Assembly (NCBI GenBank): GCA_018714785.1
Contig: DVMV01000038.1
Span: 1 to 47,629, forward strand
Length of the DNA stretch: 47,629 nucleotides
Direction: 5' to 3'
From: Candidatus Alloenteromonas pullicola
GTDB taxonomy: Bacteria; Bacillota_I; Bacilli_A; RFN20; CAG-826
Shown piece by piece: positions 1 through 47,629 of this stretch. The notes beneath the pieces were generated by a model. It ran no database searches. It was not told where the DNA came from and saw only the letters and a list, made by a program, of their open reading frames with translations. The position numbers were made by a program, and so were the translations under genes. Each line of letters begins with the position of its first letter. Position 1 is the first letter of the stretch.

Positions 1-1882
1 AGGCATAAACCATGTTCGTAAAATTCGAAACGGGAATAAGACAAAGCCCGTATATGGCTAAACCGATTAATGTTGGCAAAAGAATCTCCAAAAAACCGAA
101 TATCGCGGCTGAAACGTAAAAATTAACCGAGCTTAGGCCTATATGCCTTTCGATTTGATAGGTGACTTTGGAAATCGAGTCATCGCCAAACGAGGAAATG
201 CTGACCAGCAGCAAGTACGCGACCAGCGAGATGATCGAGAAGCCCAAAAACCAGAAATGGTAATTCCAATTCGACCGCGAGTCGCGAATCAGATCGACGA
301 TACGGACGTCGCCGAAATCGAATAGCCCGAGCGCCGAATCGGAATCGAAATACAGCGTTTGATTATCAAGCGAAATGCTGATCGCCGCCAAATAAGCCCC
401 AAAGGAGAATTCGATCCCTACCCCGGGAGTTAAACCAAGCACCGGCAATCTCGCGTATCCGTTATCACCCTTAAATTGAGACTCATATTCCTTTTCCCCT
501 AGGCGCAGCGAATAGCCGGTACCATCAGTAACCGAAATATCGCGATCCGCGGTATAAGACAATTCGAAATAGCCGCTTGGAGAATGGGCGAAGGACGGAT
601 AAGAGAACCCGCATTCGATAACCCCGTTCGAAGAATAGAGGGAAGACGATCCTAATTTAAGCAAATCCATCGCAAAACTTCGACTAACCAGCAGCATTTC
701 CGTGTCTTCGTAACGCGAATCGAAGAAATAGTCGTAGATGTCGAATATCGCCGGAACATCAGAGGGAACTTCGTTATTAGACACCTTCATATGGCGGATC
801 AGCACCTCCGTTTCGCCGTTTATAGAAATATGGCCATCGGAATCTTTTATCAGCCCTTGATTCCCAAACGAAGAATAGCAAACCGCCTCCTCTCCTTCGT
901 CTAATACGCCATATAGCTCAATGCCATCCCCTTCAAGTCGTACCAAAGAGTTCTCGATTAGATAGGTCGAAAAACCGTTCGGATCCGAAACGACGCCTTC
1001 TTCCCCATCACCCGAAGAGAGATAAGCAAGATGAGCCGAAAAAGGATCGGATGATAAGGCGGACGCATACGATTGCGCTCTTCCGCCAAGCGGGGCGAAC
1101 GCGCAGAAAAGAGCGAATAGGCAGACGCTGGCAAAGGCAAGGAAAACCCGCATCGAAGAATAGATAGGGGCGTTGGCAAAACGATAGAAAGCCAAGGCGA
1201 TGGCCCGGGCAAACGAGCCCTTCGTCCTTTGAACCGGCCGAAAGGAATTCTCACGGTCGAGCGGCCCTACTACTTCCACCTTCGCCTCCCCAGGGGCGGA
1301 AAACTCGATTAAACAGTCAGGGGACAGTCCTTCGATTTTGACGTCGTGGTTAATCAAGAAAACCAAACGATGAGCCGAAAGTCCGCTGATTAAAGACGCG
1401 ACCTTGTCTCGGCTATCTTCGTCAAGGGAGGAAAAAGGCTCATCAAAGAAATAGATCGGCCGATCCTGAGAAAGGCAAAAAACGATCTCGGCTTTCTGCC
1501 GCTCGCCTCCGCTTAAGGAGATTATCGGGGCGTCCACATATCTCTCAAAAGACAATAGGCGGCAGAGTTCGCTTGCCTTCTCGTCGAATTTGAGGCCCAA
1601 CAATGATTTCATGTTCTTCCTCAACGAATACTTCGGAAGAAGGGTGTTGTCCTGCCCGCAATAAGCGAATGGCCCCATCGATACTTCGCCCGAATCCGGC
1701 CTCTCGATTCCGGTCAATATCCTGAATAGAGTGGTCTTCCCGCATCCCGACCGGCCTTTTACGAGTATCAGACCCGAGGTGGCCTTCAGACTGAGATTCG
1801 AAAAGAGACGCCGATTGCCAAATGACTTAGATATAGATTCGAACCAAAACACTCGATTTGCTTGGAAAAAAGATACCGCCAC
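1..1882 (-). CDS. ABC transporter ATP-binding protein fused to membrane permease (partial, runs off the left edge)
   Basis: The reverse strand is open from a GTG start at 1882 to position 1, at least 627 codons. Residues 1-200 form an ABC ATPase: Walker A GRSGCGKTT near 43-51, a Q-loop near 76, signature LSGGERQ at 123-129, Walker B IYFFDEP near 143-149 and the H-loop His (NHD) near 175. A hydrophobic helix follows at about 245-262, then some 270 residues with no obvious helix (probably outside the cell), then helices near 540-560 and 593-613. This order, ATPase then helix then large outer domain then helices, is that of MacB-type (FtsX-like) exporters of peptides, antibiotics or lipoproteins; the substrate cannot be told. 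GTG is chosen because GGAG lies 10 bases upstream and an in-frame TAG sits just before it. A later GTG (codon 15) is possible. The stretch looks richer in A+T than its neighbours, which may mean transfer. Confidence 0.8.
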   Translation of the reverse strand, partial: MAVSFFQANRVFWFESISKSFGNRRLFSNLSLKATSGLILVKGRSGCGKTTLFRILTGIERPDSGEVSMGPFAYCGQDNTLLPKYSLRKNMKSLLGLKFDEKASELCRLLSFERYVDAPIISLSGGERQKAEIVFCLSQDRPIYFFDEPFSSLDEDSRDKVASLISGLSAHRLVFLINHDVKIEGLSPDCLIEFSAPGEAKVEVVGPLDRENSFRPVQRTKGSFARAIALAFYRFANAPIYSSMRVFLAFASVCLFALFCAFAPLGGRAQSYASALSSDPFSAHLAYLSSGDGEEGVVSDPNGFSTYLIENSLVRLEGDGIELYGVLDEGEEAVCYSSFGNQGLIKDSDGHISINGETEVLIRHMKVSNNEVPSDVPAIFDIYDYFFDSRYEDTEMLLVSRSFAMDLLKLGSSSLYSSNGVIECGFSYPSFAHSPSGYFELSYTADRDISVTDGTGYSLRLGEKEYESQFKGDNGYARLPVLGLTPGVGIEFSFGAYLAAISISLDNQTLYFDSDSALGLFDFGDVRIVDLIRDSRSNWNYHFWFLGFSIISLVAYLLLVSISSFGDDSISKVTYQIERHIGLSSVNFYVSAAIFGFLEILLPTLIGLAIYGLCLIPVSNFTNMVYA

Positions 1883-1980
1883 AATTATCTAACTCCATAT
1901 GAGTAATAAAGCGATGCGTTAGTGTCAGTATGACTCTCCCACCAAAAGTCTTTATACTTCACGTTACTCACATTGATATC

Positions 1981-2010
1981 AATATAAAACATAAAAGATG
2001 AGAATTCCAA
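1981..2010 (-). promoter_or_regulatory. possible promoter of the ABC ATPase-permease gene
   Basis: On the reverse strand TTGGAA (2010-2005) and TATATT (1986-1981) are 18 bases apart. The leader to the GTG at 1882 would be about 90 bases. It is the best match in an A+T-rich stretch, so confidence is limited. Confidence 0.3.
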
Positions 2011-2131
2011 AACTTAAGTCAACTTCCCAACCGGAAACTGCAATAAGTCATGGAATACCCCGAACATAAAGTAAAATGCCTCCGTTTCTCCCAATCCGCG
2101 AACGACTTTTCCAAAATATCCCTTGCCCACG

Positions 2132-2213
2132 CCCAGGCAACCGGGCGACGGGAAAACGCAGGCGCCGTCTTGATTATCCGGGTATGCCACGAAGCGATCC
2201 GGGCTTGCCTGGG
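2132..2213. repeat. inverted repeat, possible structured RNA or hairpin
   Basis: CCCAGGCAA (2132-2140) and TTGCCTGGG (2205-2213) are perfect 9-base arms. They enclose a smaller stem GACGG/CCGTC (2147-2151 with 2165-2169) and a direct repeat ATCCGGG. The element lies in a 463-base gap between the rpsR terminator and the next gene. No known riboswitch or 6S/SRP core was recognised on either strand. The rest of the gap (1883-2345) holds only the terminator and the possible promoter noted separately. Confidence 0.3.
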
Positions 2214-2250
2214 AAGCGTTTCTGGCAGGCTAGGCAATTCGCCAATGCAT

Positions 2251-2277
2251 AAGAAAAGGGCCTCGGCGAGGAGGCCC
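2251..2277 (-). terminator. intrinsic terminator of rpsF-ssb-rpsR
   Basis: Read leftward, GGGCCTC and GAGGCCC pair around a 6-base loop and are followed by TTTTCTT. It lies about 70 bases past the rpsR stop. Confidence 0.75.
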
Positions 2278-2345
2278 ATGGAGAACGGTTCTTGCTGTGA
2301 TTTCCGGGGCAATCGAGCCCAGGAAACTACATAAGGTTCGCTTGG

Positions 2346-2570
2346 TTACTTGACCTGGGTCAATAGTCCCATGAAGCGGGCGTTCTTGACGGCGGTGGCA
2401 AGCTGGCGCTGATACTTGGCGCTGGTGCCAGTGATCGAGCGCGGGGTGATCTTGCCATCCGGAGAGACGAACTTCGAGAGGGTCTCAACGTCTTTGTAGT
2501 CGACGTATTTGATATGGTTCTTCTTGAAGTAGCAGACCTTCCGGCGCGAACGGATCTTCTTGTATGCCAT
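2346..2570 (-). CDS. rpsR: 30S ribosomal protein bS18
   Basis: This 74-residue basic protein is the usual length for bS18, which binds the small-subunit platform beside bS6. The family core is clear: an N-terminal [12 protein letters not shown] stretch, then [20 protein letters not shown], then [19 protein letters not shown]. The ATG is preceded by AAGGAAG eight bases upstream, and the stop is TAA. It is the last gene of rpsF-ssb-rpsR, 17 bases after ssb. rplI, which follows in some bacteria, is absent here. Confidence 0.97.
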
Positions 2571-2587
2571 TGTTCAATCTTCCTTTC

Positions 2588-3043
2588 TTAGAATGGGAGG
2601 TCGTCCTCGGCGATATCCATTCCGTCGAGGTTCGACCCTTCCGCCTTATCGGCGGTTTGGTCGGATATTGAATCTGGCGCGGGAGCGTCGCTGGTGTATC
2701 CGGAATCGGAAGCATCCCTCTTGCCCGAGCTGATGAACTCGACGCGGTCGGCCAAGACCTTGATCTTCCTGATCTCGACGTTGTCGGAGCGGCGGGTGTA
2801 TTTGTCCTCCACCAAGCGCCCAACCACGGCGACCATGTCGCCCTTGTGCTTGAACTTTATGATGTTGTCGGCGGTCTTCCCGAAGGCAGACACGTCCAGG
2901 AACAGGGTGTTCCTCTCCCTATTGGCGCCTTGGCTCTGATCATCGACGGCGATGCTGAAGGAAGCAACGCTGGTCTGATTAGAGGTCACGCGCCTTTCCG
3001 GGTCGCGAACTAGGCGGCCGGTAAGTACGACGCAATTAGCCAT
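2588..3043 (-). CDS. ssb: single-stranded DNA-binding protein
   Basis: SSB coats single-stranded DNA in replication and repair and recruits partner proteins through its tail. The N-terminal OB-fold begins MANCVVLTGRLVRDPERR and contains the ERNTLFLDVSAFGKTADN strand pair. After about residue 110 the protein becomes an acidic, low-complexity tail that ends DLPF, the conserved partner-binding tip. The ATG at 3043 is chosen over an upstream TTG because GGAGG lies 7 bases before it. That gives 151 residues, typical of Bacillota SSB. It is the middle gene of rpsF-ssb-rpsR, an arrangement that ties ssb to ribosomal protein expression. Confidence 0.97.
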   Translation of the reverse strand: MANCVVLTGRLVRDPERRVTSNQTSVASFSIAVDDQSQGANRERNTLFLDVSAFGKTADNIIKFKHKGDMVAVVGRLVEDKYTRRSDNVEIRKIKVLADRVEFISSGKRDASDSGYTSDAPAPDSISDQTADKAEGSNLDGMDIAEDDLPF

Positions 3044-3061
3044 TTTCAATCCTCCTATGAC

Positions 3062-3349
3062 TTAGTCTTTGTCGACAGTGATGAGGAAACGGATAACTTG
3101 GTTATCGAGCTTGCAAAGACGATCGAACTCCTTGAGGCAATCGCGGTCGGCAGTGACTTTCAGCACGACGTAATAGCCTTTGGTCTGTTTCTTGATCGGG
3201 TAGGCAAAATCGCGTAGGCCCCAGGCATTGACGTTCCTGATGGTTCCCTTGTGGGAAGTCAGGATGCCGTGGACCTTGTCCATCTCGGCAGCGCGGGCGG
3301 CATCGTCTAGCGCGGCGTTGAGGATGTACATGATCTCGTAATTTCCCAT
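3062..3349 (-). CDS. rpsF: 30S ribosomal protein bS6
   Basis: A 95-residue protein with the bS6 fold: MGNYEIMYILNAALDD at the start, then WGLRDFAYPIKKQTKGYYVV and a C-terminal strand VIRFLITVDKD. bS6 binds bS18 on the 30S platform. An upstream in-frame start would add 17 residues, but the ATG at 3349 has GGAGG ten bases before it and gives the normal family length. It is first in the operon and is served by a strong promoter about 90 bases upstream. Confidence 0.96.
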   Translation of the reverse strand: MGNYEIMYILNAALDDAARAAEMDKVHGILTSHKGTIRNVNAWGLRDFAYPIKKQTKGYYVVLKVTADRDCLKEFDRLCKLDNQVIRFLITVDKD

Positions 3350-3443
3350 TGTTCTTACACCTCCTAATTTCGGACTTCGGGTCGCCTTGGATGGCTCCAT
3401 GCGACCATAGAAGCGTGTGCCCTTACCTTCATAGGGCTAAAAG

Positions 3444-3472
3444 ATTATAAGGGGGTTAGGGGGATAAATCAA
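3444..3472 (-). promoter_or_regulatory. sigma-A-type promoter of rpsF-ssb-rpsR
   Basis: Reverse strand TTGATT (3472-3467), 17-base spacer, TATAAT (3449-3444). The spacer contains two C5 runs. The predicted start is near 3437, giving a leader of roughly 88 bases. This is the best consensus promoter in the window. Confidence 0.75.
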
Positions 3473-3535
3473 AGGTTATCGCGCGTTCCGCTTCCTCCTC
3501 ACCTATCAAGTAGGATGGTTTTCCTTCAAGGTAAC

Positions 3536-3557
3536 AAAAGCCCGCCAATCGGCGGGC
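3536..3557 (-). terminator. intrinsic terminator of glyA-lysS
   Basis: Read leftward, GCCCGCC and GGCGGGC pair around a 4-base loop and are followed by TTTTG, a few bases after the lysS stop. Confidence 0.8.
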
Positions 3558-3562
3558 CAAAG

Positions 3563-5047
3563 TCACTTCTCGTCCTTCATGGTCGGGAATAGCAGCACTT
3601 CCCGGATGTTGAAGGTGTTGGCGAAGAGCATGCAGAGGCGGTCGATGCCGACCCCGATGCCTCCAGCCGGCGGCATGCCATAGCGCAGCGCGTCGATGAA
3701 GGTGAAGTCGATGTCGGCGGCTTCCTCATCGCCCCTTGCCCTAGCGGCCAGCTGCGCCTCGAAGCGCTGCTGCTGGTCGAATGGGTCGTTGAGCTCGGAA
3801 TAGGCGTTGCCGAATTCGGTCCCGCCGATGAAGAACTCGAACCGCTCGACGAAGCGCGGGTCCTCGCTCTTCTTGGTCAGCGGCGACACCTCAATCGGGT
3901 AGGTGTGGATGAAGGTCGGCTGGACCAAGGTCTTCTCGACGAACTCGTCGAAGAAGGCGTTGATTATGTATCCGACCGAGTTCCAGCTCTTCTGCAGCTC
4001 GACGTGGTGCTCCTTGGCGAGCTTGACAGCATCCTCGAAGCTCATCGGCTGCTCGAAGTCGATGCCGGTCTTCTCCTTGATGGCCTCGCACATGGAGATC
4101 CATTTGAAGGGCTTGGAGAAATCGATGGCGTTGTCGCCCCAGTGGACGATGTCGCCGCCCATCACCTTCTCGGCGATGGATTTGAACAGCCCCTCGACCC
4201 AGTGGCGCATGTCCTGCAGGTCGCCATAGGCCTGGTAAAGCTCGATGGTGGTGAACTCCGGGTTGTGACGGGTGTCGATGCCCTCATTGCGGAATATGCG
4301 GCCGATCTCATAGACGCGATCGATCCCGCCGATCATCGCCTTCTTGAGGTTGAGCTCGGTGGCGATGCGCAGATAGAAATCCTTGTCCAAGGCGTTGTGG
4401 TGGGTGGTGAACGGACGGGCGCTGGCCCCACCGAGTATCGGGGATAGCACCGGGGTCTCGACTTCGACGAAGCCGAGCGAATCGCAGTAATTCCTGATTT
4501 GCTTGATGATGGCCGGACGGAGCAGGGCGATGCGTCGCGACTCGTCGTTGACTATCATGTCGACGTAGCGGTGGCGATACCTATCCTCGGTGTCGGTCAG
4601 GCCGTGGAACTTCTCCGGAAGCGGCTTGAGGCACTTGCAGATGTGGGTGTATTTCTCGACCCTGATGGTGAGCTCGCCGGTGCGCGACTTCATTAGGGTG
4701 CCGGCCAGTCCGACGATGTCGCCGAGGTCGGCCAGCTTGAAGACGGTATAGTCGTGCTCGCCGATGACGTTGATGCCGATCCAGGCCTGCATCTGCCCGT
4801 ACTCGTCCTTGATGTTGACGAAGCTGGCCTTGCCCATGCGGCGGATGGCCATCAGGCGGCCGGCGACGTTGACCTCAACCTTGTCGGCTTCAAGCTGCTC
4901 GGCGGTCAATTCGCCGTATTTGGCCCTAATGTCGCGGATCTGGTCCTTCCATTCGTACTTCTTGCCGAACGGATCGACCCCGAGGTCGCGGTATTTCTGG
5001 AGCTTGTCGAATCGGACTTGCTCTTGGTCGTTCAGTTTCTCTTCCAT
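3563..5047 (-). CDS. lysS: lysyl-tRNA synthetase (class II)
   Basis: Charges tRNA-Lys with lysine in the cytoplasm. At 494 residues it has the normal class IIb length. An N-terminal anticodon-binding OB fold covers about 55-165 (VNVAGRLMAIRRMGKASFVNI). The catalytic domain follows, with motif 2 (VYEIGRIFRNEGID, then HNPEFTTIELYQAY) and motif 3 (GGIGVGIDRLCMLFAN) near the C-terminus. The ATG has AAGGAA nine bases upstream; the stop is TGA. The gene lies 63 bases downstream of glyA, and that gap contains a perfect 16-base palindrome. No T-box sequence was seen in the leader. Confidence 0.97.
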   Translation of the reverse strand: MEEKLNDQEQVRFDKLQKYRDLGVDPFGKKYEWKDQIRDIRAKYGELTAEQLEADKVEVNVAGRLMAIRRMGKASFVNIKDEYGQMQAWIGINVIGEHDYTVFKLADLGDIVGLAGTLMKSRTGELTIRVEKYTHICKCLKPLPEKFHGLTDTEDRYRHRYVDMIVNDESRRIALLRPAIIKQIRNYCDSLGFVEVETPVLSPILGGASARPFTTHHNALDKDFYLRIATELNLKKAMIGGIDRVYEIGRIFRNEGIDTRHNPEFTTIELYQAYGDLQDMRHWVEGLFKSIAEKVMGGDIVHWGDNAIDFSKPFKWISMCEAIKEKTGIDFEQPMSFEDAVKLAKEHHVELQKSWNSVGYIINAFFDEFVEKTLVQPTFIHTYPIEVSPLTKKSEDPRFVERFEFFIGGTEFGNAYSELNDPFDQQQRFEAQLAARARGDEEAADIDFTFIDALRYGMPPAGGIGVGIDRLCMLFANTFNIREVLLFPTMKDEK

Positions 5048-5088
5048 AATCGATTCCTTTGCAATCGCGGTAGTAAATTTACCATTTA

Positions 5089-5104
5089 TTTCCTTTAAAG
5101 GAAA
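5089..5104. promoter_or_regulatory. perfect 16-bp palindrome between glyA and lysS
   Basis: TTTCCTTTAAAGGAAA is identical to its reverse complement. A second perfect palindrome, GTAAATTTAC, lies closer to lysS. Together they could be an operator for separate control of lysS. The regulator is unknown. Confidence 0.4.
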
Positions 5105-5110
5105 CGCATT

Positions 5111-6349
5111 TCAATAATGCAGATTGTTGACGTCTTTCCAGCCTTTGACTATCCGCTGGACGCGCTTCTTGAGGTGGGCCTTGGTGTCGTTTTCTTCCAG
5201 GCAATCGAAGATGATGTTGGCTATCTCCTTGGCCTGGGCTTTGGTACAGCCCCTGGAGGTGGCCGCGGCGAAGCCGATGCGGAGGCCGCTGGCGAGGGAA
5301 GGCGGAAGCTTGTCGCCGTGGATGGCGTTCTTGTTCGTGGTTATGCCGATCGACTCCAAGGCGAGCTGAGCGCTCTTCCCGTCGATGCCGAAGCTATCAA
5401 GGACGTAAAGCAGGAACAGATGGTTCTCGGTTCCCGAGGTCTTGGCCCCAAGCCTCGATAGTTCGTCGGAGCACGCCTTGGTGTTCTCCAAAACACGGTG
5501 GATGTACCTGGCGAATTTGGGCGAGGCGGCCTCGCGGAAGGCGATGGCCTTGCCGGCGATGATGTTCTCTAACGGCCCTCCCTGGGCATAGGGGAAGACG
5601 GCCGAGTCGATCTTCTTGGCGATGTCCTCGCGGTTGGAGAGGATCAATCCGCCGCGCGGGCCTCGCAACGTCTTATGGGTGGTCGAGGTCACGATATCGG
5701 CATAAAGAACCGGGTTCTGCGTGGCTTTGGCGGCCACTATTCCGGCAATGTGGGCCATATCGACCATGAAGGCGGTCTTGACGTCGCTATGGAGGTTGTG
5801 GCGGTCGATGATGTCGCGCATCAGCTTGAAGTCTATCTCGAACGGGTAGGCGGAATATCCAGCGAGGAATAGGTTCGGGTTCACCTCGTCCAGCCGCTTC
5901 TCGATAATCGAGTAGTCGAGCCTTCCATCCTCCCCGAGGTCGTAGAAATGGAAATCGTAGAGCTTCGATGAGAACGATGCGTTGGCGCCATGGGTGAGGT
6001 GGCCGCCGTCGTTAAGCTGAAGCGAAAGGACCTTGTCACCGAGGTTAAGCAAGCTGCGATAGGCCTCGAAGTTGGCGTTCGACCCGGAATGGGGCTGCAC
6101 GTTGGCGTAGCAGCAGCCGAAGAGCTTCCTCGCCCGGCTGCGGGCAAGCTCCTCTACCTCGTCTATGTAGCGGCACCCGCCGTAATATCTCTTTCCGGGA
6201 TAACCCTCAGCGTATTTGGCGATGAAGATGCTGCCGCATGCATCGCGCACCTCGACCGATGGATAGTTTTCCGAGGCAATCAGCTCGATGCCGTTGTTCT
6301 GCCTTTCGATCTCAAGGCGCTTAAGAGAATCTATTTTCCTGTCTTCCAT
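5111..6349 (-). CDS. glyA: serine hydroxymethyltransferase
   Basis: A PLP enzyme converting serine plus tetrahydrofolate to glycine plus methylene-THF, the main one-carbon source. At 412 residues it is full length. Family blocks are present: ELIASENYPS near residue 20, YAEGYPGKRYYGGCRYID near 48, a substrate-binding HSGSNANFEAY, and the PLP-lysine motif TTHKTLRGPRGG near 225. No Shine-Dalgarno is visible before the ATG. Instead TATACT (6362-6357) ends 7 bases upstream and the previous operon's terminator ends about 26 bases upstream, so a leaderless transcript is possible. lysS follows. Confidence 0.96.
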   Translation of the reverse strand: MEDRKIDSLKRLEIERQNNGIELIASENYPSVEVRDACGSIFIAKYAEGYPGKRYYGGCRYIDEVEELARSRARKLFGCCYANVQPHSGSNANFEAYRSLLNLGDKVLSLQLNDGGHLTHGANASFSSKLYDFHFYDLGEDGRLDYSIIEKRLDEVNPNLFLAGYSAYPFEIDFKLMRDIIDRHNLHSDVKTAFMVDMAHIAGIVAAKATQNPVLYADIVTSTTHKTLRGPRGGLILSNREDIAKKIDSAVFPYAQGGPLENIIAGKAIAFREAASPKFARYIHRVLENTKACSDELSRLGAKTSGTENHLFLLYVLDSFGIDGKSAQLALESIGITTNKNAIHGDKLPPSLASGLRIGFAAATSRGCTKAQAKEIANIIFDCLEENDTKAHLKKRVQRIVKGWKDVNNLHY

Positions 6350-6356
6350 GTATGCA

Positions 6357-6362
6357 AGTATA
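6357..6362 (-). promoter_or_regulatory. putative -10 box giving a leaderless glyA transcript
   Basis: TATACT lies 7 bases before the glyA ATG, which would put the transcription start at or next to the A of ATG. The -35 is poor (TTTTGT, 17 bases upstream, inside the preceding terminator). Confidence 0.35.
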
Positions 6363-6375
6363 GACTTCGACGAGG

Positions 6376-6402
6376 CAAAACAAAACCCGAGACTAACTCG
6401 GG
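6376..6402 (-). terminator. intrinsic terminator of the marR-ABC exporter operon
   Basis: Read leftward, CCCGAG and CTCGGG pair around a 5-base loop and are followed by TTTTGTTTTG, shortly after the stop at 6410. Confidence 0.75.
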
Positions 6403-6409
6403 CATTGCT

Positions 6410-8341
6410 TTATTTCGCGGGCTCAGGGCTGGCTTTGCCACCAGTGTATAGCTGGTAGTACTTGCCCTTCTGCTGCAGCAGCTGATCGTGGTTGCCGCGC
6501 TCGATGATGCACCCATCCTGAAGGACCATGATGACGTCCGAATTCTGGATGGTTGACAGACGATGGGCGATGACGAATACCGTCCTGCCCTTCATGATGG
6601 CGTCCATGCCTTGCTGGACCAGCTTCTCGGTGCGGGAGTCAATGGATGAGGTCGCCTCGTCGAGGATGAGGACCGGCGGGTTGGCGCAGGCGGCGCGGGC
6701 GATGGAAAGCAGCTGCCTCTGCCCCTGGCTCAATCCGGCTCCGGCTCCGTGAAGAACGGTGTCGTATCCATTGGGGAGCATCCTGATGAAGTTGTCGGCG
6801 TTGGCGAGCTTGGCGGCTTGGACGACCTCTTCGTCGGTGGCTTCCGGGTTGCCGTAGCGGATGTTTTCCTTGACGGTTCCGGTGAAAAGGGCCGTATCCT
6901 GGAGAACCATGCCGAGGGCGCGGCGGAGATCCTTCTTCTTGATCTTGTTGATGTTGATGTCGTCAAACCTGATCTTCCCGTCTTCGATGTCGTAGAAGCG
7001 GTTTAGCAGGTTGGTGATGGTGGTCTTGCCGGCGCCGGTTGGGCCGACGAAGGCGACCTTCTGGCCGGGTTCGGCGTAAAGGGTTATGCCATGGAGTATG
7101 GTCTTGCCCGGGACGTAGGAGAAATCGACGTCGTACATGTTGATCTTCCCGCGCAGCCAAGTGTAGGTGGTCGGGGAGCCATCGGTATGCGGGTGCTCCC
7201 AGGCCCACTTGCCGGTTCTGGTTTCGCTCTTGACGGGCTCGCCGCTGGGGCCTTCGGAGGCATAGACCAGCTGGACGTAGCCGTTGTCGACTTCCGACGG
7301 GGAATCGATGAGCTCAAAGATGCGCTCGGCGCCGGCCATGGCCATGATGAAGAGGTTAAGCTGCATCGACAGCATGCCGACCGGCATGATGAACGATTTG
7401 CCCAGCTGAAGGAAAGAGATGATGTCGCCGGCGGTTATGTTTCCGATTCCGTAGGCTATCAGGATGCCGCCGACCAAGGCCAATACGACGTATTGAAGGT
7501 TTCCCAGGTTGTTGTTTATCGGACCGAGGATGTTGGAGAACTGCTGGGCTTTGGTCTGATAAACGCACAGCTCGTCGTTTAGCTTATCGAAGCCCTGCTC
7601 GGACTGCCTCTCGTGGGTGAATACCTTGATGACCTTCTGGCCGGATATCATCTCCTCGATGTAACCGTCGGTCTTGCCGAGCCAACGCTGCTGGTTGATG
7701 AAGAAAGAGGCCGACCTGCCGGAGAAGAAGAACACGGTCGCGACGATCAAGACGAAGAACGCGAGCACGACCAAGGTCAGCATCCAGCTGGTCACGAACA
7801 TGGCCACCAAGGCGCAAAGCATAGTCACCAGCGACTGAAGGACCATCGGCAGCACGCGGGAGATCATCTCGCGGAGGGTGTCGATGTCGTTGGTGTATAT
7901 CGACATGATGTCGCCGTGGGTCCTGGTGTCGAAATATGAAAGCGGCAGCGACTCCATGTGGGAGAACAGCTCGTCGCGGATCTTCTTCTGGGTCCCTTGG
8001 CCAATCTGGCATACCGACATCTGATAGACATAGCAGCAGATGATGCCAATGGCATAGACCGCGGCCATCAGAAGGATGGCGGTCCCGATGTTCATCGGTA
8101 TGCCGAACATCGCGGTCGGCTCATCGCGAAGCATCGGCTCAATGAACTGGTCAACGAGGATCGTGCCGGTGAACAAGCTGCCGATGACCCCCGCGGCGGA
8201 CGAGAGCAATATCGTGATTATCGCGAGGAAGAACAATCCAGGGGAGTAGGAGAATATCCTCTTGAACAGCCTCGAGAATATCGAGAAGGCGTGCCTAAGT
8301 CCAAGCTGCGCACGCTGCGGCTGGCTTTTCTTATTGCTCAT
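6410..8341 (-). CDS. heterodimeric ABC exporter, catalytic (consensus Walker B) subunit
   Basis: A half-transporter of about 643 residues: six-helix exporter domain to about residue 340, a linker, then the ATPase. Walker A is VGPTGAGKTT, Walker B VLILDEATSS with the catalytic Glu, and the H-loop is AHRLST. The signature is degenerate, LSQGQ instead of LSGGQ. This matches the subunit of TM287/288-like heterodimers that supplies the working Walker B, while the partner supplies the normal signature. ATG 8341 is chosen because GGAGGTGA lies just upstream; an earlier TTG at 8359 would add six residues. The start overlaps the partner gene's end by 11 bases, so the two are translationally coupled. 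The partner is broken, so function now is doubtful unless it is read through. Substrate unknown; drug or lipid export is usual for such MarR-linked pairs. Confidence 0.9.
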   Translation of the reverse strand: MSNKKSQPQRAQLGLRHAFSIFSRLFKRIFSYSPGLFFLAIITILLSSAAGVIGSLFTGTILVDQFIEPMLRDEPTAMFGIPMNIGTAILLMAAVYAIGIICCYVYQMSVCQIGQGTQKKIRDELFSHMESLPLSYFDTRTHGDIMSIYTNDIDTLREMISRVLPMVLQSLVTMLCALVAMFVTSWMLTLVVLAFFVLIVATVFFFSGRSASFFINQQRWLGKTDGYIEEMISGQKVIKVFTHERQSEQGFDKLNDELCVYQTKAQQFSNILGPINNNLGNLQYVVLALVGGILIAYGIGNITAGDIISFLQLGKSFIMPVGMLSMQLNLFIMAMAGAERIFELIDSPSEVDNGYVQLVYASEGPSGEPVKSETRTGKWAWEHPHTDGSPTTYTWLRGKINMYDVDFSYVPGKTILHGITLYAEPGQKVAFVGPTGAGKTTITNLLNRFYDIEDGKIRFDDININKIKKKDLRRALGMVLQDTALFTGTVKENIRYGNPEATDEEVVQAAKLANADNFIRMLPNGYDTVLHGAGAGLSQGQRQLLSIARAACANPPVLILDEATSSIDSRTEKLVQQGMDAIMKGRTVFVIAHRLSTIQNSDVIMVLQDGCIIERGNHDQLLQQKGKYYQLYTGGKASPEPAK

Positions 8342-10199
8342 CGAAGTCACCTCCACCAAGCTGGGTTTCGTAAATTTCCTTATAGACAGGCGAGCTCTGC
8401 ATCAATTCGTCGTTGGTCCCTTTGGCGATTATCTTTCCGTCATCCATCACCAGGATGATGTCGCAGTCCTTAATCGAGAGGACGCGCTGGGCGATGATGA
8501 ATTTGGTGACGTCGGGAATCTCGGTGCGGAAAGCCTCGCGGATGACGGAGTCGGTGTGGGTGTCGACCGCCGAGGTCGAGTCGTCCAAAATCAGGATCTT
8601 TGGGCTCTTGAGCAAGGCCCTGGCGATGCAAAGGCGCTGCTTCTGGCCGCCGGAGACGTTGGTTCCGCCTTCGTCGATCGGCGAATCGTATTTGAGCGGG
8701 AACTTCTCGATGAACTCATCGGCGCAGGCGAGGTGGCAGGCGTGCTTCATCTCCTCCAGCGTCGCGTCCTCCTTGCCCCACCGCAGGTTGCTCGCGATGG
8801 TGCCGGTGAACAACGTGTTCTTCTGCAGCACCACGGCTACCGCGTCGCGGAGGGTGGGAAGGTCGTAGTCGCGGACGTCGATCCCGCCGACCTTAACCGA
8901 TCCCTCGGTAACGTCGTAAAGCCTGGCGATCATTGAGACCAAAGTCGACTTCGAGGAGCCGGTGGCCCCGATGATGCCGACGGTCGCGCCGGAGGGGATA
9001 TGGAGGTCGATGTCGTTTAGAACGTCCTTGGATCCGGAAGCCGAATAGCGGAAGTGGACGTGGTTGAAATCGACCGAGCCGTCCTTGACCTATTTGATGG
9101 CATCGGGCTTAGACACGATGTCAGGCTTCTCTATGACGACCTCGGCGATACGTTCGGCCGAGTTGCGGGCGATGATGATGAGGACGAAAACCATGGAAAC
9201 CATGTTGAGGCTCATCAAGATCTGCATGACATAGGTGAATAGCGAGGTGAGCGAGCCGGTGTTGAAGGCATCGGGAACGTTGCCGTTGGCGATGATCATC
9301 TTCGCGCCGAAGAAGCTGATTATGAGCATGCAGGCGTAGACAGTCAGCTGCATGAGCGGAGAGTTGACGGCCAATATCCTCTCGGCGTGGAGGAAGGTGC
9401 GGTAGATGAAATAGGAAACGCGGCCGAACTTCTCGTTCTCGAACTGCTCGCGGCCGAAGCTCTTTACGACCCTGATGCCGGACAGGTTCTCCTGAACCGA
9501 GGCGTTGAGGTCATCGTAGGCGTTGAACACCTTGACGAAGGTGGGGTGAACCTTGGCGGCGATGAAGATCAGGGCGAACCCAAGGACCGGGATGGCGACC
9601 AAGAACATAAGCGACAGCTGCCAGGAGGTTATGGCGGCCATGACGACCGCGAATATCATCATGAACGGGGCCCTGACGACAGTCCTGACGACGGCTTGGA
9701 TCGAGTTGGTCACGTTGGTGCAGTCGGTGGTTAGCCTGGTGACCAGCGAGGCGGTAGAGAAGCGGTCGATGTTGGAGAAGGAGAATGTCTGGATGTTGTA
9801 ATACATCGCCTGGCGGAGCTTCTTGCCAAACCCCGATGAGGCGATGGCGGCAAAGAAGCCGGCGAAAACGCCGCCGACGCAGCTGGCGATGGCCAACGCG
9901 GCCATGATGCTGCAATACATGATCAGGTTGGGGACGTCGGACTGCGACATCATCCCGGATGCCGGGTCGATGATGTTGACCGCATATTGGGCAACGAAGG
10001 GGATCATGACCTCCCCCACCACCTCGATGGCGACGCAAAGCCACGCCAAATAGACGTATTTCCAATAGCCCTTCATGTAACGGGCCAACGTCTTGACGAT
10101 GTGCACGTTCTTAAGGCGTTTGATCTCTTCCTCGTTCTTCTTCTCGACGGAAGCGATCAGCATCTGCTCCTCTTTGGTCGGAGCGCTTTTCTTTTCCAT
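8331..10199 (-). pseudogene. heterodimeric ABC exporter, degenerate-site subunit, interrupted by an in-frame amber codon
   Basis: One reading frame of 622 positions is cut by TAG at 9092-9090 (codon 370), between the membrane part (SKPDAIK) and the ATPase part (VKDGSVDFNHVHFRY). The frame stays open on both sides and the protein reads as a single exporter across the stop. The ATPase also has a Walker A change: GATGSSKST, with Ser (codon 8954-8952) where the Gly before Lys is nearly invariant. Signature VSGGQ is normal. Walker B is LILDDSTSA (Asp for Glu) and the H-loop His is Gln (AQRVLS), both typical of the degenerate half of heterodimers. Reinitiation at the ATG at 8942 would miss Walker A. 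Start ATG at 10199 has GGAGG 7 bases upstream. Most likely a nonsense mutation; a sequencing error or amber read-through cannot be excluded. Confidence 0.85.
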
Positions 10200-10217
10200 T
10201 CGCTTTCCTCCTTCTTC

Positions 10218-10658
10218 CTATATCCCTTGATCCAGCGCGTCGGAAAGCTTCTTAAGCGCCGAATAAAGCGATTCCTTGTTTTGCTCGCCGCCCAGGATTT
10301 GGGCGATGTGGGCTTCATACACCTTGTTGACTTCCTCGAACTCGTCGTGAAATGCCCAGCCTTTCTCGGTCACAACGATATCCCGTTTCCGCCTATCCTC
10401 GGAACAGACCGATGTCTTGATGAGGCCTTTGTCCTCAAGCGACATCAGCGATTCGGAGACGGTCGATTTGTTGATATTGAACTCCGAGACAAGGTCTGAG
10501 GCGGACCGGCAATTGCGGTTGCTGATGAAATCGAAGCACATCGCCTCGAGCTGACTCAGGTTAACCGACAGCCTCGGGGCATACGACTCCTTGAACCTCC
10601 GCCCCAGGCTCCGCCCGAGCATCGTTACCAATTTCCGCAATGAATATTCGCCGTCCAT
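10218..10658 (-). CDS. MarR-family transcriptional regulator
   Basis: A 146-residue winged-helix protein. LSQLEAMCFDFISNRNCRSASDLVSEFN and the recognition helix INKSTVSESLMSLEDKGLIKT, then the wing (SEDRRKRDIVVTEKGW), fit the MarR pattern; the C-terminal helix would dimerise. MarR proteins usually repress their own operon and release DNA on binding a small molecule. It is the first gene of an operon with the two exporter subunits (18-base gap). A perfect palindrome touches its start codon and very likely is its operator. Stop is TAG, whose following bases form the next gene's Shine-Dalgarno. Confidence 0.9.
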   Translation of the reverse strand: MDGEYSLRKLVTMLGRSLGRRFKESYAPRLSVNLSQLEAMCFDFISNRNCRSASDLVSEFNINKSTVSESLMSLEDKGLIKTSVCSEDRRKRDIVVTEKGWAFHDEFEEVNKVYEAHIAQILGGEQNKESLYSALKKLSDALDQGI

Positions 10659-10680
10659 AATAGTTCGCCACCGAACTATT
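10659..10680. promoter_or_regulatory. MarR operator palindrome at the marR start codon
   Basis: AATAGTTCG and CGAACTATT are perfect 9-base arms around CCAC. The palindrome abuts the marR ATG, and its loop supplies the GGTGG that would act as ribosome binding site. A repressor bound here would block the start of transcription; the RNA hairpin could also hide the binding site. Upstream is an A+T-rich stretch with TTGAAA and TATATT-like boxes but no clear consensus promoter. Confidence 0.65.
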
Positions 10681-10731
10681 TAATATAAAGCGAAAACCAT
10701 TTCAAGCAGAAAATGGTGAAAGCCTTTTCAT

Positions 10732-11217
10732 TTAAATCAAAGCGGAGGAGTAGGCAGCCACAAGCTTGCTTAGGCTGCAGGCCGCGTTCGCCGAGCTGGT
10801 GGACGGGAGGCAGAAATATGAGATGCCCGGAAGCTTTTGGTTGAACTTGAAGAAATAGGTTGCCGCAGCCTTGCCGTTGCAGATGACCTTTTCGATTTTG
10901 GCCGCCTTGAATATCGGGGCGAAATCCATCGGCGTCACCTCGGAAATCGTGCTGTCTGAGGAATTCTCTATCTCGCAAACGTCGATGGCGTCCGACAAAG
11001 CTATATGATGCCTGCGCAGGAAGTCCTTCTTCTGCGGAAGGGTTTTCGGCTCTTCCTCACCATACACGCCGGATAAAACCTTGTAGAACCGGTTTAGCGG
11101 GTTTGCGTAATAGAATCCCTCCTCCCGCGATTTGACCGATGGGAAAGAGCCGAGTATCAAAACGCTTGAGTCGGGGAAGAAGAATGGAGGAAAGCCATGA
11201 CTTTGCCTATTTTTCAT
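10732..11217 (-). CDS. DNA-deoxyinosine (hypoxanthine/uracil) glycosylase, UDG superfamily
   Basis: A 161-residue protein with the UDG-superfamily N-terminal motif LILGSFPSVKSREEGFYY followed by ANPLNRFYKVLSGVY, a signature of the short hypoxanthine-DNA glycosylases related to Mug. Such enzymes remove deaminated bases in base-excision repair. A VICNGKAAATYFFKF block and a C-terminal CLPSTSSANAACS loop match the family's second motif region. A longer frame starts upstream, but ATG 11217 is the first start that gives family-like sequence. It overlaps the end of dusB by 11 bases, so translation is probably coupled. Confidence 0.85.
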   Translation of the reverse strand: MKNRQSHGFPPFFFPDSSVLILGSFPSVKSREEGFYYANPLNRFYKVLSGVYGEEEPKTLPQKKDFLRRHHIALSDAIDVCEIENSSDSTISEVTPMDFAPIFKAAKIEKVICNGKAAATYFFKFNQKLPGISYFCLPSTSSANAACSLSKLVAAYSSALI

Positions 11218-12187
11218 AGCCGAGCCTTTTGTCCAATCCGTCGAGCAAAGCGAAAAGCTCATCTTTGGTTGAGGTTTTGCAGGCCAATTGGTTGCGAATC
11301 GCCTTATATCCGGGGAATCCGGAGAGGAAATGCGGCAATATTCCGCGCAGCTCGTTGAGGCCGACCCTCTCGCCTTTGTACCCAAACATCATCTCGGCGT
11401 ACTTCTTGGCATAGGCGATCTGCTGCGAGGGAGAAGGCGGGTCGAGCAACTCGCCGGTATCGAGGTAGTGGTTGATCTGGGTGATCAGGAAAGGATGGCC
11501 GACCCCGCCCCTGGCGACCATCACCATCTGCCCTTTGGTTATGTCTAGGGCGCGCTTGGCGTCCTGGGCGGAAAAAATGTCCCCGGAGACGATCAATGGA
11601 ACCGAAAGCCTCTCGCCGAGCCCCTCGATCACCTCATAGCGGGCTTTCCCCGAATAGCCTTGGCTCCTGGTGCGGCAATGAACGGTTATCGCCGAGACGC
11701 CGGCCCGCTGCAGCCTGAAGGCGACGTCCTCGGCGTTTATCTCGTCCTCGGTGAACCCCAGCCGAATCTTGGCCGTGACCGGCTTATGCGAGGCCCCGAC
11801 TACCGCCTTCACGTATTCCTCTAGCTCCTGCGGCCGCCTCATCCAAGCCGATCCGGCCCCGGTTTTGACGACCTTGGTCACTGGGCAGCCGAAGTTCAGG
11901 TCGAGGATGTCGTATCGCGCTTCCCTCTCCAATATCCCGATGGCCGGGATGGTGTTCTTCTCGTCGAATCCGAAAAGCTGAAGGGCGACGGGCCTGTCAG
12001 TTTCCGAGGTATCGGCGTAATACATGGTCTTCTTGTTGCCATAGCTGAGCCCGCAGTCGCTTATCATCTCCGAAACCGAAAGCCCGACCCCGAACCCCTT
12101 CATGAATTCGCGGTACGGCAGGCAGGTTATCCCGGCCATCGGGCCAAGCACTACGTGCCCCTCTATCTCAACATTGCCTATCTTCAT
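11207..12187 (-). CDS. dusB: tRNA-dihydrouridine synthase
   Basis: A flavin enzyme that reduces uridines in the D-loop of tRNA. A TIM barrel covers residues 1-240, starting VVLGPMAGITCLPYR with the FMN site. LDLNFGCPVTKVVKTGAG holds the catalytic Cys near 100, then TAKIRLG, TVHCRTRSQGYSG and the phosphate-binding MVARGGVGHPFL. A helical tRNA-binding domain fills the remainder. Length 326 is normal for DusB. In many Bacillota dusB precedes lysS; here it precedes a DNA glycosylase gene. No Shine-Dalgarno is visible. CATAAT ends 7 bases before the ATG, as for glyA. The stop is TAG. Confidence 0.95.
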   Translation of the reverse strand: MKIGNVEIEGHVVLGPMAGITCLPYREFMKGFGVGLSVSEMISDCGLSYGNKKTMYYADTSETDRPVALQLFGFDEKNTIPAIGILEREARYDILDLNFGCPVTKVVKTGAGSAWMRRPQELEEYVKAVVGASHKPVTAKIRLGFTEDEINAEDVAFRLQRAGVSAITVHCRTRSQGYSGKARYEVIEGLGERLSVPLIVSGDIFSAQDAKRALDITKGQMVMVARGGVGHPFLITQINHYLDTGELLDPPSPSQQIAYAKKYAEMMFGYKGERVGLNELRGILPHFLSGFPGYKAIRNQLACKTSTKDELFALLDGLDKRLGYEK

Positions 12188-12194
12188 CGGCGAA

Positions 12195-12200
12195 ATTATG
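12195..12200 (-). promoter_or_regulatory. putative -10 box of a leaderless dusB transcript
   Basis: CATAAT on the reverse strand lies 7 bases before the dusB ATG, the same spacing as TATACT before glyA. The -35 region is weak (TAGAGT at 17 bases). Confidence 0.3.
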
Positions 12201-12276
12201 CTTGCATTCCGCTCAAAACTCTAGAGCGAAAGGCTTATCTGGTTTTGCCTGCGTATAACGCGCGGGCGAAAAAGCC

Positions 12277-12305
12277 TTGCAAAGAAATTTGTTTCACGCT
12301 ATGAA
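12277..12305 (+). promoter_or_regulatory. promoter of the second ABC exporter pair
   Basis: TTGCAA (12277-12282), 17-base spacer, TATGAA (12300-12305). A GGAG ribosome binding site follows eight bases before the ATG at 12333. The promoter is divergent from dusB. Confidence 0.55.
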
Positions 12306-12332
12306 TTACCATACCGTTCAGGAGTGTTCTAA

Positions 12333-14219
12333 ATGCTGAAGATGTTCAAGCGTTTCCGCCCAATGGATTGGGGGTTCGTGATAGCGATAATCGGGCTGAC
12401 CATACTGCAGGTATGGTGCACCATGATGATGGTCGACTACATGGCCGACCTAATAGGCTCAATAACCTATCTCTCTTACAAGATGGATCCCTCGCAGCTT
12501 GGCGAGCAATTCATGGCCATATTCAACAGCCCCGCCATCGGGGGCGATTGGGATAAATTGGTGCAGATGCTCCAGTCGTCGGGAGCCATGGACTCCGATG
12601 CGCTATCCAGGATCGCCGCCATTGCAGAGAGCAAGGTCGGGGACATCTGGTACAACGGCGGGATGATGCTTTTGGTGACCGCGTCCTGCGCGATCATCCA
12701 AACCGGCGTATCGATCCTCGCCTCGGTGGTCGCAGCCCATTTCGCCACCTCGACCAGGAGCGACCTCAACAACAAGGTATCTGAGTTTGGTCTGTTCGAG
12801 ATCAACAAATTCTCGACGGCCTCGCTCGTGACTAGGAGCACCAATGACATCGAGCAGGTCCAGATGACGATGCTGCTGATGATGAGAATGGTCTTCGCGG
12901 CCCCGATTACCGCCATCTGGGCGATTTGCAAGATCGAGTCGGCCAGCTGGCAATTGACCATCGCCGTGGCCTTGGCCATCGTGCTGCTGGTGGTCGCGCT
13001 ATCCATACTCATGGTCGCGGTGCTGCCCAAGTTCAAGGTTTCCCAGCGCTTCGTCGACCGGCTCAATGGAATAACCCGGGAGAACATAAACGGCATCAGG
13101 GTCGTCCATGCCTACAACGCCGAGGGGTATCAGGAGAAGAAATTCGGGAAGGCCAACGACGACCTGACCAAGCTTAACCTATTCACCGGCAGGATGATCG
13201 GCCTGCTCTCGCCGATAATGATAATCATCATGGATGGGGTCACGCTGGCCATATATTGGGTCGGCGCAAGCCTGATAAACGCCGGGGAGATCGACTACGC
13301 CACCGTCACCAGCTTCACCATGCTGGCGACGCAGATAATCATGTCGTTCATGATGCTGCTCATGATGTTCGTCCTCTGGCCGAGGGCCTCGGTATCCGCC
13401 AAGAGAATCAACGAAGTCATCGGCACCAAGCCGTCGATAGTGGACCCGGCCAACCCGATGGTCCCGGACAAGCTCGGCACCATCGAGTTCGACCACGTCA
13501 GCTTCCGCTATGCCGACGGGGAGGACGACGTGCTGCACGACATATCCTTCAAAGCCGAGAAGGGCCAGGTCATCGCCATCATCGGGGCGACCGGCTCTGG
13601 CAAATCGACTTTGGTCAACCTGATCGCGAGGCTGTTCGATGCCACCGGTGGCACGGTCAAGGTGGACGGGGCCGACGTCAAGCATATGTCCCAGAAGGAA
13701 TTGCGGTCCAGGATAGGCTTCGTACCGCAGAGGGGGCTGCTCTTCTCCGGCACCATCGCCTCGAACATCGCTTTCGGCGAAGACAGCCTAAGCGAGGAGA
13801 AGATGAAGGAGGCGGCCGACATCGCCTGCGCCAGCGAGTTCATCGCCAAGATGGATGGCGGCTTCAACGCCCCGATCGCCCAAGGCGGGACCAACGTCTC
13901 TGGTGGGCAAAGGCAGAGACTTTGCATAGCCAGGGCGGTGGCTACCGACCCCGAGATATACGTGTTCGACGACTCGTTCTCCGCCCTCGACTTCAAGACC
14001 GACCTAGCCGTGAGGACCAATATCCGCGAGCACTCAAAGGAAGCGACCCGGGTCATCGTGGCCCAGCGCATAGGCACCATCATGGATGCCGATCTAATAA
14101 TCGTCTTGGACGAGGGGAAAGCCGTCGGCATGGGCACCCACGAGCAGCTGCTCAGGGATTGCCCCACCTACCGCGACATCGCCTTGTCGCAGCTTAGCAA
14201 GGAGGAGCTTGGGTTATGA
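12333..14219 (+). CDS. heterodimeric ABC exporter, degenerate-site subunit
   Basis: A 628-residue half-transporter. The membrane domain carries an unusual insert of about 70 residues between its first two helices, followed by the coupling regions. The ATPase has an intact Walker A (IIGATGSGKST near 420) and a normal signature (NVSGGQRQR), but Walker B is VFDDSFSA with Asp for the catalytic Glu and the H-loop His is Gln (AQRIGT). This is the degenerate-site pattern of heterodimeric exporters. The closest relative in the window is the broken subunit at 8331-10199, whose signature and Walker B changes are the same. Its stop overlaps the start of the partner gene. A promoter and GGAG site precede it; no regulator gene is adjacent. 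Confidence 0.92.
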   Translation: MLKMFKRFRPMDWGFVIAIIGLTILQVWCTMMMVDYMADLIGSITYLSYKMDPSQLGEQFMAIFNSPAIGGDWDKLVQMLQSSGAMDSDALSRIAAIAESKVGDIWYNGGMMLLVTASCAIIQTGVSILASVVAAHFATSTRSDLNNKVSEFGLFEINKFSTASLVTRSTNDIEQVQMTMLLMMRMVFAAPITAIWAICKIESASWQLTIAVALAIVLLVVALSILMVAVLPKFKVSQRFVDRLNGITRENINGIRVVHAYNAEGYQEKKFGKANDDLTKLNLFTGRMIGLLSPIMIIIMDGVTLAIYWVGASLINAGEIDYATVTSFTMLATQIIMSFMMLLMMFVLWPRASVSAKRINEVIGTKPSIVDPANPMVPDKLGTIEFDHVSFRYADGEDDVLHDISFKAEKGQVIAIIGATGSGKSTLVNLIARLFDATGGTVKVDGADVKHMSQKELRSRIGFVPQRGLLFSGTIASNIAFGEDSLSEEKMKEAADIACASEFIAKMDGGFNAPIAQGGTNVSGGQRQRLCIARAVATDPEIYVFDDSFSALDFKTDLAVRTNIREHSKEATRVIVAQRIGTIMDADLIIVLDEGKAVGMGTHEQLLRDCPTYRDIALSQLSKEELGL

Positions 14220-16033
14220 TGATGAACAGGCGTCAGGCCTCGCCCAGGCAAAAGGGCAAGCGCGGTGAGGCCATCCGCGCGATAAAGAACATAGTCGGCA
14301 CCTCGAAGCGCTTCTATTGGGCGATTGGTCTGGCTGCCTTTTTGGTGCTTTGCAGCGTAGTAATTTCCATCTACTCCCCGCAGGTGCTGAAGCAGATGAC
14401 CAACGCCATAGCCGCCGGGGCCGGCGATGGAACGATCGACCTGCAGGAAGTCGGCAGGTGCGGGATGCTTTTGGCCGGGCTTTACCTAGGCAGCGCCATC
14501 CTGACATACGGGTCGAGCTTCCTACTTACCGGCGTGACCCAGAAATACGCCAACCAGCTCCGCAAATCCATAATAGAGAAGATCAACAAGATCCCGCTGG
14601 CCTACTTCGACTCGCGCCAGGTGGGAGACATCCTTTCCCGCGTCACCAACGACGTCGACTCCATCGCCCAGAGCCTCGACCAGACCATTTCGATGCTGCT
14701 GCAGGCGGCCTTCATGCTAATCGGCAGCCTCATCGGCATGTTCTGCACCTCGTGGATCATGGCCCTCACCGCCATGGTGTCGCTCCCCCTGATGGCGCTG
14801 TTCCTCACCATGATTATGAAGCTCGCCATGCCCCAATTCGTTAAGAGGCAGGAGCAGATCGGCATGATTAACGGGGCAGTCGAGGAGAAGTTCTCCGGCC
14901 AGTTGGTCATCAAGCTGTTCGATGCCGACAAACGGGAAAACGCCAAATTCGAGGAGAAGAACCAAACGCTTGGGAAAACCATGTTCCGCGCCCAGTTCTT
15001 CGGTGGGCTGATGCAGCCTCTGATGCAGTTCATATCCTACTTCGCCTACATCGCGGTCATGGTCGTCGGCGGGGTTCTGATGATCGAGGGCGGATATGGA
15101 ATTAGCTTCGGCACCATCACCGCTTTCTTGGTCTATGTAAGGCTGTTCCAGCAGCCAATGACCCAAATAGCCCAGGCCATGAACACCTTGCAGACCACCA
15201 CCGCGGCCTCCAAGCGGGTCTTCGACTTCCTCGAGGAGAAGGAGCTAAGCGACGAAACCGGCAAGAAGCGCGTCTTCCCGGTGATCGACGGCAAGCCGCA
15301 GATAAGGGGCGAGGTCGAGTTCCGCCACGTCCACTTCTCATACGACCCGTCCAGGGAGATAGTCCACGACTTCTCGGCGAAGATAAAGCCGGGGTCCAAG
15401 GTCGCAATCGTCGGCCCCACCGGCGCCGGCAAGACCACGATGGTCAACCTCCTGATGAGGTTCTACGAGGTCGACTCGGGCGACATCCTCATCGATGGCG
15501 TGTCGACCAAGCAGATGAGCCGTGAGGAGATACACGACATCTTCGGCATGGTGCTGCAGGACACCTGGGTGTTCGACGGCACGATGCGCGAGAACATCAT
15601 CTACAACAGCAAAGACGTCAGCGACGAGGAGCTCAAGGAGATAGCCAAGCAGGCAAATATCTATTACCTGGTAAGGACGCTGCCTGGCAAATTCGATTGC
15701 CACCTCGACAACGCCGGGTCGATATCCGCCGGGCAGAAGCAGCTGCTCACCATCGCGAGGGCGATGGTCAGGAAATCGCCGCTGCTTATACTCGACGAGG
15801 CAACATCCAACGTCGACACCAGGACCGAGGAGCTGGTCCAGGAGGCCATGGACAACCTCACCAAAGGCAGGACGAGCTTCGTCATCGCCCACCGCCTCTC
15901 GACCATCAAGAACGCCGACCTGATACTCGTAATGCGGGACGGCAACGTCGTCGAGCAAGGGACCCATGAATCGCTGATGGCGCAGAACGGGTTCTACGCC
16001 TCGCTGTACAACTCGCAGTTCTCGTTCGAGTGA
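14216..16033 (+). CDS. heterodimeric ABC exporter, catalytic subunit
   Basis: A 605-residue half-transporter: six-helix exporter domain, then ATPase with Walker A VGPTGAGKTT, Walker B LLILDEATSN with catalytic Glu, and H-loop AHRLST. The signature is degenerate, ISAGQ instead of LSGGQ. It therefore complements the partner, which has the normal signature and a dead Walker B: one working and one silent ATP site. The first ATG of ATGATGATG overlaps the partner's TGA by 4 bases, with GGAGGAG eight bases before it. The pair is paralogous to the marR-linked pair. Substrate unknown; drug, peptide or lipid are possible. Confidence 0.93.
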   Translation: MMMNRRQASPRQKGKRGEAIRAIKNIVGTSKRFYWAIGLAAFLVLCSVVISIYSPQVLKQMTNAIAAGAGDGTIDLQEVGRCGMLLAGLYLGSAILTYGSSFLLTGVTQKYANQLRKSIIEKINKIPLAYFDSRQVGDILSRVTNDVDSIAQSLDQTISMLLQAAFMLIGSLIGMFCTSWIMALTAMVSLPLMALFLTMIMKLAMPQFVKRQEQIGMINGAVEEKFSGQLVIKLFDADKRENAKFEEKNQTLGKTMFRAQFFGGLMQPLMQFISYFAYIAVMVVGGVLMIEGGYGISFGTITAFLVYVRLFQQPMTQIAQAMNTLQTTTAASKRVFDFLEEKELSDETGKKRVFPVIDGKPQIRGEVEFRHVHFSYDPSREIVHDFSAKIKPGSKVAIVGPTGAGKTTMVNLLMRFYEVDSGDILIDGVSTKQMSREEIHDIFGMVLQDTWVFDGTMRENIIYNSKDVSDEELKEIAKQANIYYLVRTLPGKFDCHLDNAGSISAGQKQLLTIARAMVRKSPLLILDEATSNVDTRTEELVQEAMDNLTKGRTSFVIAHRLSTIKNADLILVMRDGNVVEQGTHESLMAQNGFYASLYNSQFSFE

Positions 16034-16038
16034 TTATC

Positions 16039-16063
16039 GCCGGATTGCAAAATCCGGCTTTTT
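16039..16063 (+). terminator. intrinsic terminator of the second exporter pair
   Basis: GCCGGATT and AATCCGGC pair around GCAA, followed by TTTTT, immediately after the stop at 16033. The next 134 bases, up to the IS, hold nothing recognisable. Confidence 0.85.
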
Positions 16064-16234
16064 AATGCCTTGTTGCGGCGCCGCTTCCGAATACCGGGCT
16101 CAGTCCAATCGGGGGCAGAGGCGCGCAGGGATAGGCCACATCCGCAGGGGAATTGCGCGAAATCGATATTGAAGGCAAAAAGAAAAGCCGGGTATTTTGA
16201 ACTGAACCCAATTTAGTTCACAGGGCAGAAAAAG

Positions 16235-16267
16235 CCTCCTAGCGTAAAATATCGTTAGGAGGTTTTT
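16235..16267 (+). promoter_or_regulatory. IS hairpin that hides the orfA ribosome binding site and resembles a terminator
   Basis: CCTCCTAGCG (16235-16244) pairs with CGTTAGGAGG (16253-16262), ten pairs with one G-U, followed by TTTTT. The right arm contains the GGAGG used by orfA. Transcripts entering from outside would fold this hairpin, ending transcription or blocking translation, a known way for IS elements to limit transposition. Confidence 0.6.
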
Positions 16268-16269
16268 GT

Positions 16270-16569
16270 ATGGCCGGCAAAGGGCAGAAATTTAAGAAAT
16301 ACCCTGACGAGATAAAGCTGGAAATCGCTTCCAAAGCCCGTGAGGGACGAGGGTACAGGAGCATCGGGAGGGAATATCCAAATATTCCGACGAAAACCAT
16401 CGAGAATTGGGTTCGAAAAGCCAAAAACAGCATCGATGTTGCCAAGGACGGAAGAGGTGGCCTTGGTAGGCCGAAGCCAAAGAGCCTAACCTTAGAAGAT
16501 TATAAGGAAAGGTATGAAATCCTAAAAAAATACCAGGCCTTCTTACAAGCACGACGAGGGAAAGAGTAG
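16270..16569 (+). CDS. IS3-family transposase OrfA (helix-turn-helix subunit)
   Basis: A 99-residue protein with a helix-turn-helix near the N-terminus (KYPDEIKLEIASKAREGRGY then RSIGREYPNIPTKTIENW), which binds the IS ends, and a lysine-rich helix near the end. GGAGG lies 7 bases before the ATG, inside the hairpin at 16235-16262. The run A AAA AAA at 16524-16530, read as CTA AAA AAA in this frame, is a standard -1 slippery heptamer. Slipping there joins this protein to OrfB and makes the active transposase; without it translation ends 13 codons later. Confidence 0.85.
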   Translation: MAGKGQKFKKYPDEIKLEIASKAREGRGYRSIGREYPNIPTKTIENWVRKAKNSIDVAKDGRGGLGRPKPKSLTLEDYKERYEILKKYQAFLQARRGKE

Positions 16570-17369
16570 CGTTTATAACCATTCATATAAGCGAATACAG
16601 ATTATCCAACCTATGTGCGGCTTTGGCGATATCGCGCAGAACTTACTACAAATACCGCGATAAAGAAGATCCCGATTACTATGAGTATCTGCTTATCAAA
16701 GATGTCTTCGACGAAAGCAAAGGCACATATGGATACCGTAGGGTGTTGGAAGGCCTCAAGATTAAATATGGTGTAATTTTTAATCACAAGAAAGTGGCGA
16801 GGATCATGAGGAAATACAATCTAAAGCCCGAATATATTAGAAGATTGAGGCCAAATATAGCAGCAAAGAGAATAGAAGAGAACGTTCAGCCGAATCTAGT
16901 CAACAGGCGGTTTAAAACCAAAGGCTTGAATCAAATCTGGCGCACGGATATCACTTACTTAATATTCGGAAACAAACGGGCATATCTATCGACGATCATC
17001 GATTTATACGATCGGCATGTCGTGGCGTATCAGATATCAAGGTTCAACAACATACCGATAGTGATCGATACATTGAACAAAGCCCTGGAAACAGAGAAAG
17101 ACGTACGCGGGCTAATCCTGCATAGCGGCCGGGGCTTCCAGCATGCATCCCATGAATACAAAGCCATTTGTGCTTCCAAAGGCATATCTATCCCAATGAG
17201 CCGAAAGGGCACGCCTATTGATGATTCTCCGATGGAGAGTTGGCACGGGATCCTCAAAAAGGAGACTTTGTACAACAACAACATCACGTCTTTAGAGCAT
17301 TACATTCAGCTCGTAGAAGAATGGATTTCGTTTTATAACTCAACGAGATTAAAAAACAGGAACCATTAA
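16530..17369 (+). CDS. IS3-family transposase OrfB (integrase core, catalytic Asp lost)
   Basis: Read by -1 frameshift from orfA; the first usable start in this frame is a TTG at 16623. Family sequence runs from before that TTG (SEYRLSNLCAALAISRRTYY), supporting the frameshift. The integrase core has the first Asp in WRTDITYL and the Glu in DDSPMES, but the second catalytic Asp of the usual HSDRG is Gly (HSGRGFQ, codon 17127-17129). Loss of a DDE acid should abolish catalysis. The C-terminus ends RLKNRNH without the usual LSPVEYR-like block, and its last codons lie in a hairpin, so it may also be shortened. Confidence 0.8.
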   Translation: MPGLLTSTTRERVAFITIHISEYRLSNLCAALAISRRTYYKYRDKEDPDYYEYLLIKDVFDESKGTYGYRRVLEGLKIKYGVIFNHKKVARIMRKYNLKPEYIRRLRPNIAAKRIEENVQPNLVNRRFKTKGLNQIWRTDITYLIFGNKRAYLSTIIDLYDRHVVAYQISRFNNIPIVIDTLNKALETEKDVRGLILHSGRGFQHASHEYKAICASKGISIPMSRKGTPIDDSPMESWHGILKKETLYNNNITSLEHYIQLVEEWISFYNSTRLKNRNH

Positions 17370-17387
17370 CGATTCCTGTCTTTTGGC
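17359..17387. terminator. bidirectional terminator-like hairpin at the end of the IS
   Basis: ACAGGAA and TTCCTGT pair around a 10-base loop covering the orfB stop. CTTTT follows on the plus strand and TTTTTTA on the minus strand. It may end both the orfB and the ftsH transcripts. Confidence 0.5.
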
Positions 17388-17439
17388 TTTTTTGAAGTGT
17401 GCCCAATATGGGGTTCACTTCAATCTGCCGGCTTTTTGC

Positions 17440-19620
17440 TTAGGCTTGGTTGTCCCCGCCTTTGTCGGGCTCGGAGGGCTTTTCCGCCGCTGGCTCGGAA
17501 GCTTCTTTGCCCTCGGCGGCTTTCTCGCCTTTCTCCTCGTCGGAGATGGTCTCGACGCCTTGGGATTGTTCTTCCTTTACCTCGGGATCGTGGACGACTG
17601 GCGGCAGCGTCCCGTTGGCGCAGAGGTACTCGATCTCCTCGGCCGTGATGGTCTCCTTCTCGAGGAGGGTCTCGGCGATGAGGATCACCTTGTCCTTGTG
17701 CTCAAGCAGGACCTGGCGGGCCTTCTCGTGGGCATCCTCTATGATGCGGCGGACCGCCTTGTCGATCTCGAAGGCGATCTGGGTCGAGAAGTTGCGCTGG
17801 GTCGAGGCGTAGTCGCGGCCTAGGAACACCGATCCGGTGTCCCGCTCATACTGGATGGGGCCCAGCTCGGACATGCCGAACTCGGTGACCATCATCCTGG
17901 CGAGCCTGGTGGCTTGCTCGATGTCGTTGCTCGCGCCGGTGGTGACGTCTTGGAAGAATATCTCCTCCGACGTGCGGCCGCCGAGCAGCCCCGTGATGCG
18001 GGCGATGAGCTCGTTCTTGGTCAGCAGGAACCGGTCGTCCTCAGGGGTCATCAATACGTGCCCGCCGGTGTTGCCACGCGGGATGATCGTGATCTTCTGG
18101 ACCTTATCCGAATATGGCAGGTAGATGCCAATGACCGAGTGGCCGGCCTCGTGGTAGGCGACTTCCTTCCGCTCCTTGACGGACATGGCGCGTGAGGATT
18201 TGGCCGGGCCGGAGATGCGGCGGTCGATCGCCTCGTCTATATCGGCCATGTCGATGGCCGGCTTGTTCTCCCTTACCGCGAGGATGGCGGCTTCGTTGAG
18301 GACGTTGTCGATATCGGCTCCGGAGAAGCCGACGGTCCGCTTGGCCAGCGCGGCGAAATCAACGTGCGAATCGATGGTCTTGTTGCGCGCGTGGACCTTG
18401 AATATGGCCTCGCGACCGGCTTTGTCAGGCAAGGATACCGTGATGGTCCGATCGAAGCGCCCGGCACGGCGAAGCGCCGGGTCGAGGACGTCGTCGCGGT
18501 TGGTGGCGGCTATGACCAAGATGCCGGAGTTGGCCTCGAAGCCATCCATCTCGACCAATAGCTGGTTGAGGGTCTGCTCGCGCTCGTCGTTTCCTCCGCC
18601 AAGTCCGGCCCCACGCTGACGGCCGACAGCATCGATTTCATCGATGAATATAAGGCAGGGAGCGGTCTCCTTGGCCCGGCGGAACAGATCGCGGACGCGG
18701 CCGGCGCCGACGCCGACGTACATCTCAACGAAGTCCGAGCCGGAAATGGAATAGAAGGGGACGCCGGCTTCCCCCGCCACCGCTTTGGCGAGCAGGGTCT
18801 TGCCGGTTCCGGGCGGGCCGATAAGGAGGACGCCCTTGGGCAGCCTAGCGCCGAACCTAGAGTATTTATGAGGGTCTTTCAGGTATTCGACGAGCTCGAC
18901 CATCTCGGCCTTCTCCTCGTCGCAGCCCGCCACATCGGAGAAGCGGACTTTGCTGTTGGCCTTCCTGGCTGGGGATTTGTTGAAGCTGAAGGCCGAATTG
19001 TTCATCCCCGAGACCGAGCGGTTCAGCCGGCCGAAGATGAACAAAGCCAAGATGGCGGTTCCGATCAGCAGGATTATGGTCGGCCCCCAGGAGTCCCACC
19101 AAGAGACGGCAAACCCATCGACGACCGAGATGAAGCACATGCTGGGGTCGACGAAGCCGGCGGTTTTCGCCTCATCGATCCTCGCGGTGAACATCGCCTC
19201 GTAATAGGGGTGATATATCATCGTCCCATCATCTAGGTAGATGGAATAGCCCGGGCCTTCGCCGGACCACAGGTTCTCCTCGATCATGACGGTGAAAAGG
19301 ACCGAGCGATTGCTGGTGTTGGCGGCTCTGCCGGTGACGGATACGGCTTTGTATCCCTGGCTCACCTCGATGGCGTAGACGCGGTATTCGAGGGTGTCGT
19401 AGGCATCCGCGGTGTATTTGGAATCCGCCGGGTTGTCCTGATCGACGTTAAGCGAGTACCCGAGGTAGTCGTCAAGCTCGTCGCGGGTCCAGGTCACCGG
19501 CTTGCCCACCGTTTGCGAGACGATAAGCCAAATGAATAGCCCCACGGTCAATGCCATGAGGATATAGGGCACGAATACGGAGAATATACTTCTTCTTTTT
19601 GGAGCGGGTCCGTCGTTCAT
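17440..19620 (-). CDS. ftsH: ATP-dependent zinc metalloprotease FtsH
   Basis: A membrane protease that degrades unassembled or regulatory membrane proteins. At 726 residues it is a little longer than usual. There is one helix near residues 15-35, an outer domain of about 140 residues, and a second helix near 180-200. The AAA+ domain has Walker A GPPGTGKT at 268-275, Walker B LIFIDEID and the second region of homology [18 protein letters not shown]. The zinc site is HEAGH at 490-494, with the third ligand region near [16 protein letters not shown] charged Glu/Lys/Ala-rich tail ends the protein. GGAGG lies six bases before the ATG. It stands downstream of tilS as in Bacillus but has its own promoter. 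The stop is 18 bases from an IS. Confidence 0.97.
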
Positions 19621-19642
19621 TTATTTCCTCCTAATATGGGTT

Positions 19643-19656
19643 GTCGGTCAACCGAC
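19643..19656. promoter_or_regulatory. 14-bp palindrome at the ftsH transcription start
   Basis: GTCGGT and ACCGAC pair around CA. It lies just after the ftsH -10 box and before the ribosome binding site, a position suited to an operator. It does not match CIRCE or CtsR sites. Confidence 0.4.
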
Positions 19657-19662
19657 GATGCA

Positions 19663-19690
19663 ACGATACAATAATAGAGGGCTTTGTCAA
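19663..19690 (-). promoter_or_regulatory. ftsH promoter
   Basis: Reverse strand TTGACA (19690-19685), perfect -35, 16-base spacer, TATCGT (19668-19663). The start would fall near the palindrome at 19643-19656. Confidence 0.55.
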
Positions 19691-19713
19691 AGGCAACGCC
19701 CTTGAGGTGTGGT

Positions 19714-20964
19714 TTATTCGGCAAATTTGATGCGCAGCACTGATGTGTGGTACTCACGGAAGTCGGCCCGGTAGGTCGGTACGTAGATTATCTTCCCATC
19801 CTTATTTACGAACACCGGCCAGATGGCGCGGAGCTTGACCGGCATCTTCCATATCGAATATAGGCGGCGGATCGGCTCGAGGTAGCCGTGGACGACGTAG
19901 TTATCGGCCGGCAGGACCGAACGGATCGTCAACGGATAATCGTCCTCGTGGATGTTGCGGTCCTCGGCGCCCATCGAGAAATCGAGGTAGAAGGCGTCGG
20001 TGTCTAGCGTTCCGGGCTTCTCGAGCTTCACGAAATAGGGGAGCTCATTGGGGTCGTGGCCGATGGTGATGACGTCGTATTCCTTGATCACGAAGGTATC
20101 GCTGGAAAGCTTGTATGTCAGGTTGGGCTGAGGGGCCAGGAACATCTTCCTGATCCCGGAGATGTCATCGGGGGTCAGCTGCACCGAAGAATCGCTTTTT
20201 GCGACAAAGCGAACCAGAGTTGCGGCGAATTCGTCGCGAGGAAGGGCGATGAGCCCGCGTATATCAAGCTCCTCTCCCTCGTCGATCTTGGTGTTGATGG
20301 ACTTGGTCAGCCCGATGGTCTCGTCGTTGGCGGCCCTCATCTCCTCCAGAACGTTCTCGCGGTCGACCTCGTTCATCTTGGAGATGACGTCGCGGCGGAT
20401 CGGGTTGCGGATGTAGTTGTCCTGGAAGGAGGAATCCTGCTTGGAGTATGGGACGCGGTTCTCGGCGTTGTATTCGAGGAGGTCCTGCCTGGAGTAATTA
20501 AGAAGCGGGCGCACGACCAGCATGTCCTCGACGGTCGATACCGGCGACAGGCCATAGTGGGCGATCTGCCCCTTGCGCTGCTTCTGCAGCAAGTAGGTCT
20601 CGATGAGGTCGTCCTGCTGGTGGGCGAGGAAGAGGGCCGAGGCCTTCTTCTCGGCGTAGGTCTTCTTGAAGAAATCGTACCTGACCTTGCGGGCCCATTC
20701 CTTGAAATCATCGCCTTCTTTGTATTTCCCATCCACGGGGAGGACGTCGGTGTCAAGCCCGACGAATTCCAGACCCACCGACTCGCAGTATTCCTTAAGC
20801 GACTTGAAGTCCTCGCCAGATTCGGCGAATTTGTGGTAGTTGATCGAGCAGACGACGAATTTCCCCTTCTCGTGGCGGAGCATGTCTATCAAAGCCATGG
20901 AGTCGGGCCCATAGGTTCCGGCGACGAGATAGGTCGCTTTGGGGTCGAATTTGTAATCTAGCAT
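19714..20964 (-). CDS. tilS: tRNA(Ile)-lysidine synthase
   Basis: Adds lysine to C34 of the tRNA that reads AUA. The PP-loop is AGTYGPDSMALI near residues 16-27, the GPDS form of the usual SGGxDS. Further blocks LFLAHQQDDLIETYLL near 110 and the NYIRNPIRRDVI element near 190 match the N-terminal synthase domain. The C-terminal half (EPIRRLYSIWKMPVKLR, then PVFVNKDGKIIYVP) matches the TilS C-terminal domains. Length 416 is usual. The ATG follows rqcP by 3 bases with GGAGTGA upstream. Order mfd-rqcP-tilS-ftsH follows Bacillus, with intervening genes missing. Confidence 0.92.
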   Translation of the reverse strand: MLDYKFDPKATYLVAGTYGPDSMALIDMLRHEKGKFVVCSINYHKFAESGEDFKSLKEYCESVGLEFVGLDTDVLPVDGKYKEGDDFKEWARKVRYDFFKKTYAEKKASALFLAHQQDDLIETYLLQKQRKGQIAHYGLSPVSTVEDMLVVRPLLNYSRQDLLEYNAENRVPYSKQDSSFQDNYIRNPIRRDVISKMNEVDRENVLEEMRAANDETIGLTKSINTKIDEGEELDIRGLIALPRDEFAATLVRFVAKSDSSVQLTPDDISGIRKMFLAPQPNLTYKLSSDTFVIKEYDVITIGHDPNELPYFVKLEKPGTLDTDAFYLDFSMGAEDRNIHEDDYPLTIRSVLPADNYVVHGYLEPIRRLYSIWKMPVKLRAIWPVFVNKDGKIIYVPTYRADFREYHTSVLRIKFAE

Positions 20965-20967
20965 ATC

Positions 20968-21237
20968 TCACTCCTTGCCGATGACTTTGTCATCTTCTAT
21001 CCGGAACATGCCGGTCGCTTGCTCTTTGTTGGCAAACGCCCTGACCGATAGGACGGTGCCCTCGATGCGGTGCCTTCCGATGCTGACCGACAGCTTGTCC
21101 CCCTCGTTGACTTCGGTCGATGGCTTGGCTTGGCGGCCGTTGACCATAACGTCCCCGGCATCGCAGAGGTCCTTTGCCAATTCCCGCCTCTTGATCAGGC
21201 GGCTGACCTTGAGGAATTTGTCGATTCGCATCGACAT
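20968..21237 (-). CDS. rqcP: S4-domain RNA-binding protein RqcP
   Basis: An 89-residue protein with an S4 fold: MRIDKFLKVSRLIKRRELAKDL, then AGDVMVNGRQAKPSTEVNEGD. RqcP (YabO/Hsp15-like) binds the 50S subunit with peptidyl-tRNA and helps RqcH add alanine tails to stalled chains. Its location between mfd and tilS matches Bacillus yabO. The start could be either ATG of MSMR; the upstream ribosome site is weak (GTGG). Confidence 0.88.
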   Translation of the reverse strand: MSMRIDKFLKVSRLIKRRELAKDLCDAGDVMVNGRQAKPSTEVNEGDKLSVSIGRHRIEGTVLSVRAFANKEQATGMFRIEDDKVIGKE

Positions 21238-21299
21238 AATGTTACCACATTACCTTTTGCGTAGAACGGCATATGTTATCCATATTGGCCGGAAAAACG

Positions 21300-24200
21300 T
21301 TATTTTGCCCCAAGGTGCTTAAGATAGAGCTTGTGGATCCCTTTGATTATCTTGTTGAGCTTGGGCATCCAATCGCCTTTCTCAACCACCCGCAGCATGA
21401 GCCGCTTTTTGACGTAGGAGGCCGAGACGACGTCCATATAAGCCACCAGGACATTGAACAGCTCGTTGCCGATGCCGCCAATCTGGCAGAACGGCTCGGA
21501 TAAGGTGATCATGACCGCGCCGGAATCCTCTTTAAGGGATTCGAACTCAGGCGATGAGGACATAATGTCGATCCTGGTCTTCTCGATGAGGGATTTGACC
21601 TCCTTCGGAAGCCGGCCGTATATGTCGCGGAGCCGCTTCTCAAAGGAGTTGAGCGACGCCTCGTCCTTGATCGACTCAAGCTGTTGGTAAAGCTCCACCT
21701 TGTCCGATTCCGAGGCATAGTCCTTCGGGATGTAGGCGTCGACGTCGAGCATCGCCTTGGGCTTTGGAGGCGGAATCTCCCTGCCCTCCTTCTTGCTGGT
21801 GACGGCTTCGTTAAGCATCTTCAGATATAGGTCGAGCCCGACGGAATCGATGAACCCCGCCTGCTCGGGCCCGAGGATATCCCCCGCCCCGCGGATCATC
21901 AAGTCGCGCTGGGCGATCTTATATCCAGACCCAAGCTCGGTGAACTCCCCTATCGCCTGCAGCCGCTTGACCGCATCCTCGTTCATCTTCTTCTTGGGGC
22001 GGTACATCAAATAGGCATAGGCGATGCGCTGGCCGCGCCCGACCCTTCCCTTTATCTGGTATAGCTGAGACAGCCCGAAGGTATCGGCGTCCTCGACTAT
22101 TATCATGTTGGCGTTAGGCACGTCGATTCCGTTCTCCACGATCGAGGTGCACACCAACACGTTGAGCTGCCCGTCGTAGAACTTCGACATCGTGTCCTCG
22201 ATCTCGTCTTTGTCCATTTGGCCGTGGACAACGCCAACAAAGGCGCCCGAGTTGCGCGCCTGGAGCCGATGGGCGACCGAATATATGGTCTGCACCTTGT
22301 TGTGGACGTAGAAAACCTGCCCGCCGCGGGCCAGCTCGCGGCTTATCAGTTCGTCGACCACCGAGGTCGAATAGGGGGTCACGTAGGTCTGGATCGGCAT
22401 TCTAGAAGATGGGGCGGTGTTGATCTCCGACATCGGGCGGATTCCGACCAGCGACATCTGAAGCGTCCTGGGTATCGGGGTGGCGGAAAGCGAGAGCACG
22501 TCGACGGAATGCTTCATCTCCTTGATGCGCTCCTTCTGCTCGACGCCGAACCGCTGCTCCTCGTCGATGATAAGAAGCCCGAGATCCTTGAATACGAAAT
22601 CCTTAGATAGCAATCGGTGGGTGCCGATGACCAAATCTATTTCGCCTTTCGCGACCTTCTCCAGCTGCTCCTTCTGGACCGATTCGGGAACGAGCCTCGA
22701 AAACAGGGCGATCCTTATTCCGAAGGAAGAGAACCTCTCATTGGCGACGTCGAAATGCTGCCTGGCGAGCAATGTCGTCGGGCAAAGCAAGGCGACCTGC
22801 TTTCCGTTATCTATGGCCTTGAAGGCCGCCCGGAAGGCGACTTCGGTCTTCCCGAAACCGACGTCGGCGCACACCAAACGGTCCATGATCGTCGGGGATT
22901 CCATGTCACGCTTTATGTCGTCGACCGCCTTCTGCTGATCGCGGGTCAATTGATGCGGGAACTCGTTCTCAAACTGGGCCTGCAGGTCGTCGTCCTTGGC
23001 AAAGGCATACCCCCTCTCCCGGGCCCGGGCGCCGTAAAGGGCGATGAGGCGATCGGCCAGTTCGTTGATCCTCTCCTTTATCCGCTTCTTGCGCTTCTCC
23101 CATTCCCCGGAGGAGAGGCTGGAAAGCTTTGGGGTGGCCCCTTCCCGGCCCGCGTATTTCCTGACCAGCCGGAACTGCTCCAGCGGGACGTAGAGGTACT
23201 CGTTGTTGGCATAGGCTATGTGGAGGAAGTCGCGATGCTTCCCGTCGACCTCGATGGTCTCCACCCCGAGGTATTGCCCGATGCCGTTGTATTCATGGAC
23301 GACATAGTCCCCGGGCTTGAGGTCCTCGAAGGACTTGAGGATGGTGGCGTCCTTGAACCTCGCGGTGAAGCGCGAGTTGACTATCCGCCTCCCGAAAAGC
23401 TCGTTGCCGCTTAGGAAGGCCAGCCCGAGGCTGGGCACCTCGAAGCCCTCGCTCAACCCGGATTTAGAGAACCCGATTGAGCCGATCGGGAGATTGAACC
23501 CCTCGACATCCTCATATGGTATCTTGGCGTCGTCTAGCAGTCCTTTGACCGTCTTCTCCTGATGAGGCTCCGACAGGCAAAGCACCACCTTCTCCCCGGT
23601 AGAGAGGTAGGACTGTATCGACGGGACGATCGCCGAAAGGCTCTTCCCGGTAATGGCTATCTTATGGGCTTGAAAGACGTAGGCGCCCTGCCTGGTCGCA
23701 AACGGGCTGCCATAGATCGCCTTCTTGCCATCGATGGCTTCCTCAAGCGGGATGTAGAGGTTGATGGAGAATGGGCATTCGCCGGACAAGGCTAGGTCGG
23801 TAAGGTATCCGTTGGCCTCCTCCTGCAGCATGTCAATGGCCTCGAGGCAGGATTGGTGGTTGCAGAAATACACCTGCCGGGGCGAGAAATACGTAAGCAC
23901 GGAACACGGCTTGGACACCATGGCGAAGTACTTATAAAGATAGGGCTGATAGTCGTGTTCCTCAAACTTGTTTATGGCATCGTCGGTGTTGGCCCTCAAG
24001 GCCTGCTGGAGAGGCTCAGAAAGGAGGTTCAGCGCCTCCACTTCCTTCCTCGACAGCTCTTTTTTCAGCTCATCGAGTCCTGTTTCGTCTAAGAAAATGT
24101 CGCTCGAAGGCAAAATGAGGCAAGATTCTGCCTCCTTCTTCGATTCCTGCTCGGCCACGTCGAAGAAGCGGATTGATTCGACCTCGTCGTCGAAGAACTC

Positions 24201-24761
24201 GATTCTGATGGGGTCGGGGTAGGAGACGGAATATACATCGAGTATGTCGCCGCGGGAAGCGAACTGCAGCGAGTGGTCGACCTTGTTGGCACCTTCATAG
24301 CCGAGCTCAACCAGGCGCGACTTTATTTTGGATAGATCGTAGTGCCCGCCTTTTTCTATCTTTATGCAAGCCTTCCTGAAGCTTTCCCTATCCGGCAGAT
24401 AGCGAAGCAAAGCCGATGGGTGGGTGACGAGGATCTTGTCCCCGCCGGTAAGCAGCCGGCCAAGCCCATAAAGCCTTTGCGAGAGCAATTCCTTGGAGCT
24501 TGAAACCGATTCGGCCCGAAGCAATTCGTCGGCCGGGAAGAAGATGACGCTTTCCTCATCTAGGAAATTGAGCAAGAACTCATATAGCCGCTGGGCGGCG
24601 TACTGGTTCGAGCAGATGAGGGCATATGACCCGCCTTTGGACTTGAAGATCGAGGCGTAAAGCAATCCGGCGCCGAGGCATTCCTCCACAACGAAATCGC
24701 CATGGCCGTCATAGAGGGCTTGGCTTGCGGGGCTTGAAGATACTAAGGAAAGAAGGTCCAC
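21300..24761 (-). CDS. mfd: transcription-repair coupling factor Mfd
   Basis: A DNA translocase that pushes stalled RNA polymerase off DNA lesions and recruits UvrA. A UvrB-like N-terminal module covers about residues 1-330. The RNA polymerase-interacting domain follows (FKDATILKSFEDLKPGDYVV, then HEYNGIGQYLGVETI). The helicase has Walker A VGFGKTEVAFRAAFK, the DEEQ box IIDEEQRFG, the SATPIPRTLQMSL motif and QIKGRVGRG motif VI. A C-terminal regulatory domain begins near DVDAYIPKDY. About 1153 residues, the normal size. GTG 24761 is preferred to TTG 24767 because GAGG is six bases before it; the TTG overlaps that site. It follows pth closely. Confidence 0.96.
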   Translation of the reverse strand: MDLLSLVSSSPASQALYDGHGDFVVEECLGAGLLYASIFKSKGGSYALICSNQYAAQRLYEFLLNFLDEESVIFFPADELLRAESVSSSKELLSQRLYGLGRLLTGGDKILVTHPSALLRYLPDRESFRKACIKIEKGGHYDLSKIKSRLVELGYEGANKVDHSLQFASRGDILDVYSVSYPDPIRIEFFDDEVESIRFFDVAEQESKKEAESCLILPSSDIFLDETGLDELKKELSRKEVEALNLLSEPLQQALRANTDDAINKFEEHDYQPYLYKYFAMVSKPCSVLTYFSPRQVYFCNHQSCLEAIDMLQEEANGYLTDLALSGECPFSINLYIPLEEAIDGKKAIYGSPFATRQGAYVFQAHKIAITGKSLSAIVPSIQSYLSTGEKVVLCLSEPHQEKTVKGLLDDAKIPYEDVEGFNLPIGSIGFSKSGLSEGFEVPSLGLAFLSGNELFGRRIVNSRFTARFKDATILKSFEDLKPGDYVVHEYNGIGQYLGVETIEVDGKHRDFLHIAYANNEYLYVPLEQFRLVRKYAGREGATPKLSSLSSGEWEKRKKRIKERINELADRLIALYGARARERGYAFAKDDDLQAQFENEFPHQLTRDQQKAVDDIKRDMESPTIMDRLVCADVGFGKTEVAFRAAFKAIDNGKQVALLCPTTLLARQHFDVANERFSSFGIRIALFSRLVPESVQKEQLEKVAKGEIDLVIGTHRLLSKDFVFKDLGLLIIDEEQRFGVEQKERIKEMKHSVDVLSLSATPIPRTLQMSLVGIRPMSEINTAPSSRMPIQTYVTPYSTSVVDELISRELARGGQVFYVHNKVQTIYSVAHRLQARNSGAFVGVVHGQMDKDEIEDTMSKFYDGQLNVLVCTSIVENGIDVPNANMIIVEDADTFGLSQLYQIKGRVGRGQRIAYAYLMYRPKKKMNEDAVKRLQAIGEFTELGSGYKIAQRDLMIRGAGDILGPEQAGFIDSVGLDLYLKMLNEAVTSKKEGREIPPPKPKAMLDVDAYIPKDYASESDKVELYQQLESIKDEASLNSFEKRLRDIYGRLPKEVKSLIEKTRIDIMSSSPEFESLKEDSGAVMITLSEPFCQIGGIGNELFNVLVAYMDVVSASYVKKRLMLRVVEKGDWMPKLNKIIKGIHKLYLKHLGAK

Positions 24762-24772
24762 GAGCAACCTCG

Positions 24773-25339
24773 TTAACGATTATAAAGGTTCATCGCGAAA
24801 TCGAAATCGTGGAGCAGTATGTCACGGCAAGCTTTGGCGGCTTTGCCGATGCCTTCTTGAAGTGCTTGCTTTTCCTCTTCTTCCTTAGGCGAGGACAGAA
24901 CGTAGTCGGCCCCTGAATATAGGCCTGGCTCCCCGATGCCGATTCGGATGCGCTTGATCTTGTCTGTGTGCAGGTGGTCTATGATGTTCTGCATCCCATT
25001 ATGCGATCCGCTCGAGCCAGACTTGCGGAGCCTTATCTTCCCTGGCGCAAGCGACATGTCGTCGTAGATAACGATAATGTCTTCGATACCTATTTTATAG
25101 AAAGAGGAGATGGCCTCGACCGACTCGCCGGAGAGGTTCATGAAGGTCTCGGGCTTAAGAAGGATAAGCTTCTCCGGCAGCGAGGGGTTGTTGACCACCG
25201 CGTAGTTTCCCTTGAATCCTTCCTTATCGAAATCGGCGCGGCACATGGAGGCGAACTCGTCGATGGCCATGAAGCCCATGTTGTGCCTGGTGCCTTCGTA
25301 TTTCCGGCCGGGGTTGCCCAGCCCAACGATCAACTTCAT
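24773..25339 (-). CDS. pth: peptidyl-tRNA hydrolase
   Basis: Frees tRNA from dropped-off peptidyl-tRNA. At 188 residues it is standard. Motifs: MKLIVGLGNPGRKYEGTRHN with the catalytic His of TRHNMGF, LLKPETFMNLSGESV, and the DDMSLAPGKIRLRKSGS loop followed by GSHNGMQNII. ATG overlaps the TGA of the flavodoxin-like gene (ATGA). pth-mfd is the same pair as in Bacillus. Confidence 0.96.
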   Translation of the reverse strand: MKLIVGLGNPGRKYEGTRHNMGFMAIDEFASMCRADFDKEGFKGNYAVVNNPSLPEKLILLKPETFMNLSGESVEAISSFYKIGIEDIIVIYDDMSLAPGKIRLRKSGSSGSHNGMQNIIDHLHTDKIKRIRIGIGEPGLYSGADYVLSSPKEEEEKQALQEGIGKAAKACRDILLHDFDFAMNLYNR

Positions 25340-25875
25340 TTGGCTTCCTTTTCGGATTCGATCTTCTTGGCGACGGAGATTATCTTCTCCACGCCTTCCT
25401 GATCATAGTATTCCAAAGGTGTATGTACGTAATCCAATAGCGCCTTGTAGCCGGGGTTGGCTTCGGCGTCTTCCTCAATCTGGCGGAAGTACATTTTGAT
25501 CATTGAGCGCTGGATGAAGCCGAGCTTGCTCATGTCGAAGCTTCCGCGCAGCTGGTAGTAGCGCACGTGATATAAATCGAGGATGTTGGTATCGATTAAC
25601 GTTTTCCGACCTTCCTTGGATGGGATGACCATGCCGGTGGAGAAGATGATGACGTCCTTGCCCTCCATCTCGTCGTAGTGGGAAAGGAAATCGTCGACCC
25701 CTTTTATTTTTCCTCCCATGACCCATCCGCCATAGATGATGAGATCGTAATCGGGTAGGGTCTTCCATTTGAATTTCTTAAGCGGGAAGACGTCGCCGGA
25801 AAGGGCTGTGGCGATGTCTTTTGCGTATTTTTCGGCGGAACCAGTGGCCGAGGTGAATAAAATCAGTGTTCGCAT
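25336..25875 (-). CDS. flavodoxin-domain protein
   Basis: A 179-residue protein. The FMN phosphate loop is at the start (TLILFTSATGSAEKYAKDI) and the second strand is DLIIYGGWVMGGKIKGVD. It matches the flavodoxin domain of protoporphyrinogen oxidase (HemG)-like and other stand-alone flavodoxin proteins, but the redox partner is not evident and no heme genes are nearby. A 7-codon extension upstream is possible; ATG 25875 begins the fold directly. There is no Shine-Dalgarno. CATAAT ends 19 bases upstream, so the leader is very short. It leads the pth-mfd-rqcP-tilS unit. Confidence 0.75.
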   Translation of the reverse strand: MRTLILFTSATGSAEKYAKDIATALSGDVFPLKKFKWKTLPDYDLIIYGGWVMGGKIKGVDDFLSHYDEMEGKDVIIFSTGMVIPSKEGRKTLIDTNILDLYHVRYYQLRGSFDMSKLGFIQRSMIKMYFRQIEEDAEANPGYKALLDYVHTPLEYYDQEGVEKIISVAKKIESEKEAK

Positions 25876-25894
25876 AGCTGTTTGATAATAACAC

Positions 25895-25924
25895 ATTATG
25901 CGTTGCGCTGCCTTTAGCGGACAA
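25895..25924 (-). promoter_or_regulatory. promoter of the flavodoxin-pth-mfd-rqcP-tilS unit
   Basis: Reverse strand TTGTCC (25924-25919), 18-base spacer, CATAAT (25900-25895). The leader would be only about a dozen bases and has no Shine-Dalgarno. Confidence 0.45.
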
Positions 25925-26051
25925 AAATTGAAAACGATTTCAATTCCATGCTCGTTTTTGTCATTTTCAAGCTTTTAAAAAATGCGCATCGCAGGCTTGT
26001 TTTTTCGTTTTTCGTCGCAAATTGCCCACCATTGCCTTCAAATTCGGTATT

Positions 26052-26093
26052 TTTGGAAAAACCTCTTTTATATTGACGCAAAAGTTTTCCAAA
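26052..26093. repeat. inverted repeat in the A+T-rich divergent region
   Basis: TTTGGAAAA and TTTTCCAAA are perfect 9-base arms, 24 bases apart, midway between the flavodoxin and TetR genes. It may be an operator pair or a hairpin. The remainder of 25876-26191 is very A+T-rich and shows only the two promoters listed. Confidence 0.3.
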
Positions 26094-26118
26094 TTTGCCG
26101 AAATATCCCTTTATAACA

Positions 26119-26146
26119 TTGCTTTTTTGTATTTTTGCAATACTAT
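26119..26146 (+). promoter_or_regulatory. promoter of the TetR gene
   Basis: TTGCTT (26119-26124), 16-base spacer, TACTAT (26141-26146). Confidence 0.45.
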
Positions 26147-26161
26147 GCGCACGTCGATTTA

Positions 26162-26174
26162 GAGTAGAATACTC
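26162..26174. promoter_or_regulatory. 13-bp palindrome upstream of the TetR gene, likely its operator
   Basis: GAGTA-GAA-TACTC lies between the promoter and the GGAGGTGA ribosome binding site. TetR proteins usually bind palindromes of this kind near their own promoter. Confidence 0.4.
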
Positions 26175-26191
26175 CCCGGAGGTGAAAACAT

Positions 26192-26809
26192 ATGCCAAGA
26201 TCGCCAGAACAAAACCAAGCCGTCAAAGACAAACGCCGCGCCAAATTGCTAGACAACGCCCTCAAGGTGTTTGCGGTTCTCGGATACGATGAAGTCTCGA
26301 TTGACTCCATCACCAAAAGCGCGCGTTGCTCACACGGTTTGTTCTATCACTACTTCACCTCGAAGGAGGAAGCTTTCGGCTACGTTTGGGACGAGCTCAT
26401 CGATGGCGCCTTCTCCGCTCCGCCGCTAGCGGAAGCGCTTGAGAAAGGTGGAGCCGCTGGCCTCGACTTCATCTGCCACGCCTACGATGTGTTCGAGTCG
26501 CTTGATGCCAAGAAGCTGTGCGTAGCTCAGATTGCCATAACCGCGTGCCACATCGACTCGCTTCCCGATTCGATAAAGCAGAAGGCTGAGAAATACGATA
26601 TGAGGTCGGCCCTCGCCACCTTGATCAAGCAGGCTCAGGAAGAAGGCAACGCCATCGCGGGCGACCCCGACGAAATTGCCTATGCGATTTTCACGATCTT
26701 CCTGACCGAGATCAAGCAGGCGTGCCTGAATAAGCATGATCGCCATTTCACTTCGGGTGACGTGCTGTTCGGGATGCTGATGAAGAAGCCGCTAAGCGAA
26801 ATCCATTGA
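26192..26809 (+). CDS. TetR-family transcriptional regulator
   Basis: A 205-residue protein. The N-terminal helix-turn-helix is KLLDNALKVFAVLGYDEVSI, then ITKSARCSHGLFYHYFTSKE, which is typical TetR with the FYHYF recognition helix end. The C-terminal ligand-binding part is unassigned. GGAGGTGA lies seven bases before the ATG. It is transcribed away from the flavodoxin-pth-mfd operon and toward the sugar kinase. Its target may be itself or a distant gene, since no exporter adjoins it. Confidence 0.9.
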   Translation: MPRSPEQNQAVKDKRRAKLLDNALKVFAVLGYDEVSIDSITKSARCSHGLFYHYFTSKEEAFGYVWDELIDGAFSAPPLAEALEKGGAAGLDFICHAYDVFESLDAKKLCVAQIAITACHIDSLPDSIKQKAEKYDMRSALATLIKQAQEEGNAIAGDPDEIAYAIFTIFLTEIKQACLNKHDRHFTSGDVLFGMLMKKPLSEIH

Positions 26810-26820
26810 GGAAAAGAAAA

Positions 26821-26853
26821 GAGGCGTTGGCAAGCCCAGCGCCTCTTTTTGTT
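26821..26853. terminator. bidirectional terminator between the TetR and sugar kinase genes
   Basis: GAGGCGTTGG and CCAGCGCCTC pair (ten pairs, one G-U) around CAAGC. TTTTTGTTTT follows on the plus strand; on the minus strand TTTTCTTTT follows. It serves both convergent genes. Confidence 0.8.
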
Positions 26854-28425
26854 TTACCTGCCCCGCTTGTCGGCCGTGAAGTTGAATAGGAACCTATAGG
26901 TCTTCTTCAGCTTTCCGTATAGCCCGGAATAAACCCCGTAGAAGAGCTCGTCGTAAACCTTGTGCTTGGCTTCGTCGGGCTCGAACGTCTTGGCCGGGTG
27001 CACCATTTTGGCCACCGCTTCCTCGACCGTGGAGAAGCGCTTGATCGAAAGGAACCCGATCATCGCGGCCCCAAGCGATGAGGTCTCGTTGGTCTGCAGC
27101 TTGGTGACCCTCTTCCCGAACACGTCGGCCGTGACCTGGCATATCTCGTCGGAATTCGATCCCCCGCCGGCGATGCGAAGCGAGTCGAACTTATGGCCCA
27201 GTTTCTTCTCGAACCCCTCCATGCCGAGGCGCAGCTCGTAGGCTATGCCCTCAACCAACGCTTTGTAGACATGGAATTTGGTGGTGGCGTCGGAGAACCC
27301 GATTATCGCCCCTTTGACCTGCGGCTTATCAAGCTGGGACCCCCAGAAAGGCTGCAGTATTAGTCCATCGCTTCCGGGCGGTATCTCGCGAAGCTTGGCG
27401 TCGTATTCCTTCGGGTCGACCACATCGACGATGAGATCGTTTATGTTCATCGCGCCGAATTCTTTCAAAAACCAGTTTATGGTCCAATACCCGCGATACA
27501 CCTGGAGATCCATGTTGTAGAAGCCGGGAACGACGCTTGGGTAGGCGGGGAAGAAGCCGACGGGCTTTATGAACTTCTTGGTTGTGGTCTCCACCGTGCA
27601 GGCGGTGCCGTATGAGAGCGAGGCCATCTTCGAATCGATGACCCCGGAGCCGAGCGTCTCGCAGGATTTATCCGATCCGGCGGCGTAGATGACCATCCCC
27701 TCCGGAAGCCCGGTTTCCCTTGCGGCTTGCTCGGTAATGGTTCCGAGTTCGGTCTCGGGCCCAACAATCTCGCACAGCTGGCTTTTCTTGATCGAGAAGA
27801 TCTGGCCCTGAAGCTGCGTCTCGGGGTGCTTGTACCACCGCTTCTTCCGGTAATTGAGCGGGTAGTGTCCGGTGTAGTTGGAGGCGGAATCGGCCAGCCT
27901 CCCGGTCAGGCGGTATATGAAATAGGTCGAGACGGCGACGTACTTGTCGATCTTGGCGAAGTTTTCCGGCTCGTTCTCCTTTATCCAGTTGGCGATGGTG
28001 CGGCGCCTGTTCATGGCTACGACGTCGGACATCCCAACCAAGCCGAATAGCAGCCTCGACCACAGCGGCAGCTTGTCCTCGCATTTGGCGTAGCGCTGGT
28101 CCAGCCAAAGGACCATCGGGCGGATTACTTTGCGATCTTTATCAAGCAGCACGGCCGAGTCGCGGAAGCAGGTCATGGTTATGCCCGCCACCCGCTTAAT
28201 CAGATCCGGGTTCTTAGTGGCTATCCTCTTCGTGCAGTCGCAAAGGCAGGAGTAGTAATAATCAGGGTCCTGCTCGGCATATCCCGGATTCGAGGAGTAA
28301 TAAGGCGGGTCGTATTCCTGCTTCTCCCCAACCAGGCATTCCCCCTCGTCGTTGAATATCGCGGCGCGGACCGATTGGGTACCGAAGTCGAAGGTCATTA
28401 TCAGTGGTGAATCGTTTGTGTCCAT
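26854..28425 (-). CDS. FGGY-family carbohydrate kinase
   Basis: Transfers phosphate from ATP to a sugar or polyol; the exact substrate is not readable. At 523 residues it has the two-domain FGGY form: N-terminal phosphate loop MTFDFGTQSVRAAIF, a CFRDSAVLLDKD and WLDQRYAKCE region, an SYGTACTVETTTKK adenosine-side strand, and IAGGGSNSDEICQVTADVFG, then ETSSLGAAMIG at the end. Xylulokinase or AI-2 kinase (LsrK)-like members have a similar length. The frame begins 17 codons earlier, but ATG 28425 (MDTNDSPLIM) begins near the family start. It lacks a Shine-Dalgarno. A possible promoter is GTGGCA-17-TAGAAT about 22 bases upstream. It is a single gene, divergent from ppdK. Confidence 0.85.
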   Translation of the reverse strand: MDTNDSPLIMTFDFGTQSVRAAIFNDEGECLVGEKQEYDPPYYSSNPGYAEQDPDYYYSCLCDCTKRIATKNPDLIKRVAGITMTCFRDSAVLLDKDRKVIRPMVLWLDQRYAKCEDKLPLWSRLLFGLVGMSDVVAMNRRRTIANWIKENEPENFAKIDKYVAVSTYFIYRLTGRLADSASNYTGHYPLNYRKKRWYKHPETQLQGQIFSIKKSQLCEIVGPETELGTITEQAARETGLPEGMVIYAAGSDKSCETLGSGVIDSKMASLSYGTACTVETTTKKFIKPVGFFPAYPSVVPGFYNMDLQVYRGYWTINWFLKEFGAMNINDLIVDVVDPKEYDAKLREIPPGSDGLILQPFWGSQLDKPQVKGAIIGFSDATTKFHVYKALVEGIAYELRLGMEGFEKKLGHKFDSLRIAGGGSNSDEICQVTADVFGKRVTKLQTNETSSLGAAMIGFLSIKRFSTVEEAVAKMVHPAKTFEPDEAKHKVYDELFYGVYSGLYGKLKKTYRFLFNFTADKRGR

Positions 28426-28563
28426 ATAGATTCGATTAATCAAGGCTATTCTATCCCCTTCGCCCGCTTTTGCCACGCGCTTTTCTAGCTAATGGGCAAC
28501 TAGAGCGAAAATAATGCGATGAAAAGGGAAGACCGAACATCGAAACCGCCTAAATAGGATTTC

Positions 28564-28580
28564 CTTATTCTAAGAATAAG
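28564..28580. promoter_or_regulatory. 17-bp palindrome overlapping the ppdK -35 region
   Basis: CTTATTCTAAGAATAAG has perfect 8-base arms around one A. Its place over the ppdK -35 fits a repressor or activator site. The remainder of the 200-base gap to the kinase gene holds the divergent promoters only. Confidence 0.45.
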
Positions 28581-28597
28581 AGCGCCTGTGCTAAGAT
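28568..28597 (+). promoter_or_regulatory. probable extended -10 promoter of ppdK
   Basis: TGCTAAGAT (28589-28597) is an extended -10 (TGn plus TAAGAT). The -35 is weak (TTCTAA, 28568-28573) and overlaps the palindrome. GGAGG precedes the ATG at 28643. Confidence 0.4.
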
Positions 28598-28642
28598 TTC
28601 ATTGCTGGGTCAACAAACCCAAAATGTCATTAGGAGGAAAAA

Positions 28643-31303
28643 ATGGCAGAAAAGAAGTACGTCTATTCCTTCAAAGAAGCCCACGAGGGCAACCTCGGGA
28701 AAGAGCTTCTTGGCGGAAAAGGCAAAGGCTTGGTCGAGATGACCGCCGCCGGGGTCAACATCCCCCAAGGCTTCACCATCACCACCGAAGCCTGCAATCT
28801 CTACTACGAATCCGGGAAGAAGATCCCCGACTTCGTATGGGATGATGTCGTCGCCCATGTCCACGACATCGAGAAGGTCAACAACAAAGCCTTCGGCGGC
28901 GGAAAGGGAACCCCGCTCCTGGTCTCCGTTCGCTCTGGCGCCCGCGTCTCCATGCCGGGCATGATGGACACCATCCTCAACCTCGGTCTCAACGACAAGA
29001 CCGTCGTCGAGCTCGCCGAAGCCACCGGGAACGAGCGTTTCGCTTGGGATTCCTATCGTCGCTTCATCTTGATGTTCACCAACATCGCCAAAGGCCATCC
29101 GCGCACCGATATGGACGCGATGCTCGACAAGATCAAGGCCGACAACGGCTATAAGCTCGACACCGAAGTCACCACCGAGCAGCTCAAGGAACTGGTCAAG
29201 GAGTACAAGGCTTACTACAAGAAGACCTTCGGCGAGGATTTCCCCTCCGATCCGTACATCCAGCTCAAGGAGGCCGTCGCGGCCGTCTTCCGCTCCTGGG
29301 ACAACGAGCGCGCCAACATCTACCGTCAGATGAACGGCATCCCCTATGAATGGGGCACCGCCGTCAACGTCCAGACCATGGTGTTCGGCAACATGGGAGA
29401 GGACTCCGGCACCGGCGTCGCTTTCTCCCGCAACCCGTCGACCGGCGAGAAGAAGATCTACGCCGAGTTCTTGCCCAATGCTCAGGGCGAGGACGTCGTC
29501 GCCGGCATCCGCACCCCGCTCCACATCGATGAGCTGCAGCGCAGGATGCCCGACGTCTACAACCAGTTCATGGAAACCATCAAGAGGATGGAGAACTACT
29601 TCCGTGATATGCAGGATATGGAGTACACCATCGAGAAGGGCAAGCTCTACTTCCTGCAGACCCGCAACGGCAAGCGCACCGCCCGCGCCGCTCTCCAGAT
29701 CGCCTGCGATTTGGTCGACGAGGGACTCATCGACGAGAAGGAAGCCTGCCTCCGCGTTGAGCCGGCCCGCCTTAACGACCTGCTCCACCCGACCTTCGAT
29801 CCCGCCGACCTCAAGAAGCACACCCCGATAGTCAAGGGCCTTCCGGCCTCCCCGGGCGCTGGCACCGGACACCTAGTCTTCGATGCCGACGAGTGCAAGG
29901 AAAAGCATGACGCTGGCATGAAGGTCGTCCTCTGCCGCGCCGAGACCAGCCCTGAGGACATCATCGGCATGGTCAACTCCGAGGCCATCATCACCGCCCG
30001 CGGCGGCATGACCTCCCACGCGGCCGTCGTCGCCCGTTCCATGGGCAAGTGCTGCGTCGCTGGCTGCACCGATGCCATCATCAACGAGACCGCCCGCACC
30101 ATGCAGATTGGTGACAAGATTTACCACGATGGCGACGTCGTCTCCGTCGATGGCACCACCGGCCTCGTCTACGATGGCGAGATCAAGATGATCGCCGCCG
30201 ACCTCGGTGGCAACTTCGGCCGCCTGATGGGATGGGCCGACAAGTATCGCCGCCTCAAGATCCGCGCCAACTGCAACACCCCGCTTGACGCCGACAACGC
30301 CCACCGCTTCGGCGCCGAGGGCATCGGTCTATGCCGCACTGAGCGCATGTTCTTCGCGGACGACCGCATCCTCAACATGCGTTCGATGATCCTCTCTGAG
30401 ACCGCCGAGCAGCGTGAGGCCGCCTTGGAGCGTATCCGCCCGTATCAGGTCGATGACTTCTACCATATGTATATGTCCTCGCCCGACGATATGGTCTGCA
30501 TCCGTCTCCTCGATCCACCTCTACACGAGTTCCTCCCGACCATCGATGATGAGAAGAACATCAAAGACCTGGCCGAGAAGCTCAACGTCAGCGAGCAGAA
30601 GGTCCGCGACCGCATCAACCAGCTCCACCAGGCCAACCCGATGATGGGCTTCCGTGGCGTCAGGCTCTGCGTCGCCTACCCGGAGATCTACCGCATGCAG
30701 GCGACCGCCATCATCCAGGCTGCCATCAAGGCCAGCAAGGATCTTGGCCACGACGTCGAGCCGGAGATCATGATCCCTCTCACCGGCGAGCTCAAGGAAT
30801 TCAAGTTCGCCAAGGACGTCGTCGTCAAAGCCGTTGAGGCCGAGATGGCCAAGGAAGGCAAGAAGCTTGTCTACCACGTCGGCACCATGATCGAGGTCCC
30901 GAGAGGCGCCCTCCAGGCTGGCAACATCGCCAAGGAAGCCGAGTTCTTCTCCTTCGGCACCAACGACCTGACCCAGCTCACCATGGGCTTCTCCCGCGAC
31001 GACTCCGGTCAGTTCCTCCACTACTACTACGACAAGAAGATCTACGAATTCGATCCTTTCCAGACCATCGATCAGGAAGGCGTCGGCGAACTCGTCAAGA
31101 TCGCTGTCGAGCGTGGCCGCGCCACCAGGCCGGACCTACTCGTCGGCGTCTGCGGCGAGACCGGCGGCGACACCGCTTCGATCATGTTCTACGACAAGGT
31201 CGGACTCGACTACGTCTCCTGCTCGCCGTTCCGCGTCCCGCTAGCTCGTCTAGCCGCTGCTCAGGCCAACATCGTCCATGAGCGCGAAAAGGCCGGCAAG
31301 TAA
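28643..31303 (+). CDS. ppdK: pyruvate, phosphate dikinase
   Basis: Interconverts pyruvate, ATP and Pi with PEP, AMP and PPi. At 886 residues it is full length. The ATP-grasp N-terminal domain (ELLGGKGKGLVEM, then VSVRSGARVSMPGMMDT) is followed by the swivelling phosphohistidine domain with catalytic His in GGMTSHAAVVARSMG near residue 455. The PEP/pyruvate barrel has LCRTERMFF, MIEVPRGAL, SFGTNDLTQ and the C-terminal CGETGGD. GGAGG stands before the ATG. Codons are strongly biased to C-ending forms and CGC/CGT arginine, unlike neighbours that use AGG, which suggests high expression. It is encoded against the replication direction. Confidence 0.97.
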   Translation: MAEKKYVYSFKEAHEGNLGKELLGGKGKGLVEMTAAGVNIPQGFTITTEACNLYYESGKKIPDFVWDDVVAHVHDIEKVNNKAFGGGKGTPLLVSVRSGARVSMPGMMDTILNLGLNDKTVVELAEATGNERFAWDSYRRFILMFTNIAKGHPRTDMDAMLDKIKADNGYKLDTEVTTEQLKELVKEYKAYYKKTFGEDFPSDPYIQLKEAVAAVFRSWDNERANIYRQMNGIPYEWGTAVNVQTMVFGNMGEDSGTGVAFSRNPSTGEKKIYAEFLPNAQGEDVVAGIRTPLHIDELQRRMPDVYNQFMETIKRMENYFRDMQDMEYTIEKGKLYFLQTRNGKRTARAALQIACDLVDEGLIDEKEACLRVEPARLNDLLHPTFDPADLKKHTPIVKGLPASPGAGTGHLVFDADECKEKHDAGMKVVLCRAETSPEDIIGMVNSEAIITARGGMTSHAAVVARSMGKCCVAGCTDAIINETARTMQIGDKIYHDGDVVSVDGTTGLVYDGEIKMIAADLGGNFGRLMGWADKYRRLKIRANCNTPLDADNAHRFGAEGIGLCRTERMFFADDRILNMRSMILSETAEQREAALERIRPYQVDDFYHMYMSSPDDMVCIRLLDPPLHEFLPTIDDEKNIKDLAEKLNVSEQKVRDRINQLHQANPMMGFRGVRLCVAYPEIYRMQATAIIQAAIKASKDLGHDVEPEIMIPLTGELKEFKFAKDVVVKAVEAEMAKEGKKLVYHVGTMIEVPRGALQAGNIAKEAEFFSFGTNDLTQLTMGFSRDDSGQFLHYYYDKKIYEFDPFQTIDQEGVGELVKIAVERGRATRPDLLVGVCGETGGDTASIMFYDKVGLDYVSCSPFRVPLARLAAAQANIVHEREKAGK

Positions 31304-31313
31304 TAGCTGACTC

Positions 31314-31347
31314 AAAAACCGCCTAGGCTTCGGCTTGGGCGGTTTTT
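31314..31347 (+). terminator. intrinsic terminator of ppdK
   Basis: CCGCCTAGGC and GCTTGGGCGG pair (ten pairs, two G-U) around a TTCG tetraloop, followed by TTTTT. Confidence 0.9.
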
Positions 31348-31353
31348 CTTTTG

Positions 31354-31379
31354 CAAAAAGAAAGGCCGCTTTTGCGGCC
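31354..31379 (-). terminator. intrinsic terminator of the glmU transcript
   Basis: Read leftward, GGCCGC and GCGGCC pair around AAAA, followed by TTTCTTTTTG. It lies back to back with the ppdK terminator. Confidence 0.8.
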
Positions 31380-31396
31380 GTTTCGTTTCCTCGCGT

Positions 31397-31657
31397 TTAG
31401 CTAAGGGATGTCAGGTAGATGTCGTATTCGGGGCCGAGTTCCCCGCGTTTGGCTCCGTTTAAGTACACGTCGCCGTAATCGTCGATGTAGCCGACGATCT
31501 TCCCGCCGATTGCTATTTTGCCGTCATGGGTCATCCGCGCAGCTTTCTTGCCGGCGATGTACCACGCCCCGTCGCCATCAGGCAGGCGGTTGATATAACC
31601 CACCTGGGTTCCGTTGAGGTATATGTTCTTGCCATAGCACTCGGTGACTACCATCAT
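31397..31657 (-). CDS. small conserved-looking hypothetical protein
   Basis: I do not recognise the family. The 86-residue product has no signal peptide or membrane helix. It contains three or four short repeats of a beta-like unit, roughly GxxVGYI followed by YLNG (VGYINR, GWYIAGKK-like, KIAIGGKIVGYID, DVYLNGAK). This suggests a small repeated beta structure. Its ATG overlaps the glmU TGA by four bases and GGAAG precedes it, so it is translated with glmU. It ends at a terminator. Function is unknown; coupling to cell-wall precursor synthesis is only suggestive. Confidence 0.7.
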   Translation of the reverse strand: MMVVTECYGKNIYLNGTQVGYINRLPDGDGAWYIAGKKAARMTHDGKIAIGGKIVGYIDDYGDVYLNGAKRGELGPEYDIYLTSLS

Positions 31658-33051
31658 TTCGCTTCCTTCAGCCTCTTGGCTTTCTCGTGAAGGACGTCGG
31701 AGTAGCCTTCCTTGTTGGTCTGCCGTTCCCTGGCGATGGCCATCGCGTGGGCCGGGACGTCCTTGTTGATGGTCGACCCGGCGGCGGTGAAGGCCTGCTC
31801 GCCGATCTTGACCGGGCTTATGATCGTGGTTCCGGATCCGATGAAGGTCCCGTCCCCGATGTTCGAGCTGAACTTGTTGACCCCGTCGTAATTGGCGATG
31901 ATGGTCCCGCAGCCGATGTTGACGTCAGAGCCGATTGAGGCATCGCCTAGATATGATAGGTGGGCGCATTTGCTGCCCTCCCCGAAGCTCACGTTCTTGA
32001 GCTCGTTGAAGTTTCCGATGTGGGCTTTGTCGGCGATGACGGCGTTCTTCCTGGTCCTCAAATAGGGGCCCAGGGTGGTGTTGGAGCCGATGACGGTGTC
32101 GACCAGATGGCTCCACTCGATGATGTTGCCGTTGTTGGCCTTGACCCTCTCTAGATAGGTGCTTGGCCCGATGACGTTGTCGCGGCCTATCGAAGTCCCG
32201 CCGAGTATGTATGTATTGGGGCGGATGACGCAATCCTGGCCGATGGTCGAATCGGGCGAGATATAGGTGGTGTCGGGATCCTCGATGGAAACGCCGGAAA
32301 GCATCCAGGCTTTGTTGATGCGGCGCTGGATTATCTTGGCGGCCACGGAAAGCTGGTAGCGGTCGTTGACGCCCATGGTCTCGTTGACGTCGGCCACGGA
32401 GAAGGTCGATACCTTCTTCCCGTCTCCGACGAACATGGCGATGACGTCGGTGAGGTAATACTCCCCGGCGGCGTTGTTCGGGGTGAGGCGCTTGAGGTCG
32501 CGGAACAGCTCGGCGTTGTTGAAGACGTATACGCCGGCGTTGACCTCATGGATCGCGGCCTCGTCTGGCGTGCAGTCCTTCTGCTCGACTATCCGCTTGA
32601 CGCGCCCGTTTTCCTTAACGATGCGCCCATATCCACGGGGATCGTCGATGACCGAGGTCAGTATGGTCAGGTCGTTGTGGTTGGTCTGATGGCTGGAAAG
32701 CAGGGCCGAGAGGGTCTTGCTGGTCAATAGCGGGGTGTCGCCGCAGCAGATTATCGTCTCGCCCTCCTGCTCCGAAAGCGCCGGGGCCGCCATCATCACG
32801 GCGTGGCCGGTTCCCTTCTGCTCGTTTTGCCAAACCACCTCGGAGTCGCCCTCGACGATGGATTTGGTGGTCTCGCCGCCGAATCCGACGACGGTGACTA
32901 TCTTCTCCATGCCCAAAGGCTTGAGGGCCTCGAGTACGTACTTCACCATCGGCCTTCCCAATATCGGGAAGGAAACCTTTGAGACGTCGGAACGGCCGCT
33001 TTTCATCCTCGTGCCTTTGCCGGCGGCCAATATGATGGCGAATTTGTTCAT
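31654..33051 (-). CDS. glmU: bifunctional UDP-GlcNAc pyrophosphorylase / glucosamine-1-P acetyltransferase
   Basis: Makes UDP-GlcNAc for peptidoglycan. At 465 residues it is full length. The uridyltransferase half starts MNKFAIILAAGKGTRMKS with the GxGTRM loop and has GTGHAVMMAAPA and GDTPLL. From about residue 250 the left-handed beta helix of hexad repeats runs (DNVIGPSTYLE, SHLVDTVIG, DVNIGCGTIIANYDG, FIGSGTTIISPVKIG). GGAGG precedes the ATG. It is followed by a coupled small gene and preceded by ispE. Presence of glmU argues that the organism makes a cell wall. Confidence 0.97.
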   Translation of the reverse strand: MNKFAIILAAGKGTRMKSGRSDVSKVSFPILGRPMVKYVLEALKPLGMEKIVTVVGFGGETTKSIVEGDSEVVWQNEQKGTGHAVMMAAPALSEQEGETIICCGDTPLLTSKTLSALLSSHQTNHNDLTILTSVIDDPRGYGRIVKENGRVKRIVEQKDCTPDEAAIHEVNAGVYVFNNAELFRDLKRLTPNNAAGEYYLTDVIAMFVGDGKKVSTFSVADVNETMGVNDRYQLSVAAKIIQRRINKAWMLSGVSIEDPDTTYISPDSTIGQDCVIRPNTYILGGTSIGRDNVIGPSTYLERVKANNGNIIEWSHLVDTVIGSNTTLGPYLRTRKNAVIADKAHIGNFNELKNVSFGEGSKCAHLSYLGDASIGSDVNIGCGTIIANYDGVNKFSSNIGDGTFIGSGTTIISPVKIGEQAFTAAGSTINKDVPAHAMAIARERQTNKEGYSDVLHEKAKRLKEAK

Positions 33052-33062
33052 GGTTATGCCTC

Positions 33063-33908
33063 CTATTTCAAGGTTTTGGTAAGCACTGTTATATATCCTA
33101 GTTTATCGTATTTCCGCTCGGCTTCCCTGCATTTGTGCAAATCGGAAGACAAAGCGAAGAGGCTCGATCCGGATCCGGACATTGACACTATCGAGAAGCC
33201 GTCATCGATAAGCGAGGCGTATATCTCCCCCACTTCGGGCAGCAATTTGACGGCGGCGCTCATTAGGTCGTTGCCGATCGATTTGGCGATAAGCGCCTCG
33301 TCGCCTTCCGCCAACCCCTTCAAGACGTTCTGGGTATCGACCCGTTTGGCGGGGAATTGGTCGCAAATCGCGTAAACGTCCTTGGTCGAAAGCCCTTGCT
33401 CTGGCTTGACGATAAGGCAGTAGAACTGCTTTTTGCACGGGATCCTGGTTATCTTCTCGCCGATGCCCTCAACCAAACTGGGGTGAGGGTCAACGAAGAA
33501 AGGTATGTCGGCCCCGATCGGCTTCCCGACCTTGGCGAGGTCTTCGTTTGACGCGCCGAGCTTAAGCATTGAGTTGAGGGCCATGAGGATGCAGGCGGCG
33601 TTTGACGATCCGCCCCCTAACCCAGCGGCGAAAGGAATCTCCTTGTGGATGTGTATCATGAAGTTGTCCTTGAAGCGATAGGTCTCGCGCATGGCATCGA
33701 CCGCTCGCTTGCAGAGGTTTGTCTTCAGCCCCATAAGGTGAAGGTCATCGCATATTATGTAGGTGTCGCCGCCGCCAATGCGGTCAATGGAAATAACGTC
33801 GTGGAGCTCAATCGGGAGGTTCACCATTTCCAATTCATGGTAGCCGTCGTCCCTTTGGCCCACAACCCTTAGCGAGAGGTTGATTTTAGCGAAGGATTTT
33901 ATATCCAT
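33063..33908 (-). CDS. ispE: 4-diphosphocytidyl-2-C-methyl-D-erythritol kinase
   Basis: A GHMP kinase of the MEP route to isoprenoids. 281 residues: MDIKSFAKINLSLRVVGQRD at the start, then the GHMP ATP loop PFAAGLGGGSSNAACILMAL near 93-112 and VSMSGSGSSLFAL near the C-terminus. ATG 33908 is chosen because it begins the conserved block and AGGTG is nine bases upstream; a GTG at 33920 would add four residues. Stop TAG. The organism thus uses the MEP rather than the mevalonate pathway, at least in part. Confidence 0.95.
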   Translation of the reverse strand: MDIKSFAKINLSLRVVGQRDDGYHELEMVNLPIELHDVISIDRIGGGDTYIICDDLHLMGLKTNLCKRAVDAMRETYRFKDNFMIHIHKEIPFAAGLGGGSSNAACILMALNSMLKLGASNEDLAKVGKPIGADIPFFVDPHPSLVEGIGEKITRIPCKKQFYCLIVKPEQGLSTKDVYAICDQFPAKRVDTQNVLKGLAEGDEALIAKSIGNDLMSAAVKLLPEVGEIYASLIDDGFSIVSMSGSGSSLFALSSDLHKCREAERKYDKLGYITVLTKTLK

Positions 33909-33920
33909 AAGTTGCGACAC

Positions 33921-34724
33921 CTATTTTACGCGAATTTGGCTTCTAGCAAAGGCCAAATAAGCCTCGGGCTTCAATTCCTCAGGACGGGATTTCGGATCGA
34001 TTCCAAAGCCCAATATGAACTCTTCTGCTTTCTTTCCCAATTCCGGTTTCAAATTATTGAGCAAGGTTTTGCGGCGTTGCCTGAAGCAATTGGTTGCAAA
34101 CCTATAGGTTCTGCGGGCTTCCTCTATGTCGAGGTCATTCCTTTCGAGCGCGACGACGGCGGATTCCACCCTTGGGGCGGGAACGAAGCTAGACGACGGG
34201 ACCTTAAGCAGGACATCGGCTTTGCAGGATATCGAGACCAGGATCGACAAGGGGCCATAGTCCTTGCTTCCGGGCGAGGAGAGGATCCTATCGGCGGCCT
34301 CTTTCTGGACCATGAAGACGAACCGGCGGCAACTTTCGGCGTCAAGCAGGCACTTCTCGATCAGGCTCGACGTTATGTAGTAAGGCAGGTTTCCGATTAT
34401 CTTGGTGTATTCTGAAACGTCGGCTTTCAAGGCGTTTTGCTGGAAGACCCTGATATTGGGGCATTTGGAGAAATCCGATTGAAGTTTGGCTACTAGTCCG
34501 GGGTCGATGTCTATCAAATCGGCCCGGCCTTGCGAAAGGGATAGGAAATAGCTTAACGACCCGGCGCCGGATCCGATTTCGAGAACTTTGTCTTCGGGGT
34601 TGATGAGGGCGGCGTCGACTATCCTCTTGGCTATAGACCTGTCGATCAGGAAGTTCTGCCCAACCTCCTTCTTAGCCAGCAGCTTATACTGGGCTATGGT
34701 CTCGAAGTACCTTAACTCATCCAT
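33921..34724 (-). CDS. rsmA: 16S rRNA (A1518/A1519) dimethyltransferase
   Basis: KsgA dimethylates two adjacent adenosines near the 3' end of 16S rRNA. 267 residues. SAM motif I is VLEIGSGAGSLSYFLS near 48, acidic motif LIDIDPGLV near 78, and catalytic motif IGNLPYYITSSL near 110. A C-terminal helical domain follows. The start overlaps the rnmV end by eight bases; the stop is TAG. rnmV-rsmA-ispE is a common Bacillota order. Confidence 0.96.
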   Translation of the reverse strand: MDELRYFETIAQYKLLAKKEVGQNFLIDRSIAKRIVDAALINPEDKVLEIGSGAGSLSYFLSLSQGRADLIDIDPGLVAKLQSDFSKCPNIRVFQQNALKADVSEYTKIIGNLPYYITSSLIEKCLLDAESCRRFVFMVQKEAADRILSSPGSKDYGPLSILVSISCKADVLLKVPSSSFVPAPRVESAVVALERNDLDIEEARRTYRFATNCFRQRRKTLLNNLKPELGKKAEEFILGFGIDPKSRPEELKPEAYLAFARSQIRVK

Positions 34725-35256
34725 TGATCGCTTCCTCCAGTTCCTTGCGGCTTATGCCTAGCGCGTTTAGCCGTTGAAGCATCGTCTTGCAGTTCCCGTG
34801 CCCAAGGTGCAGCTTCGCTTCCACCGCTTCCCTTTTTTGCTCGCTTCCCGGCCCAGCCAAACCGAGCGACAGCAGATCGGAATACGTCAACGTGCCTCGG
34901 CTCACCCTGGGCTTTCCGGGGATTAAATGGCCAAGCGCTTCGAGGATGGTTTCCTTATCCGACTCCGCCACCCCAACCTTATGCCTTTTTATGGCTTTTT
35001 CCTTTGGTATGAAGGCGTGAAGCGCCGTCGGGACGGCTTGCCTTATGAGGTCGCGAATTCGCTTTCCGGGCGAATCGGGGTCGGTCAACACGATGACGTC
35101 TTTGGCTTTGGAGGCCCTTGCAAGATAATCTAATGTTTCACGTGAAACGGCAGAGCCATTTACAGTTACTATCTCGCAATCTAGGAAAGATGCGATTAAG
35201 GCTTTGTCAGTCGCGCCTTCGACGACCAATATGGCATCCAGTTTGGGTTTTGTCAT
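34717..35256 (-). CDS. rnmV: ribonuclease M5
   Basis: Matures 5S rRNA. A 179-residue Toprim protein: the acidic VVEGATDKALI at the start and LTDPDSPGKRIRDLI near 55, then the M5-specific C-terminal region (ISRKELEEAING at the end). ATGA overlap with tatD. A parS site (35134-35149) lies within the coding sequence. Confidence 0.95.
   Translation of the reverse strand: MTKPKLDAILVVEGATDKALIASFLDCEIVTVNGSAVSRETLDYLARASKAKDVIVLTDPDSPGKRIRDLIRQAVPTALHAFIPKEKAIKRHKVGVAESDKETILEALGHLIPGKPRVSRGTLTYSDLLSLGLAGPGSEQKREAVEAKLHLGHGNCKTMLQRLNALGISRKELEEAING
35134..35149. promoter_or_regulatory. parS: parS chromosome-partitioning site (ParB/Spo0J binding)
   Basis: TGTTTCACGTGAAACG matches the Bacillus parS consensus TGTTNCACGTGAAACA at 15 of 16 positions. 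It lies inside rnmV, about 5.5 kb from dnaA, where origin-proximal parS sites are expected. parA/parB are not in the window. Confidence 0.85.
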
Positions 35257-36035
35257 GGTTTCACGTGGAATAGGTTTAGGAAATTTTCCTCTATTGCTTT
35301 AGCAATGGTTTCCTCGTCTTGGCCCCTGAGAATCGACATCTGCTTCACGATATAGGGAATGTATTCGGGGCGGTTTTCCTTGCCCCTGAACGGAACCGGG
35401 GGAAGGTATGGTGAATCGGTCTCGGAAAGAAGGCGATCCAGCGGGCACTCCGCTACGCACCTTTTTGGCTCCACCGCGTTCTTATAAGTTATGGGACCGT
35501 CGAATCCGAAATAGTATCCGAGCTTGGCGAACTCCCGCATGCTCTCGGCCGAGCCTGAGTAGCAATGCAGGACCCCTTTCCGCCTGACCTCTATCTCCTT
35601 AAGGATAGAAAGCGTGTCGCCTATTGCGTCCCGGGCGTGTATCGAAACGGGCAAGTCTAGCTCATTGGCCAATTCGAGCTGCTTCCTGAACCAGGTTTTC
35701 TGCCTTTCTTTGGTTGCCTCGGAGTTGTCCCAATGATAATCCAGCCCTATCTCCCCTATCGCGACGACCTTCTCGCTTCCGGCAAGCTCCTTTATCCGGC
35801 TGAGCTCAGCGATGTCCGCGCCTACTGTGTTCTCAGGCTGAAAGCCAACCGCCGCGTAAACGCCATCGTGCCTCATGGCAATCGCAACGGCCTCTTCGCT
35901 TGACTTCAGGTCATAGCCAATGACCAAAAAACGGCTAACGCCAGCTTTATGCGCAGAGTTTATTAGCTCATTCTCTTTTTCGATGAGATGCTCGTCATTC
36001 AGGTGGCAATGAGAATCGAGATAGCAGGCTATCAT
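35253..36035 (-). CDS. tatD: TatD-family metal-dependent hydrolase (DNase)
   Basis: A 260-residue TIM-barrel nuclease: metal-binding DSHCHLND at the start, GEIGLDYHWDNS with the catalytic Glu near 97, PVSIHARDAIGD, LHCYSGS and the final LLSETDSPYLPP. TatD proteins act as 3'-5' exonucleases in DNA repair. It follows mnmE by 11 bases of A+T-only sequence without a Shine-Dalgarno, and overlaps rnmV by four bases. Its last codons lie in the second, weaker parS. Confidence 0.94.
   Translation of the reverse strand: MIACYLDSHCHLNDEHLIEKENELINSAHKAGVSRFLVIGYDLKSSEEAVAIAMRHDGVYAAVGFQPENTVGADIAELSRIKELAGSEKVVAIGEIGLDYHWDNSEATKERQKTWFRKQLELANELDLPVSIHARDAIGDTLSILKEIEVRRKGVLHCYSGSAESMREFAKLGYYFGFDGPITYKNAVEPKRCVAECPLDRLLSETDSPYLPPVPFRGKENRPEYIPYIVKQMSILRGQDEETIAKAIEENFLNLFHVKP
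35257..35272. promoter_or_regulatory. second, degenerate parS-like site
   Basis: GGTTTCACGTGGAATA keeps the CACGTG core and matches parS at 13 of 16 positions. It is 123 bases from the better site and lies at the end of tatD. Confidence 0.5.
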
Positions 36036-36046
36036 ATATTTATATA

Positions 36047-37366
36047 TTACTTGCCAACGCAGAAACGGGAGAATATCTCGTCTTGCAAATCAAGGGTCGG
36101 GTCGAGGCCCAGCAGCTCTCGGCAGGCGTTATAGGCGTCCATTAGCGGAATGGATACGAGGTCGAGCGTCTGCTCGGACTCGGCGCCTTCGATGGCCGAT
36201 GATAGGTCGTTGTCGATGCGCTTGAGCAGCGATAGCTGCCGCTTAGATGAGAGGGAAGCGGCACTAAGTGAGGCCGGGGAAAGGCTCAAGCAAGAGAATA
36301 TCGCTTCCTTTAGGGCGTTGACGTCGCCTTCTTTGGCCGATATTCCCACACAGTTTTCCGGTGCTTTGGAAATGTCGGTTTTGTTGTACACAAGCAGGGT
36401 CTTCTTGCCGGAAGACAGCCGTTTGAGGCTTTCGATCTGTTCTTCCGTCGTGTCTTGATCGATCAGGAGTATGGCTAAATCGCATTCCTCTACCGCCTCA
36501 ACCGATTTGCGGATGCCTATTTTCTCCACCTCATCATCCGATTCGCGCAGCCCCGCGGTGTCGAGGAGCTTAATTGGTATGCCGTGGATGGAAAGCTCGC
36601 CTTCGACCACATCCCTAGTCGTGCCCGGAATCGGGGTGACGATGGCTTTCTGCTCGCCCAAAAGGGCATTCAGCAGGCTGGATTTGCCGACGTTCGGCTC
36701 GCCGAGAATGGCAACCTTCACCCCTTCTTTGACGTATCTTCCGTCCTCGCTGTCCTTGATCAGGGATGATAGGTCCTCCTTGATCTTCCTCGATTCGCAG
36801 AGCACCGACGACACAGCCAAATCAGCCGTGTCTTTGTATTCCGGGAAGTCGATGCTCGTCTCGATAGTCGCCAGCAGCGCGGATATCCTGTCTTTTATCG
36901 GGGCGAACCTTTGGCTGGCCTCGCCGTTAAGCGATTTGAGGGCTAGGTCTTTGGCCAATTCGGTCGGCGCGTTTATCAGGTCGTTGACCGACTCGGCCTC
37001 AACCAGCCCCATCTTGCCGTTCAAATAGGAGCGCATAGTAAATTCGCCACGCTTGGCATAGCGAGCGCCCAAGGCGATGAAGGCGTCGATTATCTGGTTG
37101 GCTATAAGCATCGAGCCGTGGCAAGAAACCTCCACCACCTCCTCGCCGGTCATGGACTTGGATTTTGGATAGACGAGCAGCATGACGTCGTCTAACTGCT
37201 TGCCATCATAGCTGAGCTTAGCGTGCAAAAGCTCCCTTTGGCCGCTGAGGCCAACGGGCTTGCCGGCCAGTTCGGAGGCTATCTCGAAGCACCCGTCGCC
37301 CGAAACGCGGATGAGGGCCAACGCACTTTTCAATGGCGGGGTCGCCAAAGCAATGATGGGTTCCAT
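36047..37366 (-). CDS. mnmE: tRNA uridine-5-carboxymethylaminomethyl(34) synthesis GTPase
   Basis: Works with MnmG to modify wobble uridine 34. 439 residues: a folate-binding N-terminal domain (MEPIIALATPPLKSALALIR), a helical domain, and an inserted G domain with GEPNVGKSSLLNAL near 228, GTTRDVVEG, LDTAGLRESDD and NKTD. The C-terminal tail ends FSRFCVGK, containing the invariant Cys. mnmG, rsmG and parAB, which often follow, are absent here. The ATG starts 6 bases from the end of the preceding terminator's T run and has no Shine-Dalgarno. Confidence 0.96.
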   Translation of the reverse strand: MEPIIALATPPLKSALALIRVSGDGCFEIASELAGKPVGLSGQRELLHAKLSYDGKQLDDVMLLVYPKSKSMTGEEVVEVSCHGSMLIANQIIDAFIALGARYAKRGEFTMRSYLNGKMGLVEAESVNDLINAPTELAKDLALKSLNGEASQRFAPIKDRISALLATIETSIDFPEYKDTADLAVSSVLCESRKIKEDLSSLIKDSEDGRYVKEGVKVAILGEPNVGKSSLLNALLGEQKAIVTPIPGTTRDVVEGELSIHGIPIKLLDTAGLRESDDEVEKIGIRKSVEAVEECDLAILLIDQDTTEEQIESLKRLSSGKKTLLVYNKTDISKAPENCVGISAKEGDVNALKEAIFSCLSLSPASLSAASLSSKRQLSLLKRIDNDLSSAIEGAESEQTLDLVSIPLMDAYNACRELLGLDPTLDLQDEIFSRFCVGK

Positions 37367-37371
37367 GTTTC

Positions 37372-37395
37372 AAAAAAGGCCGTTTGCCGGCCTTT
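37372..37395 (-). terminator. intrinsic terminator after khpB
   Basis: Read leftward, AAAGGCCG and CGGCCTTT pair around GCAAA, followed by a run of T. It directly precedes the mnmE start codon. Confidence 0.75.
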
Positions 37396-37399
37396 GCTT

Positions 37400-37999
37400 T
37401 TATTCCTCGTATTCGATGTGGACGGCCCGGTTGGCGCCTTCGCCAAACGACTCGGTCTTGATGTGATCGAATCCGGCGACGGCGTTATGGACGATGCGCC
37501 TTTCGTCGGGGGTCATCGGATCGAGCGAGACCGAGACGTGGGAGCGCTGAACATCGCGGGCGGTGCGCTTGGCAAGGCGGGCGATCCTCTCGTAGCGATC
37601 TTCTTTATAGCCACCAACGTCGAGTACGATTCTGTAACGATGGCGGAACTTGGTCGAGAGGGCGATCTTGGCAACCTCATTGAGGGCCTGGAGGGTCTTG
37701 CCGTTCTTCCCGATGATGATCGGATTGCGCGGGGAATCCAACGTGACCTTGATGACGTCTTCCTCGATGGAGGATTCGGCGGTGGCCTCAACCCCAAGCG
37801 CCCTGAGGGCCTTGACTAAATAGTCCTTTACGTACTCGGCGGCGTCTTCGATGGTGAAGACGGAGATGGTGGCCGACTTCTTGAACAGCCCCTTCTTCTC
37901 CTCCTTGACGGAATAGACGAGCGAAGATTCGCTCACGCCGAGGTCGGCGCAGGCTTCCTTAACGGCATCTTCGATCGTTTTTGCGGTGAATTCCTTCAT
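37400..37999 (-). CDS. khpB: RNA-binding protein KhpB (Jag/EloR)
   Basis: A 199-residue protein in three parts: a Jag-N domain (EFTAKTIEDAVKEACADLG), a KH domain with the GxxG loop IIGKNGKTLQALNEV near 110, and an R3H domain (RRIVHNAVAGFDHIKTESFG) at the end. KhpB partners KhpA and affects cell elongation and division in Bacillota. GGAGCAG precedes the ATG. It follows yidC by two bases, the usual order. Confidence 0.95.
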   Translation of the reverse strand: MKEFTAKTIEDAVKEACADLGVSESSLVYSVKEEKKGLFKKSATISVFTIEDAAEYVKDYLVKALRALGVEATAESSIEEDVIKVTLDSPRNPIIIGKNGKTLQALNEVAKIALSTKFRHRYRIVLDVGGYKEDRYERIARLAKRTARDVQRSHVSVSLDPMTPDERRIVHNAVAGFDHIKTESFGEGANRAVHIEYEE

Positions 38000-38001
38000 T
38001 T

Positions 38002-39708
38002 TTATCTGCTCCTATTGTGCTTTTTCTTGGATTTGGCTATGACCAGTTGCGTAATTCCGGTCTGAGCCATAGAGATAAGGCCGCCTATCAACCAGTAGAT
38101 AGCCATGGCGGACGGCAGGAAGAAGCCCATCACAATGGTGAAGCCCATCATGAATATGCTGATCCATTTCATCTGCTTCTGCTGACTGGTTTGGGCTGGG
38201 TTCTTGCCCATTTTGGACACATTCCTCGACTGATATTTGGCGATGATTCGAGGAAGCATCATAGACATTATCTGAACGCCGGCCATCAAGATGAACAGCA
38301 CGATGGCGGTCCACCAGCCTTCAACGTTGTAATACCAAGAGCCGGTTGTGTTGAACAGGATGGTCGAGATGGTGTCGGAGAGCCTCATGTTGAGGAACTC
38401 GCCGGTCGACAAGGCGGCCGATCCTTGCAAGCCCGACCAAACGCAGATGAAGATCGGGAACTGGATTATAAGCACGAGGATCTGGCGGAAAGGATGTATT
38501 TTGTTCCGCTTGTAAAGAGCCATCTGCTCTTGCCCGAGCCTGGCTTTTTCGGCTTGGTTTGTATTCGAGTTCGGATATTTCGCCTGAATCTTGGCAAGTT
38601 CCGGTTGCAAAGCCTGCATCTTCTGGGTATCCATCGTGGATTTGAAGGATATAAGCATGATGAATCCGCGGACGATCAAAGTAACGAACACCAAAGCCAA
38701 AATCTGGCCGAACCCGGACAGTCCCGGATCCATGGAGAAGGCGAAGGTATCCAGCAACCATGAGACCGGATAAACAAGCAAGCCTTCCAAGAAGCCTTTG
38801 CTCCAGGCATATCCCCAACTCTTCTTGGTGATGGCGACCTCCCAGTCGGAATGGGCGCCATAGTGGCCAAAGAAGCCATCCTGGGTGGCTATGCAGGAGC
38901 GGTTGGCGTTTACCTTGGTGTTGACGGCGTTGCAATAGGCGTTGAAGAAATCGTCGGTCGGAACGTTATCCATCCCCAAATTCGGGTCATCGGAAGCGTA
39001 CAGGATTGCGTTCCACTGCTTCAGATATCCAAATAGGTCGTCGTTTTTGCCGGTAAACTTAACGTACCCGTAATTCCTCAGAATGGAATCGTTGTTGGGC
39101 TCGGAAAGCTTCCCTTGCTTGTCAACCTCGTTCGGGTTTTTGTACGGGTTGATGTCATCTACGGTCAGCCCGGCAATGTAATCCGGGGTAGCTTTGGAGA
39201 AAAGCGCGTTCTCTGGATCGTAGCTGACCAGCGGGCTTTGGACTTCCGAGAGATAGGTGGCGGCGTTTAGGACGAAGTCGTCTATGGCGGCCCAGTACTC
39301 AACCGACGGCATCATATAGCCGGCGGAGGCGGCTTGGTCTATGACGTTTGGCTGAAGCAAAGCTTGAGCTTTGTTGGCGGTGAACGTGAGCTTTCCGTCT
39401 TCGCTCACCTCATAGGGGATGTACTTGTAGACGTTTTGATTGAGGATGGTCCCGTCGTCGTCGACAAAAGCCGGGCCGGCGATGCCCTTCTCCTCTTCGG
39501 AAGTGATGAGTTTGGCGGTGTTCTCGTTGGTCTTAAGCTCTTCGTAATCGGCCTTATCGACGTATAAAGTGACGCCTTGCTCATAAGGATAGGCCATATG
39601 CGCCTTATCCTCGTTGTCGCAGAAATTAGCTGTGCAGCTCGTAAGCAAAACACCGCCTAAGAATATGGCGGCGATGCCGAGCGCTTTTATCTTAGTTTTG
39701 TTTTTCAA
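38002..39708 (-). CDS. yidC: membrane protein insertase YidC/OxaA, lipoprotein form with large extracytoplasmic domain
   Basis: Inserts proteins into the membrane alone or with Sec. The N-terminus is a lipoprotein signal (AAIFLGGVLLTSC, lipid Cys 25). Some 280 residues of soluble outer domain follow (26 to about 304), much longer than in Bacillus SpoIIIJ. The insertase core of five helices spans 305-568, with the groove Arg at 347 (LIVRGF) and a conserved hydrophilic hairpin before QILVLIIQFPIFICVW. A basic tail ends the protein. The start is TTG (AAGG ten bases upstream) and overlaps rnpA by 17 bases. The outer domain was not recognised. Confidence 0.94.
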   Translation of the reverse strand: MKNKTKIKALGIAAIFLGGVLLTSCTANFCDNEDKAHMAYPYEQGVTLYVDKADYEELKTNENTAKLITSEEEKGIAGPAFVDDDGTILNQNVYKYIPYEVSEDGKLTFTANKAQALLQPNVIDQAASAGYMMPSVEYWAAIDDFVLNAATYLSEVQSPLVSYDPENALFSKATPDYIAGLTVDDINPYKNPNEVDKQGKLSEPNNDSILRNYGYVKFTGKNDDLFGYLKQWNAILYASDDPNLGMDNVPTDDFFNAYCNAVNTKVNANRSCIATQDGFFGHYGAHSDWEVAITKKSWGYAWSKGFLEGLLVYPVSWLLDTFAFSMDPGLSGFGQILALVFVTLIVRGFIMLISFKSTMDTQKMQALQPELAKIQAKYPNSNTNQAEKARLGQEQMALYKRNKIHPFRQILVLIIQFPIFICVWSGLQGSAALSTGEFLNMRLSDTISTILFNTTGSWYYNVEGWWTAIVLFILMAGVQIMSMMLPRIIAKYQSRNVSKMGKNPAQTSQQKQMKWISIFMMGFTIVMGFFLPSAMAIYWLIGGLISMAQTGITQLVIAKSKKKHNRSR

Positions 39709-40045
39709 TTGAGCTTTCCCTTATTTGTTCAAGTGAGCGGCGAAGCTCATCCTGGTTGGCGGCAAACTCATCTATTTTGTAAGACGGTTTGATCGCGATG
39801 ATGATATTGAAGGGCTTGGTGAAGTCGAAGTCGGATGCAAGCATCGCCCTAACTTGGCGCTTCTGCTTGACCCGCATTACGGCTATGCCGTTCGCTTTCC
39901 CCACCGCAATGCCAACGCGGGAATAGTTTTGCTCAGGCGATGAGGGTTCGTAATAAACGTTGAAGTGGCTTGACTTAATCCGCTTTCCGTTGCGGATTAT
40001 GCGATCGAACTCTCGGTGGTCTTTAACGCGAAACGGCCTTTTCAT
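39692..40045 (-). CDS. rnpA: ribonuclease P protein component
   Basis: Binds the RNase P RNA that trims tRNA 5' ends. 117 basic residues, starting MKRPFRVKDHREFDRIIRNG and carrying the RNR-like core VGIAVGKANGIAVMRVKQKR. It sits five bases after rpmH and overlaps the yidC start by 17 bases. The ATG has only a weak ribosome site, so translation is probably coupled to rpmH. Confidence 0.95.
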   Translation of the reverse strand: MKRPFRVKDHREFDRIIRNGKRIKSSHFNVYYEPSSPEQNYSRVGIAVGKANGIAVMRVKQKRQVRAMLASDFDFTKPFNIIIAIKPSYKIDEFAANQDELRRSLEQIRESSIEKQN

Positions 40046-40049
40046 TGGC

Positions 40050-40184
40050 TCAGTCAGCGATGCGAGCGCGGCCTTTGGCGCGGCGAGCGGCTAGGACAGC
40101 GCGGCCGGTCGGGGTGGCCATGCGAGCGCGGAAGCCAGCTTTATGGGCGTGTTTCTTCTTAGAAGGTTGATAGGTCTTTTTCAT
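40050..40184 (-). CDS. rpmH: 50S ribosomal protein bL34
   Basis: A 44-residue, highly basic protein: [20 protein letters not shown], then [18 protein letters not shown], the standard bL34. ATG 40184 is used because AAGGAG lies seven bases before it; a longer open frame begins upstream but is not family sequence. It leads rpmH-rnpA-yidC-khpB. Confidence 0.98.
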
Positions 40185-40214
40185 AAACGAACTCCTTAGC
40201 GTAATGCAATCGCT

Positions 40215-40243
40215 ATTATACGGACGCGCCAAACGCGGGGCAA
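40215..40243 (-). promoter_or_regulatory. promoter of rpmH-rnpA-yidC-khpB
   Basis: Reverse strand TTGCCC (40243-40238), 17-base spacer, TATAAT (40220-40215). Confidence 0.7.
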
Positions 40244-40276
40244 CAATAAAAACGCACGTACGCACGTAAGAGCGAT

Positions 40277-40555
40277 TTATTCACAATCCACAAAAATGTT
40301 GTGGAAAACAACGTCGTCGAAAATTATCAACAACATATGTGGAAAAACTTGGTTGATAGATGTGCATAACCAAAAATTTACAGCATTCATCGAACTAAAT
40401 TGAGCAGTTTTCTTGTTGATAACACACCAGAAAAACAAGTTATCCACAGCATTATTGGAACGGAAGTTTTCCACAGAAACAAATGATTGTGGAAAAGTGC
40501 ATAAAACCAAAAATATCGATGGTTCCGCGATTTTGCATACTATCATTGTGGAAAA
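40277..40555. other. oriC: replication origin, DnaA-box cluster upstream of dnaA
   Basis: Exact TTATNCACA boxes: 40277-40285 (+), 40361-40369 (-) and 40440-40448 (+, TTATCCACA). One-mismatch boxes include TTTTCCACA at 40467-40475 (+), its reverse at 40488-40496 and 40547-40555, AGTGCATAA at 40496-40504, and TGTTGATAA at 40414-40422; other TGTGGAAAA copies occur near 40300 and 40338. The 444-base gap is A+T-rich, holds no gene and separates leftward rpmH from rightward dnaA. Confidence 0.9.
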
Positions 40556-40628
40556 ATCGGTTCTTGTAGCGTTTTCATGTTGTAATAGTGGAAAGAAAAT
40601 GGTTACATTTTAGCCGGAGAAAGAACCG

Positions 40629-41996
40629 ATGCCCGAGACACTGACCCAGCTAAACGAAATATGGAGTTCGGTGCTCGCAAAGATGGCCGCCAAGCTCTCG
40701 TCGCAGCCTGACGGCAAGCGCATGATCGATTCGTTTTTCGCCGGCTCGCACATCGACAGAATCGAGGGCGATCGCGTTTACATCACCGTGTCCACCGGTT
40801 TGGCCGCCGTCGTCATCGATAAGAACTACAAAGCGGATATCGCCTCGTATTTGAGGGAAACGACCGGAACCGATTTCGTCCCGGTGATAAGCAGTCAGGA
40901 TCAAGTAAAAAAGGAGCTGGTCACCCCAAAGAAGCCTATCCCGTTTTTTCCGACCGCGTATCTGAATCCTCAATTTACCTTTGACAATTTTGTTGTCGGG
41001 CCTTCCAACAACGAGCCATATCAGGCTTCGGTCATGATCGCCTCTACTCCGGGCAGAATGTTCAACCCGCTTTTGCTTTATTCCGAATCGGGATTAGGCA
41101 AAACGCACCTTCTTCATTCGATAGGAAACGCCGTAAAACTCAAATATCCAAGTCTAAACGTCCTTTGCGTATCCGCCGCAGACTTCGTCGACGAATACGT
41201 CTCGTATGCCACTTCCGAGAAAGACGAGAACTCGCTGCCCAAATATTTCAGGGAGAGCGTTGACGTTTTCTTGATTGACGATATTCAGTACATAGTCGGG
41301 AAAAAGAAGACCATGGAGATGTTCTTCACCGTCTTCGAAACGCTGGTCAATCACGGCAAGCAAATCGTCATGACATCCGACCAGCCGCCGGAAAGATTAG
41401 ATGGGCTGGACGAACGCCTAAAGACCAGATTCACCCAAGGCTTGGTTTTGCCGATTCAAAGGCCCGATCTGAACACCTCCAAGCAGATTCTGGAAATGAA
41501 GATAGAGAACAACGGCTCCAACGTTTCCGATTTCGACCCAGACGTAATTTCATTCTTGGCGTCCAGGTTCTCCAAAAACGTTCGCGAGCTCGAGGGCGCG
41601 CTAAACAGGCTCCTTTTCTACGTAATTAACGTGTCGCCCACCAAGCACGTGACCATGGACGTCGCCGGAAAAGCCCTCCAAACCCTCGTCTCGGCCAAAG
41701 AGGAGAAAGGGGAACTAACGATCGAAAGAATCATCTCCACGGTCGCCGATTACTATTCCCTAACCCCATCTCAGTTGACCGGCCGCATAAGGGTCTCAAG
41801 AATCGCCATGGCCAGGCACATCGCTATGTATCTAATCAGGCTCCTGCTCGACACCCCTTTCATCAAGATTGGCGAAGCCTTTGGCGGAAAGGACCACGCC
41901 ACTGTGATTAATGGTGTAAAGAAGGTGGAGAAAACGTTGAAAACCGACAAAGACATGGCGCTCGCCATTTCCGAGTTGAAAAGCAAGCTTTCTTGA
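40629..41996 (+). CDS. dnaA: chromosomal replication initiator DnaA
   Basis: Binds DnaA boxes and melts the origin. 455 residues: domain I (1-85), short linker, AAA+ domain with Walker A SESGLGKTHLLHSIG near 154, Walker B VFLIDDIQYI, and sensor/arginine region RLKTRFTQGL. DNA-binding domain IV holds ISRIAMARHIAMYL-like residues (VSRIAMARHIAMYLIR) and the signature GGKDHATVINGVKKVE. GGAGAAAG precedes the ATG. Flanked on both sides by DnaA-box clusters. Confidence 0.98.
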   Translation: MPETLTQLNEIWSSVLAKMAAKLSSQPDGKRMIDSFFAGSHIDRIEGDRVYITVSTGLAAVVIDKNYKADIASYLRETTGTDFVPVISSQDQVKKELVTPKKPIPFFPTAYLNPQFTFDNFVVGPSNNEPYQASVMIASTPGRMFNPLLLYSESGLGKTHLLHSIGNAVKLKYPSLNVLCVSAADFVDEYVSYATSEKDENSLPKYFRESVDVFLIDDIQYIVGKKKTMEMFFTVFETLVNHGKQIVMTSDQPPERLDGLDERLKTRFTQGLVLPIQRPDLNTSKQILEMKIENNGSNVSDFDPDVISFLASRFSKNVRELEGALNRLLFYVINVSPTKHVTMDVAGKALQTLVSAKEEKGELTIERIISTVADYYSLTPSQLTGRIRVSRIAMARHIAMYLIRLLLDTPFIKIGEAFGGKDHATVINGVKKVEKTLKTDKDMALAISELKSKLS

Positions 41997-42001
41997 TGAA
42001 G

Positions 42002-42020
42002 TTTATTTATTATAAATAAA
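42002..42020. repeat. A+T-rich perfect inverted repeat after dnaA
   Basis: TTTATTTA and TAAATAAA pair around TTA, just past the dnaA stop. It could ease DNA opening or act as a weak terminator. Confidence 0.4.
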
Positions 42021-42074
42021 ACATTTAATACAACCCGGCCGCATGGTATCATTTATAAGCCGAAATAAAACGAG

Positions 42075-42114
42075 TTATCCACAATTTCCACAGCCCTTAT
42101 TATTACTACTAAAT
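42075..42114 (+). other. oriC: oriC unwinding element: DnaA boxes plus DnaA-trio repeats
   Basis: TTATCCACA (42075-42083, exact) and ATTTCCACA (42084-42092, two mismatches) are followed by GCCC and then, in register, TTA TTA TTA CTA CTA (42097-42111). Box, GC step and trio repeats match the basal unwinding module of Bacillus subtilis, located there also between dnaA and dnaN. Confidence 0.7.
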
Positions 42115-42167
42115 AATTAAAGAAACTTAAAACGAAGAATAATTAAATCCTAGGGAGGCAAAAGATT

Positions 42168-43295
42168 ATGAGATTGAGTATCAGCCGGGCTCCGCTCCTG
42201 GTTGCGCTAAGCAGCGCCCAAAAGGCCATCGCCCCGAAAAACCCCTACCCGATCATGGCCAACTTCAAGCTCGACCTGAACAGCAAAGGCTTGGAAATCA
42301 CCGGCAGCAACTCCGACGTCACCATCCGCTCAACCGTCCCATACACGCAGAATGACAAGCCGATCATCACCAACTATATAGCGGGGTCGGCCCTAATAGA
42401 CGCTTTCCGCCTAACTGAAGCCGTCAGGAAGATGGAGGGGAGCAACGTCGATATAGACGTCATAGACAATTCGATCGCCAAGATAAGCGACTCCAGCTTC
42501 TCCATGAAGGCCAAAAGCATCTCCTCCGACGAATACCCTGATATCGCCTTGGACCTAGTCGGCCAGACTTTCGAGATAGGGAAGCCTGAATTTTGCTCGC
42601 TCATCGAGCAATGCGCCCATGCGGCCTCGACCTCCGGGAAAACCAGAGACCCGGTGCTGACGGCGATCAACTTCACCCTTAAGGGCAAGACCTTAACCGC
42701 CATCTCGACCGATACCGCCCGGGTGGCCGTAAAAAAGGTCCCGGTCGAATCCGATCTCGCCTTTTCGGCAAACATCCCGGCAAAGAGCTTGTTGGACATC
42801 GCCCCGCTGTTCGACAACGCCAAAACCATCAGGATATCGATTGGCGACAAACAGGCCGTATTCTCGTTCGACAACACGATAATTTCCTGCCGCCTAATCC
42901 CTGGCTCCTATCCATCGTTGGCTAACGCCTTCCCGAAGACCTTCAACCACATCCTCCAGGTCAATTCCAGAGAATTCATGAACGCCATCGGCCGCGTCTC
43001 CGTCGTCTCGAACGACACCGGCTCGGTGCTCAAGCTCCACATGAGCGAGGATTTGGTCGAGCTCTCCATCAAGAATCGCGAGAACGGATCGGCCAATGAG
43101 CAGATAACGAATTATCGCTACACCGGAGAGACTATAGAGGTCGCCATCAACTCCGTCTTGGTCGCGGACGCCATCAAAGCGCTCAAGAGCGAAGACGTCG
43201 AGCTCTGCTTCTATGCCGAGATGCGTCCTTTTGTGGTCAAGAGCCCCGAAGACGACTCCGCTACGGAGCTGATTACCCCCGTCCACGTATACTGA
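42168..43295 (+). CDS. dnaN: DNA polymerase III beta sliding clamp
   Basis: The ring that holds the polymerase on DNA. 375 residues, three similar domains. It starts MRLSISRAPLLVALSSAQKA and carries PIMANFKLDL, with a family C-terminus ending LITPVHVY. GGGAGG precedes the ATG by about nine bases. It stands in the dnaA-dnaN-yaaA-recF order and is closed by a terminator. Confidence 0.97.
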   Translation: MRLSISRAPLLVALSSAQKAIAPKNPYPIMANFKLDLNSKGLEITGSNSDVTIRSTVPYTQNDKPIITNYIAGSALIDAFRLTEAVRKMEGSNVDIDVIDNSIAKISDSSFSMKAKSISSDEYPDIALDLVGQTFEIGKPEFCSLIEQCAHAASTSGKTRDPVLTAINFTLKGKTLTAISTDTARVAVKKVPVESDLAFSANIPAKSLLDIAPLFDNAKTIRISIGDKQAVFSFDNTIISCRLIPGSYPSLANAFPKTFNHILQVNSREFMNAIGRVSVVSNDTGSVLKLHMSEDLVELSIKNRENGSANEQITNYRYTGETIEVAINSVLVADAIKALKSEDVELCFYAEMRPFVVKSPEDDSATELITPVHVY

Positions 43296-43319
43296 TACGG
43301 CCCTAAGAAAAACGACGAC

Positions 43320-43348
43320 AAACGGTAGCAAAAACACTACCGTTTTTT
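43320..43348 (+). terminator. intrinsic terminator after dnaN
   Basis: ACGGTAG and CTACCGT pair around an 8-base loop, followed by TTTTT. A perfect 12-base palindrome TACTACGTAGTA (43348-43359) abuts it. Confidence 0.75.
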
Positions 43349-43372
43349 ACTACGTAGTAGTAAACTATCATT

Positions 43373-43609
43373 ATGGCAACAAATGGAGGAAATGCGGCTT
43401 CCAAAACCGTGACAATCAGCACCGAGTACATCACCTTGGGACAACTTTTGAAGTACGTGGGCCTGATTGATTTCGGCGGCGAGGCCAAATCCTTCCTATC
43501 TGCCAATACGGTCTACGTCAACGGGGAGGCGGACAATCGCCGCGGCAGGAAACTGCGCCCCGGGGACCGCGTAAGAATCGGGGAGAGCGAATTCGCGATC
43601 GCCTCATGA
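43373..43609 (+). CDS. yaaA: S4-domain protein YaaA (RecF-linked)
   Basis: A 78-residue S4-like RNA-binding protein: EYITLGQLLKYVGLIDFGGE, then VYVNGEADNRRGRKLRPGDR. It is almost always found between dnaN and recF in Bacillota; role not firmly known. ATG 43373 lacks a Shine-Dalgarno. TAAACT ends six bases before it, which may give a leaderless message. A GTG 12 codons later would also begin near the family start. Confidence 0.92.
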   Translation: MATNGGNAASKTVTISTEYITLGQLLKYVGLIDFGGEAKSFLSANTVYVNGEADNRRGRKLRPGDRVRIGESEFAIAS

Positions 43610-44676
43610 TTCTAGACCGCCTTGTTCTAAAGAACTTCCGGACATACGGAGAGCTGGACATAAGCTTCGGAGAGGGGCTCAACCTCATTCTTGGCGACAA
43701 CGCGGTCGGCAAGACGAACCTAGCCGAGGCCATCCAGTACATCTCCCTCGCCAGAAGCTGGAGGTCGTCGTCGGACCGCATCCTCATCAAAGCGGGAGCC
43801 GACGCGGCCGTCATCCAAGCCTATCTAAGGGAGGGGGCTCTCCGCCGAAGCATCGAAATCGAGATTGCCAAGGAGGGGAAGCGCGTGAAGATCAACGGGA
43901 AGCCGGTTAATCGGCTCTCTGAGCTCTCCAAAAGCGCCAACGTTATCATCTTCGCCCCTTCCGACGTCGCGCTGTTCAGCGGGGCGCCAAGCGAAAGAAG
44001 AGCGTTCCTCGACGTGTCGATCTCGAAGCAGTCCCCGGATTACTTCTCGCTCATGAGCAAGTACGCCAGGCTGCTGAAGAGCCGGAACGCCGCGCTCAAG
44101 CAGGCGCGTCCCGACGTCGCGCTGCTTCGAACCTATTCCGACCAGATGTCGGAGCTCACCATCCCCATAATCCGATACCGAACGATGTTCGTCTCGTCGC
44201 TCAACCGCGTCCTGCCTGGCGTCTATGGCCAGCTATCGGGCCGCGAAAGCCGCTGCGAGGTCGTCTACCGCCCTTTCTTAAAAGGGGCCGACATCTCGCC
44301 CGAGAAGGCGAAGAAAGCCTTCGAGGAGGCCTTGGAAAGCGACTTGATGCATCGCGCCACCGGAGTTGGGGTACACCGGGAGGACATCTCCTTGATGCTG
44401 AACGGCGAGAATATCGCCAACTACGGATCCCAAGGAGAAAACCGCACCGCGGTCATAGCCGTCAAACTCTCGCCCTACTTTCTAATAGAGGACGAATCCA
44501 AAAAGCCCATCGCCGTATTGGACGACGTGAATAGCGAGCTGGATTCGGGAAGGGTCGAACGCTTGATGGGGCTGCTCGAGAAATTGGGCCAGGTCTTCGT
44601 GACCGCAACAAAACTAGATATAGCCGGAGCGTCCGTCATAGACGTTGCCGAGCATAGTGCCACCAGGAGGATTTAA
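43606..44676 (+). CDS. recF: DNA replication and repair protein RecF
   Basis: An SMC-like ATPase that helps load RecA at gaps. 356 residues: NFRTYGELDISFGEGLNLIL, Walker A GDNAVGKTNLAEAI near 30, signature NYGSQGENRTAV near 270, and Walker B VLDDVNSELD near 305. ATG overlaps the yaaA stop (ATGA). Confidence 0.96.
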   Translation: MILDRLVLKNFRTYGELDISFGEGLNLILGDNAVGKTNLAEAIQYISLARSWRSSSDRILIKAGADAAVIQAYLREGALRRSIEIEIAKEGKRVKINGKPVNRLSELSKSANVIIFAPSDVALFSGAPSERRAFLDVSISKQSPDYFSLMSKYARLLKSRNAALKQARPDVALLRTYSDQMSELTIPIIRYRTMFVSSLNRVLPGVYGQLSGRESRCEVVYRPFLKGADISPEKAKKAFEEALESDLMHRATGVGVHREDISLMLNGENIANYGSQGENRTAVIAVKLSPYFLIEDESKKPIAVLDDVNSELDSGRVERLMGLLEKLGQVFVTATKLDIAGASVIDVAEHSATRRI

Positions 44677-46725
<2,049 letters not shown>

Positions 46726-46740
46726 TGAAGGAGAACGAAA

Positions 46741-47629
46741 ATGGATAGCGAAGACAAGAAGATAAACCCCGAAGAGGAAGCCTTGGCCGAGAAGGACGAG
46801 GAACCCAACGAGAACCCCGAAGAGAACTCTCCCTCCCACACCGCCAACGCTACCGAGGGCAGCCTTTCCGCCAACGCCATGTTCGGCGAGGAAGCCGCCA
46901 TTTCCGGCATAATTCCGGGATTGACCGACCGCGATGTCACCGACGAGGTCCGCACCGCCTTCCTCGACTACTCGATGTCGGTCATCGTTTCCCGCGCCAT
47001 TCCGGACGTTCGCGATGGATTCAAGCCGGTTCAGCGCCGCATCATATTCGGCATGAACGAGATGGGCATGTACCCGACCGTCCCGTATAAGAAGTGCGCC
47101 CGCATCGTCGGCGACGTCATGGGTAAATATCACCCCCACGGCGACGCAGCCCTTTACGGCACCTTGGTCCGCCTTGCCCAGCCTTTCTCCCTTAGGTATC
47201 CGCTAGTTGACGGGCACGGAAACTTCGGCTCGATCGACGGCGACGAGGCCGCGGCTATGCGTTACACCGAGGCCAGGATGAACAAGCTCTCCTTGGAGAT
47301 GGTCCGCGACATCAACTGCGACACCGTCGACTTCGTGGATAACTACGACGGCACCGAGCAGGAGCCGTCCGTGCTGCCATCCCGCTTCCCGAACCTATTG
47401 GTCAACGGCAGCCAGGGCATCGCGGTCGGTATGGCTACCAATATGGCTCCGCACAACCTATCCGAGGCCATCGATGCGGTCATAGCCGTTTCGAAGAACC
47501 CGGAGCTGACTCCGGCGGAGATAATGCAGAACTACCTACCGGGCCCGGACTTCCCCACCGGCGGCGTCATACTCGGCCGTCAGGGAATACTCGATGCCTA
47601 TACCACCGGCACCGGCACCATCACCATCC
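46741..47629 (+). CDS. gyrA: DNA gyrase subunit A (partial, runs off the right edge)
   Basis: The first 296 residues are visible. About 62 acidic residues without family similarity come first; the conserved part starts [20 protein letters not shown]. The active-site Tyr lies in AMRYTEARM, and the quinolone pocket is [17 protein letters not shown]. Ala and Gly occupy the positions of E. coli Ser83 and Asp87. GGAG precedes the ATG, 15 bases after gyrB. Confidence 0.96.

Follow-up and report, generated by a model that had tools for sequence, protein, structure and literature searches.

YidC of Bacillota is usually cited as a minimal insertase without a periplasmic domain. In Candidatus Alloenteromonas pullicola (order RFN20, family CAG-826), the yidC gene encodes a protein in which a large extracytoplasmic part stands between a lipobox and the insertase core, raising the question of what this part is, where it came from and what it could add to the insertase. 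Here we address this question by comparing the gene with its relatives. The gene lies in a window of 47,629 nucleotides, which is the whole stretch of DNA analysed (contig DVMV01000038.1 of assembly GCA_018714785.1). Families of relatives carry f numbers, f1 being the window's own and f2 its sister family; L and G numbers denote loci and genomes.

The outer domain leaves knowledge of the YidC insertase itself unchanged. Its interest lies elsewhere: one order appears to have built its own YidC outer domain on a common frame, with sizes of 84 to about 330 residues. This natural size series lets one ask what YidC gains from an outer domain, and it also bears on whether SecDF docking has been invented anew and whether cysteines of exported proteins can form pairs in the absence of known oxidases.

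The yidC gene and its insertase core

The open reading frame at window positions 38002-39708 (minus strand) is yidC, 568 amino acids long with a TTG start codon. The features of the locus are the following:

37400..37999, minus strand: jag-type gene downstream of yidC (homologues lie downstream of yidC in relatives)
38002..39708, minus strand: yidC gene, 568 aa, TTG start (open reading frame, lipobox, PF02096)
38050..38700, minus strand: insertase core, PF02096, residues 337-553 (E 1.3e-29; alignment to YidC2)
38803..39036, minus strand: putative outer-domain C-cap (about residues 225-302), with K.W.yAW as its last motif ahead of the core (L177 match, probability 87%)
38893..38895, minus strand: codon of Cys272, the C-side frame cysteine (67/69 rows)
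39037..39573, minus strand: expanded middle part, residues about 46-224, boundary approximate (absent or different in small forms)
39574..39633, minus strand: putative outer-domain N-cap, residues 26-45 (TANFCDNEDKAHMAYPYEQG), limits approximate (conserved in the family)
39619..39621, minus strand: codon of Cys30, the N-side frame cysteine (67/69 rows)
39634..39708, minus strand: signal peptide and lipobox LTSC, predicted lipid cysteine at residue 25 (sequence; Cys25 in 69/69 rows)
39692..40045, minus strand: rnpA, with a 17-base overlap at the yidC start (homologues lie upstream of yidC in relatives)
39717..39722, minus strand: AAGGGA, resembling a ribosome-binding site (putative role), ending 8 bases upstream of the TTG

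The boundary of the middle part follows the hit of L177 on the profile, which covers model positions 150-224. The name jag for the downstream gene is presumed from the locus order.

The TTG is a credible start judging by its surroundings, because AAGGGA lies 8 bases upstream and the open frame extends for four more codons at most (572 aa in total). In frame, the following start codons are TTG21, which would keep four residues ahead of the lipid cysteine, and ATG38, which removes the lipobox. The short-form start downstream that the original prediction had named as a refutation would therefore cost YidC its signal peptide or its lipobox. The N-terminus runs from Lys-rich residues through a hydrophobic stretch to LTSC, whose Cys25 is a cysteine in all 69 aligned relatives and is the likely site of lipidation. 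Flanked by rnpA upstream and jag downstream, as are 32/32 same-family yidC loci examined (among them L002-L004, which probably represent the genes of L006-L008 a second time), the window locus is a standard rnpA-yidC-jag locus.

PF02096 matches the window protein over residues 337-553 with 103.7 bits against a curated cut-off of 35 (E 1.3e-29) and matches the genome at this one place. The best solved relatives are the Bacillus YidC2 structures 3wo6 and 3wo7, to which the alignment begins at residue 303 (E 1.3e-17); residues 25-302, 278 residues including the lipid cysteine, therefore precede the core. This confirms the earlier description of a YidC with a lipobox and about 280 extra extracytoplasmic residues, placed at 38790-39708, an interval running from the signal peptide across the extra domain into the start of the core region. 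The arginine in the first core helix of YidC has a role in the hydrophilic groove; its counterpart in the window protein is R347, which the alignment pairs with the Arg of IIR/IVR in solved Bacillus YidC2 and which shows no variation among 36 rows. The best NCBIfam matches of the core are to PRK02201-type YidC models (NF002566-NF002570, which we take to be mycoplasma-type), with NF002567 at 7.6e-44, but the protein stays far under the cut-off of that model (150 of 452 bits) and aligns only from residue 293 onward. By its sequence the window protein would be a genuine YidC/Oxa1/Alb3-type insertase whose core does the usual work, and this is the starting point of a whole explanation, set out below, to which we give a little less than an even chance.

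The protein resembles the lipoprotein-type YidC of Bacillota (SpoIIIJ, YidC2) in its lipobox with an invariant cysteine, its core and its locus, but it has the 278 residues where they have a short linker; SpoIIIJ is described (PMC4136701) as being without a large periplasmic region. With Gram-negative YidC carrying P1 (PF14849) it shares a large extracytoplasmic domain between N-terminal anchor and core, whereas its predicted anchor is a lipid rather than TM1, its domain has no sequence relation to P1 that we could find, and related forms go down to 84 residues.

The cysteine frame and its length series

Two cysteines frame the outer domain. Among 69 aligned domains, Cys30 is a cysteine in 67, Cys272 in 67 and both in 65. 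The arrangement extends to an order-level set of eight families (f1, f2, f24-f29), where 81/85 proteins have one cysteine 4-12 residues after the lipid cysteine and another 23-39 residues before the core, L065 being counted by virtue of a shifted cysteine at +12; in the window protein they stand at +5 and at 31 before the core. Both sets leave out L001-L004 (copies), L029 (interrupted frame) and L103 (divergent, no lipobox found); L156, whose N-terminal part is masked, was also left out. Five proteins are without the aligned pair: L158 alone lacks both aligned cysteines, and the other four have lost one only. These one-cysteine losses (G091, G061, G078, G008) are all four sampled readable members of one genus. 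Within that genus two proteins are without Cys30 and two without Cys272 (L065, L075, L088, L089).

The distance between the frame cysteines varies more than fivefold across the order, from 54 to 298 residues. The smallest domains, of 84-97 residues, are found in f24 and f25, and the largest in the order has about 330. With hhalign, the short forms match the ends of the window domain: the 84-residue form L177 at model positions 150-224 (probability 87%), and at the N-end L168 at positions 1-28 (95%), L182 at 1-15 (75%) and L181 at 1-17 (64%). Because of these matches, the window domain looks like a small cysteine-framed element, 84 residues at its minimum, that has been enlarged by a long insertion. 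The middle part in f29 is also long and has no relation to that of the window detectable by hhalign (0.4%, 5.9%), which suggests a second, separate expansion.

The position and conservation of Cys30 and Cys272 point to a putative disulfide between them. Single-cysteine losses in four of the five exceptions argue against such a bond, which predicts that both would be lost together, and the failure to find VKOR or DsbB in the genomes of relatives (0/41 for each) also counts against it. DsbD/CcdA was detected in 2/41 genomes, one of them over the cut-off. The two cysteines may instead bind a metal together or pack as a pair of thiols.

Distribution and origin of the outer domain

The whole protein was matched in 139/146 sampled genomes of the family, some of the matches being fragments or weak (G068, G039, G001), a spread that goes beyond chance. 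A profile of the domain, run on an even sample of 296 Bacilli genomes, matched 32/33 genomes of f1 and 6/6 of f2, that is 38/39, and gave weak matches (E 4.5e-4 to 3.0e-3) in 4/257 other Bacilli genomes. A lineage-specific module, as originally suggested, is what this distribution describes. In 38/38 genomes with a domain match, the match lies at the yidC locus, within YidC, and the window's own genome has one copy. Median identity to the window is 33% for the domain against 54% for the core, and the domain is below the core in 68/68 rows; the domain is thus kept across the family while diverging faster than the core. At one f1 locus (L029, G083) the yidC frame is interrupted, with two stops in the match that reflect either a genuine break or an assembly error, and both core and domain are still recognisable.

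To place these forms relative to each other we used a tree of the core (91 rows including 24/68 f1 rows; quick short search, midpoint-rooted). The order forms one clade (SH-aLRT 98), in which f1, f2 and f26 group together (99) next to a sister clade of f24, f25, f27, f28 and f29 (88). N-terminal parts are short in f9, f14 and f19, the families adjoining the order on its side of the midpoint root. These clades and their short neighbours favour a single origin of the cysteine frame, probably in the ancestor of the order; the large related domain probably arose at the base of f1, f2 and f26. On these sequence comparisons, what the window protein carries is one size form of a cysteine-framed element found throughout the order.

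Long N-terminal parts are also found outside the order. YidC of f6, f10 and f20 likewise has a lipobox followed by about 170-240 residues, but the parts in f6 and f10 (173-231 residues) are unrelated to that of the window (hhalign 0.2% and 0.1%). The cysteine pair is absent from f10 (0/12) and f20 (0/1), while in f6 three of seven proteins have a pair of their own, three have neither cysteine and one has a cysteine on one side. In L106, L107 and L111 of f6, the pair lies in this unrelated N-terminal part as CSC, following the lipobox, and VCAF, preceding the core. The statement that Bacillota YidC is commonly short therefore needs widening, since an extended N-terminal part is no rarity in this section of the Bacilli.

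Possible roles of the outer domain

Searches for known families place the domain in none. Pfam gave no match of note to window residues 25-302, and with 64 aligned domains (the window's family and one f2 member; in alignment A2 the first row covers residues 25-277 only and the second row is the full domain) each Pfam match at E<=1 fell in a single member, the best at E 0.0012 among the 25 of 29 families listed. NCBIfam likewise matched single members of the 64 only (best 0.0033), and a profile of the 64 domains found only four matches among PDB sequences, at E 0.2-0.41. We rejected the PDB matches and the single Pfam matches (down to 0.0012, in 1/64 members) as chance. AlphaFold, working from four sequences about 70% identical (the window and L002-L004), gave a mean pLDDT of 35.6 both for the full protein and for residues 26-305, and Chou-Fasman averages for the domain give a mixed secondary-structure estimate. 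No paper on this outer domain was found in a literature search that mostly did not extend to subscription papers and preprints. As far as sequence families go, the outer domain is an orphan with no known family, carried on a known insertase.

Our preferred reading, which we hold tentatively, is a YidC with an order-specific accessory domain for docking or chaperoning at the translocon exit, like P1 in its working and with no claim of kinship. The original prediction likewise named a chaperone, which is a possible role. At the foot of the domain the frame cysteines would be linked or packed against each other, so that the domain would stand on the membrane as a closed loop able to grow by insertion. 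Least certain are two further steps drawn by analogy: the domain could be placed where chains leave the Sec/YidC machinery and dock to other parts of it, SecDF first, and it could hold emerging extracytoplasmic chain segments as Gram-negative P1 may do. This P1-like working is proposed because of the place of the domain and a length trend shared with SecDF. According to PMC7618853, E. coli P1 contacts SecD/SecF and has a cleft that may bind unfolded chains. The same paper reports that P1 is not essential for SecYEG-YidC function in E. coli and that large parts of it are dispensable; therefore even a P1-like role may be minor.

The genome's own SecDF (L189, G000:C4:23500-28000) is a single fused chain of about 956 aa; its PF02355 match is weak (E 8.3e-9), and its outer loops, predicted from hydropathy, have about 320 and 182 residues. 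The corresponding loops have 252 and 141 residues in G422 (f24) and 247 and 141 in G431 (f29), and PF02355 was detected in 17/25 genomes of the genus (E<=0.001). SecDF is a known partner of YidC, and the length of the YidC domain correlates with the summed SecDF loops (Spearman 0.83 for 15 genomes and 0.79 for the means of seven families), a figure that ignores kinship and uses 15/20 loci, six of the 15 genomes belonging to one genus. Left out of the correlation were G415 and G416 (YidC sequence not retrieved), G430 (no YidC match), G428 (YidC masked) and G044 (first loop unclear). A general lengthening of exported parts would explain this correlation equally. FtsH in the window (17440-19620, minus strand, 726 aa) also looks lengthened: its family match starts at residue 175 against model position 107, which would make the outer, N-terminal part some 70 residues longer than in the model. 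At 9090-10199 (minus strand) the window also holds a 369-aa open reading frame that matches only the membrane part of MsbA-type ABC exporters, with no ATPase part in the frame.

The strongest rival to an accessory domain with a role at the translocon exit is that the expansion is mostly neutral or structural, a short cysteine-framed linker tolerating long insertions under relaxed constraint with no specific activity. The wide range of spacing between the cysteines, the low identity, the unrelated long middle part of f29 and the unrelated N-terminal parts of other families all speak for it; we nevertheless consider it rather unlikely, as the f1 middle part keeps the motifs Ps..y....D..vL and yGy.KF and the profile match reaches across f1, f2 and f26, both of which need selection. 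Descent from P1 itself, diverged beyond sequence recognition, is clearly less probable than that, even though the domain occupies the same position in the chain, between N-terminal anchor and core, and falls in a similar size class. The original prediction saw no clear similarity to P1, and at sequence level this holds: PF14849 is absent from the window protein at E<=10 and from the 25 of 29 Pfam families listed for the 64 members at E<=1, and E. coli P1 reaches only 0.1% in hhalign and -0.5 bits in hmmsearch, a comparison of one sequence with the profile that loses sensitivity at long distance. Single f2 (L158, L160, L172) and f26 (L159, L183) domains from outside the profile score 99.4-99.7% in hhalign, although these controls are much closer kin of the profile than P1 is. 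The P1 fold is a beta-supersandwich, and forms of 84-97 residues are unsuited to an intact fold of this kind; the domain is, moreover, limited to one order. A convergent answer to P1 is a more speculative thought, and we consider it unlikely. Here a cysteine-stapled loop would have served as an insertion platform, been expanded at least twice with unrelated sequences (in f1, f2 and f26, and in f29) and coevolved with enlarged SecDF loops into a translocon exit chamber peculiar to this lineage, in cells that had lost their wall; the staple may be redox-dependent, because no known thiol-oxidation enzyme was found.

Two further rivals turn on the cell envelope. PF00905 transpeptidases were found in 0/25 genomes of the genus and 0/33 of f1, which agrees with the published prediction (PMC10868615) that some RFN20 families (CAG-288, CAG-826) are peptidoglycan-deficient and others walled. 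The window's group of Bacilli thus appears to be without a cell wall. Ten of 14 control genomes were positive for PF00905, as were 3/6 f2 genomes with the domain (G226, G294, G407). The wall-interaction module offered in the original prediction is not borne out, since the domain is kept where PF00905 is missing; it occurs on both the walled and the wall-less side and is therefore unlikely to be a wall-binding module. A peptidoglycan-interaction module, for which the three f2 genomes could be cited, is highly improbable given that PF00905 was not found in genus or family and that no known wall-binding domain stands among the Pfam families listed for the 64 members. A surface or host-facing module unrelated to translocation would suit a wall-less cell, its outer membrane face presumably exposed, and the fast divergence of the domain; the fusion to the single-copy insertase in every genome with a domain match and the presence of the domain in f2 members with PF00905 weigh against it, and we regard it as unlikely. 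We rejected the idea that loss of the wall led to long N-terminal parts in YidC: 7/7 compared f6 genomes have PF00905 yet long parts, whereas the parts are short in the f13 and f15 members examined and the 133 genomes with PF00905 include none from these two families. Though PF00905 was not found in the genome, GlmU is present in the window at 31654-33051 (minus strand).
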